From positions 1 to 48,952 of the forward strand of contig JAGBZO010000032.1 in the NCBI GenBank assembly GCA_017628205.1: a stretch of 48,952 nucleotides of DNA, in the 5' to 3' direction. The DNA is from Duodenibacillus sp. (lineage in GTDB: Bacteria > Pseudomonadota > Gammaproteobacteria > Burkholderiales > Burkholderiaceae_F). The position numbers were made by a program, and so were the translations under genes. Shown here piece after piece: positions 1 through 48,952 of the stretch. Within the stretch, counting starts at the first letter, position 1; each line of letters starts with the position of its first letter. The notes below the pieces were generated by a model that saw only the letters and a list, made by a program, of their open reading frames with translations, had not been told where the DNA came from and searched no databases.

Positions 1-284
1 ATGATTTCGAAGCTCCAACCTCGTTGAGCACAGAACAATTGCAACACTTCTTTTTGACGCATCAGATCGTCTTTCTGATCGTGACTGCTCACGCGTGCAT
101 AACCCAAGGTGATGCGCTTGGAAGCATCGGAGCTTTCAACGCGCATCAATTGATCGAGTCGATAGCGGCGATGTCCTTTGCTCGTGCGTTCTGCAACAAG
201 TCTCCCTTCCTTTTCCCAGCGTCTTAAGGTATAAATCGACACACCCAAGTTTTTGGCGGCTTCGCCAATTGAATATCTATCCAT
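1..284 (-). CDS. tnpA: IS607-family serine recombinase (transposase A), N-terminal part
   Basis: Translation from the ATG at 284 gives a MerR-like helix-turn-helix (SIGEAAKNLGVSIYTLRRWE) followed by GHRRY and then the start of a serine-recombinase catalytic domain, YARVSSHDQKDDL, where the first Ser of the ARVSS motif is the expected nucleophile. This order, a MerR-type HTH in front of a resolvase domain, is diagnostic of the IS607 family transposase. The gene runs off the left edge after 94 codons, so the rest of the catalytic domain is not visible. A perfect inverted repeat overlaps the start codon. The serine recombinase would join element ends through a double-strand-break mechanism. Confidence 0.85.
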   Translation of the reverse strand, partial: MDRYSIGEAAKNLGVSIYTLRRWEKEGRLVAERTSKGHRRYRLDQLMRVESSDASKRITLGYARVSSHDQKDDLMRQKEVLQLFCAQRGWSFEI

Positions 285-318
285 TTTGGATAGATATAAA
301 CATATTTAGATAGATTTA
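274..318. repeat. Inverted GATAGAT repeats at the start of the recombinase gene
   Basis: TATCTATCCA at 274-283 and TGGATAGATA at 287-296 form a perfect 10-bp inverted repeat with a 3-bp spacer. A further TAGATAGAT copy lies at 308-316. The inverted repeat covers the recombinase ATG (282-284). The likely reader is the MerR-type HTH of the recombinase itself, acting either in end recognition or in autoregulation; that is inference. Confidence 0.6.
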
Positions 319-432
319 TTTTAACAGTAAGAAACCCGACGACGCCCCGCGTCATGACGAATCGGGTCGAGTCGCTCGGAAATCCGTCGCCCGAATGATT
401 TAGAATATTGGAACTTTTTTTGGAGTATTACC

Positions 433-1284
433 ATGCAACCTATGCTCGACACCACCGGTTTGCCCCGTGTTCCCGCCTGGGAAAAGGCCGGCGACTACAC
501 CGACATCGTTTATGAAAAGGCCGAAGGCATCGCCAAGATCACGATCAACCGCCCCGAAGTACGCAACGCCTTCCGTCCCTTGACGGTTCGCGAAATGGAA
601 GCGGCGTTGGCCGATGCGCGCGACGACGAAAACATCGGCGTCATCATCCTGACCGGCATGGGCGAAAAGGCCTTCTGCTCGGGCGGTGACCAGAAGGTGC
701 GCGGTACGGGCGGTTACGTCGGTTCCGACGGCGTGCCCCGTTTGAACGTGCTCGACTTCCAGCGTCAGATCCGCACCTGTCCCAAGCCCGTCATCGCCAT
801 GGTGGCCGGTTGGTGCGTGGGCGGCGGTCACGTTTTGCACATGATGTGCGACTTGACGATCGCGGCCGACAACGCTCATTTCGGCCAGACCGGTCCTCGC
901 GTCGGTTCCTTCGACGGCGGCTGGGGCGCTTCTTACATGGCTCGCATCGTCGGCCAGAAAAAGGCGCGCGAAATCTGGTTCCTTTGCCGTTTCTACGACG
1001 CTCAGGAAGCCTTGGACATGGGCCTTGTCAATACGGTCGTTCCGTACGAAGACTTGGAAGCCGAAACCGTTCAGTGGTGCCGTGAAATCCTCGCCAACTC
1101 GCCGATCGCCATCCGTTGCTTGAAGGCCGCTTTGAACGCCGACTGCGACGGTCAGGCCGGCATCCAGGAATTGGCCGGCAACGCCACGTTGCTTTACTAC
1201 ATGACCGACGAAGGTCGCGAAGGCAAGAACGCCTTCTTGGAAAAGCGTCGTCCCGACTTCACCAAGTTCCCGCGTTTGCCCTAA
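433..1284 (+). CDS. menB: 1,4-dihydroxy-2-naphthoyl-CoA synthase MenB
   Basis: Crotonase-family enzyme that closes the second ring of the menaquinone headgroup from o-succinylbenzoyl-CoA. The 283-residue length matches E. coli MenB. Visible signatures are the oxyanion-hole region FCSGGDQ (81-87), AGWCVGGGH (125-133) and [14 protein letters not shown] (150-163). The Gly in QTGP, instead of Asp, is the mark of the bicarbonate-dependent MenB type. The start at 433 has GGAG about 8 nt upstream. The stop overlaps the menE start by one base, so the two are translationally coupled. Other men genes are not in the window. The product points to menaquinone-based, hence probably anaerobic, respiration, in keeping with the fumarate reductase at 28935-31742. 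Confidence 0.95.
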
Positions 1285-2630
1285 TGACGCGTCAGGCGCT
1301 CACCATGGACGCCGCGCTGAGCGTCAGCGCGGCCGCCGCCGAATGCCCCGACGCATTGGCGGTTCGTACCGATTCGGGGGACATCACGTACCGCGAATTG
1401 GATCGTCTCGTGCGCGCCAAACGCGCTCGTCTCGTGCGTCCCGCTCCGGGGCGTCCGTACCTTCTTGACGCCGTCTGCGAGCTCGAGACCTTTTTAACCA
1501 TCTACGCGCTTTGGGACGAATGCATCCCCGTGCTCTTGATGCAACCGGGGATGACCGCCGCCGAACGGTCCATGCTGCTAGCCGACATCGACGCGATCAA
1601 GGAGCCCTTGCCCGCCGATACGGCTGTTGTCATTTTTACCTCGGGCACGACAGGACGCCCCAAGCCCGCCATGCTCTCGCGTTCGGCTTTGATTGCGAGC
1701 GCTCGCTCCAACGCCCGCAATCTCACCTTGGGTCCCGGCGACATCTGGCTCATGAGCATCTCCTGCGCCCGCATCGGAGGCCTCTCCATTTTGAGCCGCT
1801 CCCTGTTGGCACGCTCGGCCATCGCCACGGCACGCCACTTCACGCCCGAAACCTTTATCAAGACGCTGCGCGACAAACAAGTGACGCTCGCCTCGATCGT
1901 CCCGACCATGTTGGTCAAAGCGCTCGATGCCGCTCCCGATTGGGGACCGCCCCCTTCCTTGCGTTCGATTCTTGTCGGCGGAGCTTCGGCCTCGGACGCC
2001 TTGCTCAAACGCGCCCGTCAACGCGGTTTTCCGATCATGACCACTTACGGCATGACCGAAACAGCCAGCAACGTCGTGACGACGCCCTATGAGGAGCGCT
2101 TCGAAGGCGCCGTCGGCAGTGGCAAATGCAACGCCGACACGGCCATCAAAATTATCGACGGTTCCATCTGGGTCAAGGGGCCGATGACGATGAGCGGCTA
2201 TTGGGGGCACTCGACGCACCCGAGCGACGCCTGGTTCGAAACGGGCGACATCGGTCGATTCGACGAAAACGGCTATTTGCACGTGGAAGCGCGTCGCTCG
2301 GACCTCATCGTCTCGGGCGGCAACAACGTGTACCCCGTCGAAGTGGAAAACGCGTTGGAAGAAATCGAAGGGATTGAACGCGCTCTGGTCGTCGGCTTGC
2401 CCGACGATACCTGGGGCGCCATCGTCACCGCGCTTTTGGTGCCGAGCGACGATACGCCCGTGGACAAATACACGCTCATCGCCGCGTTGCGCACGCGCTT
2501 GTCCGGTTACAAGTGTCCGCGACGCATCGCTTGGGTGAAAGACCTGCCGCTGCGACCGGGCGGCAAACCCGATCGACGTCCCGAGGTTCTAAACGGGATG
2601 GAACTGATCACGTTGCACTACTGCGCCTGA
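1284..2630 (+). CDS. menE: o-succinylbenzoate-CoA ligase MenE
   Basis: ANL-superfamily adenylate-forming ligase that activates o-succinylbenzoate to the CoA thioester used by MenB. The ATP-loop motif TSGTTGRPKPAML lies near residues 119-131, the A8-type region with GDIGRFDENGYL follows, and a C-terminal LRPGGKPDRR supplies the catalytic lysine. The protein has 448 residues, the usual size. I chose the ATG at 1284 because it overlaps the menB stop as TAATG; the same frame stays open upstream inside menB, but that part has no family similarity. Gene order B then E is consistent with a small men operon. It ends 20 bp from the convergent exporter gene with no clear terminator in between. Confidence 0.93.
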   Translation: MTRQALTMDAALSVSAAAAECPDALAVRTDSGDITYRELDRLVRAKRARLVRPAPGRPYLLDAVCELETFLTIYALWDECIPVLLMQPGMTAAERSMLLADIDAIKEPLPADTAVVIFTSGTTGRPKPAMLSRSALIASARSNARNLTLGPGDIWLMSISCARIGGLSILSRSLLARSAIATARHFTPETFIKTLRDKQVTLASIVPTMLVKALDAAPDWGPPPSLRSILVGGASASDALLKRARQRGFPIMTTYGMTETASNVVTTPYEERFEGAVGSGKCNADTAIKIIDGSIWVKGPMTMSGYWGHSTHPSDAWFETGDIGRFDENGYLHVEARRSDLIVSGGNNVYPVEVENALEEIEGIERALVVGLPDDTWGAIVTALLVPSDDTPVDKYTLIAALRTRLSGYKCPRRIAWVKDLPLRPGGKPDRRPEVLNGMELITLHYCA

Positions 2631-2649
2631 TCAGTCCCGTGGGCGCCGT

Positions 2650-3270
2650 TCAAACGCCCGACAACGTAAACAGCGCCAATGCGGCGAAAATCACCGACGC
2701 CGTCCGATTCAGCCAAAACTGCACGGACGGCGTTCTCAATCGGTCCGCCAACGACCCCGCACACAAGGCGACGGAGCCGAACACCGCCAACGTGACGACC
2801 ATGAAGGTCACGCCCAACACGATCATTTCCACGGCGGTTTGCGCGCTGCCGGCGCCGGGCGTCACGAACTGCGGGAAAAACGCCAAAAAGAAAATCTGCA
2901 CTTTCGGGTTGGTCACGTTCATGATCAAACCGCGACGCACCAAGGCCGCGTTCGACAGACGGCCCGTTCCCTCTCCGACCGAACTCGTCGGATATTTCCA
3001 CGACATGACGGCCAAGTATCCCAAATACGCGGCCCCCAGCAAGCGAATCCCCCAAAAGAGCCAATCGCTGGCGGCCACGACGGCCGCAACGCCGCAGGCC
3101 GCCGCCAGAGTTTGCAACACCAACCCCGCAACGAGCCCGAGAACGATCAGAAGACCGGCCTTGGCGCCGTACAAACTCGACTGCACTAAAACGAACAAAT
3201 TGTCCGGCCCCGGGGCAACGGCCAATACCACGCTGGCAACGACAAAAGCACCCCATACGGTTAGCGTCAT
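2650..3270 (-). CDS. LysE/RhtB-family amino-acid exporter
   Basis: A 206-residue inner-membrane protein with about six hydrophobic segments and the family motif VAPGPDNLFV near residue 18, a variant of the APGPN signature of LysE/RhtB efflux proteins. MNVTNPKVQIFFLAFFPQF in the middle is another family hallmark. Such proteins export amino acids such as lysine, threonine or homoserine lactone; the substrate here cannot be told from sequence. The ATG at 3270 is preceded by a GAGAG-type ribosome site and begins at the first transmembrane segment; open sequence upstream of it overlaps purL and is not likely coding. The gene is downstream of purL on the same strand, 157 nt away. Confidence 0.85.
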   Translation of the reverse strand: MTLTVWGAFVVASVVLAVAPGPDNLFVLVQSSLYGAKAGLLIVLGLVAGLVLQTLAAACGVAAVVAASDWLFWGIRLLGAAYLGYLAVMSWKYPTSSVGEGTGRLSNAALVRRGLIMNVTNPKVQIFFLAFFPQFVTPGAGSAQTAVEMIVLGVTFMVVTLAVFGSVALCAGSLADRLRTPSVQFWLNRTASVIFAALALFTLSGV

Positions 3271-3427
3271 GAGCTCACTCTCTTTCTTCGGTTCAATCGT
3301 TGACCGTTCATTGTAAAACCACGCGTCCGAGACATCAAAAACAAAGCCGCAGGCGGATCGCTCCGATTGCGGCTTTTGGAGTGCGTGTCGGAGGCTCGTT
3401 TCGAGCGCTCCGACAGGACGAATCGAC

Positions 3428-7381
<3,954 letters not shown>

Positions 7382-7647
7382 GGTAGCTTCTAGACCGTTT
7401 CTTAAAGAGAAAATAAAGAAAACATTAAACGCCCCCTTACCCCCAGCCGACGGCAAGGAGATATAGGCAAAGACGATTATCCCGATATTGTACTTTACAT
7501 CCCACACATTCTCTAGAAATAGACGCATATCTTGTGGCCGCAAAGGACGAAAACGGGCACGGATGGGCGTACAATTGGCGTGAAACTAATCAAAACGCCT
7601 TAGATTCGTCTCAGGGCGCGTTTTTTGTTGTCTTCACATACGCTTTT

Positions 7648-8907
7648 ATGGATATCGTAGTCATCGGCGCCGGCATGGCCGGCTTACATACGGCATGGGC
7701 CTGCGCCCGACGCGGCGCCAACGTCACGGTCATCGAAAGCGCCAGGGGACCGTTGCAAGCGGCCAGTTACGGCTCGGGCGGTTACATCGGCCCGGACGGC
7801 GTCCGTCCCCTCGTTCGTCCCCTGAGTTTTGCCGAACGCACCTGGTTGCGTTGTTCCGCCGCCAAGCCCACCATGCCGTTGCGCTACAGCGTCGCCGAAC
7901 GATCCAAGCATCCTCAGTTCGTCAAACGCTACGTCGACAACTGCACGCCCGAACGCGCCCGCTACTGCCAGGACGCTTTGACGGCGTTGGTTCAGTACAA
8001 CGCTCGCATGCTCGACAAGCTGGTGCTCGAACTCGATGTGGAAGACTTCCGCACCCAGCGCGTGTTGCACTTGTTCGGCCCGAACGAGAGCCTGACGAAA
8101 ACCCGTCGCGAGCAGCTGCAGCACGGCAACGTCAAGTGGCTCGACCACCGACAATGTCGCGCGCTCGAACCCGGCTTTACGGAGCACGCCCCGATTTCGG
8201 GCGGGTACCACCACCCGCTCGATCAGACGATCAACGCGACCTACGTCGCCCGACAAATCGCCGGCGTGTGCCAGCAAAACGGCGTTCAATTTTTATACGG
8301 TACCGCCGTCAAGGAACTCATCGTCAACGACGGCGTCGTACGCGCCGTGACGAGCGAAGCGGGACTGCACGCCGCCGACGTCGTCGTCTTGTGCCACGCG
8401 GGCGGCGTCACCGAGACCCTGACGACGGCCGGCATCAAGTTGCAGGTGCCGATGACGCCCCTGACGAGCTGCTCGGTGTCGGCCGACATGGGCGAGGCGC
8501 CGTTGCGCGTGCGCAACGGTCTGCAGGACGAATCCAATTCCGTCTTCATCAGCGTGTTGGACGATCGCCTGCGTGCCGTAGGATCTCCCTTCATCGGTTC
8601 GCTCTCGAACAAAGAACTCGAGAGCGAATACCGTCGAATTTACACCGTGGCGACGACCTTGCTCGGCAACGCCGCCCAATGGAACCAGGCCAAATACTGG
8701 TCCCACACCGTCTGGGCCATGCCCGACAGTCTGCCGCTCGTCGGCGCCGTCCCCGGCGCCCGAGGTCTGTACGTGTCCGCCGCGCACGGCATGACGGGCG
8801 CCGCCTGCACTTGCGCCGCGGCCAACATCATCGCCGATCAAATCGAGGGCAAAGTGCCCGCCATCGATTTGTGCGGCGCTTTCGCTTGCGATCGATTCGC
8901 CAAGTGA
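7648..8907 (+). CDS. FAD-dependent oxidoreductase, DadA (D-amino-acid dehydrogenase) like
   Basis: A 419-residue flavoprotein beginning directly with the dinucleotide-binding fold MDIVVIGAGMAG (GxGxxG at 7-12) and an acidic residue after the second strand (VIESARG). The DAO-family middle and the C-terminal block with WAMPDSLPLVGAVPG and VSAAHGMTGA, the FAD-contact region, match D-amino-acid dehydrogenase/glycine-oxidase-like enzymes. Such enzymes oxidise a D-amino or secondary amine substrate and pass electrons to quinone or oxygen. The exact substrate is not deducible. I chose ATG 7648 because it places the nucleotide-binding strand at the N terminus; the frame is open upstream, through an AT-rich leader, without similarity. 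The nnr gene follows 49 nt downstream. Confidence 0.8.
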   Translation: MDIVVIGAGMAGLHTAWACARRGANVTVIESARGPLQAASYGSGGYIGPDGVRPLVRPLSFAERTWLRCSAAKPTMPLRYSVAERSKHPQFVKRYVDNCTPERARYCQDALTALVQYNARMLDKLVLELDVEDFRTQRVLHLFGPNESLTKTRREQLQHGNVKWLDHRQCRALEPGFTEHAPISGGYHHPLDQTINATYVARQIAGVCQQNGVQFLYGTAVKELIVNDGVVRAVTSEAGLHAADVVVLCHAGGVTETLTTAGIKLQVPMTPLTSCSVSADMGEAPLRVRNGLQDESNSVFISVLDDRLRAVGSPFIGSLSNKELESEYRRIYTVATTLLGNAAQWNQAKYWSHTVWAMPDSLPLVGAVPGARGLYVSAAHGMTGAACTCAAANIIADQIEGKVPAIDLCGAFACDRFAK

Positions 8908-8956
8908 GCAGAACTTTTTTCATTCATCTTGTGAGATTGTCATAGGACTTTAGTCA

Positions 8957-10426
8957 ATGAGCCAACAGATTTTGAATTTGGACGAACTTCACGCCCTCGA
9001 ACATCGCTACAACAACCTTTTGCCCGAAGGCGAATTGATGCGCCGTGCCGGTCAGGCCGTGGCCAACACGATCGACACGATCGCTCAGAAGGGTCAGCAC
9101 GTCGTCATCATTTGCGGCCCGGGCAACAACGGCGGCGACGGTTTCGCTTGCGCCCTGGCCCTCAAGCAGCTCGGCTACCGCGTCACCTGCGCTCTCATCG
9201 GTTGCGACAAGCCCAAGACGCCCGATGCCCTGGGCATGTTCCGCGCCTGGGAAAACGCCGGCGGCACGACTATCGCCGATCCCTATAACGCCGACAAGGC
9301 CGACGTCGTCGTCGACGCTCTCTTTGGCACCGGTCTTAAAAAGGCCCTCTCGGGCGACTTCCAGGACGCCGCCATGTGGTTCAACGAACGTCAGGCCGTT
9401 CATATCAGCATCGACGTGCCGAGCGGCTTGGACGCCATGACCGGCAATTGGGTCGGCGGCATCAAGGGCTGCATGTCCGACATCACCGTCGCCATGCTCG
9501 CTCCCAAAGCCGGTTGTTACATGAACGTCGGCGCCGACGCCGCCGGTCAAGTATTGGTTGAAGAACTCGACGTGTCCGTTCCGCTCTCAACCGTCGGTCT
9601 GATCGAAGTCGACGATTTCCGTCACGTTCTCGAACCGCGCGACAAGCACTCGCACAAGGGCACCTACGGCCACGTCGTCGTCATCGGCGGCGAAACCGGT
9701 ACCGTCGGAGCCGCTTTGTTGGCCGGTCGCGCCGCCCTCAAGCTCGGCGCCGGCAAGGTGACGATTGAAATGATGAGCGATCGCGCGCCGGTCGTTGATC
9801 CGCTCTACCCCGAATTGATGATCACGACCGAAGCGTGCGATCTGTCTCAGGCTTCCTGCCTCGTGGTCGGTTGCGGTTTGGGTTTCAGCGCCAAGGCCAA
9901 GGAACGCCTGATGGCAGCCATCAACACCCCCGTTCCGCTCGTTTTGGATGCCGACGCCCTGCGCATCATGGCCGAGGATCTGAGCGTTCAGGACGCCGTA
10001 CTCGCCCGCAAGGCTCACACGGTCATCACGCCGCATCCGGGCGAAGCCGCCGCCATTTTGCGCTGCCCCGTCGAAAAGGTTCAGGCCGACCGCATTCAGG
10101 CCGCACGTGAAATCGCCATCCAGACGGGCGCCATCTCCATTCTCAAGGGCATCGGATCGGTCGTCACGTTGCGCAGCTCCCGCACGTGGATCAACCCGAC
10201 GGGCAACGCCTCGTTGGCCACGGCCGGTTCGGGCGACGTTTTGGCCGGCATGATCGGCGCCACGTTCGCTCAGGACTTCGACCTTGTCTCCTCGACGCTC
10301 TCGGCCGTTTGGTTGCACGGGCAGTCCGCCGAAGGCTATTACGCCGGCATGACGGCCAGCGACATCATCGTCTCGGCCGCCGACACGCTCGACGCCATGC
10401 GCTCGGGCGAATACGACGTCGAATAA
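8957..10426 (+). CDS. nnr: Bifunctional NAD(P)HX epimerase / ADP-dependent NAD(P)HX dehydratase
   Basis: Repairs hydrated NAD(P)H. The N-terminal YjeF-type epimerase domain (about 1-215) shows CGPGNNGGDGF near 55-65 and DALFGTGL near 118-125. The C-terminal ribokinase-like dehydratase domain (about 225-489) shows HKGTYGHVVVIGG and the GSGDVLAGMI motif holding the catalytic Asp. The 489-residue length fits the fused bacterial form. It follows the flavoprotein gene closely and could be co-transcribed with it. A strong hairpin with a T tract follows 15 nt after the stop. In many proteobacteria nnr sits next to tsaE; no tsaE is present here. Confidence 0.92.
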   Translation: MSQQILNLDELHALEHRYNNLLPEGELMRRAGQAVANTIDTIAQKGQHVVIICGPGNNGGDGFACALALKQLGYRVTCALIGCDKPKTPDALGMFRAWENAGGTTIADPYNADKADVVVDALFGTGLKKALSGDFQDAAMWFNERQAVHISIDVPSGLDAMTGNWVGGIKGCMSDITVAMLAPKAGCYMNVGADAAGQVLVEELDVSVPLSTVGLIEVDDFRHVLEPRDKHSHKGTYGHVVVIGGETGTVGAALLAGRAALKLGAGKVTIEMMSDRAPVVDPLYPELMITTEACDLSQASCLVVGCGLGFSAKAKERLMAAINTPVPLVLDADALRIMAEDLSVQDAVLARKAHTVITPHPGEAAAILRCPVEKVQADRIQAAREIAIQTGAISILKGIGSVVTLRSSRTWINPTGNASLATAGSGDVLAGMIGATFAQDFDLVSSTLSAVWLHGQSAEGYYAGMTASDIIVSAADTLDAMRSGEYDVE

Positions 10427-10440
10427 CTCGACGGATAAAA

Positions 10441-10475
10441 CAAAGGCGAAGCCTCGGGCTTCGCCTTTGTTTTTG
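10441..10475. terminator. Bidirectional intrinsic terminator between nnr and the convergent gene
   Basis: CAAAGGCGAAGC and GCTTCGCCTTTG form a long GC-rich stem followed by TTTTT on the plus strand and by a T-rich tail on the minus strand. It can serve nnr and the minus-strand gene that ends at 10523. Confidence 0.85.
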
Positions 10476-10480
10476 ATCGA

Positions 10481-10514
10481 ACGGAGCGCTCCCTTTGCGA
10501 TGCGCTCCGTTTTT
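10481..10514 (+). terminator. Second intrinsic terminator after nnr
   Basis: ACGGAGCGC (10481-10489) pairs with GCGCTCCGT (10502-10510), followed by a run of five T on the plus strand. Coming directly after the first hairpin, it gives a tandem stop for plus-strand transcripts ahead of the convergent gene. Confidence 0.65.
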
Positions 10515-10522
10515 AATGTGCC

Positions 10523-11902
10523 TTAGGCATAGAGAACGAACAGCTCTTCGAGCGTGCCGTCGTCGTCGACGCGCACCGCATAGCGACGCGAATGCGTCTG
10601 CCACATCAAGCACCGATCGATTTGTTCTTGCAGTCGATGCGCGCTGCCGATCAACTGCTCGAGATACAGATCGTGCAACTCGTTGAGTTCGCGCGCGTGA
10701 CGCGTGACTTCGCCGGCGCGAACCACTTCGATTTCATTGAGACCGCGACTGTCATGACTGAGCAGATCGTGGGCCAAATGCGTGGCCGCATCGATGAGAC
10801 TGCGAACGTCGGGGAAAGCTTTGACATCGCTCGAAATGTCGTTGACGCAACGAATTTCATTTTCAAAACGATCGCCGCCGATCACGTGCAACAAGGCACA
10901 CACGCGACGCACTCGCACGACCAACTCGCGCACGTACATGTAAGCGATGACCAATTGCAACGCCTGGTCGGCCTCTTCCACCGTCGTGATCGCCTGAGCC
11001 TGCGTCTTGATCGCTTCGTCGATGCGGGATGCGTCGGCTTGAACCTCTTCGGACAAATCCGCGCCGCGCATGTGGCACGCTTGAATTTCCGCTTCGGTTT
11101 GCGCCTTGTGACAGACGTCTTCGACCAACGCCATCACGCGTTCCAGGCGCTCGTTCCACACCGCCGTCGTCTTGGCCGAGACATGACGGGAGAGTTCGGT
11201 CACATGTTCTTGGAGCACGTTCAATTCGATTTGAAGCTCCGATTCGAGCGCATGCGGCTTGCCGGTCGGATTCAACGCGTCCCACAAATCGCCCAGACAG
11301 GGCAATCGGCCGTCCCGATCGGGTTGCAACGACATGGCTCCGCCCAGTTGCATGCCCGTTTCGTCAATCGAGCACAAGCGCAAGCGATCGCCGGCGCAAT
11401 CGAATTCTGCCGTATGGCCAAGCTTGAACGCCGCTTCAACCTTCGGACAGAAACTCACGGCATAAATGTGGCGCTCGAACTGGCTGCCGGGCAACCAAGC
11501 GAGTTTGCACACTTGTTCAAAGAGCGGCTCCAAGAGCTTCTTTTGCGCTTTGCCGACCGAGAGCGGATGCCAAAATTCACGGTCGATCTTGAATGCGCGT
11601 TGCATGAACAGCATGGCGGACGCGGCCTGCCCCTCGTCGGTCGTGACGGCAAACATGGTGGGACGTTTGACGACGCCCGCATCGAAGGCGTGGACGGCAT
11701 CGTGCTTTTCAACCGCGCCGACGGCCGGATGTTCGTTGGGTACGGGGTGTCCCGTTTCGGGGTGACGGCGATCGGGACTTACCGTCGCCTTGGTTGCAGA
11801 TTTGTTGTTTTTGTTGCGCAGCAGTTGCCAGACTATCGTTCCGGCTACGGCGGCACCGATCGCGGCGGGCAAAATGACGCCGCTCATATCATCGATCAAC
11901 AT
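10523..11902 (-). CDS. Membrane-anchored protein of unknown function, helical
   Basis: Unrecognised 459-residue protein. It begins with a single hydrophobic segment (GVILPAAIGAAVAGTIVWQL, residues about 8-27) that would anchor it in the inner membrane, followed by a basic, Lys/Asn-rich stretch and a cytoplasmic part. The second half (about 220-445) is rich in Glu, Ala, Leu, Arg and Gln with heptad-like spacing, suggesting long helices or coiled coil. No enzyme motif was seen. The start at 11902 is supported by AAAGGGA 10 nt upstream. Terminators flank its 3' end, and its 5' neighbour, an aldo/keto reductase, is divergent, so it is likely a single-gene transcript. Function cannot be inferred from context. 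Confidence 0.75.
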   Translation of the reverse strand: MLIDDMSGVILPAAIGAAVAGTIVWQLLRNKNNKSATKATVSPDRRHPETGHPVPNEHPAVGAVEKHDAVHAFDAGVVKRPTMFAVTTDEGQAASAMLFMQRAFKIDREFWHPLSVGKAQKKLLEPLFEQVCKLAWLPGSQFERHIYAVSFCPKVEAAFKLGHTAEFDCAGDRLRLCSIDETGMQLGGAMSLQPDRDGRLPCLGDLWDALNPTGKPHALESELQIELNVLQEHVTELSRHVSAKTTAVWNERLERVMALVEDVCHKAQTEAEIQACHMRGADLSEEVQADASRIDEAIKTQAQAITTVEEADQALQLVIAYMYVRELVVRVRRVCALLHVIGGDRFENEIRCVNDISSDVKAFPDVRSLIDAATHLAHDLLSHDSRGLNEIEVVRAGEVTRHARELNELHDLYLEQLIGSAHRLQEQIDRCLMWQTHSRRYAVRVDDDGTLEELFVLYA

Positions 11903-12164
11903 GGATGTTTCCCTTTGAAGCGTCTCGGGCGCCTCGGTCCGAGACAATGCGAGGATTATACGCCTCACAACGAACGCCCCCCTTTTGGGATGCCTACGCT
12001 CTCATCCGCTCGGGCGTCTCGGAACGGGATTTTCGATGAAAAAAACTTTTCGACCCCCTTTTATTGAACAACCCGTTTGATACAATTTACGCCATCACGG
12101 TTAGGCCGTTTGACGTAGTTCAGTCAGGACCTGCCATTTTACGAATTGAGATAGGAGTACGATT

Positions 12165-13016
12165 TTGCCTTCGATCGCTAACGGCTTTGCTTTGGCTAAC
12201 GGCGTGACGATCCCTTGTATCGGTTTGGGCACCTGGCAGGTGCCCGATGACAACGGCTTGGTCAACGTCATCCACAACGCCATCGAACTCGGATATCGTC
12301 ACATCGACACGGCTCACATCTACGGTAACGAACGCAGCGTCGGCAAGGCTGTCCGCACTTGCGGCCTGCCCCGCAACGAACTTTTCGTTACGAGCAAGCT
12401 TTGGAATACCGATCGCGGATACAAATCCGCCCTCGACGCATTCAATCGAACGATGGATCTGCTCGACATCGAGTACCTCGATTTGTACTTGATGCACTGG
12501 CCCGCCGCACGCGGCGAAGCCATGACCTGGCAGAGCATCAACTCGGGCACGTGGCGTGCGTTCGAAGACATCTACGCCAGCGGTCGCGTTCGTGCCATCG
12601 GCGTGAGCAACTTCCTCGTTCATCACTTGGTGCCGCTGTTGGCTCGCGCCAAAATCGCCCCGATGGTCAATCAGCTCGAATTCCATCCGGGCTACATGCA
12701 GCAACCCACGGTCAACTTCTGCAAACAGCGCGGCATCCAGGTAACCGCTTGGTCCCCGTTGGGACGCGGCGCGTTGATCCGTCACCCCCTGTTGACCGAG
12801 ATCGCCGCCAAGTACAACGTCACCGTGTCGCAGCTCGCGTTGCGCTGGTGCCTGCAGCACGGCATCGCCGCCTTGCCCAAGTCGCTCAACATCGAACATC
12901 AACGCACCAACAGCGAGTTGTTCCACTTCCACATCGCCCCCGAAGACATGCAACGTCTCGACTCCATGCCGCAATGTTGCTTCTCCGGTCTCGATCCCGA
13001 TCACGTCACGTTCTGA
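12165..13016 (+). CDS. Aldo/keto reductase (TTG start)
   Basis: A 283-residue NADPH-dependent carbonyl reductase of the AKR superfamily with a TIM-barrel. The catalytic tetrad is complete: Asp48, Tyr53, Lys78 and His111, seen in HIDTAHIYGNE, VTSKLW and LMHWP. The phosphate-binding region PKS (LPKSLN) is present near the C terminus. It resembles 2,5-diketo-gluconate reductase/YafB-like AKRs, which reduce small aldehydes and ketones; the physiological substrate is open. The start is TTG at 12165, supported by AGGAG seven nt upstream and by the absence of an ATG near the family N terminus. It is divergent from the anchored protein and ends in a strong bidirectional terminator. Confidence 0.88.
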   Translation: MPSIANGFALANGVTIPCIGLGTWQVPDDNGLVNVIHNAIELGYRHIDTAHIYGNERSVGKAVRTCGLPRNELFVTSKLWNTDRGYKSALDAFNRTMDLLDIEYLDLYLMHWPAARGEAMTWQSINSGTWRAFEDIYASGRVRAIGVSNFLVHHLVPLLARAKIAPMVNQLEFHPGYMQQPTVNFCKQRGIQVTAWSPLGRGALIRHPLLTEIAAKYNVTVSQLALRWCLQHGIAALPKSLNIEHQRTNSELFHFHIAPEDMQRLDSMPQCCFSGLDPDHVTF

Positions 13017-13040
13017 TCGACGCCGAGCGACAACCGAAAA

Positions 13041-13077
13041 AAACCGCCGTGATGAATCATCACGGCGGTCTTTTTTT
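13041..13077. terminator. Bidirectional terminator between aldo/keto reductase and metA
   Basis: ACCGCCGTGATG and CATCACGGCGGT form a perfect 12-bp stem with a 3-nt loop, preceded by a run of A and followed by CTTTTTTT, so it works for both convergent transcripts. Confidence 0.92.
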
Positions 13078-13087
13078 ATCGGACGAA

Positions 13088-14032
13088 TCAAGCGTCGCGC
13101 AACGACAGAGCTTGTCGCTCCATTTCCTTCAAATCGTACGGCGTTTCCTGATACACGAAGTAGTTGAGCCAATTGGCGTAGAGCAAATTGGCGCACGATC
13201 GCCAGGAGACGAGCGGCGTTTTGCTCGGATCGTCGTCGGGGTAATAGTTGACCGGAATGTCGGGATTTTTCCCCGCAGCCAGGTCGCGTCGGTACTCGGC
13301 GTCCAACGTCTCGCCGTCATACTCGCTATGACCGGTAATGAAGATCTGCTTGCCCTTTTCGGTACTGACGGCGTACACCCCGGCTTCGGGCGAGCTGGAG
13401 AGAATTTTCAGCGCGGGATTATCGCGAATCTCCTCTTCGCTCACCGTCGTATGACGCGAGTGCGGCACCATGAACACGTCGTCGAACCCGCGAAACAGCA
13501 TGTTGCCGTTTCGATCGAGCCGGTGGGCGAAAACACCCGAGAGCTTTTTGTCCAACGGATGCTTTTTGATGCCGTAGTGGTAATAAAGCGCGGCCTGAGC
13601 CCCCCAACAAATATGCAAGGTGCTGTAGACGTGCGTCTTGGACCACTCCATGATCTCGCACAGCTCCGGCCAGTAATCCACCGCTTCGAACGCCAGCGTT
13701 TCCACCGGAGCCCCGGTAATGATCATCCCGTCGAAAAACTCGTCTTTGACTTGATCGAACGTTTTGTAGAACGAGCGCAAATGACTGATCGGCGTGTTTT
13801 TCGAAACGTGAGACGACGTATGCATCAACTCGAGCTCGACTTGCAACGGGGTGTTGCCCAACAAACGGGCCAACTGCGTTTCCGTCACGGTCTTCGTCGG
13901 CATCAGATTGAGCAACAAAATGCGCAACGGACGAATGTCCTGCGTGACGGCGCGCGTTTGCGTCATCACGAAGATATTCTCGTTGCTCAGCGTAATCGCG
14001 GCGGGCAAGTCGTTCGGAATCTTGATGGGCAT
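13088..14032 (-). CDS. metA: Homoserine O-acetyltransferase of the MetA family
   Basis: Acylates the hydroxyl of L-homoserine in methionine synthesis. The 314-residue protein has the MetA nucleophile Cys142 in HICWGAQA, and the His/Glu pair in ITGHSEYD. Position 111 is Glu (GAPVE). In this family Glu at 111 is reported to favour acetyl-CoA and Gly succinyl-CoA, so I predict acetyl transfer despite the common name homoserine O-succinyltransferase. That fits its partner, an O-acetylhomoserine sulfhydrylase, 25 nt upstream in the same operon. The start at 14032 ([11 protein letters not shown]) is the conserved family N terminus; upstream open sequence overlaps the operon spacer. Confidence 0.92.
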
Positions 14033-14057
14033 GAACGTCGTCTCCTTGCGTTGGCGT

Positions 14058-15350
14058 TTATACGGCGGCCAAAGCGGCTTCAATGTCGGCGATCAGATCG
14101 GCGGACGCTTCGATGCCGCACGAGAATCGAACCAACGAGGGCGAAATGCCGCACTCCTTGAGCTGCTCGTCCGTCAACTGACGATGCGTCGTGCTGGCCG
14201 GGTGCAGGCAACACGTACGAGCGTCGGCCACGTGCGTTTCGATCGCGGCAATCTTCAGGCCTTCCATGAACGTGTTGGCCGCTTCGCGACCGCCGGCGAT
14301 GCCGAAACTGATCACGCCGCACGAGCCCTCGGGCAAATACTTGCAGGCCAAATCGTAGTACGGATCGCCTTCGAGGCCGGGATAGCGCACCCATTCGATC
14401 TTGGGATGGTTCTTGAGATAACGCGCGACGGCCAAACCGTTGTCGCAGTGGCGTTGCATTCTCAAGTGCAGGCTTTCCAGACCGAGGTTGAGCACGAAAG
14501 CGCTTTGAGGCGACTGCGTCACGCCGAAGTCGCGCATCAACTGCGCCGTCGCCTTGACGATGTAGGCGCCGCCCAAACCGAAACGTTCGACGTAAGTGAT
14601 GCCGTGATAGCTCGGATCGGGCTCGCACAGGCCGGGGAACTTGTCCGCATGGGCGCTCCAGTCGAAGCGTCCGGCGTCGACGATGCAACCGCCCACGGTG
14701 GCGCCGTGGCCGTCGATGTACTTCGTCGTCGAATGCGTCACGATGTCGGCGCCCCATTCGAAGGGACGGCACTTCACGGGCGTGGCGAACGTGTTGTCGA
14801 CGATCAGCGGCACGCCGTTTTCGTGTGCGATGCGGGCAAAGCGCTCGATATCCAACACGACGAGCGACGGATTGGCGATCGTTTCGCCGAAAACGCACTT
14901 GGTGTTGGGACGGAAAGCCGCGCGGAATTCGTCATCCGTGCAATCCGGATCGATGAACGTGAAATCGATCCCCATTTTGCGCATCGTCACGTTGAACAAA
15001 TTGAAGGTGCCGCCGTAGATGGAGGTCGAGACGATGACGTGATCGCCCGCCGTGGCGAGGTTAAAGACCGCCAAGAAGTTGGCCGCCTGCCCCGAGGACG
15101 TCAGCATGGCCGCCGAACCGCCTTCCAGTTGGGCGATCTTGGCCGCCACCGTGTCGGTCGTCGGGTTTTGCAAACGACTGTAGAAATAACCGCTGGCTTC
15201 CAAATCGAACAACTTGCCCATGGCGTCGGCACTTTCATAACGGAACGTCGTGCTTTGAACGATCGGAATCTGACGGGGTTCGCCGTTGCCGGGACGATAA
15301 CCGCCCTGAACGCAACGCGTGTCGATACTGCCGAAGTCTTGAGTGGTCAT
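14058..15350 (-). CDS. metY: O-acetylhomoserine sulfhydrylase (PLP enzyme)
   Basis: A 430-residue Cys/Met-metabolism PLP enzyme that makes homocysteine from O-acetylhomoserine and sulfide. Signatures: [10 protein letters not shown], the cofactor-contact IVDNTFATP, and the PLP lysine in [13 protein letters not shown]. Length and the extra internal stretch agree with MetY rather than the shorter cystathionine enzymes (about 380-400). The start at 15350 has AGAGGGA about 10 nt upstream. It is first in an operon with metA and gives a direct sulfhydrylation route without MetB/MetC. The 5' leader holds a small GCTGAT/ATCAGC hairpin; I looked for, and did not find, a known SAM riboswitch core. Confidence 0.93.
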
Positions 15351-15521
15351 AATGCGATTTTCCCTCTGAGCTGATTGAGTTCGCTCGAGTCTATCAGCAG
15401 ACTTCGCGTCTTTTGCTTGCAACCGCCCGATAATTTCCTCTTATTTGAGGTATTACGCGGTAAGTAAGCTTAACGCCCTAGACCGTTGGTATGAGTCGGC
15501 AGCTCTTCGATCGAACTGCGG

Positions 15522-15561
15522 AAAAAAGAAAAAGCCCGTCGCGTACGTCGCCCGGACGGGC
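15522..15561 (-). terminator. Intrinsic terminator of the merR/membrane-protein transcript
   Basis: On the minus strand GCCCGTC and GACGGGC pair around a 14-nt loop and are followed by TTTTTCTTTTTT. It lies 29 nt after the stop of the small membrane protein. Confidence 0.8.
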
Positions 15562-15589
15562 GCGAACGCAACGGGCGCTCGGCGTGGGT

Positions 15590-16144
15590 TCAGCGCGCCT
15601 CGGCCAACAGCGTTTTTGCTCTGGCCGTGCCGTACGTCAGCGCGACGCGCGGACTCCACGCAAAGTACGCCGTCCAAACAAACGCCCAACCGAACAGCTG
15701 CACTTGCGACAAAACGGTCAACTCGGCGTCGAAATACCAACTTTGCAGTGCGGCGACGCACGGTCCCAACACCCACAAACAAACGACGGCGACAGCCGGC
15801 GCCGAGGGAGCGCGCCGACGCGCCAATTCCCACAGCATCCACGGACACAGAATCAAGGCCAATAGGGTCGGCGCCAACACGACCAACGCGGCCGTGGCCA
15901 TCTCGGGGTTATCGGCCACGACGGCCAGCACCTGTTGAACCATGTAAGGGGACTCTAAAAGCGCCCGCAGGAACCACAGCGCCTGACCGAAGAGGAAAAC
16001 GTACATGGCGCCGCCGACACCCGAAGCGATTCGATCATGACGGTGCACGGGAGCGAAGCGACGGGCGTGACGCACGATCCCTAAGGCGGCAAGCGCCGCA
16101 ACCGCCAATAAAACGGCGACAAAAATCCAATCCGACGGCGTCAT
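15590..16144 (-). CDS. Small multi-pass membrane protein, DUF2569-like
   Basis: A 184-residue protein with four to five hydrophobic segments (about 8-25, 45-65, 85-108, 120-140, 148-165). The segment ending WTAYFAWSPRVALTYG resembles the C-terminal motif of DUF2569 proteins (Y-F-x-x-S-x-R-V). No function is known for that family. Its ATG overlaps the stop of the MerR gene as ATGA, so it is translationally coupled to the metal regulator and should be made with it. That context suggests a role in metal homeostasis, which is inference only. The start at 16144 was chosen for this overlap; the frame stays open upstream within the regulator gene. Confidence 0.65.
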   Translation of the reverse strand: MTPSDWIFVAVLLAVAALAALGIVRHARRFAPVHRHDRIASGVGGAMYVFLFGQALWFLRALLESPYMVQQVLAVVADNPEMATAALVVLAPTLLALILCPWMLWELARRRAPSAPAVAVVCLWVLGPCVAALQSWYFDAELTVLSQVQLFGWAFVWTAYFAWSPRVALTYGTARAKTLLAEAR

Positions 16145-16575
16145 CGTGTTTCTCCTTCCGACACGGTTGCAAGCGGCTCGTTGGCCGTAAGGCTTTGCAT
16201 GATACCGCACGGTTCGCCCGAAGCATGACCGTGGCACTGACGCTCCAAGGCGCGCAACATGTCGCGCAAACTTTCCAACTCGGCGATGCGACGCGACACC
16301 TTATCCACGTGTTCGTGCACGAACGCGTGCAAGCGACCGGCCTGCTCGGGATCGGTCGTATCGTAGTTCAACAAGGCGGCAATGTCGTCCAAACCGATGT
16401 CGAGCGAACGGCAATTGCGGATGAACAGCAGTCGCTCGACGTGAATGCGGCCGTAAACGCGATAGTTGTTGGGCAGGCGCGTCGGCTCGGGCAACAAGCC
16501 TTTGCCTTCGTAAAAGCGGATGGTTTCGACCGTCACCCCGGTCAGTTCCGCCAATTGACCGATACGTAAGGGCAT
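16141..16575 (-). CDS. MerR-family metal-responsive regulator (CadR/PbrR-like)
   Basis: A 144-residue activator. It has the MerR winged helix IGQLAELTGVTVETIRFYE at 5-23, the NNYRVYG wing, the dimerisation helix, and a C-terminal metal loop CHGHASGEPC with Cys114 and Cys123, as in CadR, PbrR and ZntR. The Cys that those proteins carry near position 77-79, which completes the site across the dimer, is not present here (the stretch reads TTDPEQAGRL), so metal preference is uncertain. FIRNCRSLDIGLDDI is typical of the Cd/Pb group. It is divergent from a P1B ATPase and should twist the 19-bp-spacer promoter between them. ATG 16575 was preferred over a TTG one codon upstream. Confidence 0.88.
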   Translation of the reverse strand: MPLRIGQLAELTGVTVETIRFYEGKGLLPEPTRLPNNYRVYGRIHVERLLFIRNCRSLDIGLDDIAALLNYDTTDPEQAGRLHAFVHEHVDKVSRRIAELESLRDMLRALERQCHGHASGEPCGIMQSLTANEPLATVSEGETR

Positions 16576-16593
16576 CAATTGGTCTCCCCTCTC

Positions 16594-16624
16594 TTGACTC
16601 TGTAGGTACTTCAGGGTTTCTAAT
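16594..16624 (+). promoter_or_regulatory. MerR-type promoter/operator for the P1B ATPase
   Basis: TTGACT (16594-16599) and TCTAAT (16619-16624) are separated by 19 bp, longer than optimal, and the spacer holds the dyad CTGTAGGTACTTCAGGG. This matches the layout of known ZntR and PbrR promoters, where the metal-bound activator distorts the DNA to realign the two hexamers. Confidence 0.8.
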
Positions 16625-16658
16625 ATAGCATCTGCCCATCGTTTTCGGATGTCATCCC

Positions 16659-19013
16659 ATGAATCAATCGAGCCGACCGACCGACGCTGCGCGCCCTTTG
16701 CGCCTGTTGATCCCCTCCATGGACTGTCCCGTGGAAGTCAATCTGATTCGTCGTGCGTTAAGCGACGATCCTTGCATCGTCGACATGCAATTTGACACGA
16801 CGACGCGTACGGCGGTTTTTCGCTTCAAGGGTGGAGCGAAAGAGCTCGACGCCATTTTGTCCGTACTCAAGGAGCTGGGGCTGCCGGCGCAAGTGCTTGC
16901 GAAAGAGCGTCTGCGTCCGACGGCGTATGCGATCGAGGACATGCAAACCCAAGAAGCGTTCGAACGGGTTCGTTCGCTTGTCGACGAGGACGTCGAGGTC
17001 GCCCTTTCGCCGGGGCGTCTTGAAGCATCCCTGGAGCCAAGCCGTGCGTTTGAGCTCTTGAAGCGGTTGCAAAGCGCCGGTTGGCACGCCCGCGTTTTGA
17101 CGTTGCCGAACGAAACGGCGGCCACCGCCCGCATTCCTTACGCTCGATTGGGCGCCGCCTTTGTCGCCGCCGCTTTGGCCGAAACGTTCGAGTTGACGGA
17201 GATCGTCCCCGAATGGGCCGTCATGCTCTGCGCGCTCGTCGCCATCGTCTCGGCCGGTTTCGGGACCATTAAACGGGGTTTGATTGCTCTTGCGCACGCC
17301 AACTTCACCATGACCACGCTCATGGCGGTCGCCGTTATCGGCGCGCTGCTTCTGGGGGCCTGGCCCGAAGCCGCCATGGTCATGGTTCTCTACGAAATCG
17401 GCGAGGCGATCGAAGCGCTCTGCGTGGGTCGCGCCCGAAGCGCCATTCGGCGTTTGCTCGACGCTTCGCCTCAAAACGCCACGGTCAAACTCAACGACGG
17501 CTGGCAGTCGGTTCCCGCCCGTTTGGTTCCCGTCGGCACGCTCGTGCGCATCGAACCGGGTGAACGCGCGGCCTTGGACGGCATCGTCGTCAGCGGCAAC
17601 GCCGCCATGGACGAATCCATGCTGACGGGCGAATCGATTCCGACGGACAAAGCGCCAGGATCCGAGATTTGGGCCGGAACGCTCAGCATCGACTCGGGTC
17701 TGGTGATACGCACCGTCGCAATGGCCGACGACTCGATGAGCGCGCGCATTTTGCACGCTGTCGAACAGGCCGAACAAAACAAGGCGCCGTTGCAACGCTT
17801 CATCGACGTATTTGCCGCGCGCTACACCCCGACCGTCTTTGCCTTGAGTTTGGCGACGGCGTTGATCGGACCGCTCGTGACGGATCTGCCCTGGACCGAG
17901 TGGATCTATCGTGCGCTCGTGCTGCTCGTCATCGCCTGTCCTTGCGCCCTCGTCATCTCGACCCCGGTAACCGTCGTGTCGGCTTTGGCTCTGGCCGCCC
18001 GTCACGGTCTGTTGATCAAAGGCGGCGTGTATCTGGAACAGGGCCGCCTGTTAAAAGGCATCGCGCTTGACAAAACGGGCACCGTCACGCTCGGGCGTCC
18101 CACGCTACAATCGGTCGAACTGTTGCAACCGATCGAGCGCGATCGCGCGCTTGGCCTGGCGTTGGCCTTGGCGCGATTGAGCTCGCACCCGGTCAGTCGC
18201 GCCCTGGCGGCGTACGGCGACGAGCACCGCATCGCGTCGTTGCCCGCCGAACAGTTCACCGCCATGCCCGGCTACGGCACGCGGGCCAAAGTGGCGGGCG
18301 CCGAGGTGCGCCTCACCAACCTAGCCTGGCTGCAATCCCAAGGCCCTGTCGCACCCGAGGTCCTCGAGGCCTTTGCCGCCGCACACGAACGAGGACAGAC
18401 CGCCGTCGCCCTCTCCGACTTCTTCGGCGTCATCGCGGTGTTTTCCGTTGCCGACAAGATCAAACCGAACGCCAAAACCGCCGTCGCGCGCATGCGTGCC
18501 ATGGGACTGACGCCCTACCTCCTGACCGGTGACAACCGTCGTGCGGCCGAGAACATCGCGCGTGCCGTCGGGATCGACGCGGTTTACGGTCAGTTGTTAC
18601 CGCAAGACAAACTGCGCGTCTTGGAAACGCTGCAAGAGCACGGCCCGTGCGCGATGGCGGGCGACGGCATCAACGATGCGCCGTCGCTCGTACGCGCCCC
18701 CATCGGCTTTGCCATGGGAACCAAGGGGGCGGACGTCGCCATTGAAGCCGCGGACGTCGCGCTGATGGACGACGACATCGGCAAGATCGCCTGGTTCAAA
18801 TGCCTGTCGGAAATCACGCACACGACCTTGATCGCCAACATCGTCTTTGCGTTGAGCGTGAAGTTGGGCTTTGCCCTGGCCGCACTGACGGGGTACGCCT
18901 CGATGTGGATGGCCGTGTTTGCCGACACGGGCGTGTGTTTGCTCGTCGTCGCTTGGGGGATGCGTTTGATGCGCGCCGACAAAACGATTGCCGATCGGCT
19001 GGCCTCACGCTAA
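16659..19013 (+). CDS. P1B-type heavy-metal-exporting ATPase (Zn/Cd/Pb type)
   Basis: A 784-residue inner-membrane pump. An N-terminal heavy-metal-associated fold has MDCPVE at 21-26, with only one Cys, as in many Gram-negative CadA/ZntA proteins. Further motifs in order: TGES in the actuator domain, the transmembrane CPC (Cys427-Pro-Cys429), the phosphorylated Asp471 in DKTGT, TGDN, and GDGINDAP. CPC together with a CadR-like activator indicates divalent Zn, Cd or Pb rather than copper. The start at 16659 lies about 28 nt after the predicted transcription start, with only a weak ribosome site. The gene is followed by a hairpin that mainly serves the convergent nrd operon. Confidence 0.92.
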   Translation: MNQSSRPTDAARPLRLLIPSMDCPVEVNLIRRALSDDPCIVDMQFDTTTRTAVFRFKGGAKELDAILSVLKELGLPAQVLAKERLRPTAYAIEDMQTQEAFERVRSLVDEDVEVALSPGRLEASLEPSRAFELLKRLQSAGWHARVLTLPNETAATARIPYARLGAAFVAAALAETFELTEIVPEWAVMLCALVAIVSAGFGTIKRGLIALAHANFTMTTLMAVAVIGALLLGAWPEAAMVMVLYEIGEAIEALCVGRARSAIRRLLDASPQNATVKLNDGWQSVPARLVPVGTLVRIEPGERAALDGIVVSGNAAMDESMLTGESIPTDKAPGSEIWAGTLSIDSGLVIRTVAMADDSMSARILHAVEQAEQNKAPLQRFIDVFAARYTPTVFALSLATALIGPLVTDLPWTEWIYRALVLLVIACPCALVISTPVTVVSALALAARHGLLIKGGVYLEQGRLLKGIALDKTGTVTLGRPTLQSVELLQPIERDRALGLALALARLSSHPVSRALAAYGDEHRIASLPAEQFTAMPGYGTRAKVAGAEVRLTNLAWLQSQGPVAPEVLEAFAAAHERGQTAVALSDFFGVIAVFSVADKIKPNAKTAVARMRAMGLTPYLLTGDNRRAAENIARAVGIDAVYGQLLPQDKLRVLETLQEHGPCAMAGDGINDAPSLVRAPIGFAMGTKGADVAIEAADVALMDDDIGKIAWFKCLSEITHTTLIANIVFALSVKLGFALAALTGYASMWMAVFADTGVCLLVVAWGMRLMRADKTIADRLASR

Positions 19014-19045
19014 AACAAAACGGGCCGTTGTCATCAACGGCCCGT
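19012..19045 (-). terminator. Intrinsic terminator of the nrdD operon
   Basis: ACGGGCCGTTG and CAACGGCCCGT make an 11-bp stem with a TCAT (plus-strand) loop. Read on the minus strand it is followed by TTTTGTTTT, so it ends the nrdD-nrdG transcript; the plus-strand side lacks a T tract. Confidence 0.85.
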
Positions 19046-19066
19046 TGCATACGGTCTTCAATTCGC

Positions 19067-19855
19067 TTATTCGCCTTCGCGTCTTACCGTAAAGCGCGGG
19101 AAACGGGCGCGAAGCGCATCCACGGTCGCTTGGCTCGGATAGTCGCTGCCAACGCGGGCAAATCGCGGCGTTGCCTGCGGCGGCGTACGGTAAATCTGCA
19201 ACGCGTACGTCGACGCGCCACGTTCGGCGAGCCACGCGGTCAACGCCAAGAGTTCTTCTTCGGGAAGATAGTCGGGATGCGCGGTCGTTCGGGCTTCGTA
19301 GTCTTTGCCGCTGCGTCGAACGATCTCGAAACTCTCTTTGAACGCCTCGGCGCTACCTTTGCGCCCCGTCACCGCGTCGAAAGCCGCGGCGTTTTCCGGA
19401 TTGGCCTTCACGTCCAAGCCCACCCAATCGACCAGATCGATCACCTCGGCCAAACGACGGGGATAAGCGCCCGACGTGTGCAAGCCCACGGCCATACCGA
19501 ATTCTTCCTTAACGCGGCGCATGGCGTCGGCAAGAGCGGGATCAAGACACGGCTCGCCACCGGAAAAGACAACGGCGTCGAGCAAACCGCGACGGCGGGA
19601 CAGGAGCTTGGCAAGCTCCTCCCACGACGAATGCCGGTAGTCGGGATGAAATTCGCGCGACTGCATCCACGTGTTGTGGCAGTAGACGCACTGCCACGGG
19701 CATCCTTGCAAAAAGGCGACAGCCGACAACTTGCCCGGATAGTCGATGCTGGTAAACGGCGTGAGCCCAGCGATTTTGATCTCTTCCGCCGGCACAAACG
19801 AATTCGCGCCGAAAGTCGTTTCGGCGCGAATCGGGATCGAAGACGATTCGGACAT
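19067..19855 (-). CDS. nrdG: Anaerobic ribonucleotide reductase activating enzyme NrdG
   Basis: Radical-SAM activase that abstracts a hydrogen from the glycyl-radical site of class III ribonucleotide reductase. The [4Fe-4S] motif CPWQCVYC places the ligands at Cys52, Cys56 and Cys59, and SGGEPCLD is the SAM-binding GGE region. At 262 residues it is of the longer NrdG type (E. coli has 154), as in other bacteria whose NrdD has the same architecture. Its ATG overlaps the TAA of the 59-residue glycyl-radical protein as TAATG, so activase and its substrate peptide are translationally coupled. The start at 19855 was chosen for this overlap. Confidence 0.9.
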   Translation of the reverse strand: MSESSSIPIRAETTFGANSFVPAEEIKIAGLTPFTSIDYPGKLSAVAFLQGCPWQCVYCHNTWMQSREFHPDYRHSSWEELAKLLSRRRGLLDAVVFSGGEPCLDPALADAMRRVKEEFGMAVGLHTSGAYPRRLAEVIDLVDWVGLDVKANPENAAAFDAVTGRKGSAEAFKESFEIVRRSGKDYEARTTAHPDYLPEEELLALTAWLAERGASTYALQIYRTPPQATPRFARVGSDYPSQATVDALRARFPRFTVRREGE

Positions 19856-20034
19856 TACTTGGCGCAACCGCACTTGGATTCGACAAAGTACTTGCGCTCT
19901 TCGAATTCACCCTTCTTGCCGATGTTGAAGGATTGAACCGGACGATGGTAACCCATCACGCGAGTCCACACTTCGCAAGGTTGGCGTTCGCTGTCCTTGA
20001 GTTCGATTTCTTGGGTCTTGGCTTGTTCAGTCAT
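19855..20034 (-). CDS. Stand-alone glycyl-radical C-terminal segment of class III ribonucleotide reductase
   Basis: A 59-residue protein, below many gene-finder limits. Its core, TRVMGYHRPV followed by FNIGKKGEFEERKYF, matches the C-terminal glycyl-radical segment of NrdD proteins (pattern R-V-x-G-Y, then a G-K-x-x-E-F-x-x-R-K stretch); Gly28 would carry the radical. The preceding NrdD ends without this segment, so the enzyme is split in two chains. A Cys20 precedes the loop and the protein ends with a CGCAK tail. GGAGG eight nt before ATG 20034 is the strongest ribosome site in the operon. It lies between nrdD and nrdG, overlapping nrdG by one base. Catalysis needs it to dock into the NrdD barrel. 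Confidence 0.88.
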   Translation of the reverse strand: MTEQAKTQEIELKDSERQPCEVWTRVMGYHRPVQSFNIGKKGEFEERKYFVESKCGCAK

Positions 20035-20096
20035 GGATGACCTCCGTGTCGGATAAAGGTTTTACGCGAAACGTCGCGTTTGATTTCATTTTAGGC

Positions 20097-20122
20097 GAGT
20101 GCCGGCCGCGCGGTCGGCACTC
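20097..20122 (-). other. Strong RNA hairpin between nrdD and the glycyl-radical gene
   Basis: GAGTGCCG and CGGCACTC pair perfectly around a GC-rich 10-nt loop in the 98-bp spacer. There is no T run after it on the minus strand, so it is not a standard terminator. It may stabilise the 3' end of nrdD mRNA or set different levels for the two parts of the enzyme. Confidence 0.55.
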
Positions 20123-20132
20123 TTTCACTTTG

Positions 20133-22151
20133 TTACTTGGCTTGCGCCTTGGCCAACTGAGCCTTCTTGCGTGCGATCAACTCGGCGTCGCACTTCGGGC
20201 AGAAGTCGTGACGACCGGAGATGTAGCCGTGCTTCGGACAGATCGAGAAGGTCGGCGTGATCGAAATAAAGGGCACGCGGAAGCGGGTCAAGGTCTTGCG
20301 AACCAAGTCGCGGCAGGCTTCGGCCGAGCTGATGGCTTCGCTCATGTACAAGTGCAATACGGTGCCGCCCGTGTACTTGCTCTGGAGCTGTTCCTGATGC
20401 TCGAGGGCTTCGAACGGATCGTCCGTGTAGTTGACGGGCAACTGAGACGAGTTCGTGTAGTACGGGTTGGTGGTCGTACCGGCCTGCAAAATGTCCGGAT
20501 AGAGCTTCTTGTCTTCCTTGGCGAAGCGATACGTCGTGCCTTCGGCCGGCGTGGCTTCGAGGTTGTACATGTGGCCCGTTTCGGACTGGAATTCAACCAT
20601 GCGTTCGCGGACGTGATCGAGCAACTTGACGGCGAACGCGTGACCGAATTCGGTCGTGATGTCGTGTTCGTTGTTGGTGAAGTTGCGGATCATTTCGTTG
20701 ATGCCGTTGACACCGATCGTCGAGAAGTGGTTGCGCAACGTACCCAAATAACGCTTGGTGTACGGGAACAAGCCCTGGTCGATGTGACGCTGGATAACCT
20801 TGCGCTTGGTTTCCAAGGACTGCTTGGCCAAGTTGAGCAAGTGATCGAGCTGAGCGTACATGGCGGCTTCGTCGCCCTTGTACACGTAACCCAAACGAGC
20901 GCAGTTGACGGTGACGACGCCCAACGAACCCGTTTGTTCGGCCGAACCGAACAAGCCGTTGCCGCGCTTGAGCAGTTCGCGCAAATCGAGCTGCAAGCGG
21001 CAGCACATCGAACGGATCATGTTGGGCTTGAGTTCGGAGTTAACGAAGTTCTGGAAGTACGGCAAACCGTAACGCGCCGTCATTTCAAAGAGCGGCAGGC
21101 AGTTCGGGCTGTCCCAATCGAAGTCGGGCGTGATGTTGTACGTCGGGATCGGGAACGTGAACACGCGACCCTTGGCATCGCCCTTCATCATCACTTCGAT
21201 GTAGGCGCGGTTGATCATGTCCATTTCCTTCTGGAGATCACCGTACGTGAACGACATTTCTTCGCCGCCGATCACGGGATGCTGCTGACGCAAATCTTCC
21301 GGGCACGTCCAGTCGAACGTCAAGTTCGTAAAGGGCGTCTGAGTACCCCAACGGCTCGGCACGTTCAGGTTGTAGATCAATTCCTGGATGCACTGCAACA
21401 CTTCGGAGTACGGCAGGTTGTCCTTGCGGATGAAGGGAGCCATGTACGTGTCGAAGGAGCTGAACGCCTGAGCGCCGGCCCATTCGTTTTGCATGGTGCC
21501 GAGGAAGTTGACGATCTGACCGGTAGCGGAAGACAAGTGCTTGGGAGCGCCTGCTTCGACCTTGCCGGGAACGCCGTTGAAGCCTTCGGTCACGACCGTA
21601 CGCAAGCTCCAACCGGCGCAGTAGCCCGAGAGCATGTCCAAATCGTGGATGTGGATGTCGGCGTTGCGGTGAGCCGCCCCGATTTCGGGGGTGTAAATGT
21701 GATTGAGCCAATAGTTGGCGACGACCTTGCCCGAGACGTTCAAAATCAAACCGCCCAAGCTGTAACCCTGGTTGGCGTTGGCGTTTACGCGCCAGTCGAG
21801 CTGTTCGAGGTATTCGTTGATGGAGCTTTCAACGTTAACCCAGCTCTTCTTGGCGTCGCGGGAACGAGCGCGGTGTTCGCGATAAACGATATAAGCGCGC
21901 AAAGTCTGGAAGCACCCCACTTCGAAAAGAGCGTGCTCTACGGCGTCCTGAATCTGTTCGATATGCGGAACGGCCACGTCAAGCCCGCAAATCTTGGGCA
22001 TAACGCAGTTGTCGGTGATTTCGCGTGCACGTGCGGCACCGAACTCTCCGGTCGCTTTGGCGGCCTTGGTGATGGCAAGGCAGATCTTTTCGCTGTCAAA
22101 TACCTTGACGCTACCGTCGCGCTTGATCAGATGCTTGGGCATCGTAGTCAT
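20133..22151 (-). CDS. nrdD: Class III (anaerobic) ribonucleoside-triphosphate reductase, large part without glycyl-radical segment
   Basis: Reduces ribonucleotides to deoxyribonucleotides under anoxia. The 672-residue protein starts with an ATP-cone (KRDGSVKVFDSEKI, about 1-95), followed by the ten-stranded barrel with NVPSRWGTQTPFTN and NGLFGSAEQTGSLGVVTVN. It ends with a zinc-ribbon-like block (CPKHG to FCPKCD) and a Lys/Ala tail. The R-V-x-G-Y glycyl-radical motif that normally follows the zinc ribbon is absent and is supplied by the 59-residue gene just downstream. The start at 22151 has AAGGAG nine nt upstream. Two NrdR boxes and a leader terminator lie upstream. Confidence 0.94.
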   Translation of the reverse strand: MTTMPKHLIKRDGSVKVFDSEKICLAITKAAKATGEFGAARAREITDNCVMPKICGLDVAVPHIEQIQDAVEHALFEVGCFQTLRAYIVYREHRARSRDAKKSWVNVESSINEYLEQLDWRVNANANQGYSLGGLILNVSGKVVANYWLNHIYTPEIGAAHRNADIHIHDLDMLSGYCAGWSLRTVVTEGFNGVPGKVEAGAPKHLSSATGQIVNFLGTMQNEWAGAQAFSSFDTYMAPFIRKDNLPYSEVLQCIQELIYNLNVPSRWGTQTPFTNLTFDWTCPEDLRQQHPVIGGEEMSFTYGDLQKEMDMINRAYIEVMMKGDAKGRVFTFPIPTYNITPDFDWDSPNCLPLFEMTARYGLPYFQNFVNSELKPNMIRSMCCRLQLDLRELLKRGNGLFGSAEQTGSLGVVTVNCARLGYVYKGDEAAMYAQLDHLLNLAKQSLETKRKVIQRHIDQGLFPYTKRYLGTLRNHFSTIGVNGINEMIRNFTNNEHDITTEFGHAFAVKLLDHVRERMVEFQSETGHMYNLEATPAEGTTYRFAKEDKKLYPDILQAGTTTNPYYTNSSQLPVNYTDDPFEALEHQEQLQSKYTGGTVLHLYMSEAISSAEACRDLVRKTLTRFRVPFISITPTFSICPKHGYISGRHDFCPKCDAELIARKKAQLAKAQAK

Positions 22152-22234
22152 TGGGTGGGGCTCCTTGTGGTAATCGATCGAATAGTCTTATTGCGTCGCG
22201 TCGACCGACAAAAGATCAAAACGACAAGGCGCAA

Positions 22235-22260
22235 AAAACCTCGGGTTAACGTCTAACCCG
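22235..22260 (-). terminator. Leader terminator / possible attenuator of nrdD
   Basis: On the minus strand CGGGTTA and TAACCCG pair around GACGT and are followed by AGG and TTTTTT. It lies about 85 nt before the nrdD ATG and downstream of the NrdR boxes, so transcripts starting near those boxes must read through it. It could be an attenuator. Upstream segments GAGGACGCATCCTC and CCGATGCGCGGCGTCGG can also form hairpins. Confidence 0.6.
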
Positions 22261-22433
22261 CGCGTTTCGGGATCTTTCGGGGGGCTGTGGTCGACTCGGA
22301 CGAGGATGCGTCCTCAGTAGCGTAAACACGCTCCGACGCCGCGCATCGGACGGCTTGAAACCGCCTCGTGCGACATGCGTGTGATGATAGCAGAAAATCG
22401 CTTGATCCATGTTTGCGCCATTCATCCACTCTA

Positions 22434-22478
22434 ACAAGATATGGTGTTATCAACAGATTGCCTCACAACATATAGTGA
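22434..22478 (-). promoter_or_regulatory. Pair of NrdR boxes upstream of nrdD
   Basis: Read on the minus strand, ACACCATATCTTGT (22434-22447) and TCACTATATGTTGT (22465-22478) match the NrdR consensus ACACWATATMTTGT at 13 and 12 of 14 positions. Their start-to-start distance of 31 bp, about three helix turns, is the typical spacing for paired NrdR sites. NrdR represses ribonucleotide reductase operons when dATP is high. Confidence 0.85.
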
Positions 22479-22583
22479 GGCGTTGCACCGCCCTTAATTC
22501 CAAAAATCCCTAATAAATCAAGGCGAGATCGGCTGTTTGGACGAGGAATTTTTCCGGTGATGCATAGGTGTTAACCCTATAAG

Positions 22584-22589
22584 TATAAT
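22584..22589 (+). promoter_or_regulatory. Perfect -10 hexamer in front of the candidate RNA
   Basis: TATAAT, a perfect sigma-70 -10 element. The -35 at 16-18 bp is poor (TGCATA at best), so activity may need an activator. Predicted start near 22596. Confidence 0.45.
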
Positions 22590-22595
22590 ACCGTA

Positions 22596-22806
22596 GATAT
22601 CAAAGCCTGATTTGAGGGTTATGTCCTATTTAGTTTTGCCTACGTTTCTTGGAAAATACACGTTGATTGGTTACACCAATGATGTCTCCCTGCGTGACAA
22701 GTCGCCGAGGGGATTCGCATGAAACCCTCTCCCTTATTTCATGCGAACACGTTAGGCTTGTCACCGCCTTGGCTCGATCCGTTTTTCAGATCGAGCTCTT
22801 TTTTTG
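22596..22806 (+). ncRNA. Candidate structured small RNA with overlapping stems and its own terminator
   Basis: No protein gene lies here on either strand. On the plus strand, in order: hairpin ATTGGT-TAC-ACCAAT (22666-22680); an outer stem GTGACAAG (22694-22701) with CTTGTCAC (22757-22764); inside it GAGGG (22707-22711) pairing with CCCTC (22725-22729), interleaved with an 11-bp perfect stem TTCGCATGAAA (22714-22724) and TTTCATGCGAA (22737-22747). The last two are in pseudoknot order or mutually exclusive. Then an intrinsic terminator GCTCGATC/GATCGAGC with a T run (22772-22805). A perfect -10 lies at 22584. No plus-strand gene follows before 24646, so it is more likely a trans-acting or regulatory small RNA than a leader. 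It matches no RNA family I recognise. Confidence 0.55.
22771..22805 (+). terminator. Intrinsic terminator of the candidate RNA
   Basis: GCTCGATC and GATCGAGC form an 8-bp stem around a 9-nt loop, followed by CTTTTTTTG on the plus strand. Confidence 0.8.
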
Positions 22807-22870
22807 TGTGTCGTTTCTCTCTCCCGCGATGTTGCCGACCGAACGACAAGCGGCAGCCCCCTGAAAAAAA

Positions 22871-22899
22871 AGCGACCGAATCGCTTCGGTCGCTTTTTG
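22871..22899. terminator. Bidirectional terminator at the end of rng
   Basis: AGCGACCGA and TCGGTCGCT pair around a short loop, with eight A before and five T after, so the minus-strand rng transcript ends in a T run. Confidence 0.88.
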
Positions 22900-22929
22900 C
22901 TTCGCCGCAAACGCCGTTCCGGCGCTCTT

Positions 22930-24387
22930 TTACAAAATCACGATGTCGTACTGCTCTTGGGTATAAGCGGACTCAACCTCGAGCGTGACGGGCTTTTGGA
23001 TGAAGTCTTGCAAAAGATCGAGAGCCGGCGACTCTTCTTCAAGGAACATGTCGATCACGGTTTGCGCAGCCAAAATCTTGAACGATTTGGCTTCCTGATA
23101 TTGACGGCACTCGCGCACGATTTCGCGCATGATGTTGTAGCACACCGTACGAGCCGTCTTGATTTCCCCGCGCCCGCCGCACACCGGGCACGGTTCGCAC
23201 AAGGCGTGCGACAAACTTTCACGGGTGCGTTTGCGCGTCATTTCAACCAACCCCAACTCCGTGAAGTCGGACATCGTCAGCTTCGTGCGATCGGACATGA
23301 CGGCGCGACGCAACTCGGCCAAGACGGCGGCGCGATGCTCGTCGCTCGTCATGTCGATGAAGTCGATGATGATGATGCCACCGAGATTGCGAAGGCGCAG
23401 CTGACGGGCGATGGTTTGAGCCGCCTCGAGATTGGTCTTGAACACGGTTTGCGAAAAATCGCGTTTGCCGACGAACCCGCCCGTATTGACGTCGATCGTG
23501 GTCATCGCTTCCGTTTGATCGAGTACGAGGTAACCGCCCGACTTCAAATCGACGCGGCGACCGAGTGACTTTTCGATTTCTTCTTCAATGCCGTAGGACT
23601 CAAAGAGCGGACGATCCCCTTCATACAGAGCCAAACGTTCGACAACCGTCGGCACGAAATGCTCGGCGAACTCCTTGAGCACTTTGAAATTCAGATGACT
23701 GTCCACCCAAATGCGCGAAGTGGACGACTGCACCATGTCGCGCACGACGCGCTTGGCCAAGGGCAGATCGTCGTACAACAGCGCCGGCGCGGGCGAGGTC
23801 GTGGCGCGCTCCGAAATTTCCTTCCACAAGCACCCCAAATAGCGCATGTCGTCAAGGAACTCTTCCTCTGTCGCGCCTTCTTCCGCACAGGTACGAACGA
23901 TGTAACCGCCTTTTTCGCGCTCGTCGCACAGACGCGTGACCTGTTCGCGCAGACGTTCGCGCAACTCGTCGTCTTCGATGCGCTGGCTCACGCCGATATG
24001 CTCGTCGCCGGGCAGATAGACGAGCTTGCGCCCGGCCAGACTGATCGTTGTGGTCAAACGCGCGCCCTTGGTACCGATCGGATCTTTGGCGACCTGAACG
24101 AGCAAGTGTTGTCCCTCGGTCAGGATCTTTTCAATCGGCTTGTACTCGCCGTTGGGCAGACGCGCCTTTTCGATGTCGTGCACATGCAAAAAAGCCGTTC
24201 GCTCCAAACCGACGTCCACAAACGCCGATTGCATCCCCGGCAACACGCGGACGATCCGTCCCATGTACACGTTGCCGACCAAACCGCGACTGGCCGTGCG
24301 TTCGATGTGAAGGTCTTCCAAAATACCGTTCACGAGAATGGCCACGCGAATTTCGCGCGGCGTGCAGTTGATCAAAATCTCTTCCAT
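22930..24387 (-). CDS. rng: Ribonuclease G
   Basis: Endoribonuclease that matures the 5' end of 16S rRNA and degrades mRNA. The 485-residue length matches RNase G (E. coli 489) and excludes the much longer RNase E. An S1 domain lies at about 35-115 (VGNVYMGRIVRVLPGMQSAF). The catalytic Asp pair is in TIDVNTGGF and IIIIDFIDM, and the zinc-link CPVCGGRG lies after them. I chose ATG 24387 (MEEILINCTPREIRV), which aligns with the family start; an ATG seven codons earlier (24408) is possible. The spacing to GGAG is long for the first choice. The divergent transporter gene starts 259 nt away. Confidence 0.93.
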   Translation of the reverse strand: MEEILINCTPREIRVAILVNGILEDLHIERTASRGLVGNVYMGRIVRVLPGMQSAFVDVGLERTAFLHVHDIEKARLPNGEYKPIEKILTEGQHLLVQVAKDPIGTKGARLTTTISLAGRKLVYLPGDEHIGVSQRIEDDELRERLREQVTRLCDEREKGGYIVRTCAEEGATEEEFLDDMRYLGCLWKEISERATTSPAPALLYDDLPLAKRVVRDMVQSSTSRIWVDSHLNFKVLKEFAEHFVPTVVERLALYEGDRPLFESYGIEEEIEKSLGRRVDLKSGGYLVLDQTEAMTTIDVNTGGFVGKRDFSQTVFKTNLEAAQTIARQLRLRNLGGIIIIDFIDMTSDEHRAAVLAELRRAVMSDRTKLTMSDFTELGLVEMTRKRTRESLSHALCEPCPVCGGRGEIKTARTVCYNIMREIVRECRQYQEAKSFKILAAQTVIDMFLEEESPALDLLQDFIQKPVTLEVESAYTQEQYDIVIL

Positions 24388-24579
24388 GATGCGTCTAAAA
24401 AACTCCATGAGTCGTGAGCCTAATTGTAGCCGCTTGCGCCGTAACCGTAGACGCGCCAATGATTTTTGGTGCGCCGCACGCACCAAAACGAAGCGTAGAG
24501 AGCCGCCTCGAGACGATTTCGAGCATCGTTTTGAAGCCATTGCCTACCAAACCTAGGTGATTTGTCTGATATTTAAAAC

Positions 24580-24595
24580 TGGCACGCTTCTTGCT
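24580..24595 (+). promoter_or_regulatory. Sigma-54 promoter of the DASS transporter gene
   Basis: TGGCACG, four bases, TTGCT is an exact match to the -24/-12 consensus TGGCACGN4TTGCW. It is 50 bp from the start codon, a normal leader length. Sigma-54 promoters need an enhancer-binding ATPase, which is not encoded in this window. Confidence 0.8.
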
Positions 24596-24645
24596 TCTTT
24601 ACGAGTGAACAACCCAAACAACGCTCACACGCAAGGAGATACATC

Positions 24646-26181
24646 ATGATGACGACATCCTCTCTCGGATCCTCCGCATCGAAGGCGGCAGAAACGCCCT
24701 CAGCTGCCGCAACGCCCGACAACGAGGGCTCGTTCTTCAAACGCTACGGTCTGCTTTTGGCCATCGCCGTCTTGGCGTTGGTGTGTTGGGCTCCTCAGCC
24801 CGAAGGCCTGTCCGTCACCGGCCAGCGCATGATCGGCATCATGCTGTTTGCCGTGATCGTTTGGAGTACGACGGCCATGTCCTATCCGGTCTCGGCCGGC
24901 GTGATCATGGCGTTGATCGCCATTTTGGTCGGCCTGGCACCAAAACCCGACGCCGCAGGCCTGTTCGGCACAGGCGCGGCCATGCGCATGGCATTGGCCG
25001 GTTTCTCCTCTCCCGCCTTCTGCCTTGTCGGCGCCGCGCTCTTTTTGTCCGCCGCCATGGTACAGACGGGGCTTGACAAGCGTATCGCGCTCAACATTTT
25101 GTCGCGTATCGGAACCGACCCCAAACACATCGTCCTGGGCGTCATTCTGTGCGGCTTCATTCTTTCGTTCTTCGTGCCTTCCACGACCGCTCGCGTGGCT
25201 TGCCTCGTGCCCATCGTCGTCGGGATCGTGCATGCGTTCGGTTTGAGCATGAATTCGAGCTTTGCCGGCTTGCTGATGATTACCGTCGCGCAGATCGATT
25301 CGGTATGGAACATCGGCATTAAAACGGCCGCGGCTCAGAACATGGTCGCCGTCAATTTCATTCGCGAAATGACCGGCGTCGAAATTTCCTGGCTCGAATG
25401 GTTCATCGCCGCCGCTCCGTTGGCGGGCCTCTTGTCCGTCGCCCTTTATTTGATCGTCGCCTATTTGATGCGCAATTCCGTCGGCAACCTCAAAGACGGC
25501 AAGGCGGCCGTTACCGCCCAGCTCAAGGCCATGGGGCCGATCAGCGCCAACGAAATCAAACTGACCGTCATCTCGGTGCTGTTGCTGCTGTGCTGGGTCA
25601 CCGAAAAGAAGCTGCACCCGATCGACACGACGACCGCCACCGTCTGCGCCATCGCTCTGTTGATGCTCCCCGGCATTGGCGTCATGAATTGGAAGGGAAC
25701 GGTCGAACGCATCAACTGGGGCACGATTCTTCTGTTCGGCGTCGGCATCTCCTTGGGATCCGGTTTGCTCGCCACGAAGGCCGCGCAGTGGCTGGCCAAC
25801 GGCATCGTCAACAACTTCGGTTTGGCCAACGCGGAAATCTTCTTCGTGCTTGCCGTTATGGCGGCCTTCCTGATCATCATTCACTTGGGCTTTGCCTCGG
25901 CTACCGGTTTGGCCTCGGCCATCATTCCGATCGTCATCGCCGTGTTCTCCCAGCTTGAGGGCCCCAATGTCAACGTGGTCGGCCTGACGATGATCATGCA
26001 GTACGTCGTGAGCTTCGGTTACATTCTGCCCGTCAACGCTCCCCAGAACATGATCGCCTACTCGACGGGGTCCTTCTCCGTACGCACCTTTGCGATCATC
26101 GGCGTCGTCTTCACCCTGATCGCCTACGCTATGGTGTTGCTGTTGTCCGCCACCTACTGGAGCTGGCTCGGCTTGACCTAA
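24646..26181 (+). CDS. DASS (SLC13)-family anion transporter, probably di/tricarboxylate
   Basis: A 511-residue inner-membrane carrier with about 12-14 hydrophobic segments after a polar 25-residue N terminus. Repeated family features include PSTTARVACLVPIV near 180 and the C-terminal LPVNAPQNMIAYSTG, the second of the inverted substrate/ion-site repeats of divalent anion:sodium symporters and CitT-like exchangers. Likely substrates are C4 dicarboxylates, tartrate or citrate. For an organism with fumarate reductase, succinate export or fumarate/malate uptake would be a natural job, but that is inference. ATG 24646 has AAGGAG seven nt upstream; the next codon is also ATG. Transcribed from a sigma-54 promoter and closed by a terminator, so monocistronic. 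Confidence 0.88.
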   Translation: MMTTSSLGSSASKAAETPSAAATPDNEGSFFKRYGLLLAIAVLALVCWAPQPEGLSVTGQRMIGIMLFAVIVWSTTAMSYPVSAGVIMALIAILVGLAPKPDAAGLFGTGAAMRMALAGFSSPAFCLVGAALFLSAAMVQTGLDKRIALNILSRIGTDPKHIVLGVILCGFILSFFVPSTTARVACLVPIVVGIVHAFGLSMNSSFAGLLMITVAQIDSVWNIGIKTAAAQNMVAVNFIREMTGVEISWLEWFIAAAPLAGLLSVALYLIVAYLMRNSVGNLKDGKAAVTAQLKAMGPISANEIKLTVISVLLLLCWVTEKKLHPIDTTTATVCAIALLMLPGIGVMNWKGTVERINWGTILLFGVGISLGSGLLATKAAQWLANGIVNNFGLANAEIFFVLAVMAAFLIIIHLGFASATGLASAIIPIVIAVFSQLEGPNVNVVGLTMIMQYVVSFGYILPVNAPQNMIAYSTGSFSVRTFAIIGVVFTLIAYAMVLLLSATYWSWLGLT

Positions 26182-26208
26182 CGGCGCTCAATCGGCTGAA
26201 AACAAAAC

Positions 26209-26246
26209 GGGCCGATTCCTTTCGGGGAATCGGCCCTTGATTTTTT
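26209..26246. terminator. Terminator between DASS transporter and CDF exporter
   Basis: GGGCCGATTCC and GGAATCGGCCC form an 11-bp stem, with TTGATTTTTT after it on the plus strand and TTTTGTTTT on the minus side, so it can act in both directions. Confidence 0.9.
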
Positions 26247-26257
26247 CTCGGCCACTC

Positions 26258-27163
26258 TCAATCGCCGTATTCGGGTTGCAACGTCACGTGATCGATGCCG
26301 AATTTTTCCATCATCAAAGCACGCGCCGTTTGAAGCGTGTTTTGCCAATCGACATCCTTTCTCAAGCGAAGATGCGCCGTAATGGCGCCATGCCCCGGCG
26401 CCATCGTCCAGACGTGCAAATCATGCACTTCTTCAACTCCTTCGAGCGATTGCAACGCCACACCCACGTCATCGTAGCGAACCCCTTCGGGAACGCCGTC
26501 CAACAAAACGCGGGCGGAGTCGCGAAAGAGCTCCCACGTCGCATGCAACACCAACAAGCACACGAGCACGGACAAAATCGGATCGGCCACGGCAAAAGCG
26601 TCGCCGCCGAAATAAATGAGCGCGCCGGCCAACAAAGCGGCCACGCTGCCGAGCATGTCGCCAAACACGTGCAGCAATGCGGCGCGCGTGTTGACGTTTT
26701 CTCTGTCACGCGACAAAGACCACGCCACGGCAATGTTGATGCACAAGCCGATCCCGGCGATGATGAAAACCGATTGTCCGGCTACGGGCGGGGGATTGGC
26801 AAAGCGCTCGATCGCTTCCTTGAAAATCCAGGCCACCACGCCGAGCATGGCGATGCCGTTCAAAAAGGCGGCCAACACTTCGATACGGGCATGCCCGTAA
26901 CTGTGATCGTCGTCGGCGCCTTTGCGGCTCAGCCAATTGGCGATCAGTGCAAAGAGCAAACTGGCCGAATCGGTAATCATATGACCGGCGTCGGCAATCA
27001 ACGCCAACGAGTTGGCCCACCAACCGCCAATCAATTCGACGGCGGAAAACAAGGCCGTCAAACCGACCGCAACCGCCAAAGCCGAGGTTTTGACTTTTTG
27101 ACCGCTGTGATCGTGCGCGCTGTCGCCCGCCCCGTGAGCCGCATACTTGTTGTTTTCGTTCAT
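26258..27163 (-). CDS. Cation diffusion facilitator (Zn/Cd efflux, ZitB/CzcD-like)
   Basis: A 301-residue inner-membrane proton/metal antiporter. Six membrane segments carry the metal-site pairs: LIADAGHMITDSASL in segment II and HVFGDMLGS in segment V (the HxxxD pair). A short His-rich N terminus (AHDHSG) and a histidine loop (DDDHSYGHARIE) precede and follow. The cytoplasmic domain has the CDF motif VHDLHVWTMAPGH. The start was set at ATG 27163; a TTG six codons earlier is possible. It lies downstream of argG on the same strand, separated by a terminator-like structure, and is likely expressed on its own. Together with the P1B ATPase it gives two routes for divalent metal export. Confidence 0.9.
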   Translation of the reverse strand: MNENNKYAAHGAGDSAHDHSGQKVKTSALAVAVGLTALFSAVELIGGWWANSLALIADAGHMITDSASLLFALIANWLSRKGADDDHSYGHARIEVLAAFLNGIAMLGVVAWIFKEAIERFANPPPVAGQSVFIIAGIGLCINIAVAWSLSRDRENVNTRAALLHVFGDMLGSVAALLAGALIYFGGDAFAVADPILSVLVCLLVLHATWELFRDSARVLLDGVPEGVRYDDVGVALQSLEGVEEVHDLHVWTMAPGHGAITAHLRLRKDVDWQNTLQTARALMMEKFGIDHVTLQPEYGD

Positions 27164-27183
27164 GATCGACTTTTTCGTCAAAG

Positions 27184-27242
27184 AAAAAACATCCTCCGCC
27201 CGTCATTCGATTCGGTCGACGAATCGAGAACAAGCGGAGGAT
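27184..27242 (-). terminator. Branched terminator between argG and the CDF gene
   Basis: On the minus strand ATCCTCCGC (27234-27242) pairs with GCGGAGGAT (27191-27199) and encloses a second perfect 8-bp hairpin, TCGATTCG with CGAATCGA, then comes GTTTTTTC. The outer stem plus T run is a plausible argG terminator. It sits 20 nt before the CDF start codon, so it could instead be a leader switch for the exporter. Confidence 0.65.
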
Positions 27243-27291
27243 TATCTTACACCGATTTTGAACGGCCTTTTCGAGCCGTTCAAGACCTCAA

Positions 27292-28870
<1,579 letters not shown>

Positions 28871-28911
28871 AAAAAAAACGCACCTCGGTGATCAGTCGAG
28901 GTGCGTTTTTC
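28871..28911. terminator. Terminator of the frdAB operon
   Basis: ACGCACCTCG and CGAGGTGCGT pair around a 9-nt loop; the minus-strand transcript ends in eight T after the stem. The plus side also has five T. Confidence 0.9.
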
Positions 28912-28934
28912 GGTTTTCACCGATCAGACGTCAA

Positions 28935-29738
28935 TTACTTGGCGGTCTTGATGGGGATAGCCTTCTTCGGGGTCGGTACAACAGCGTCGTACTTCTTGAT
29001 ACCCTGTTCAGCCATCTTGCGACGGATGAAGGCGATCTGCGTCTTCAAGGGCAGATCCTTCGGGCAGAAGTCGTGGCAAGCCAACAAGGACATGCAACCG
29101 AACACGCCGGAGTCGTCACCGATAACTTCGTAGAAGTCGGCGTCGTTACGGCTGTCGCGCGGATCCAAACGGAAGCGAGCGATCTTGTTGATGGCTACGC
29201 CGCCGGCGAAGTCCGGACGGAGGCGAACCGTACCGCAACCGGCGATACAGCAACCGCATTCCACGCAGCGGTCGAGAATGTAAACGTCCTCGGCGAGCTG
29301 GGGGTCCATGCGTTCTTCGTGCTTGCGAAGATCAACTTCTTCTTGCTTCATGTGAACCCACGTTTCCATGCGTTCGGACATGTTGCGCATCCACTTACCA
29401 GTGTTGACGGACAAGTCGCCGATCAATTCGAAAGCGGGCAAGGGAGCCAGCGTGAATTCGGTCGGGAGGTCACGGGTCAACGTACGGCAGGCCAAAGCGG
29501 GCTTACCGTTAACCATCATGGCGCAGGAACCGCAGATACCGGCGCGGCATACGAAGTCAAACTGCAAAGAAGGATCCTGCTTGTCACGCAATTCGTTCAA
29601 AGCGATGAACAAGGTCATGGAATCGGCTTCTTCCAATTCAAACGTCTGCATGTGCGGCACGCTTGCGGGATCAGCGGGGTTGTAGCGCAGGATGCTGATC
29701 TTAAGCAAACGGTGCTGCTTCTTCACTTGAGTACTCAT
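28935..29738 (-). CDS. frdB: Fumarate reductase iron-sulfur subunit
   Basis: Carries electrons from the membrane quinol site to the flavoprotein. The 267-residue protein holds all three cluster motifs: a plant-type [2Fe-2S] CRAGICGSC with its fourth Cys in ALAC, a [4Fe-4S] CVECGCCIAGC, and the third-cluster motif CMSLLAC with HDFCPKDLP. The arrangement and the Met/Glu-rich linker resemble the Wolinella-type FrdB rather than E. coli. It is the downstream partner of frdA, 18 nt apart. The frame begins at ATG 29738 with a good AAGGAG site. No membrane anchor gene is adjacent on either side. Confidence 0.93.
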   Translation of the reverse strand: MSTQVKKQHRLLKISILRYNPADPASVPHMQTFELEEADSMTLFIALNELRDKQDPSLQFDFVCRAGICGSCAMMVNGKPALACRTLTRDLPTEFTLAPLPAFELIGDLSVNTGKWMRNMSERMETWVHMKQEEVDLRKHEERMDPQLAEDVYILDRCVECGCCIAGCGTVRLRPDFAGGVAINKIARFRLDPRDSRNDADFYEVIGDDSGVFGCMSLLACHDFCPKDLPLKTQIAFIRRKMAEQGIKKYDAVVPTPKKAIPIKTAK

Positions 29739-29756
29739 TTAAGTCAGCTCCTTTTA

Positions 29757-31742
29757 TTAGGCCAAGGGTTCGTCGATACGTTCGTTCTTACCCTGCAAGC
29801 GAGCGGGCAGCAGGTGATGGAACGGATTCAAAGCTTCCTGGATAGCGAAGCGGTCTGCACCTTCGGCTTCCATCTTGGCGCGGATGGCGTCAACTTCAGC
29901 CTGGCGAGCAGCGGTAGCGGGGTTGTCGATGTAGTTCTTAGCACCGTAACCACGCCAACCCGGCGGCAATTCCATCTTGGAAATATCGAGGTCTTCGTAG
30001 GTGAGGGTCGGCAACGTGTCGTTGTCGTTCTTCCAGGTAGCCAACGTACGGTTGAGCCACTTGCTGTCGTCACGAACCGGGCAGTCTTCGCGGAAGTGAG
30101 CGCCGCGAGATTCGGTACGGGCAGCAGCACCGCAAGCGATGGACAAGGCAACCTTGAGCATCTTGCGGGTACGGTAAGCGTAGGTCAGTTCTGCATTGGC
30201 ACCGGCCTGATCCTTACAGGAGACCTTGAAGGTCTTCTTGTAGAGGTCTTCGAGTTCGGCAACGGCAGATTCCATGTCGGCGCCACGACGGAAGATACCG
30301 ATCTTGCTCGTCATGATGTCCTGCATGCGGGTGCGAATAACGGTCATGTCTTCCGTACCGGAGTTGGTCAGGAAGCCGTCGAGTTCGCTCTGAACCTTGG
30401 CAACAGCGTCGTAAACGATGGAGGTCGGGATGTCGATACCGTTTTCAGCCTTGTCGCAGAAGTCGGCGATGAATTCACCAACGATCATACCGGCAACAAC
30501 GGTTTCGGCAACGGAGTTACCACCGAGGCGGTTAAAGCCGTGCATATCCCAGCAAGCAGCTTCACCAGCGGCGAACAAGCCCTTCAACTGACGGGATTCA
30601 CCGGTGTGGTTGGTGCGAACACCACCCATGGTGTAGTGCTGAGCCGGACGAACCGGGATCCATTCCTTCGTCGGGTCAACGCCGAGGAAGTAATGGCAGA
30701 TTTCGTAAACTTCGCGCAGGTTGTGCTTGATGTGGTGTTCGCCCAAGAGGGTGATGTCCAACCAGATGTGTTCACCGAAGCGGCCCTTAACGCCCTTACC
30801 CTGAGCGATGCGTTCTTCCATACGGCGAGACACAACGTCACGAGAAGCGAGTTCCTTCTTTTCGGGTTCAACGTCCGGCATGAAGCGATAGCCGTCAACG
30901 TCGCGCAACAAACCACCGTCACCACGGCAGCCTTCGGTCACGAGAATACCGGCCGGGAAAATACCGGTCGGGTGGAACTGAACGGCTTCCATGTTACCGC
31001 AGGTGGCAACACCGGTTTCGAGAGCCAAAGCGTGACCCGTACCTTCGCAGATCTGAGCGTTGGTCGTAACGCGGAAGATCTTACCGGCACCACCGGTAGC
31101 GATGGCGGTAGCCTTGGAAACGTAAGCCAACAATTCGCCCGTGCAGAGGTCGCGGCAGACAGCACCGTAGCAACGCTTGCCGTCATGGATCAAAGAGAGG
31201 GCTTCGATACGTTCGACAACGGGAACCTTTTCAGCGATGATGCGATCGCTGACAGCGTTCAACATGGCATGGCCCGTACCGTCGGAAACGTAGCAGGTAC
31301 GCCACTTCTTCGTACCACCGAAGTCACGCTGAGCGATGAGGCCGGCGGCTTCCTTACGTTCGGTAATGGTGACCTTTTCACCGTTGATGATAACCTGGCG
31401 ATCACCCGGGGTGATGCGGCTCCAGGGCACACCCCAAGCAGCCAATTCACGAACAGCCTTCGGGCTGGTGTTCACGAACATGCGAACAACGTCCTGGTCG
31501 GCACCCCAGTCGGAACCGCGTACGGTATCAGCGAAGTGAACGTCTTCGTTGTCACCTGCGCCCTTAATAACGTTAGCCAAAGATGCCTGCATACCGCCCT
31601 GAGCAGCCTTCGAGTGAGAACGCTTCGGGGGTACCAACGACAATACGATGGAGTCGTGGCCGCGACGCTTGGCAGCAACTGCCATACGCAAACCAGCAAG
31701 ACCGCCACCGATAACCAGTACGTCGGTGTAAATAATCTTCAT
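29757..31742 (-). CDS. frdA: Fumarate reductase flavoprotein subunit
   Basis: Reduces fumarate to succinate with covalent FAD. The 661-residue protein is closest in what I recall to Wolinella succinogenes FrdA (656): shared blocks include [25 protein letters not shown] with the FAD-attachment His region, [31 protein letters not shown], and [11 protein letters not shown] with catalytic Arg. The start [13 protein letters not shown] at 31742 has AAGGAG; open sequence upstream of it has no similarity. In Wolinella the order is frdC-frdA-frdB, but no frdC-like diheme cytochrome b is found in the 680 bp upstream. With menB-menE, the operon indicates menaquinol-linked fumarate respiration. Confidence 0.94.
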
Positions 31743-31870
31743 TTTTATTAGTCTCCTTGATCCAAACGGATCCGCTTCAAGCACCGTCTCTGAGGGACGG
31801 CGAAGAAACAGGGTCTTTAATGTCTTAAACACGTGTCTCCAGCTACGTCGACTCGCGTTTAATTTGTTAT

Positions 31871-31886
31871 TTCCCTCATGAGGGAA
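31871..31886. promoter_or_regulatory. 16-bp perfect palindrome in the frdA leader
   Basis: TTCCCTCATGAGGGAA, a perfect dyad 129 bp upstream of frdA. Possible operator or mRNA hairpin; regulator unknown. Confidence 0.45.
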
Positions 31887-31924
31887 TAAATCCCAGATAA
31901 AGTTTGCTCTCGTTGGGTCATGAC

Positions 31925-31940
31925 TATTGTTCGAACAATA
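31925..31940. promoter_or_regulatory. 16-bp perfect palindrome in the frdA leader
   Basis: TATTGTTCGAACAATA, a perfect dyad 54 bp centre to centre from the first. It does not match the FNR consensus TTGATN4ATCAA. Regulator unknown. Confidence 0.45.
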
Positions 31941-32424
31941 CGAACCGTCATAACGGTACTGGCAAAAAAGTTGCGGTTAGTACCCCGCCTTCTCAGAAGA
32001 GAGCCTGAATTCATTTCTGAACCCGTCTGACAAGGCAATTGCCATTTCTGCTCGCCGCAACCCGAAGAGATCGGAACGATCTCTTCCCCCATCTTTGGAC
32101 GGCTTAAAAAAGCCTTAAAAAGATAGTCGACTGAAGTCTATGAACAGAGTTTTACGCATTCTATAGGTATAAACCCTTAGTATCTTCTAACTAGTTGCTC
32201 CTTGTTGAAATGCGGGCAAAACCGCCGGTCTCGTCCCTAAAGTGGAATACCAAGGAATTCAAGGGTTCGTCGGGTGACAAAGCTGTATATATAGGTAAAA
32301 ATTCCGTGAATGATAACTTTCGTTTATTTATAATAATCAATTAATAGAATTCCAAAAATCGGCGATTTGACCGCTTATTTGACCGAACAATTAAATACTT
32401 TCCCCTAAAAACCGAGTGAGCCCC

Positions 32425-32802
32425 ATGTTGCAAATTATCTCTACGGAAAATGCCCCCGCCGCCATCGGCCCGTACAACCAAGCCGTACGTCACGCAAACA
32501 CCCTGTATTGCTCCGGGCAAATCGGCCTGATTCCTGCGACCGGGGAACTGGCCGACGGCCTTGAAGCTCAAGTCCGTCAAGCCTTTAGCAACCTTCGCGC
32601 CGTCGTGGCCGAAGCGGGCGCCGAGTTCAATCAAGTCGTCAAATTCACGCTGTTCGTCACCGACATCAACAACTTCGCTTTGGTCAATTCGATCATGAGC
32701 GAATACGTCGCGCAACCCTATCCGGCCCGCAGCTGCGTCGAAGTGTCAGCTCTGCCCAAGGGCGCTTTGTTCGAAATCGAGGCCATCGTCGCTCTGGCGT
32801 AA
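32425..32802 (+). CDS. ridA: RidA family enamine/imine deaminase
   Basis: Hydrolyses reactive enamine/imine intermediates such as 2-aminoacrylate to keto acids and ammonia, protecting PLP enzymes. The 125-residue protein has the RidA N-terminal block TENAPAAIGPYNQAV, the SGQIGL strand, and PARSCVEVSALPKGALFEIE with the catalytic Arg (Arg105 region). I chose ATG 32425 by family alignment; a GTG three codons upstream is possible. Only a weak GAG ribosome site is seen. The recG gene follows 29 nt later, so the two may share a transcript. Confidence 0.92.
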   Translation: MLQIISTENAPAAIGPYNQAVRHANTLYCSGQIGLIPATGELADGLEAQVRQAFSNLRAVVAEAGAEFNQVVKFTLFVTDINNFALVNSIMSEYVAQPYPARSCVEVSALPKGALFEIEAIVALA

Positions 32803-32831
32803 TTGACCGTACAAAACGACCTCGCACGACC

Positions 32832-34898
32832 ATGACACAACAAAAGCGCGCCACCGGACAAAAACTGGCCCCTTTGAGCGAACGTCTCGCTCGAATCGGC
32901 CTCGTTCGCGACTGGGATTTCGTCTTGCATCTGCCCTTGCGGTATGAGGACGAAACGCGCATCGTGCCGATCGGCGAGGTTTTGCCGGGACAAACCGTTC
33001 AAATTCAGGGCGAAGTGACCGATTGCCGCGTCGTTCGCGGCCGTTTCGAACAATTGGTCGCTCGCGTCGCCGACCGAACCGATTCGTTGCAAGTGCGCTT
33101 CCTTCACTTTTATCCGAGTCAACGCGCCCAAATGGCCGAAGGCAATACGGTGCGTTTGTACGGCGAAGTGCGCGCCGGCTACGGCGGCGTCCTGGAAATG
33201 GTGCACCCCAAGGTTAAAAAAGGCCTGAGCGCCGGCGACACGCTCCCGAGCACGCTCACGCCGATCTACCCGGCCGGCGAAGGCATCGCCCAGCATTGGT
33301 TGCGCAAACGAATCGACCGCGCCTTGCTCGACGTCGATCTCAAGGACATCGTTCCCAAAGAGCTCACCGAGCCGCTCGGCTTGCCCGGCTTGTCCGAGGC
33401 TCTTCGCGCCTTGCACCACCCCAAACCCGGCGCCGATCAGCGCAGCCACGACGAACGCACGACGCCCGAATGGCAACGCTTGAAATTTGACGAACTGCTC
33501 GCCCAACAGATCAGCCTGCGTCAATCGCGCGTCGCTCAGGAAAGCCTGCGCGCGCCGGCGCACCCCGAAACGCGGGGAATGTACGTCAAAGCGCTTGCCG
33601 CCGCACTGCCCTTTGAACTGACGGGCGCGCAAAAACGCGTCTGGAACGAAATCGCCGCCGACCTGCGTTTGGATCGACCGATGCACCGGCTCGTTCAAGG
33701 CGACGTCGGCAGCGGTAAAACCGTCATCGCCGCTTTGGCCGCCGCGATGGCCGTCGACAACGGCTACCAAGCCGCCCTCATGGCGCCCACCGAATTGCTG
33801 GCCGAACAGCACTACCAAAAGCTCACCGCATGGCTCGAACCGTTGGGCATGCGCATCGCGTGGCTTTCGGGCAGTCTCAAGCCCAAACAAAAGCAAGCCT
33901 GCCACGAACGCATTCAGGCCGGTGAAGTCGATTTAGTGATCGGCACGCACGCCCTCATCCAAGACGCCGTTCGCTTCAGCCGATTGAGCGTCGCCATCGT
34001 GGACGAACAGCACCGTTTCGGCGTCGCCCAACGTCTGAAGCTGCGTCAAACGAATCCGAACGGCGACGAAGGCGTCATGCCGCACCTTCTGATGCTTTCG
34101 GCAACGCCCATTCCTCGCACCTTGGCCATGACGTACTTGGCCGACATGGACGTGTCCGTCATCGACGAATTGCCTCCCGGACGCACCCCGATCACGACGA
34201 CGGTCGTGAGCATGGCTCGACGAGCCGAAGTGATCGCCGCCATCGGTCGCATCCTCGCTCAAGGACAGCAATGCTATTGGGTCTGTCCCTTGATTAATGA
34301 AAGCGAAAAGGCCGATTTGACCGCCGCCACGATTCGAGCCGACGAACTGATCGAGTGTCTGCCTCAGGCGCGAATCGGACTTGTCCACGGCGAAATGACG
34401 GCCGAACACAAACAAAACGTCATGAGTGCGTTTGCACGAGCCGAACTGGATATCTTGGTTGCCACGACCGTCATTGAAGTCGGCGTCGACGTCCCCAACG
34501 CTTGCGTCATGGTGATCGAACACGCCGAACGATTCGGACTGGCGCAGCTGCATCAGCTGCGCGGTCGCGTGGGACGCGGAACGGCTCGCAGTTTTTGTTT
34601 GTTGCTCTACGATCCCGAGCTCAGTGAAACGGGTCGACAACGTCTGTCCATCATCAAAGACAACACGGACGGTTTTGTCATCGCCCGAGAAGATCTGCGA
34701 CTTCGAGGCCCCGGCGAATTTCTCGGAGCCCGACAGTCCGGCCTGCCCATGTTGCGGTTTGCCGATCTCGAATCGGACGAATCGTTGCTTGAAGCGGCGC
34801 GAAACGGCGCCGAACGCTGGATGCGAGAGGATCCGACCCGAACCCTAGAACATGCCCGACGCTGGTTCAGCAGTCGCGAAAGTTTTTTAGACGCTTAA
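32832..34898 (+). CDS. recG: ATP-dependent DNA helicase RecG
   Basis: Superfamily 2 helicase that remodels stalled forks and branched DNA. The 688-residue length is normal. An N-terminal wedge/OB domain lies at about 50-140. Helicase motifs: Walker A GDVGSGKTV, motif II as the RecG-specific DEQHRFGV, motif III SATPIPRTL, and motifs V/VI with VGVDVPNA and QLRGRVGRG. The C-terminal TRG region follows with GPGEFLGARQSG. It starts at ATG 32832, 29 nt after ridA, and is followed by oxyR after 26 nt. The recG-oxyR pairing is common in betaproteobacteria. Confidence 0.96.
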   Translation: MTQQKRATGQKLAPLSERLARIGLVRDWDFVLHLPLRYEDETRIVPIGEVLPGQTVQIQGEVTDCRVVRGRFEQLVARVADRTDSLQVRFLHFYPSQRAQMAEGNTVRLYGEVRAGYGGVLEMVHPKVKKGLSAGDTLPSTLTPIYPAGEGIAQHWLRKRIDRALLDVDLKDIVPKELTEPLGLPGLSEALRALHHPKPGADQRSHDERTTPEWQRLKFDELLAQQISLRQSRVAQESLRAPAHPETRGMYVKALAAALPFELTGAQKRVWNEIAADLRLDRPMHRLVQGDVGSGKTVIAALAAAMAVDNGYQAALMAPTELLAEQHYQKLTAWLEPLGMRIAWLSGSLKPKQKQACHERIQAGEVDLVIGTHALIQDAVRFSRLSVAIVDEQHRFGVAQRLKLRQTNPNGDEGVMPHLLMLSATPIPRTLAMTYLADMDVSVIDELPPGRTPITTTVVSMARRAEVIAAIGRILAQGQQCYWVCPLINESEKADLTAATIRADELIECLPQARIGLVHGEMTAEHKQNVMSAFARAELDILVATTVIEVGVDVPNACVMVIEHAERFGLAQLHQLRGRVGRGTARSFCLLLYDPELSETGRQRLSIIKDNTDGFVIAREDLRLRGPGEFLGARQSGLPMLRFADLESDESLLEAARNGAERWMREDPTRTLEHARRWFSSRESFLDA

Positions 34899-34924
34899 CT
34901 TTTTATATAGAACCGAGACACCCC

Positions 34925-35863
34925 ATGACTTTAACCGAACTGAAGTATGTCATCGCCGTCGCCCACGAACGTCATTTCGGTCGTGCCGCCGAACAGTGCA
35001 ACGTTTCTCAACCGTCGTTGTCCGTCGCCGTCAAAAAGCTCGAAGAAGAGCTTGGCATCAAGATTTTCGAGCGCCGCAGCTCCGACGTGACCGTCACGCC
35101 GATCGGCTCGATCATCGTCGAACAAGCCCATCGCGTGCTTGAAGAAGCCCAGCGCATCAAGGAATGCGCCGAACAAGGCAAGGATCCGCTCTCGAGCCCC
35201 TTGCACGTCGGCGTGATCTACACGGTCGCTCCCTATTTGCTGCCCCCGTTGGTCCATCAGTTGCGCCAAAGCGTGCCGACCATGCCTTTGATCCTCACGG
35301 AAAACTACACGACCAACCTGCTTGAATCCCTACGTACCGGTCAGATCGACTGCGCCATTTTGGCCCTGCCGATCGATCAGCCCGGCTTGATGATGCACCC
35401 GCTTTACGACGAAGAGTTCATCGCCGCCGTCCCGGTCGACCACCGTTTGGCTCAGCAACAAACCTTGTCCCGTCAGGACCTCAAGAACGAACCCATGCTT
35501 TTGCTCGGCAGCGGTCACTGCTTCCGCGATCAGGTGCTCGACTTCTGCGCCGACGCGCTGCGCGGCGATGCGAGCACCCGCAAGCAAGTGGAAGGCTCTT
35601 CCTTGCAAACGATCGGCCACATGGTCGCTCAGGGCTTGGGCGTGACGGTACTTCCCGCCTCTTCCGTCCCCTATTACAAAAACGAACCGCTGATCAAGCT
35701 CATGTCGTTCGAGCGTTCGGCCGTGCCCAAGCGTCGCATCGTTCTGTTGTGGCGAAAGTCCTTCCCGCGTACCGCAGCCATCGAAGCGCTCAACTCCGCC
35801 GTCGGTCGCTTGCACATGAACGGATGCAAATTGCTGACCAGTTTGCCTGCCGTCAACGCATAA
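34925..35863 (+). CDS. oxyR: Hydrogen peroxide-sensing LysR-type regulator OxyR
   Basis: A 312-residue regulator with an N-terminal winged HTH (HFGRAAEQCNVSQPSLSVAVKKLE) and a C-terminal sensor domain. The redox pair is present at Cys199 (SGHCFRDQ) and Cys208 (LDFCADA), the same numbers as in E. coli OxyR, so peroxide should form the activating disulfide. OxyR in an organism with many oxygen-sensitive radical and Fe-S enzymes suggests exposure to oxygen or host peroxide. It follows recG by 26 nt and may be co-transcribed. No divergent katG or ahp gene is present here. Confidence 0.95.
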   Translation: MTLTELKYVIAVAHERHFGRAAEQCNVSQPSLSVAVKKLEEELGIKIFERRSSDVTVTPIGSIIVEQAHRVLEEAQRIKECAEQGKDPLSSPLHVGVIYTVAPYLLPPLVHQLRQSVPTMPLILTENYTTNLLESLRTGQIDCAILALPIDQPGLMMHPLYDEEFIAAVPVDHRLAQQQTLSRQDLKNEPMLLLGSGHCFRDQVLDFCADALRGDASTRKQVEGSSLQTIGHMVAQGLGVTVLPASSVPYYKNEPLIKLMSFERSAVPKRRIVLLWRKSFPRTAAIEALNSAVGRLHMNGCKLLTSLPAVNA

Positions 35864-35908
35864 ACGGATACAATGTCGCTCATCACACGTTCTGACCGAG
35901 TAGTCGTT

Positions 35909-36376
35909 ATGTCCGATAAACAAACATCGTTGCCCAAACTGTTCAATCCGACGGCCGCCGTCGTCCTTTCGCTCGTTTTCACGCCGATGTTCGGCGCCTT
36001 TTTGCACGGCTTGAACTGGCGCGAACTCGGGGACGACGAATCGGCCGCCCGCAGCATGGGTTGGGTGCGCGGAACGTTCATCGCCTTCGTTTTGTACCTT
36101 GTCGTCGATCCGTTCCTTCAATCCATGGCCTTCGCGCGTTATCTCATGATGGCCATGTTGGTCGGTTTTTGGTTCTCCTGGGCGTTGTCGCTGGGCTTTC
36201 GTCAGGTTCGTTTCGTTCGCGAGTTCGTCAAAGACAACTACGAACCCCAACGCTTGGGCAAAGCAATCATGCTCGGCGCCTTCGGTTGGGTGGCGTTTTC
36301 CGCATTGGCCTTCACGATCATGCTGTTCCTGCACGTGACCGGCCTCGATCCTATCGCCATGCCGCCCGCCTCTTAA
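35909..36376 (+). CDS. Small integral membrane protein of unknown function
   Basis: Unrecognised 155-residue protein with three hydrophobic segments (about 18-38, 58-75 with 82-98, and 125-145). The N-terminal segment FNPTAAVVLSLVFTPMFGAF resembles sequences seen in small uncharacterised membrane proteins, some fused to or near repeat proteins. The start is uncertain: ATG 35909 (with GAG upstream) or ATG 35873, 12 codons earlier. It lies 45 nt after oxyR and 9 nt before the Sel1-repeat gene, so the last two are probably a unit. No function is proposed. Confidence 0.65.
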   Translation: MSDKQTSLPKLFNPTAAVVLSLVFTPMFGAFLHGLNWRELGDDESAARSMGWVRGTFIAFVLYLVVDPFLQSMAFARYLMMAMLVGFWFSWALSLGFRQVRFVREFVKDNYEPQRLGKAIMLGAFGWVAFSALAFTIMLFLHVTGLDPIAMPPAS

Positions 36377-36385
36377 GTTTTGCGT

Positions 36386-37459
36386 ATGACAGCCAAAGCC
36401 CGTACCGATTTGCGTTTCACTCTGCCGCATAACGAGCGCTCCAACGCCCGCGTGTTGGATCTGCTCAACGGCAGAGCCGAAGCCGTCGAAATGCGCCCCA
36501 ACGCGGAGCGCGTCGACGCATGGGCCAAAGAAGCGGCCAACGGCAGTCCCGACGCACAATTTCAATTGGCCCGTTGCTTGACTAGCGGCGCACCGCTCTC
36601 GGCGGACAATCGTGCGGCCGTCAAATGGTTGAAAAAAGCCGCGGAAAAAGAACACGCCGCGAGCCAACACATGCTCGGCGTGCTGATTGCACGCGCACAA
36701 GGGGTGCGTGCCGACCCGGAAAAAGCGGTCGAACTGTTTCGCGCCGCGGCCATCATGGGCAACGCCAACGCCCAATACGATTTGGGTCGCGCGCTCACGT
36801 GGGGATTCGGTTGCACGGTCAACCAACGCGAAGCGCTCATGTGGTTCCGTTTGGCCGGCGCTCAAGGCCACACGACGAGCCAATTGCTCGTGGGCAAAGC
36901 GTATGCGCTCGGCATCGGTTGCGAAACCGATTTGCGTCAGGCCGTTTCGTGGCTTCGAAAAGCCAACCCTTCGCACAACGCCGAAGCCGCTTTCGAGCTC
37001 GGTTTGATCGCTCTGCGCCCGGACAATGTCAACGCCGACAACGCCGAAGCGTTCCGTTGGATGGACGAAGCCGCCCGATTGGGACACGCCGACGCCCAAT
37101 ACCATCTGGCTCTTTTTTACTGGTCCGGTCGCGGCGTCGCCCAAGACATTCGAACGGCGTTTCGCTGGGCTCACAAAGCGGCTCTCAATTCACAACTGAA
37201 CGCGTTGCTCTTTTTGTCGCGCCTTTATGAACGGGGCGAAACCATTCCGACCGATCGCGTCGGTGCCCTGGCGTTGGTCAAACGTGTCGTGCGTTTGTCA
37301 CAAGACCAACAAGCCGAAGCGATACTCGAACAAGCGCGGTTGCGCGAACGCGATTTACTGGCCGTCCTGACCCTCAACGAAACCATGGCGGCCCAGATGC
37401 TTGAAAACGACTGCGCCGATTTGCCCGCGCTCCTGAACGCGCTCAAGTCCGTTCTCTGA
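36386..37459 (+). CDS. Sel1-like repeat protein
   Basis: A 357-residue helical solenoid with about seven Sel1-type repeats of roughly 36 residues between residues 50 and 310. Clear units include DAQFQLARCL, ASQHMLGVLI, NAQYDLGRAL, TSQLLVGKAY, AAFELGLIAL and DAQYHLALFY, each followed by an ALMWFRLA-like helix. Sel1 repeats mediate protein-protein contacts. No signal peptide or membrane segment is seen, so it is probably cytoplasmic. ATG 36386 was chosen over a TTG two codons upstream. Linked to the small membrane protein just before it, which may be a partner. Confidence 0.85.
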   Translation: MTAKARTDLRFTLPHNERSNARVLDLLNGRAEAVEMRPNAERVDAWAKEAANGSPDAQFQLARCLTSGAPLSADNRAAVKWLKKAAEKEHAASQHMLGVLIARAQGVRADPEKAVELFRAAAIMGNANAQYDLGRALTWGFGCTVNQREALMWFRLAGAQGHTTSQLLVGKAYALGIGCETDLRQAVSWLRKANPSHNAEAAFELGLIALRPDNVNADNAEAFRWMDEAARLGHADAQYHLALFYWSGRGVAQDIRTAFRWAHKAALNSQLNALLFLSRLYERGETIPTDRVGALALVKRVVRLSQDQQAEAILEQARLRERDLLAVLTLNETMAAQMLENDCADLPALLNALKSVL

Positions 37460-37762
37460 TCGCATTCAAAGCGCTTCCGACCGCCGAAAACGACCGTCCG
37501 CTCCTCCTTGCCCGCTCTTGGCCATTACACCAAAGGCTTGGCGTGAAAAGCGACTTCTTGGGTTTTGTTTCCACAACACGGCACGTCAAAGTGACAGTTT
37601 TTCCGGTTTTATGCCGTTTCCTGCTTGATGTTCTTTCGAAATCAATGATTTCGCGCTAGGATCTCGTTAGTGACGGAGGGCTCGTTTCGGGTTGAGTCAT
37701 CCGTTTTTGCTTGAATCAATGGATTCCGTTTGGGATCGGATTGGAGTTATAGGAGCCTACGT
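37460..37762. other. Upstream region of the HU gene
   Basis: No gene seen in 303 bp. CGAAATCAATGATTTCG (37637-37653) is a perfect dyad with 8-bp arms around one base, possibly an operator or nucleoid-protein site for the HU promoter. A GTCA-AAG-TGAC hairpin with TTTTT near 37590-37605 may weakly terminate the Sel1 transcript. Confidence 0.45.
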
Positions 37763-38062
37763 ATGAATCGTTTAGAACTCGTCGAAAAAATCGCCCTCAA
37801 GCATGATTTGTCCAAGGCCGAAGCCGCTCGCATTTTGGCAACCGTCATGGAAGAAATCATCGCCACCGTCAAAAAGAACGATCCGCTGACTTTGGTCGGT
37901 TTCGGTACCTTCAAGTTGCAAGAACGTCCCGCTCGCATGGGTCGCAATCCCGCAACGGGCCAGACCGTTGAAATTCCGGCCGGCCGCGTGCCGAAGTTTG
38001 TTCCGGGTTCCGCTTTCAAACAGGCCGTCAACAAACCCTGTTGTTGCAAGTGCGAAAAGTAA
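37763..38062 (+). CDS. HU-family nucleoid protein with cysteine-rich C-terminal tail
   Basis: A 99-residue DNA-bending protein. The HU fold is clear: MNRLELVEKIALKHDLSKAE helices, GFGTFKLQERPAR, and the beta-arm RMGRNPATGQTVEIPAGRVP with the intercalating Pro. Normal HU ends at the equivalent of FKQAVNK. Here an extra PCCCKCEK follows, with four cysteines in five residues, before the stop. This tail could bind a metal or form disulfides; that is inference. ATG 37763 has AGGAG eight nt upstream. It is a single-gene transcript, with its own upstream region and a hairpin after it. Confidence 0.92.
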   Translation: MNRLELVEKIALKHDLSKAEAARILATVMEEIIATVKKNDPLTLVGFGTFKLQERPARMGRNPATGQTVEIPAGRVPKFVPGSAFKQAVNKPCCCKCEK

Positions 38063-38080
38063 ACGATCATGACGTTTCAA

Positions 38081-38116
38081 CAAATGCCTCGCGGCCTCAA
38101 GCCGGCGAGGCATTTG
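38081..38116. terminator. Hairpin terminator after the HU gene
   Basis: CAAATGCCTCGC and GCGAGGCATTTG pair in a 12-bp stem with an inner GGC/GCC. The T tract is short, so efficiency is uncertain. Confidence 0.6.
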
Positions 38117-38201
38117 TTATGATGCGCGTGCTTTTCGTCGATTGTTTGACGTCGATTCGATCACCTCGAATCGACTCGCCGCGCCGGTTTTGATTTTTGC
38201 C

Positions 38202-38822
38202 ATGTCTTTGATTCGTTTGTCCGTCTTCTTGTCCTCAACGCTGATGCTGTGCGCTTGCGCTCCTTTGCACGATCTATTGCAACAATCGGCGGCGCCTGGC
38301 GCCGAAAGCCCTGCGCAGACGCCGACCGAAGACGAACTCGTCGAGATCGCCCGCAGTATGCCCACGGAAAAAGACATTCAAGAGCGTTTCCTCGCCTTGC
38401 CGGGCATGTATCGTCAAATCTGTCTTGCGCCGGAGCTGGCGCCTTACTTTGACAAGACGCCCTGTCTGCCGTCCATGGCCACCAAGGCGCACGTCAACGA
38501 CACGACCCGCATCACGCCTGTTCAAGCGGCCGCCATGCGTCAGGCCGTTTCTGAAATTCGGGAACTCAACGACGAAACGCGCCGCCTCATGATCGAGTCC
38601 GGTCTCGAACCCTACGCATCCCACGCCCGTCATGCCGCATCGACGCTCGATCCGCTTGTCGTCACCAACCAAAACGCCTTGATCAACGGCGAGATTACGT
38701 GGGGCGAGTACAACCGTCGTCGTCTCGAGCTGGGCAATCGCCCCAACCCCTTTGCGTCCGACAACGAGGCAAACAGCGCGCCGACGGCGCCCGCTTCCGC
38801 CCCCGTGACGCGCCAACCTTAA
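38202..38822 (+). CDS. Putative lipoprotein of unknown function
   Basis: A 206-residue protein. From ATG 38202 the N terminus is a basic-then-hydrophobic signal (MSLIRLSVFLSSTLM) ending in a lipobox-like LCAC, so lipidation at the second Cys (about 19) is likely and the protein would be in the periplasm or outer membrane. The mature part is polar and helical, has one pair of cysteines (CLAP and CLPS) that may form a disulfide, and ends in an Ala/Pro/Thr-rich tail. No family was recognised. An earlier start at 38142 would mask the signal sequence and is not preferred. It is not tightly linked to the nitrogenase-like operon 113 nt downstream. Confidence 0.65.
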   Translation: MSLIRLSVFLSSTLMLCACAPLHDLLQQSAAPGAESPAQTPTEDELVEIARSMPTEKDIQERFLALPGMYRQICLAPELAPYFDKTPCLPSMATKAHVNDTTRITPVQAAAMRQAVSEIRELNDETRRLMIESGLEPYASHARHAASTLDPLVVTNQNALINGEITWGEYNRRRLELGNRPNPFASDNEANSAPTAPASAPVTRQP

Positions 38823-38935
38823 CCGTTTGGTCTAGACAAACTTAACCATTCGACCTAGGAGGGCGTTCGGGCCGTACCGTTCTTCTCGGTTTCCCAGTAT
38901 AGTGAAGTGTTTGTTTGACCTCGTTGTAATCATCC
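38823..38935 (+). promoter_or_regulatory. Promoter region of the nitrogenase-like operon
   Basis: TATAGT at 38896-38901 is a likely -10, with no good -35 at the right distance, which suggests activator control. GTTTGGTCTAGACAAAC (38825-38841) is a near-perfect dyad (one unpaired G) just upstream and could be an operator. No Fur box or sigma-54 motif was found. Confidence 0.4.
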
Positions 38936-39736
38936 ATGTACAGACTCGCCATTTACGGTAAAGGTGGCATCGGCAAATCCACCACCGTCAGCAATCTTGC
39001 CGCCGCATTCGCCCGCATGGGCATGACCGTCTTGCAAATCGGTTGCGATCCCAAAGCCGACTCGACGATCAACCACAACGGCGGTCGACGCATTGAAAGC
39101 ATCCTCGATTTGTTGCGTGTCAAAGGCCATCAAGGCACGACGCTCGACGACATGGTGCACCGCGGTCAAGACGGCGTGTGGTGCGTCGAAGCGGGCGGCC
39201 CGAGCCCCGGCACGGGCTGCGCCGGGCGCGGCATCGTGGCCGCATTCGAGGCGCTCAGCGCCTGCAACGCCTTCGAGCGCATCAAACCCGACGTCGTGTT
39301 GTACGACGTGTTGGGCGACGTCGTATGCGGCGGATTCGCCATGCCGATTCGCAAAGGCTACGCCGACAACGTCTTTATCATCACCTCCGGTGAAAACATG
39401 GCCATTTACGCGGCCGGTAACATCGCTCAAGCCGTTGGCAACTACAAAAATCGCGGTTACGCCCGTTTGAGCGGCATCATCCTGAACCGTCGCAACGTCG
39501 AAAACGAAGACGCCAAGGTCGACGAGCTCGCGCAGACCGTCGGTACGAACGTTGTCGCCCGTTTGACGCGCAGCGCCACCGTCCAACAAGCCGAAGAAAT
39601 CGGCTCGACGGTCGTGTCCGCCTTCCCCGATTCCGACATGGCCAAAGAGTATATGGACTTGGCTCGTACGATTCTCGCGGCTTCCCGTCCGAGCGATGAA
39701 CAACCCGTCATCCAAATTCGAGCCGGGGAGCTTTGA
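38936..39736 (+). CDS. Nitrogenase-like iron protein (NifH superfamily, group IV type)
   Basis: A 266-residue ATP-dependent electron donor for a nitrogenase-like reductase, expected to be a homodimer bridged by one [4Fe-4S] cluster. All key elements are intact: P-loop GKGGIGKST (8-16), switch I CDPKADST (37-44), cluster Cys95 in GTGCAGRG, and Cys131 in [11 protein letters not shown]. It differs from NifH and from BchL/ChlL (which has a longer N terminus) and resembles group IV nitrogenase-like proteins of anaerobes. It is the first gene of a six-gene unit with two component-1-like subunits and an ABC importer. The ribosome site is weak. Electron partner is probably ferredoxin or flavodoxin encoded elsewhere. 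Confidence 0.92.
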
Positions 39737-39738
39737 TC

Positions 39739-41067
39739 ATGCCTCTGTTGGCCCCTCAAAAGACACCGATCGCCCGATCCACGCTCGGCCGCTGCGCCTT
39801 TCCCTCCCCCTTTGCATCGGGCTTGGAGTACTCCGCGCCCGCTCGCGGTCCCTGGACCATCATGCATTTGGGCCTACTCGTGCCCGACACGCACATCGTG
39901 TTTGTCTGCGCCGAATGCTGCCTGCGCGGCGTCGTGATGTCGGCGGCCGAAGTCAAGGCCCTCGATCGCTTCTCGACGATTACGATCGAGGACAAGAACC
40001 TGCTCGAAGGCGACACCGAAGACGTTCTCGTTGAAGGGGTGAGCGACGTCATTGCCAAACTGCGTTATCGTCCTCGAGCCGTCTTGATCTACACGAGCTG
40101 CGTGCACGAATTCATCGGATCGGACTTGAACTTCAGTTTCGACACGTTGCGCGCTCGATTCCCCGACATCGACTTTACCGATTGCTACATGACGCCCGTG
40201 TTGCGAAAACGCATTTCGCCCGACGCGCGCAATCGTCGCCAAATCTACAGTCTGTTGCGACCGCGCACCGATCGCGACGACGGCGTCACGATCTTTGCCG
40301 ACGTGCGTCCGCACGAGGAGCACTCGGACATTCGACGCGTCGTCGAGGCGTCCGGACGCCCGTGGCGCACGATCACGTCCGCCCGTACTTACGACGAATA
40401 CCAAGCGTTGGCTCGTTCGGAGTTCGCCTTAAGCGTCAACCCCGTCGGCAAAGCCGCCATCGAATGGGCCGGCGAACGTCTCGGCATGCAACCGATCATG
40501 CTCTCGTGCGGATGGTCGATCGAAGAAAACACGCGCATGCTCGAGGATCTCGGGCAACGTCTGGGCGCTCCCCGACTCGATTGGACCGACGCGCAAAACG
40601 ACGCGAAGGACGCTTTGCGCGAGGCGCGCGAGCGACTGGCCGACACGCCGATCGCCATCGACTACACGGCAACCACCCGTCCGTGTTCTTTGGCCCGCCT
40701 GTTGATTGAGTACGGCTTTAACGTCTCGCACCTCTTTGTCGATCAGTTCCTGCCTCCGGATCGCGCCGACTTCGAGTGGTTGCGCTCGCACGCCCCCGAG
40801 TTGGCCGTTTTCCCGACGGTGCACAACTCCATGGTGCACGCACGTGCCGAGCTCACTGATCCGTCGGTCGTCGCCATCGGCCAAAAGGCCGCCTATTTCA
40901 CCGGAACGGACCGTTTCATCAACATGATCGAAGGCGACGGAACGGACGGCCTGCGTTCGATCGCTTGGCTTGCCCGACGTCTCATCGACGCATTCGACCA
41001 TCCCAAGAGCGCCCGCGACACGATTCAGATCAAAGCGCTCGGCTGTACGCGAGGAGGTTGCTTATGA
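39739..41067 (+). CDS. Nitrogenase component-1-like subunit (NifD-position)
   Basis: A 442-residue oxidoreductase component with three-domain NifD/K-type fold inferred from motifs. Cysteines sit where component-1 cluster ligands are expected: Cys19 in GRCAFPSP, Cys57 and the Cys60-Cys61 pair in FVCAECC, and Cys121 in TSCVHEFIGSDL, which mirrors the SxCxxxLIGDD motif of NifD. It ends with an unusual GCTRGGCL tail. The conserved block AIGQKAAYFTGT near 390 is typical of component-1 homologues of unknown function. The start at 39739 has GGGGAG eight nt upstream, 2 nt after the iron protein stop. The tail overlaps the next gene, whose ribosome site GGAGG lies within the terminal codons. Confidence 0.88.
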   Translation: MPLLAPQKTPIARSTLGRCAFPSPFASGLEYSAPARGPWTIMHLGLLVPDTHIVFVCAECCLRGVVMSAAEVKALDRFSTITIEDKNLLEGDTEDVLVEGVSDVIAKLRYRPRAVLIYTSCVHEFIGSDLNFSFDTLRARFPDIDFTDCYMTPVLRKRISPDARNRRQIYSLLRPRTDRDDGVTIFADVRPHEEHSDIRRVVEASGRPWRTITSARTYDEYQALARSEFALSVNPVGKAAIEWAGERLGMQPIMLSCGWSIEENTRMLEDLGQRLGAPRLDWTDAQNDAKDALREARERLADTPIAIDYTATTRPCSLARLLIEYGFNVSHLFVDQFLPPDRADFEWLRSHAPELAVFPTVHNSMVHARAELTDPSVVAIGQKAAYFTGTDRFINMIEGDGTDGLRSIAWLARRLIDAFDHPKSARDTIQIKALGCTRGGCL

Positions 41068-42287
41068 AGCAAGCCAATGCGTTTTTACCCGTTTATACGG
41101 CGGACAATTCCGCCATGTGTTCGGCCTTGTACGAATTGGGCGGTTTGTTGGTCATGCACGACGCCTCGGGCTGCAATTCGACGTATACGACGCACGACGA
41201 ACCCCGATGGTTCGATCGCCCCGCCCAGGTTTACATCACCGGTTTGACGGAAATCGATGCCGTCTTGGGCAACGAGCAACGCATGATCGACGACATTGTC
41301 GACGCCGCCCGCGAGTTGACGCCGCATTTCATCGCCATTGCCGGCACCCCGATCCCCATGATGATGGGGACGGACTACGACGGCATCGCCCGTGAAATCG
41401 AAGCGGCGACCGGCATCATCAGTTTCGGCATCGACACCAACGGCACCCACGATTATGTCTCGGGCGCCGACAAAGCCTTCGCGCAACTGGCCGATCGCTT
41501 TTGCACCGACGTCTTTGCCAAAACCGACCGTCTGTCGGTCAACCTGCTCGGCGTGACGCCTCTCGATTTTTCCATCAATGGAACGCATGCCGATTTGCGT
41601 CGTCTGTTCGAAGACAACGGTATCGACGTGCTGTCCTGTTGGGCCATGGACGACGAGCTCGGCAACATCACCCGCGCCTCAAGCGCGCACGTCAACGTCG
41701 TCGTCTCCTCCAGCGGGTTGTCCGCCGCCCGTTTGCTCGCCACGCGATTCGGCATGCCTTACGTCGTGGGGTGCCCCGTCGGCCGTTTCATGACCGATGT
41801 TTTGCTTCAAAAGGTGCGTGAAGCCGCCGAGTATCGCGAGTGCTTCAACCTCGCCGTGGGTTGTCGAGGCAACGACACCGACGCGCCGCCGAGCTACGTT
41901 ATCGGCGACCCCGTGATTGCCGCCGCCGTGCGCGCCTCGCTCGTGCGCGACGAAGGCCTGACGAACGTGCGCGTTCTCACGAGCCTGACGTGCGACGAGA
42001 TGCTGCTCGCCCCGGGCGATCGCACCGGCCTCGTTGAAGACGACTACCTGAAACTGTTGCCCGAAGCCGGGCTTGTCGTCGCCGATCCGTTGTATCGCAC
42101 CATGTTGCAGCTCTCGGGCAAAACGAACGTTGATTTTGCCGAGTGGCCTCATGAAGCTTTCTCCGGACGCATCTGGCGCGAGCATATGCCGCACTTTGTC
42201 GGCGACGCTTTCAACCGATGGTTCCATGACCGGGCGAACACCCCCTCTTTGACCGGTTCGCTTTATAAAAATTTGTCCGCTTTTTAA
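41064..42287 (+). CDS. Nitrogenase component-1-like subunit (NifK-position)
   Basis: A 407-residue partner of the preceding subunit. Only two of the usual three cluster cysteines are evident, Cys19 in SAMCSALYE and Cys37 in DASGCNST; the third position, after the second domain strand, reads IAGTPIPMMMGTDYDGIA, with no Cys. The GTPxPxxxGxDxxGI block is characteristic of component-1 homologues linked to importers. Start at 41064 overlaps the previous stop as ATGA with GGAGG nine nt before, so the two subunits should be made in equal amounts. Six nt separate it from the binding-protein gene. Together the two could hold a single bridging [4Fe-4S] cluster, as in DPOR or the F430 cyclase. Confidence 0.87.
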   Translation: MKQANAFLPVYTADNSAMCSALYELGGLLVMHDASGCNSTYTTHDEPRWFDRPAQVYITGLTEIDAVLGNEQRMIDDIVDAARELTPHFIAIAGTPIPMMMGTDYDGIAREIEAATGIISFGIDTNGTHDYVSGADKAFAQLADRFCTDVFAKTDRLSVNLLGVTPLDFSINGTHADLRRLFEDNGIDVLSCWAMDDELGNITRASSAHVNVVVSSSGLSAARLLATRFGMPYVVGCPVGRFMTDVLLQKVREAAEYRECFNLAVGCRGNDTDAPPSYVIGDPVIAAAVRASLVRDEGLTNVRVLTSLTCDEMLLAPGDRTGLVEDDYLKLLPEAGLVVADPLYRTMLQLSGKTNVDFAEWPHEAFSGRIWREHMPHFVGDAFNRWFHDRANTPSLTGSLYKNLSAF

Positions 42288-42293
42288 TCCATT

Positions 42294-43391
42294 ATGAAAA
42301 AAACGTTTCTTAGCGCTCTTATCGGCGCCGTCGCTTTCATCGGATCGAGCGCCGTCGCGCGCACAATCGTCGACGACATGGATCGCACCGTGTCCGTTCC
42401 GGATCAAATCCAACGCATGGTGATCACCAACGTCTATCCCTACGCATCGGTCGCCACCGTCTTTTTGGGCGGAACCGACAAGATCGTCGGTATCAGCCCC
42501 GTTGCCATGAGCGCCGCCAAAAACGGGCTGTTGGGCGAGCTCTATCCCGACATCAAGTCCGTTCAAACGAACTTCATGCAAAGCAACAGCCTCAACATCG
42601 AGGCCTTGATGCGGCTCAAGCCCGACGTCGTCATTGCCAACGCCGGCGACATTCCGACGATCAAGCAGGTTGAAAACGCCGGCATCCCCGTCGTTGCGGT
42701 CAGCACGTCCAAGTGGAATTACGACGTCGTGCAGACCTACGACAACTGGATCAAAACGTTGTCGACCCTCTTTCCGGAACACGACAAATCCGATAAGGCG
42801 GCTCAAGCCTCCAAGCGTGCATTGGAGCTCGTTCAAAAACGGACGGCTCATCTCAAACCCGAAGAACGCAAAGGCGTGCTCTTTTTGTTCCAGTACGGTC
42901 CCAAGCGCATGATCACGAGCGGCAAAAACTTCTTCGGCCAGTACTGGTGCGACGCCATCGGCGCGCGCAACGTCGCGTCCAAGATCCAAACGAACAACGC
43001 CAACGCGCTCATCAACATGGAGCACGTCTACGCTTGGAATCCCGACGTCGTCTTCATCACCAACTTCACGCCGACTTTGCCCAAGGATCTGTACGAAGGC
43101 ACTCACGACAATTGGTCCAACATCAAAGCCGTACGAAACAAACAGGTCTACAAGATGCCTCTGGGCGTGTATCGAAGCTACACCCCGTCGGCCGACACGC
43201 CGTTAACGTTGTTATGGATGGCAAAAACCGTGTATCCTGAGTTGTTTTCCGACATCGATTTGACCGTCGAGGTCCGAAACTACTACAAAGAACTTTTCGG
43301 CGTCACGCTGACCGACGAGCAAATCGCATCCATTTACACCCCCGATGCGTCTCGATCGGCAGGTTTCTCCCGACGACCGGGAAGCAAATAA
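42294..43391 (+). CDS. ABC importer periplasmic binding protein (FepB/BtuF type)
   Basis: A 365-residue class III periplasmic binding protein. A signal peptide (MKKTFLSALIGAVAFIGSSAVA, cleavage about 22) is followed by DDMDRTVSVPDQIQRMV, the opening of the siderophore/heme/cobalamin binding-protein fold, then KIVGIS and RLKPDVVIANAG. No lipobox is present, so it is soluble in the periplasm. Family ligands are Fe-siderophores, heme or B12; which one is bound cannot be decided here. The gene starts 6 nt after the component-1-like subunit with almost no ribosome site, so translation probably depends on coupling. Confidence 0.88.
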   Translation: MKKTFLSALIGAVAFIGSSAVARTIVDDMDRTVSVPDQIQRMVITNVYPYASVATVFLGGTDKIVGISPVAMSAAKNGLLGELYPDIKSVQTNFMQSNSLNIEALMRLKPDVVIANAGDIPTIKQVENAGIPVVAVSTSKWNYDVVQTYDNWIKTLSTLFPEHDKSDKAAQASKRALELVQKRTAHLKPEERKGVLFLFQYGPKRMITSGKNFFGQYWCDAIGARNVASKIQTNNANALINMEHVYAWNPDVVFITNFTPTLPKDLYEGTHDNWSNIKAVRNKQVYKMPLGVYRSYTPSADTPLTLLWMAKTVYPELFSDIDLTVEVRNYYKELFGVTLTDEQIASIYTPDASRSAGFSRRPGSK

Positions 43392-43403
43392 CGCTGACAA
43401 CGT

Positions 43404-44408
43404 ATGAACAACACCCCCAAAAAGACGCTCTTGCTGTTGTGTGCGGTCCTTGTCCTGACCATGCTGGCGGCTCTCGGTATGGGAAGCTACCAACTGTCGA
43501 TGCTTCAGGTCGTCCAAACCATCGACTCGCTCTGGCACAGCGTCGAAGGCATTGACGACACGATGCGCTCGGTCGTGCTCAACGTGCGTTTGCCCCGCGT
43601 CATTCTGGCCGTCGTCGCAGGCGCGGGTCTGGCCGTCGCAGGCGCCGCCTTTCAAGCGCTCTTTTCCAACCCGCTGGCAACGCCCGACACTTTGGGCGTC
43701 GCCACGGGCGCCGCTTTCGGCGCCGTGTTGGGCATCTTGTTCGGCGTCGAAGGCTTCGGCATTCAATTGACGTCGTTGGCCATGGGCTTGGCCGCCGTCT
43801 TTCTCGTCTACTCCGTCAGCCGCGTGCGCGGATCGAGCTCCATTTTGATGCTCATTTTGTCCGGTCTGGTCATCGCCGCGTTGTTCAGCGCTCTGATCAG
43901 CTTGGTCAAATACGCGGCCGACCCTCAGGACGTTTTGCCGTCGATCACCTTTTGGATGATGGGAACGTTGACGGGCGCGTCTCTTGACACGCTCTCGTTG
44001 GGCTTGCCCTTCATCGTGCTCGGTTCGGGCTTGCTGTACTTGTTGCGTTGGAAGCTGAACGCCTTGTCGTTGCCCGAAGACGAAGCCAAATCGTTGGGCA
44101 TTCCTTTGGCTCGTCTGCGCTTGCTCGTCATTTTGTCGGGCACGATGATTACGGCGAGCGTGGTCAGCATGTGCGGCCTGATCGGCTGGGTCGGTCTGTT
44201 GATTCCGCACTTTGCCCGTCTGGTGTTCGGCAACAATAACGTGGCGGTGATTCCCGCTTCGCTTGTCCTGGGCAGCTTGTTCGTTTTGATCGCCGACACG
44301 ATCGCCCGTTGCGCGACCGAAATGGAGATTCCCGTTTCCATTTTGACGGCCGTCATCGGCGCTCCGGTCTTCATCTTGTTGTTGCGCCGTTCCGGCGGCA
44401 TTCGTTAA
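43404..44408 (+). CDS. ABC importer permease (FecCD/BtuC family)
   Basis: A 334-residue permease with about nine to ten hydrophobic segments. The FecCD hallmarks are clear: RLPRVILAVVAGAGLAVAG near residue 55, NPLATPDTLGVATGAAFGA, and the coupling region CGLIGWVGLLIPHFARLVFG near 255. One permease gene for a homodimer, as in BtuCD. It lies 12 nt after the binding protein and 12 nt before the ATPase, completing a BtuCDF-like importer in the operon. Confidence 0.93.
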   Translation: MNNTPKKTLLLLCAVLVLTMLAALGMGSYQLSMLQVVQTIDSLWHSVEGIDDTMRSVVLNVRLPRVILAVVAGAGLAVAGAAFQALFSNPLATPDTLGVATGAAFGAVLGILFGVEGFGIQLTSLAMGLAAVFLVYSVSRVRGSSSILMLILSGLVIAALFSALISLVKYAADPQDVLPSITFWMMGTLTGASLDTLSLGLPFIVLGSGLLYLLRWKLNALSLPEDEAKSLGIPLARLRLLVILSGTMITASVVSMCGLIGWVGLLIPHFARLVFGNNNVAVIPASLVLGSLFVLIADTIARCATEMEIPVSILTAVIGAPVFILLLRRSGGIR

Positions 44409-44420
44409 GAAGGAGCAACC

Positions 44421-45206
44421 ATGCAGTTTGACGTTCGCCACGGCTGTTTCTCTTACCCCGACGGAAAACAGGTGCTCAACGACATTCAATTCGATTTCGA
44501 TTGTCGCGGCATCATGAGCATTCTCGGCGCCAACGGGGCCGGCAAAACCACGCTCTTGAAATGCATGCTGGGGCTGCAAAAATGGACCTCCGGCGGCACT
44601 TATATCGACAATCAGAACATCGCCCGTTTGCCGAGCAAAACCCTGTGGTCGCGTATCGGTTACGTTCCTCAGGCCAAGATGCCGTCCTTCGTTTATACGG
44701 TCGCCGAATTGGTCGTTCTGGGACGCAGCGCGCATTTGGGCGACTTCGCCCGCCCCGGTCCCGAAGACTGGCATCTCGTGAACGAAGCGCTCAACACCAT
44801 CGGTATCGGCCATTTGGCCAACAAGTTGTGCAATCAAATTTCGGGCGGCGAGTACCAACTCGCCCTTGTCGCCCGCGCTTTGGTCGGTCGCCCCGAACTT
44901 TTGGTCTTGGACGAACCCGAGAGCAATTTGGACTTCAAAAACCAATTGTTGGTGTTGCAGGTGCTGGAAAAGCTCTCGCGCGAGCATTCGATCGGTGCCA
45001 TCATCAACACCCACTTTCCCGCGCACGCCTTGGAAATCTCCGATCGTTCGTTGGTGATGTTCCCGGACAAGCAAACCCTCTACGGTCCGAGCTCCGAGGT
45101 TTTGACACCCGAAACCTTGACCCGCAGCTTCGGCGTCAACGTAAAAATTGTCGATATCAATGTGAAGGATCGTCCGCAATACGCTTGCGTGGTAGCCGTC
45201 AACTAA
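44421..45206 (+). CDS. ABC importer ATPase (FepC/BtuD type)
   Basis: A 261-residue ATPase with Walker A GANGAGKTTLL (about 35-45), a Q-loop in YVPQAKM, signature ISGGE in place of LSGGQ, Walker B LLVLDEPESNLD, and the H-switch in INTHFPAHAL. This matches ATPases of FecCD-type metal-chelate or cobalamin importers. AAGGAG lies seven nt before ATG 44421. It is the last gene of the nitrogenase-like operon and is followed by a strong terminator. Confidence 0.92.
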   Translation: MQFDVRHGCFSYPDGKQVLNDIQFDFDCRGIMSILGANGAGKTTLLKCMLGLQKWTSGGTYIDNQNIARLPSKTLWSRIGYVPQAKMPSFVYTVAELVVLGRSAHLGDFARPGPEDWHLVNEALNTIGIGHLANKLCNQISGGEYQLALVARALVGRPELLVLDEPESNLDFKNQLLVLQVLEKLSREHSIGAIINTHFPAHALEISDRSLVMFPDKQTLYGPSSEVLTPETLTRSFGVNVKIVDINVKDRPQYACVVAVN

Positions 45207-45230
45207 TGGTCCGCGACGATGACGGACAAC

Positions 45231-45258
45231 AAAAAACCGCTCGAATGAGCGGTTTTTT
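45231..45258. terminator. Terminator of the nitrogenase-like/ABC operon
   Basis: AAAAAACCGCTC and GAGCGGTTTTTT, a 12-bp stem with GAAT loop and T run in both directions. Also serves the convergent secreted-protein gene. Confidence 0.92.
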
Positions 45259-45285
45259 CGTCTGCGTTCCCGTGCCAAGCGGCTC

Positions 45286-45789
45286 TTACGGGGTGGGCAT
45301 GTCCAACAGACTGCCGGCCTGAGCCTCGCGAATTCGGGACGCGTTCTTCGGGCAATCGGTCGGATCGGTGCAGTTGTAGGGAATCCCCCGTCGAATTTCA
45401 ACGTGAACCTGACGAACCTGCCGACGCAACTGTTGTCGCTCTTCGTCCGTCAGCTCGCGTTTGAGACGCGCGGGCTGCGACTCCAATTGATCGACGGCGA
45501 TGATGTAACGGTATTTGATGTCCTTGCGCTCTTTGACCGTCATGTTCTGACGCATCTCGCGTCGTTCTTGCTTGGTCATGTAACGCCACTGGAAAAGGCG
45601 CTGTTGGTGCGAAAGCAAGGGCCACAACGCGGCGCGTTGCTGAGCGGTCATTTGATCCCAGAACAAATGATCGACGCTGGGCAAAGGCTCGAATCCCAAC
45701 AAACTGAAGTGGGTTTCAAGTGCGGCAACGTTCAGAGACGCGGTTCCCAAACAGGTGCCGATCAAGAGCGACCCCAAGAGCTGTTTCAT
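45286..45789 (-). CDS. Secreted/periplasmic protein of unknown function, DUF3106-like
   Basis: A 167-residue protein with an N-terminal signal peptide (MKQLLGSLLIGTCLGTASLNVAA, cleavage about 23). The mature part begins with QMTAQQRAALWPLLSHQQRL and continues with many charged, helical repeats of T-x-x-E-R-x-x-x (MTKQERREM, MTVKERKDI, LTDEERQQL), a pattern like DUF3106 proteins common in betaproteobacteria. A Cys pair in NCTDPTDC near the C terminus may form a disulfide. No function is known. It is divergent from the ompR-like gene, so it may be under that regulator's control. Confidence 0.7.
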   Translation of the reverse strand: MKQLLGSLLIGTCLGTASLNVAALETHFSLLGFEPLPSVDHLFWDQMTAQQRAALWPLLSHQQRLFQWRYMTKQERREMRQNMTVKERKDIKYRYIIAVDQLESQPARLKRELTDEERQQLRRQVRQVHVEIRRGIPYNCTDPTDCPKNASRIREAQAGSLLDMPTP

Positions 45790-45899
45790 CGTTTAAGAAT
45801 GGCAAAGCGCCGTGGTATACGGACGATACCGACATTGTATCGTGTCGTTGACGCCACTCTTTGGGTATCCAAGTCCATTTAGGCAACAAATTTCGGGAC

Positions 45900-45959
45900 T
45901 TTGTAACAGAACATGTGACAAACTAACACAGAAAATTTGTAACAGGCAAAATTGTAACA
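45900..45959. promoter_or_regulatory. Repeated TTGTAACA sites between the secreted protein and ompR
   Basis: TTTGTAACA at 45900-45908 and 45936-45944, TTGTAACA at 45952-45959, and an inverted near-copy TGTGACAAA at 45914-45922. The AT-rich cluster of tandem half-sites resembles recognition sites of OmpR-type regulators and suggests autoregulation, and perhaps control of the divergent gene. Confidence 0.55.
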
Positions 45960-46025
45960 ATCACAATAGCCTGACGGCTAAGGCTTCGGAACAAGAAAAC
46001 ACTCGATTTGTCAAGGAGAACAGGT

Positions 46026-46766
46026 ATGCCCGATAGCGAACGCACCCCTAAGATTTTGGTAGTCGACGACGATCCTCGCTTGCGCGATTTGCTGCGTCGT
46101 TACCTCGGAGAAAACGGCTTCTCCGTCACCGTTGCCGAAGGGGGACAATCGATGAATCGCGTCTGGTTGCGCGAACGCTTCGACGCTCTGATTCTCGACC
46201 TGATGATGCCCGGAGAAGACGGCTTGCAGATTCTGCGCCGTTTGCGCGCCGCCAAGGACACGACGCCGATCATCATGCTGACGGCTCGCGGCGAAGACGT
46301 CGACCGTATCGTCGGTCTTGAACTCGGCGCCGACGACTACCTGGCCAAACCCTTCAATCCGCGCGAGTTGCTCGCCCGCATTCATGCCGTTTTGCGCCGT
46401 CGTCCGGCCAACGACCAACCGGGCGCTCCTTCCATGGAAAACGAAACCGTCTGCTTCGGCGCGTTCGAACTCGATTTGGGTCGCCGCGAATTGCGCAAGA
46501 ACGGCGAACTCGTTCCGCTTACGACCGGCGAATTTGCCGTCATGAAGGCCTTTGCCCGTCATCCCCGCCTGCCCTTGTCCCGCGACAAGCTGATGGAAAT
46601 GGCTCGCGGTCGCGAATACGAAGCGTTCGACCGCTCGCTTGACGTACAGGTCAGCCGCCTGCGCAAGTTGATCGAACCCGATCCCGCCAAGCCGCGTTAC
46701 TTGCAAACGGTTTGGGGCTTGGGCTACGTCTTCATTCCCGACGACAACCAAGCCGCCAACGACTAA
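46026..46766 (+). CDS. ompR: OmpR-family response regulator
   Basis: A 246-residue regulator. The receiver domain has the acidic pocket VVDDD (12-16), phospho-acceptor Asp58 in LILDLMMPGEDG, a Thr switch in IIMLTARGED, and Lys in AKPFNPRE. The C-terminal winged helix reads GREYEAFDRSLDVQVSRLRK and YLQTVWGLGYVF, close to OmpR itself (and to the Bordetella RisA type). ATG 46026 has AAGGAG seven nt before. The kinase follows after 32 nt. Multiple TTGTAACA sites upstream point to autoregulation. The classic role is osmotic/acid control of envelope genes; targets here are unknown. Confidence 0.9.
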   Translation: MPDSERTPKILVVDDDPRLRDLLRRYLGENGFSVTVAEGGQSMNRVWLRERFDALILDLMMPGEDGLQILRRLRAAKDTTPIIMLTARGEDVDRIVGLELGADDYLAKPFNPRELLARIHAVLRRRPANDQPGAPSMENETVCFGAFELDLGRRELRKNGELVPLTTGEFAVMKAFARHPRLPLSRDKLMEMARGREYEAFDRSLDVQVSRLRKLIEPDPAKPRYLQTVWGLGYVFIPDDNQAAND

Positions 46767-46798
46767 TTCTTTTCACGTAAGAGGATCTGCAGTCATCT

Positions 46799-48169
46799 AT
46801 GGCAAAACTGAGTTCCAACGTCGCTCCCAATCTGTTTTGGCGAACCTTCGTGTTGATCATGTTTTTCATCATCTTCACGGTCATGGGGTGGCTGCAGAGT
46901 TTTCGTGTCTTGAATGAAGCGCCGTACGTTCGCTCGGCGGCGCAGCAAATCGTTTCCGTCGCCAATTTGACGCGTTACGCCCTCATTACGGCGGATCCCT
47001 TCTACCGCACGGATCTGCTGTTGATTTTGGCTCGACGCGAGGGCGTTCGCATCCTTCCCAAAGAGCAGACCGACGAGGTCTTGCCCTTGGCCGCCACGTA
47101 CAACTACACGAGTTCCATCGCCGACGTCGAACTGCTTGTGCGTCGCGAACTCGGGAACGACACGGTCATGGCCGGTCAGGTCAACGGCGAACCCGGTCTT
47201 TGGGTCTCGATCAACATCGACGGCGACAGCTACTGGTTGATGACCAGTTCGACGCTCATCAATCCGCCCTATGGAAACACTTGGATTTGGTGGGCGCTAG
47301 CCGCTCTGGTCGCCAGTATCCTCGGGGCCACTTTCATCACTCGACGACTTACTCAGCCTTTGAAGTTGCTCTCGAACAGCGCCCGCGCGTTCGGTCGAGG
47401 CGAAGTGCCGCCGCTGTTGCCTGAAAACAGCGGTCCCGAAGAGTTGCGCGAACTCAATTCGAGCTTCAACCGCATGGTGCAGGACATCACGCACTTTTCT
47501 CAAGACCGCGAATTGTTGCTGGCCGGGGTTTCTCATGACCTGAGAACGCCGATCACGCGCTTGCGTTTGGAAGCGGAAATGGCCGACATCAGCGAAGACA
47601 CGCGCAAGGCCGTTGTCAGTGATCTCGAACAGATGGAAGCTATCGTCAACCAGTTCCTCGATTACGCGCGTCGCAACGATCAGCCGTTGCAACCGGTCAA
47701 TCTGTCTCAAAGCGTTTCGATGTCGCTGACGTCGGCGCGCATCGAAAACGATTCGTCCATCCGACTGCATACGGATATTGAGCCGGACGTCTTTGTGCAG
47801 GCGCACCCGACCGAACTGTCCCGCGTCATTCAAAACCTTTGCACGAACGCCTCCCGCTACGGTCGAAGCGAAGACGGTTTGTTGTATCTTTCCCTGGTTG
47901 TTCGCAAAGAACGCAACTGCGCCGTCTTAAGCGTATCGGACCAAGGTCAGGGGTTGGACATGAGTCAAGCCGAGCGCATCATGCGTCCGTTCGAACGTGG
48001 CGACAGTGCCCGTGCCGGCGTGACGGGTAGCGGCCTGGGGTTGGCCATCGTCGATCGCATCGTGCGACGTTCGGGCGGTCAAACCGAATTGCAAAGCGTG
48101 ATTCCTCACGGTTTGAAAGTGATCGTTCGCATGCCCTGCGTGAACTGCTCGAACAAACCCGGCGCCTGA
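46799..48169 (+). CDS. envZ: EnvZ/RisS-like sensor histidine kinase
   Basis: A 456-residue membrane kinase. A first transmembrane segment (WRTFVLIMFFIIFTVMGWL, about 14-32) and a second (WIWWALAALVASILGATFI, about 161-179) enclose a periplasmic domain of about 125 residues. A HAMP domain follows, then the H-box GVSHDLRTPITRLRLE with phospho-His246, and the ATPase domain with NLCTNASRYG (N box), SDQGQGLD (G1) and GSGLGLAIVDRI (G2). The cognate response regulator is immediately upstream. GAGGA about 13 nt before the ATG is a distant ribosome site. Confidence 0.9.
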   Translation: MAKLSSNVAPNLFWRTFVLIMFFIIFTVMGWLQSFRVLNEAPYVRSAAQQIVSVANLTRYALITADPFYRTDLLLILARREGVRILPKEQTDEVLPLAATYNYTSSIADVELLVRRELGNDTVMAGQVNGEPGLWVSINIDGDSYWLMTSSTLINPPYGNTWIWWALAALVASILGATFITRRLTQPLKLLSNSARAFGRGEVPPLLPENSGPEELRELNSSFNRMVQDITHFSQDRELLLAGVSHDLRTPITRLRLEAEMADISEDTRKAVVSDLEQMEAIVNQFLDYARRNDQPLQPVNLSQSVSMSLTSARIENDSSIRLHTDIEPDVFVQAHPTELSRVIQNLCTNASRYGRSEDGLLYLSLVVRKERNCAVLSVSDQGQGLDMSQAERIMRPFERGDSARAGVTGSGLGLAIVDRIVRRSGGQTELQSVIPHGLKVIVRMPCVNCSNKPGA

Positions 48170-48189
48170 TGCCACAGCAAATTTTTAGC

Positions 48190-48241
48190 GAATTCTTGTC
48201 CTTTTTCTACAAAAAGAGCAGAATTCTTTCTTACCGAATTC
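48190..48241. repeat. Three GAATTC repeats before the FixJ-like gene
   Basis: GAATTC at 48190-48195, 48221-48226 and 48236-48241, spaced 31 and 15 bp, in the 92-bp gap. The first two continue as GAATTCTT. They may be half-sites of a regulator; chance is not excluded. Confidence 0.35.
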
Positions 48242-48261
48242 AGTACTGATTGGAGTTTATT

Positions 48262-48879
48262 GTGGATACGTTGAAACCTCTCGTTCGTGTGATTGATGAC
48301 GACGACGCCATGCGTCGTTCCTGGGCCTTCCTGATCGAAGGCGAAGGTTGGGATGTCGCCACCTATTCGAACGCCATCGAATTCATCACCTCGAACGACT
48401 TCACTCGTCCGGGTTGCATCGTTCTCGACGTCCGCATGCCCAGCATGAGCGGTCTCGAACTGCAGGACAAGTTGCGCGAAATGGGCGTGACGCTTCCCAT
48501 CATCTTCATTTCCGGTCACGGCGACATCGACATGGCCGTGCATACGTTGAAGCACGGTGCCGTCGACTTCCTGCAAAAGCCCGTGGACGATCAACGCCTC
48601 CTGACGACCATCGGTACGGCCGTCATGCGCCACTTGAACCAGTGCCGCAACGATATGGAATTGTCGACGTTCCGCGCACGCCTCGAACAGCTCACGCAGC
48701 GCGAACGCGAAGTCATTCGCATGGTCGCTCAGGGCATGAGCAACAAGAGCGTGGCCGAAAACCTCGGCATCAGCGAAAAAACCGTTCAGGTGCATCGCGG
48801 CTCTGCCTATCGCAAGCTCGATTTGCACAACGCGGCCGAAATCGCCCGCCTGTTGTTGCGTTCCGGCGATCCGCTGTAA
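48262..48879 (+). CDS. FixJ/NarL-type response regulator (GTG start)
   Basis: A 205-residue two-domain regulator. The receiver has VIDDDD at 10-15, phospho-Asp56 in IVLDVRMP, and the switch block ISGHGDIDMAV typical of the FixJ branch, with Lys in LQKPVDD. A LuxR-type helix-turn-helix follows (LTQREREVIRMVAQGMSNK to KTVQVHRG). I chose GTG 48262 with GGAG six nt upstream; a TTG four codons earlier overlaps that ribosome site. No kinase is adjacent in view; the preceding EnvZ-like kinase belongs to the OmpR-type regulator. Regulators of this branch (TtrR, TodT, FixJ) often control respiration with alternative acceptors. Confidence 0.88.
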   Translation: MDTLKPLVRVIDDDDAMRRSWAFLIEGEGWDVATYSNAIEFITSNDFTRPGCIVLDVRMPSMSGLELQDKLREMGVTLPIIFISGHGDIDMAVHTLKHGAVDFLQKPVDDQRLLTTIGTAVMRHLNQCRNDMELSTFRARLEQLTQREREVIRMVAQGMSNKSVAENLGISEKTVQVHRGSAYRKLDLHNAAEIARLLLRSGDPL

Positions 48880-48925
48880 TCGTTCGTCTTACAAAGGAAA
48901 AGGGCGACTCGATAACTGAACTGAA

Positions 48926-48952
48926 CCCCAATTCTTTGTCCAAGAATTGGGG
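48926..48952 (+). terminator. Terminator hairpin at the window edge
   Basis: CCCCAATTCTT and AAGAATTGGGG form a perfect 11-bp stem with a 5-nt loop, 46 nt after the FixJ-like stop. The expected T tract lies outside the window. Confidence 0.65.

Follow-up and report, generated by a model that had tools for sequence, protein, structure and literature searches.

A nitrogenase-like reductase linked to [FeFe]-hydrogenase maturation genes and its possible role in place of HydG

We analysed a window of 48,952 nucleotides (the whole stretch of DNA) from Duodenibacillus sp., a gut bacterium, in which the three genes of a nitrogenase-like reductase (H, D and K, together HDK) precede the importer genes S, P and A. 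We propose that HDK, working with the importer or with a Hyp module, takes the place of HydG in the assembly of the [FeFe]-hydrogenase H-cluster, and we judge the chances of this to be somewhat better than even. Ordinarily the iron-bound CO and CN ligands are made by HydG, a radical-SAM enzyme to which all such ligands of the H-cluster are attributed. Since kin of HDK often stand beside hydrogenase-assembly genes, in hosts that mostly lack HydG, HDK may be an unrecognised route to the iron centre.

Results

Operon structure

The initial annotation had described a six-gene operon with a strong terminator, and this was confirmed from the ORF coordinates, the Pfam scores and the hairpin fold (Table 1). 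The six ORFs are intact and on one strand, and the spacings computed from their coordinates, 2, -4, 6, 12 and 12 nt, agree with that annotation, which supports their reading as a tight operon. The start of D is the ATG at 39739, and a TTG is in frame at 39733. The terminator hairpin has 12 uninterrupted pairs and a T-run, and 1 of 200 shuffled sequences was equally stable; it is absent from the list of a consensus terminator scanner, the likely reason being that its T-run is paired within the stem. The identical order (H, D, K, S, P, A) occurs in five relatives, and 541 relatives of K turned up when genome contigs were scanned, so these genes have not come together by chance.

Table 1 Features of the operon, with Pfam scores that each exceed the gathering cut-off of the family concerned
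Feature	Coordinates	Strand	Score or fold
H, NifH-type iron protein, 266 aa	38936..39736	+	Fer4_NifH, 294.5 bits
D, nitrogenase component-1-like subunit	39739..41067	+	PF00148 (Oxidored_nitro), 64.8 bits
K, second component-1-like subunit	41064..42287	+	PF00148 (Oxidored_nitro), 105.8 bits
S, periplasmic binding protein	42294..43391	+	Peripla_BP_2, 94.7 bits
P, FecCD-type permease	43404..44408	+	FecCD, 278.7 bits
A, ABC ATPase of the importer	44421..45206	+	ABC_tran, 92.9 bits
Rho-independent terminator	45229..45261	+	-24.3 kcal/mol, z -3.93

Family assignment of the reductase

HDK belongs to the nitrogenase superfamily, with PF00148 and PF00142 both above the gathering score. The P-loop of H and its C95 and C131, which we take to be cluster ligands as in NifH, are kept in 8 of 8 sequences. 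In D, C57, C61 and C121 are found in 78/78 relatives and are proposed to be ligands of a bridging cluster, while C436, near the C-terminus, is present in 77/78. K has the motif HDASGCNSTY-THDEPRW with C37 as its single invariant cysteine, and C37, H32 and H44 are kept in 77/77 relatives. The best E-values of these 78 D and 77 K sequences to nitrogenase families were 3e-10 and 4e-25, respectively, and the best PDB profile matches were NifE for D (46 bits) and a NifEN fusion for K (90 bits). D and K are the sole proteins over the PF00148 cut-off in the window's genome (85.7% complete), and the same search found no NifEN there. As aligned by profile rather than by structure, the cofactor-ligand cysteine (NifD C275, NifE C250) is missing from both subunits: its column holds residue 234 of D (N in 33/78, L in 15/78, Q in 9/78) and residue 215 of K (S in 75/77).

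As the initial annotation had claimed, no characterised family fits HDK by model scores: D and K stay far under the cut-offs of the Nif, Bch and Cfb models and match Mar weakly. NifHDK was rejected (bits/cut-off: H 316/394 with nifH; K 36/654 with nifD and 24/427 with nifK; no match for D), and so was NifEN, given the low model scores and the missing ligands. The scores were also too low for DPOR and COR (BchL 200/345, BchX 177/331, BchB 67/490, BchZ 27/529) and for CfbCD (CfbC 315/402, CfbD 29/268). Mar and Isr were rejected as well, since D and K match the Mar structure 9fmg with 25 and 48 bits and a radical-SAM gene is missing from the operon; in related loci, the radical-SAM protein that recurs as a neighbour is HydE.

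The importer

Peripla_BP_2, FecCD and ABC_tran proteins encoded in one operon make up a FecCD-type importer. The N-terminus of S looks like a signal peptide by eye. With a profile of 7 orthologues, the nearest solved chain is 4ovk (195 bits), named 'Periplasmic binding protein', followed by HI_1472 (3psa, 132 bits), the molybdate protein MolA; a nickel/iron-binding protein is also among the solved neighbours. We did not adopt molybdate import by analogy with HI_1472; the stretch YR-TPSADTP, conserved among S-type binding proteins, is not kept in the alignment to HI_1472 but is partly kept in 4ovk. P failed to reach the cut-off of any of the 16 listed NCBIfam models, a BtuC-type model coming closest (207/461).

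HDK loci in other genomes

The loci were counted among the best 80 of the 541 K relatives. The importer is found in 55 of these 80 loci and a second component-1-like pair, D'K', in 19, mostly with Hyp genes (18/19); the two never occur together (0/80) and form exchangeable modules of HDK loci. The coupling of reductase and importer noted by the initial annotation holds for the five relatives and these 55 loci, but it is not obligatory: besides the D'K' loci, an importer without HDK stands beside HydE-HydF in three genomes (G027, G038 and G050).

HydE or HydF is encoded within 10 kb of K in 37/80 loci, and these neighbours score above the cut-offs (HydE 562 bits, cut-off 255; HydF 517 bits, cut-off 326). 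HydG was found in none of the best 80 loci, the top match having 74 bits, and none of the recurrent neighbour families that were identified was a HydA cluster. A cluster with a FeoB representative occurs in 7/87 loci. In C. ljungdahlii, the genes of HypF, C, D and E adjoin HDK. That the Hyp genes serve a NiFe-hydrogenase is unlikely in 19 of the 26 genomes with the D'K' form, where the large subunit was not found, but possible in C. ljungdahlii, which also has a NiFe hydrogenase, and in four other Clostridium genomes.

Distribution of HDK and HydG

HydA (PF02906) and HydE were both over the cut-off in 54/54 HDK genomes tested. HydG was over the cut-off in 10 of them, split in an 11th and not found in 43, these HydG-less genomes including records of Bacillota, Atopobiaceae, Synergistes, Treponema, Victivallales and Sutterellaceae. 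The coexistence of HDK and HydG in 11/54 genomes counts against replacement.

An even draw of 341 Clostridia genomes contained 18 with HDK, 17 of them with HydE (the exception is G287). Among HydE-positive genomes of this draw, HydG was missing in 13/17 with HDK vs 10/212 without (Fisher 4e-12). For the 12 strictest K matches it was missing in 12/12 (p 2.6e-14), a post hoc split into strict and loose matches drawn after the HydG answers had been seen. HDK and HydG were found together in 4/18 HDK genomes, ten HydE-positive genomes had neither, and about 8/341 had HydG without HydE. Two tallies gave 214 and 215 HydG genomes; the odd one is taken to be G448, which is not HydE-positive, so the HydE-positive table would not change.

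In the window's family, HDK does not track the loss of HydG. Among 101 relatives, 35 have HydE, including 8/8 of the HDK genomes, and HydG was missing in 4/8 with HDK vs 10/27 without; nine of these ten lacking both are at least 94% complete. In the window's own genome HydG may have been missed, since the genome is 85.7% complete and only 3.7 kb of the contig follow the operon; in the genome G003, HydG lies 7.6 kb past the importer. The anticorrelation, strong in the Clostridia draw, is weak after tree correction: an independent-pair test on the HydE tree gave 5.5 pairs the same way, 0.5 opposite and 3.0 without difference (median p 0.125; p 0.031 without the six rows having neither HDK nor HydG).

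Missing hydG in acetogens

A 2022 study of eight acetogens found HydE and HydF in all of them and hydG in three; C. ljungdahlii, C. carboxidivorans and three others had no detected hydG, for which the study had no firm explanation (PMC9431212). As possibilities it offers an atypical radical-SAM protein in the role of HydG and a weak activation that HydE and HydF bring about with free CO and CN (PMC9431212). Both named species carry HDK. The HydG profile matches once in C. ljungdahlii, at the HydE gene (68 bits), and in C. carboxidivorans with 198 bits, under the cut-off, besides the HydE gene; these low matches count against an atypical radical-SAM HydG. The text of a C. autoethanogenum essentiality study mentions neither nif nor nitrogenase (PMC9004356). 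Titles and abstract starts among the matches listed contained no link between HydG and nitrogenase-like proteins, subscription journals and bioRxiv being outside the scope of this search.

Discussion

Proposed function and its alternatives

We suggest that HDK, as a two-component reductase of the nitrogenase superfamily driven by ATP, takes part in H-cluster assembly. A precursor would come from the importer, as in the window, or from HypCDEF and D'K', as in C. ljungdahlii. Using ATP, H would then donate electrons to a bridging Fe-S cluster for which C57, C61 and C121 of D and C37 of K would be the ligands. The precursor would be reduced in a D-K cavity that lacks the NifD/NifE cofactor-ligand cysteine, and the product, a CO- and CN-bearing iron unit or a source of these ligands, would go to HydE, HydF and apo-HydA. 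In this model, HDK may make CO and CN or an Fe(CO)(CN) unit. Only tentatively do we put forward a natural HydG-independent route in which S-P-A imports a ready-made iron-cyanide/carbonyl precursor or its ligand source, or HypCDEF makes one, and HDK converts it to the substrate of HydE. If so, gut microbes would share H-cluster parts as a nutrient, and G027, G038 and G050, in which HydG and HDK were not found, would live on import alone.

The initial annotation had HDK reduce a tetrapyrrole or chelate, either to salvage metal or to make use of an electron acceptor. This is not supported as the best reading: the adjacency of HydE and HydF, the Hyp genes in the other form of the locus, the presence of HydA-type and HydE genes in every HDK genome tested and the mostly missing HydG speak for [FeFe]-hydrogenase maturation as the wider context. 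In the importer form of the locus, HDK possibly acts on the imported compound; that it reduces a tetrapyrrole, metal chelate or other import, unrelated to the H-cluster, is unlikely. Such a role would agree with the importer in 55 of the best 80 loci and with a substrate-binding cavity free of cofactor-ligand cysteines, and we count in its favour that the cofactor-free nitrogenase-like enzymes DPOR, COR and Cfb reduce tetrapyrroles. It leaves the HydE/HydF linkage and the absence of HydG unexplained, as well as the 19 D'K' loci, which lack the importer and in 18 cases carry Hyp genes. A precedent is R. capsulatus IsrBHDK, where a nitrogenase-like reductase is combined with an Ssu ABC importer and growth on isethionate requires both (PMC11423573). 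A role in iron supply alone, with an importer bringing iron (or Mo/Ni) chelates, HDK freeing the metal for H-cluster assembly and CO and CN coming from elsewhere, is very improbable, since neither the lack of HydG nor the Hyp genes of the other form would be explained; the FecCD/Peripla_BP_2 type of the importer, its position beside HydE-HydF without HDK, the FeoB-represented cluster and the solved neighbours of S are in line with it.

We also give little credence to HDK building, with HydE, HydF and Hyp, an undescribed organometallic cofactor for another enzyme, with the hydrogenase as a bystander. These genes do recur beside HDK, HydA does not appear among the neighbour families identified, D'K' could be a scaffold or a target, and some HDK genomes also have HydG; but HydA-type genes are present in 54/54 HDK genomes, mostly without HydG to serve them, and a separate cofactor would leave that lack unexplained. 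Less credible still is a shared lifestyle of gut fermenters with hydrogenases, in which HydG would seem absent through clumping in the phylogeny, deficient assemblies or because it is hidden. It is favoured by the weak tree-corrected test, the many MAGs, the HydG genomes without HydE (which show how often genes are missing), the lack of a trend in the window's family and the proposed atypical HydG (PMC9431212). The difference in the class draw, the direct HydE/HydF linkage in 37/80 loci and the reported lack of hydG in well-studied acetogens (PMC9431212) argue against it.

If HDK does replace HydG, it would close the gap for industrial acetogens that have [FeFe]-hydrogenases but no detected hydG, and give a function to a widespread nitrogenase-like gene group in gut Clostridia. 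Hydrogenase production would gain a new tool, and the assembly of metal cofactors of the nitrogenase and hydrogenase types would be connected in evolution. 'Pseudo-nifH' genes confuse surveys of nitrogen fixation (PMC8597730), and HDK-type genes are likely part of this set.

Comparison with known systems

NifEN likewise has a NifH-type partner and, at the bridging-cluster site, three cysteines from one subunit facing a single cysteine of its partner subunit. NifE C37, C62 and C124 are ligands, whereas NifN C44 is described as hydrogen-bonding; by spacing, the first NifE ligand falls on the invariant R36 of D, which has C57-x3-C61 instead. D and K lack an equivalent of NifE C250 and score far under the cut-offs. 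DPOR (BchL/BchNB) is an ATP-driven reductase that has no cofactor, and its bridging cluster is ligated 3 + 1; BchB has Asp at the position of K C37, and K reaches 67 bits of the 490 required by the BchB model. MarBHDK and IsrBHDK likewise have H-D-K genes, and Isr likewise an ABC importer, but MarDK carries a P-cluster and an Fe8S9C cluster. Both sets include a radical-SAM B protein (PMC11423573). The same paper places CfbCD in group IV, without a NifK homologue (PMC11423573), whereas HDK has two component-1 subunits; H scores 315 bits with CfbC, and K 29/268 with CfbD. HypF, C, D and E make Fe(CN)2CO in NiFe-hydrogenase maturation (PMC9431212); HypCDEF belongs to the D'K' form of the HDK locus, and in 19/26 genomes with that form the NiFe large subunit was not found. 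With the HydG branch, HDK shares the partners HydE and HydA (and HydF where linked) and, as we propose, an equal role; HydG is a single radical-SAM tyrosine lyase, whereas HDK is unrelated to it and, by homology, ATP-driven.

The operon and its neighbourhood

The six same-strand open reading frames have the position and the spacings (2, -4, 6, 12 and 12 nt) that the initial annotation gave them. They encode a NifH-type iron protein (H), two component-1-like subunits (D and K, together HDK), a binding protein (S), a FecCD permease (P) and an ABC ATPase (A; together SPA, the importer), and each scores over its own Pfam gathering score. The genome containing the window is 1.83 Mb in size and 85.7% complete, and in this incomplete genome, of which the window is an entire contig of 48,952 bases, D and K are the sole proteins to pass the PF00148 cut-off.

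Features of the window and of related loci (L144 in genome G027, L030 in G049)
Feature	Position	Strand	Remark
Flanking protein	38142-38822		no Pfam match
Operon H, D, K, S, P, A	38936-45206	one strand	assigned by Pfam
Hairpin	45229-45261		12 pairs and T-run, 3' of the operon
Flanking protein	45286-45789	-	no Pfam match
Response regulator, RisS-like sensor kinase, LuxR-type regulator	46008-48879		3' of the operon
S orthologue, G027	L144:5861-6997		TRRDTLK in N-terminal signal
S orthologue, G049	L030:10394-11545		GRRAVLG in N-terminal signal
FeoB-like ferrous iron transporter, G027	L144:12136-14538		by eye; immediately before HydF-HydE

Homologues of both Pfam-less flanking proteins also border an importer-only locus in G003 and the HDK-SPA locus of G007, and those of the response regulator and the RisS-like sensor kinase likewise lie 3' of the importer in these two genomes. 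Judged by eye, the S orthologues of G027 and G049 start with twin-arginine-like signals, unlike the S of the window, which has an ordinary-looking signal peptide.

Distribution of HDK

Close orthologues of K (237 bits or more) were found in 8 of 101 related genomes, including the window's own. The initial annotation had proposed a neighbourhood search for the same six genes, and the full H-D-K-S-P-A order recurs in five of the seven other genomes; G049 has matches for H-D-K-S only, and in G059 the contig stops within K. A scan of genome contigs with a K profile yielded 541 relatives, the best 80 of which supplied the loci counted below. Going by their record titles, these 80 are chiefly from gut and rumen Clostridia, but also include Clostridium ljungdahlii, C. 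carboxidivorans, C. drakei, Intestinibacter bartlettii, one Atopobiaceae, one Synergistes, one Treponema and Victivallales. The window's family stands at two places on a quick K tree, one of them within a supported, mostly Bacillota clade, which suggests two transfers.

Association with [FeFe]-hydrogenase maturation

The recurrent radical-SAM neighbour of HDK is HydE (562 bits, cut-off 255) and the recurrent GTPase neighbour is HydF (517 bits, cut-off 326), both of which act in maturation of the H-cluster. Among the best 80 of the 541 K relatives, a HydE gene is no more than 10 kb away from K in 25 loci, a HydF gene in 22 and at least one of the two in 37, and no HydG was found in these 80 loci, the top match of 74 bits falling in the range of HydE. 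The [FeFe]-hydrogenase HydA (PF02906) and HydE were over their cut-offs in all 54 HDK genomes; HydG was over its cut-off in 10, was represented in an eleventh (G132) by two end pieces, and was not found in 43. In 7 of 87 HDK loci (L026, L034, L036, L042, L044, L065, L084), the retrieved stretch includes a gene cluster with FeoB as its representative.

HDK and HydG in the class of C. ljungdahlii

In an even draw of 341 genomes from this class, 18 carry a K of the HDK type (at least 278 bits; top match of the next genome, 157). HydE was found in 17 of them, and 13 of these 17 had no HydG, versus 10 of the 212 HydE-positive genomes without HDK (Fisher p 4e-12). Since about eight genomes of the draw show HydG without HydE, the noise level of missing genes is a few per cent, similar to 10 in 212. 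All four HydG-bearing genomes with HDK and HydE (G325, G294, G218, G415) are within the six looser K matches. In the 12 stricter ones (468 bits and above, or 299-313 bits where the same contig also has a match to K', the K of a second set), a subset drawn after the HydG answers had been seen, HydG was absent from 12 and HydE present in 12 (p 2.6e-14). The looser group (278-401 bits) also comprises G287, which lacks HydE, and G457, whose K is about 1.2 kb from HydE; HydG is present in 4 of its 6 genomes. This group is possibly a sister family that has a different task.

To take relatedness into account, a HydE tree was used that comprises 80 genomes, of which 34 have HDK, 40 have HydG but no HDK, and 6 have neither; HDK changes state 14 times on it. 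Among independent pairs, absence of HydG went with HDK in 5.5, the opposite way in 0.5 and showed no difference in 3.0 (median p 0.125; p 0.031 once the six genomes with neither system are dropped). The tree-corrected test is thus consistent in direction and low in power.

Di Leonardo et al. 2022 (PMC9431212) report on eight acetogenic clostridia, all of which have HydE and HydF but three of which have HydG, and state that they had no straightforward explanation for the missing HydG. One explanation offered there invokes a radical-SAM protein that is atypical and has a variant cysteine motif. The HydG profile revealed no such HydG-like protein in C. ljungdahlii, where its single match (68 bits) is the HydE gene; in C. 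carboxidivorans it gave a match of 198 bits, below the cut-off. The other explanation is a HydG-free ligand supply, given that HydE and HydF alone yielded about 1% activation (PMC9431212).

The window's own family

Among the 101 relatives, 35 have HydE (34 over the cut-off, and G029 at 252.8 bits). Four of the 8 with HDK have HydG, and 10 of the 27 without HDK lack it, so that HDK does not track HydG in this family. Six genomes with HydE (G001, G002, G014, G022, G034 and, just below the cut-off, G029) yielded neither HydG nor HDK nor S. In the window's own genome, HydG may still be present elsewhere, because the contig stops 3.7 kb past the operon.

A close S orthologue (at least 356 bits) occurs in 22 of the 101 genomes and HydE in all 22, a co-occurrence confounded by the fact that the HydE-less genomes are largely of other genera. 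In G003, which belongs to the window's genus, S-P-A without HDK is bordered by homologues (49-86% identity) of the genes that flank the window's operon, and HydG lies 7.6 kb beyond the importer locus. In G007, also of this genus, such neighbours border a complete HDK-SPA. In G027, G038 and G050, where neither HydG nor HDK was found, S-P-A lies just past HydF-HydE on the same strand; the two sets adjoin in G038 and are separated by a single gene of 664 codons in G027 and G050. In this family the importer is older than, or independent of, HDK. It therefore seems tied to hydrogenase maturation in its own right, and HDK may extend what it delivers.

Two exchangeable modules

Among the best 80 of the 541 K relatives, the importer (S or P) lies within 6 kb of K in 55 loci, laid out as HDK-SPA or PA-HDK-S, and a distant second pair D'K', often with H', lies within 10 kb of K in 19. 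HypF, HypD or HypE accompanies D'K' in 18 of these 19, and the remaining locus (L092) is cut by a contig end. The importer and D'K' were found together in none of the 80 loci, and the 6 with neither module are all cut on one side by a contig end. Along the K tree, loci switch from one module label to another no fewer than four times. Loci L065, L083, L093, L097, L102, L106, L108, L109 and L110 combine Hyp genes with H-D-K and H'-D'-K' sets in tandem; their records are of gut Lachnospiraceae, Ruminococcus and Victivallales type.

The gene order in C. ljungdahlii is D'-K'-HypF-HypC-HypD-HypE-H-D-K, with HypC named by us from its sequence. PMC9431212 lists the order HypF-C-D-E for this species, and from the identical order we infer that the two sets are the same. 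According to that paper, five species have HypCDEF but no HypAB, and C. carboxidivorans carries a second set, HypC-D-E. These Hyp genes beside HDK in C. ljungdahlii could serve a NiFe enzyme. Across the D'K' form they mostly seem not to, since a NiFe-hydrogenase large subunit was found in 7 of 26 genomes, 7 of the 26 being class-draw genomes assigned by K' matches alone, irrespective of Hyp genes. The exchange of the importer for D'K'-Hyp suggests that what the two modules supply is identical; a cyano-iron species, or the ligands for it, is one possibility.

Proposed role

In the HydG route, all five CO and CN ligands are reported to be tyrosine-derived (PMC3105041). The balance tilts modestly towards HDK as a substitute for HydG in assembly of the H-cluster. 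Electrons would then pass, driven by ATP, via H to the D-K cluster, the supplied precursor would be reduced by HDK, and the product would be handed on to HydE and HydF. If confirmed, this pathway would be new. Among the matches listed in searches of one literature collection, no paper joined nitrogenase-like genes to H-cluster maturation.

Comparison with known nitrogenase-like systems

H, D and K reached the cut-off of none of the NCBIfam models listed: H scored 316 of 394 bits with nifH and 315 of 402 with CfbC, D only 22.6 bits with nifE, and K 67 of 490 with BchB, 65 of 505 with NifE and 29 of 268 with CfbD. With proteins scanned singly, the best E-value to any of these families was 3e-10 across 78 D and 4e-25 across 77 K. 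Against solved chains, the top match of the D alignment profile was NifE (46 bits) and that of the K profile a NifEN fusion (90 bits); chain 9fmg of the methylthio-alkane reductase Mar (PMC12552129) gave 25 and 48 bits, respectively.

The cysteines C57, C61 and C121 of D are each invariant in 78 of 78 aligned proteins, C37 of K is so in 77 of 77, and D C436 is conserved in 77 of 78. In NifEN, the O-cluster is reported to be ligated by NifE C37, C62 and C124 and hydrogen-bonded by NifN C44, and NifE C250 to hold the cofactor (PMC13031127). In the profile alignments, D C121 coincides with the Cys of the YNTC motif in NifE, and K C37 with the GC in the fusion's NifN portion. By our own count of spacings, D C61 corresponds to NifE C62, and D C57 stands in for the absent first NifE ligand. 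At the NifE C250 column, most D proteins have N, L or Q, and most K proteins have S. We read this pattern as a predicted bridging Fe-S cluster and an empty cavity that would bind the substrate. For a nitrogenase-like reductase adjoining an ABC importer, Isr of Rhodobacter capsulatus is a precedent (PMC11423573). The HDK enzyme is a new branch of a known superfamily, that of nitrogenase.
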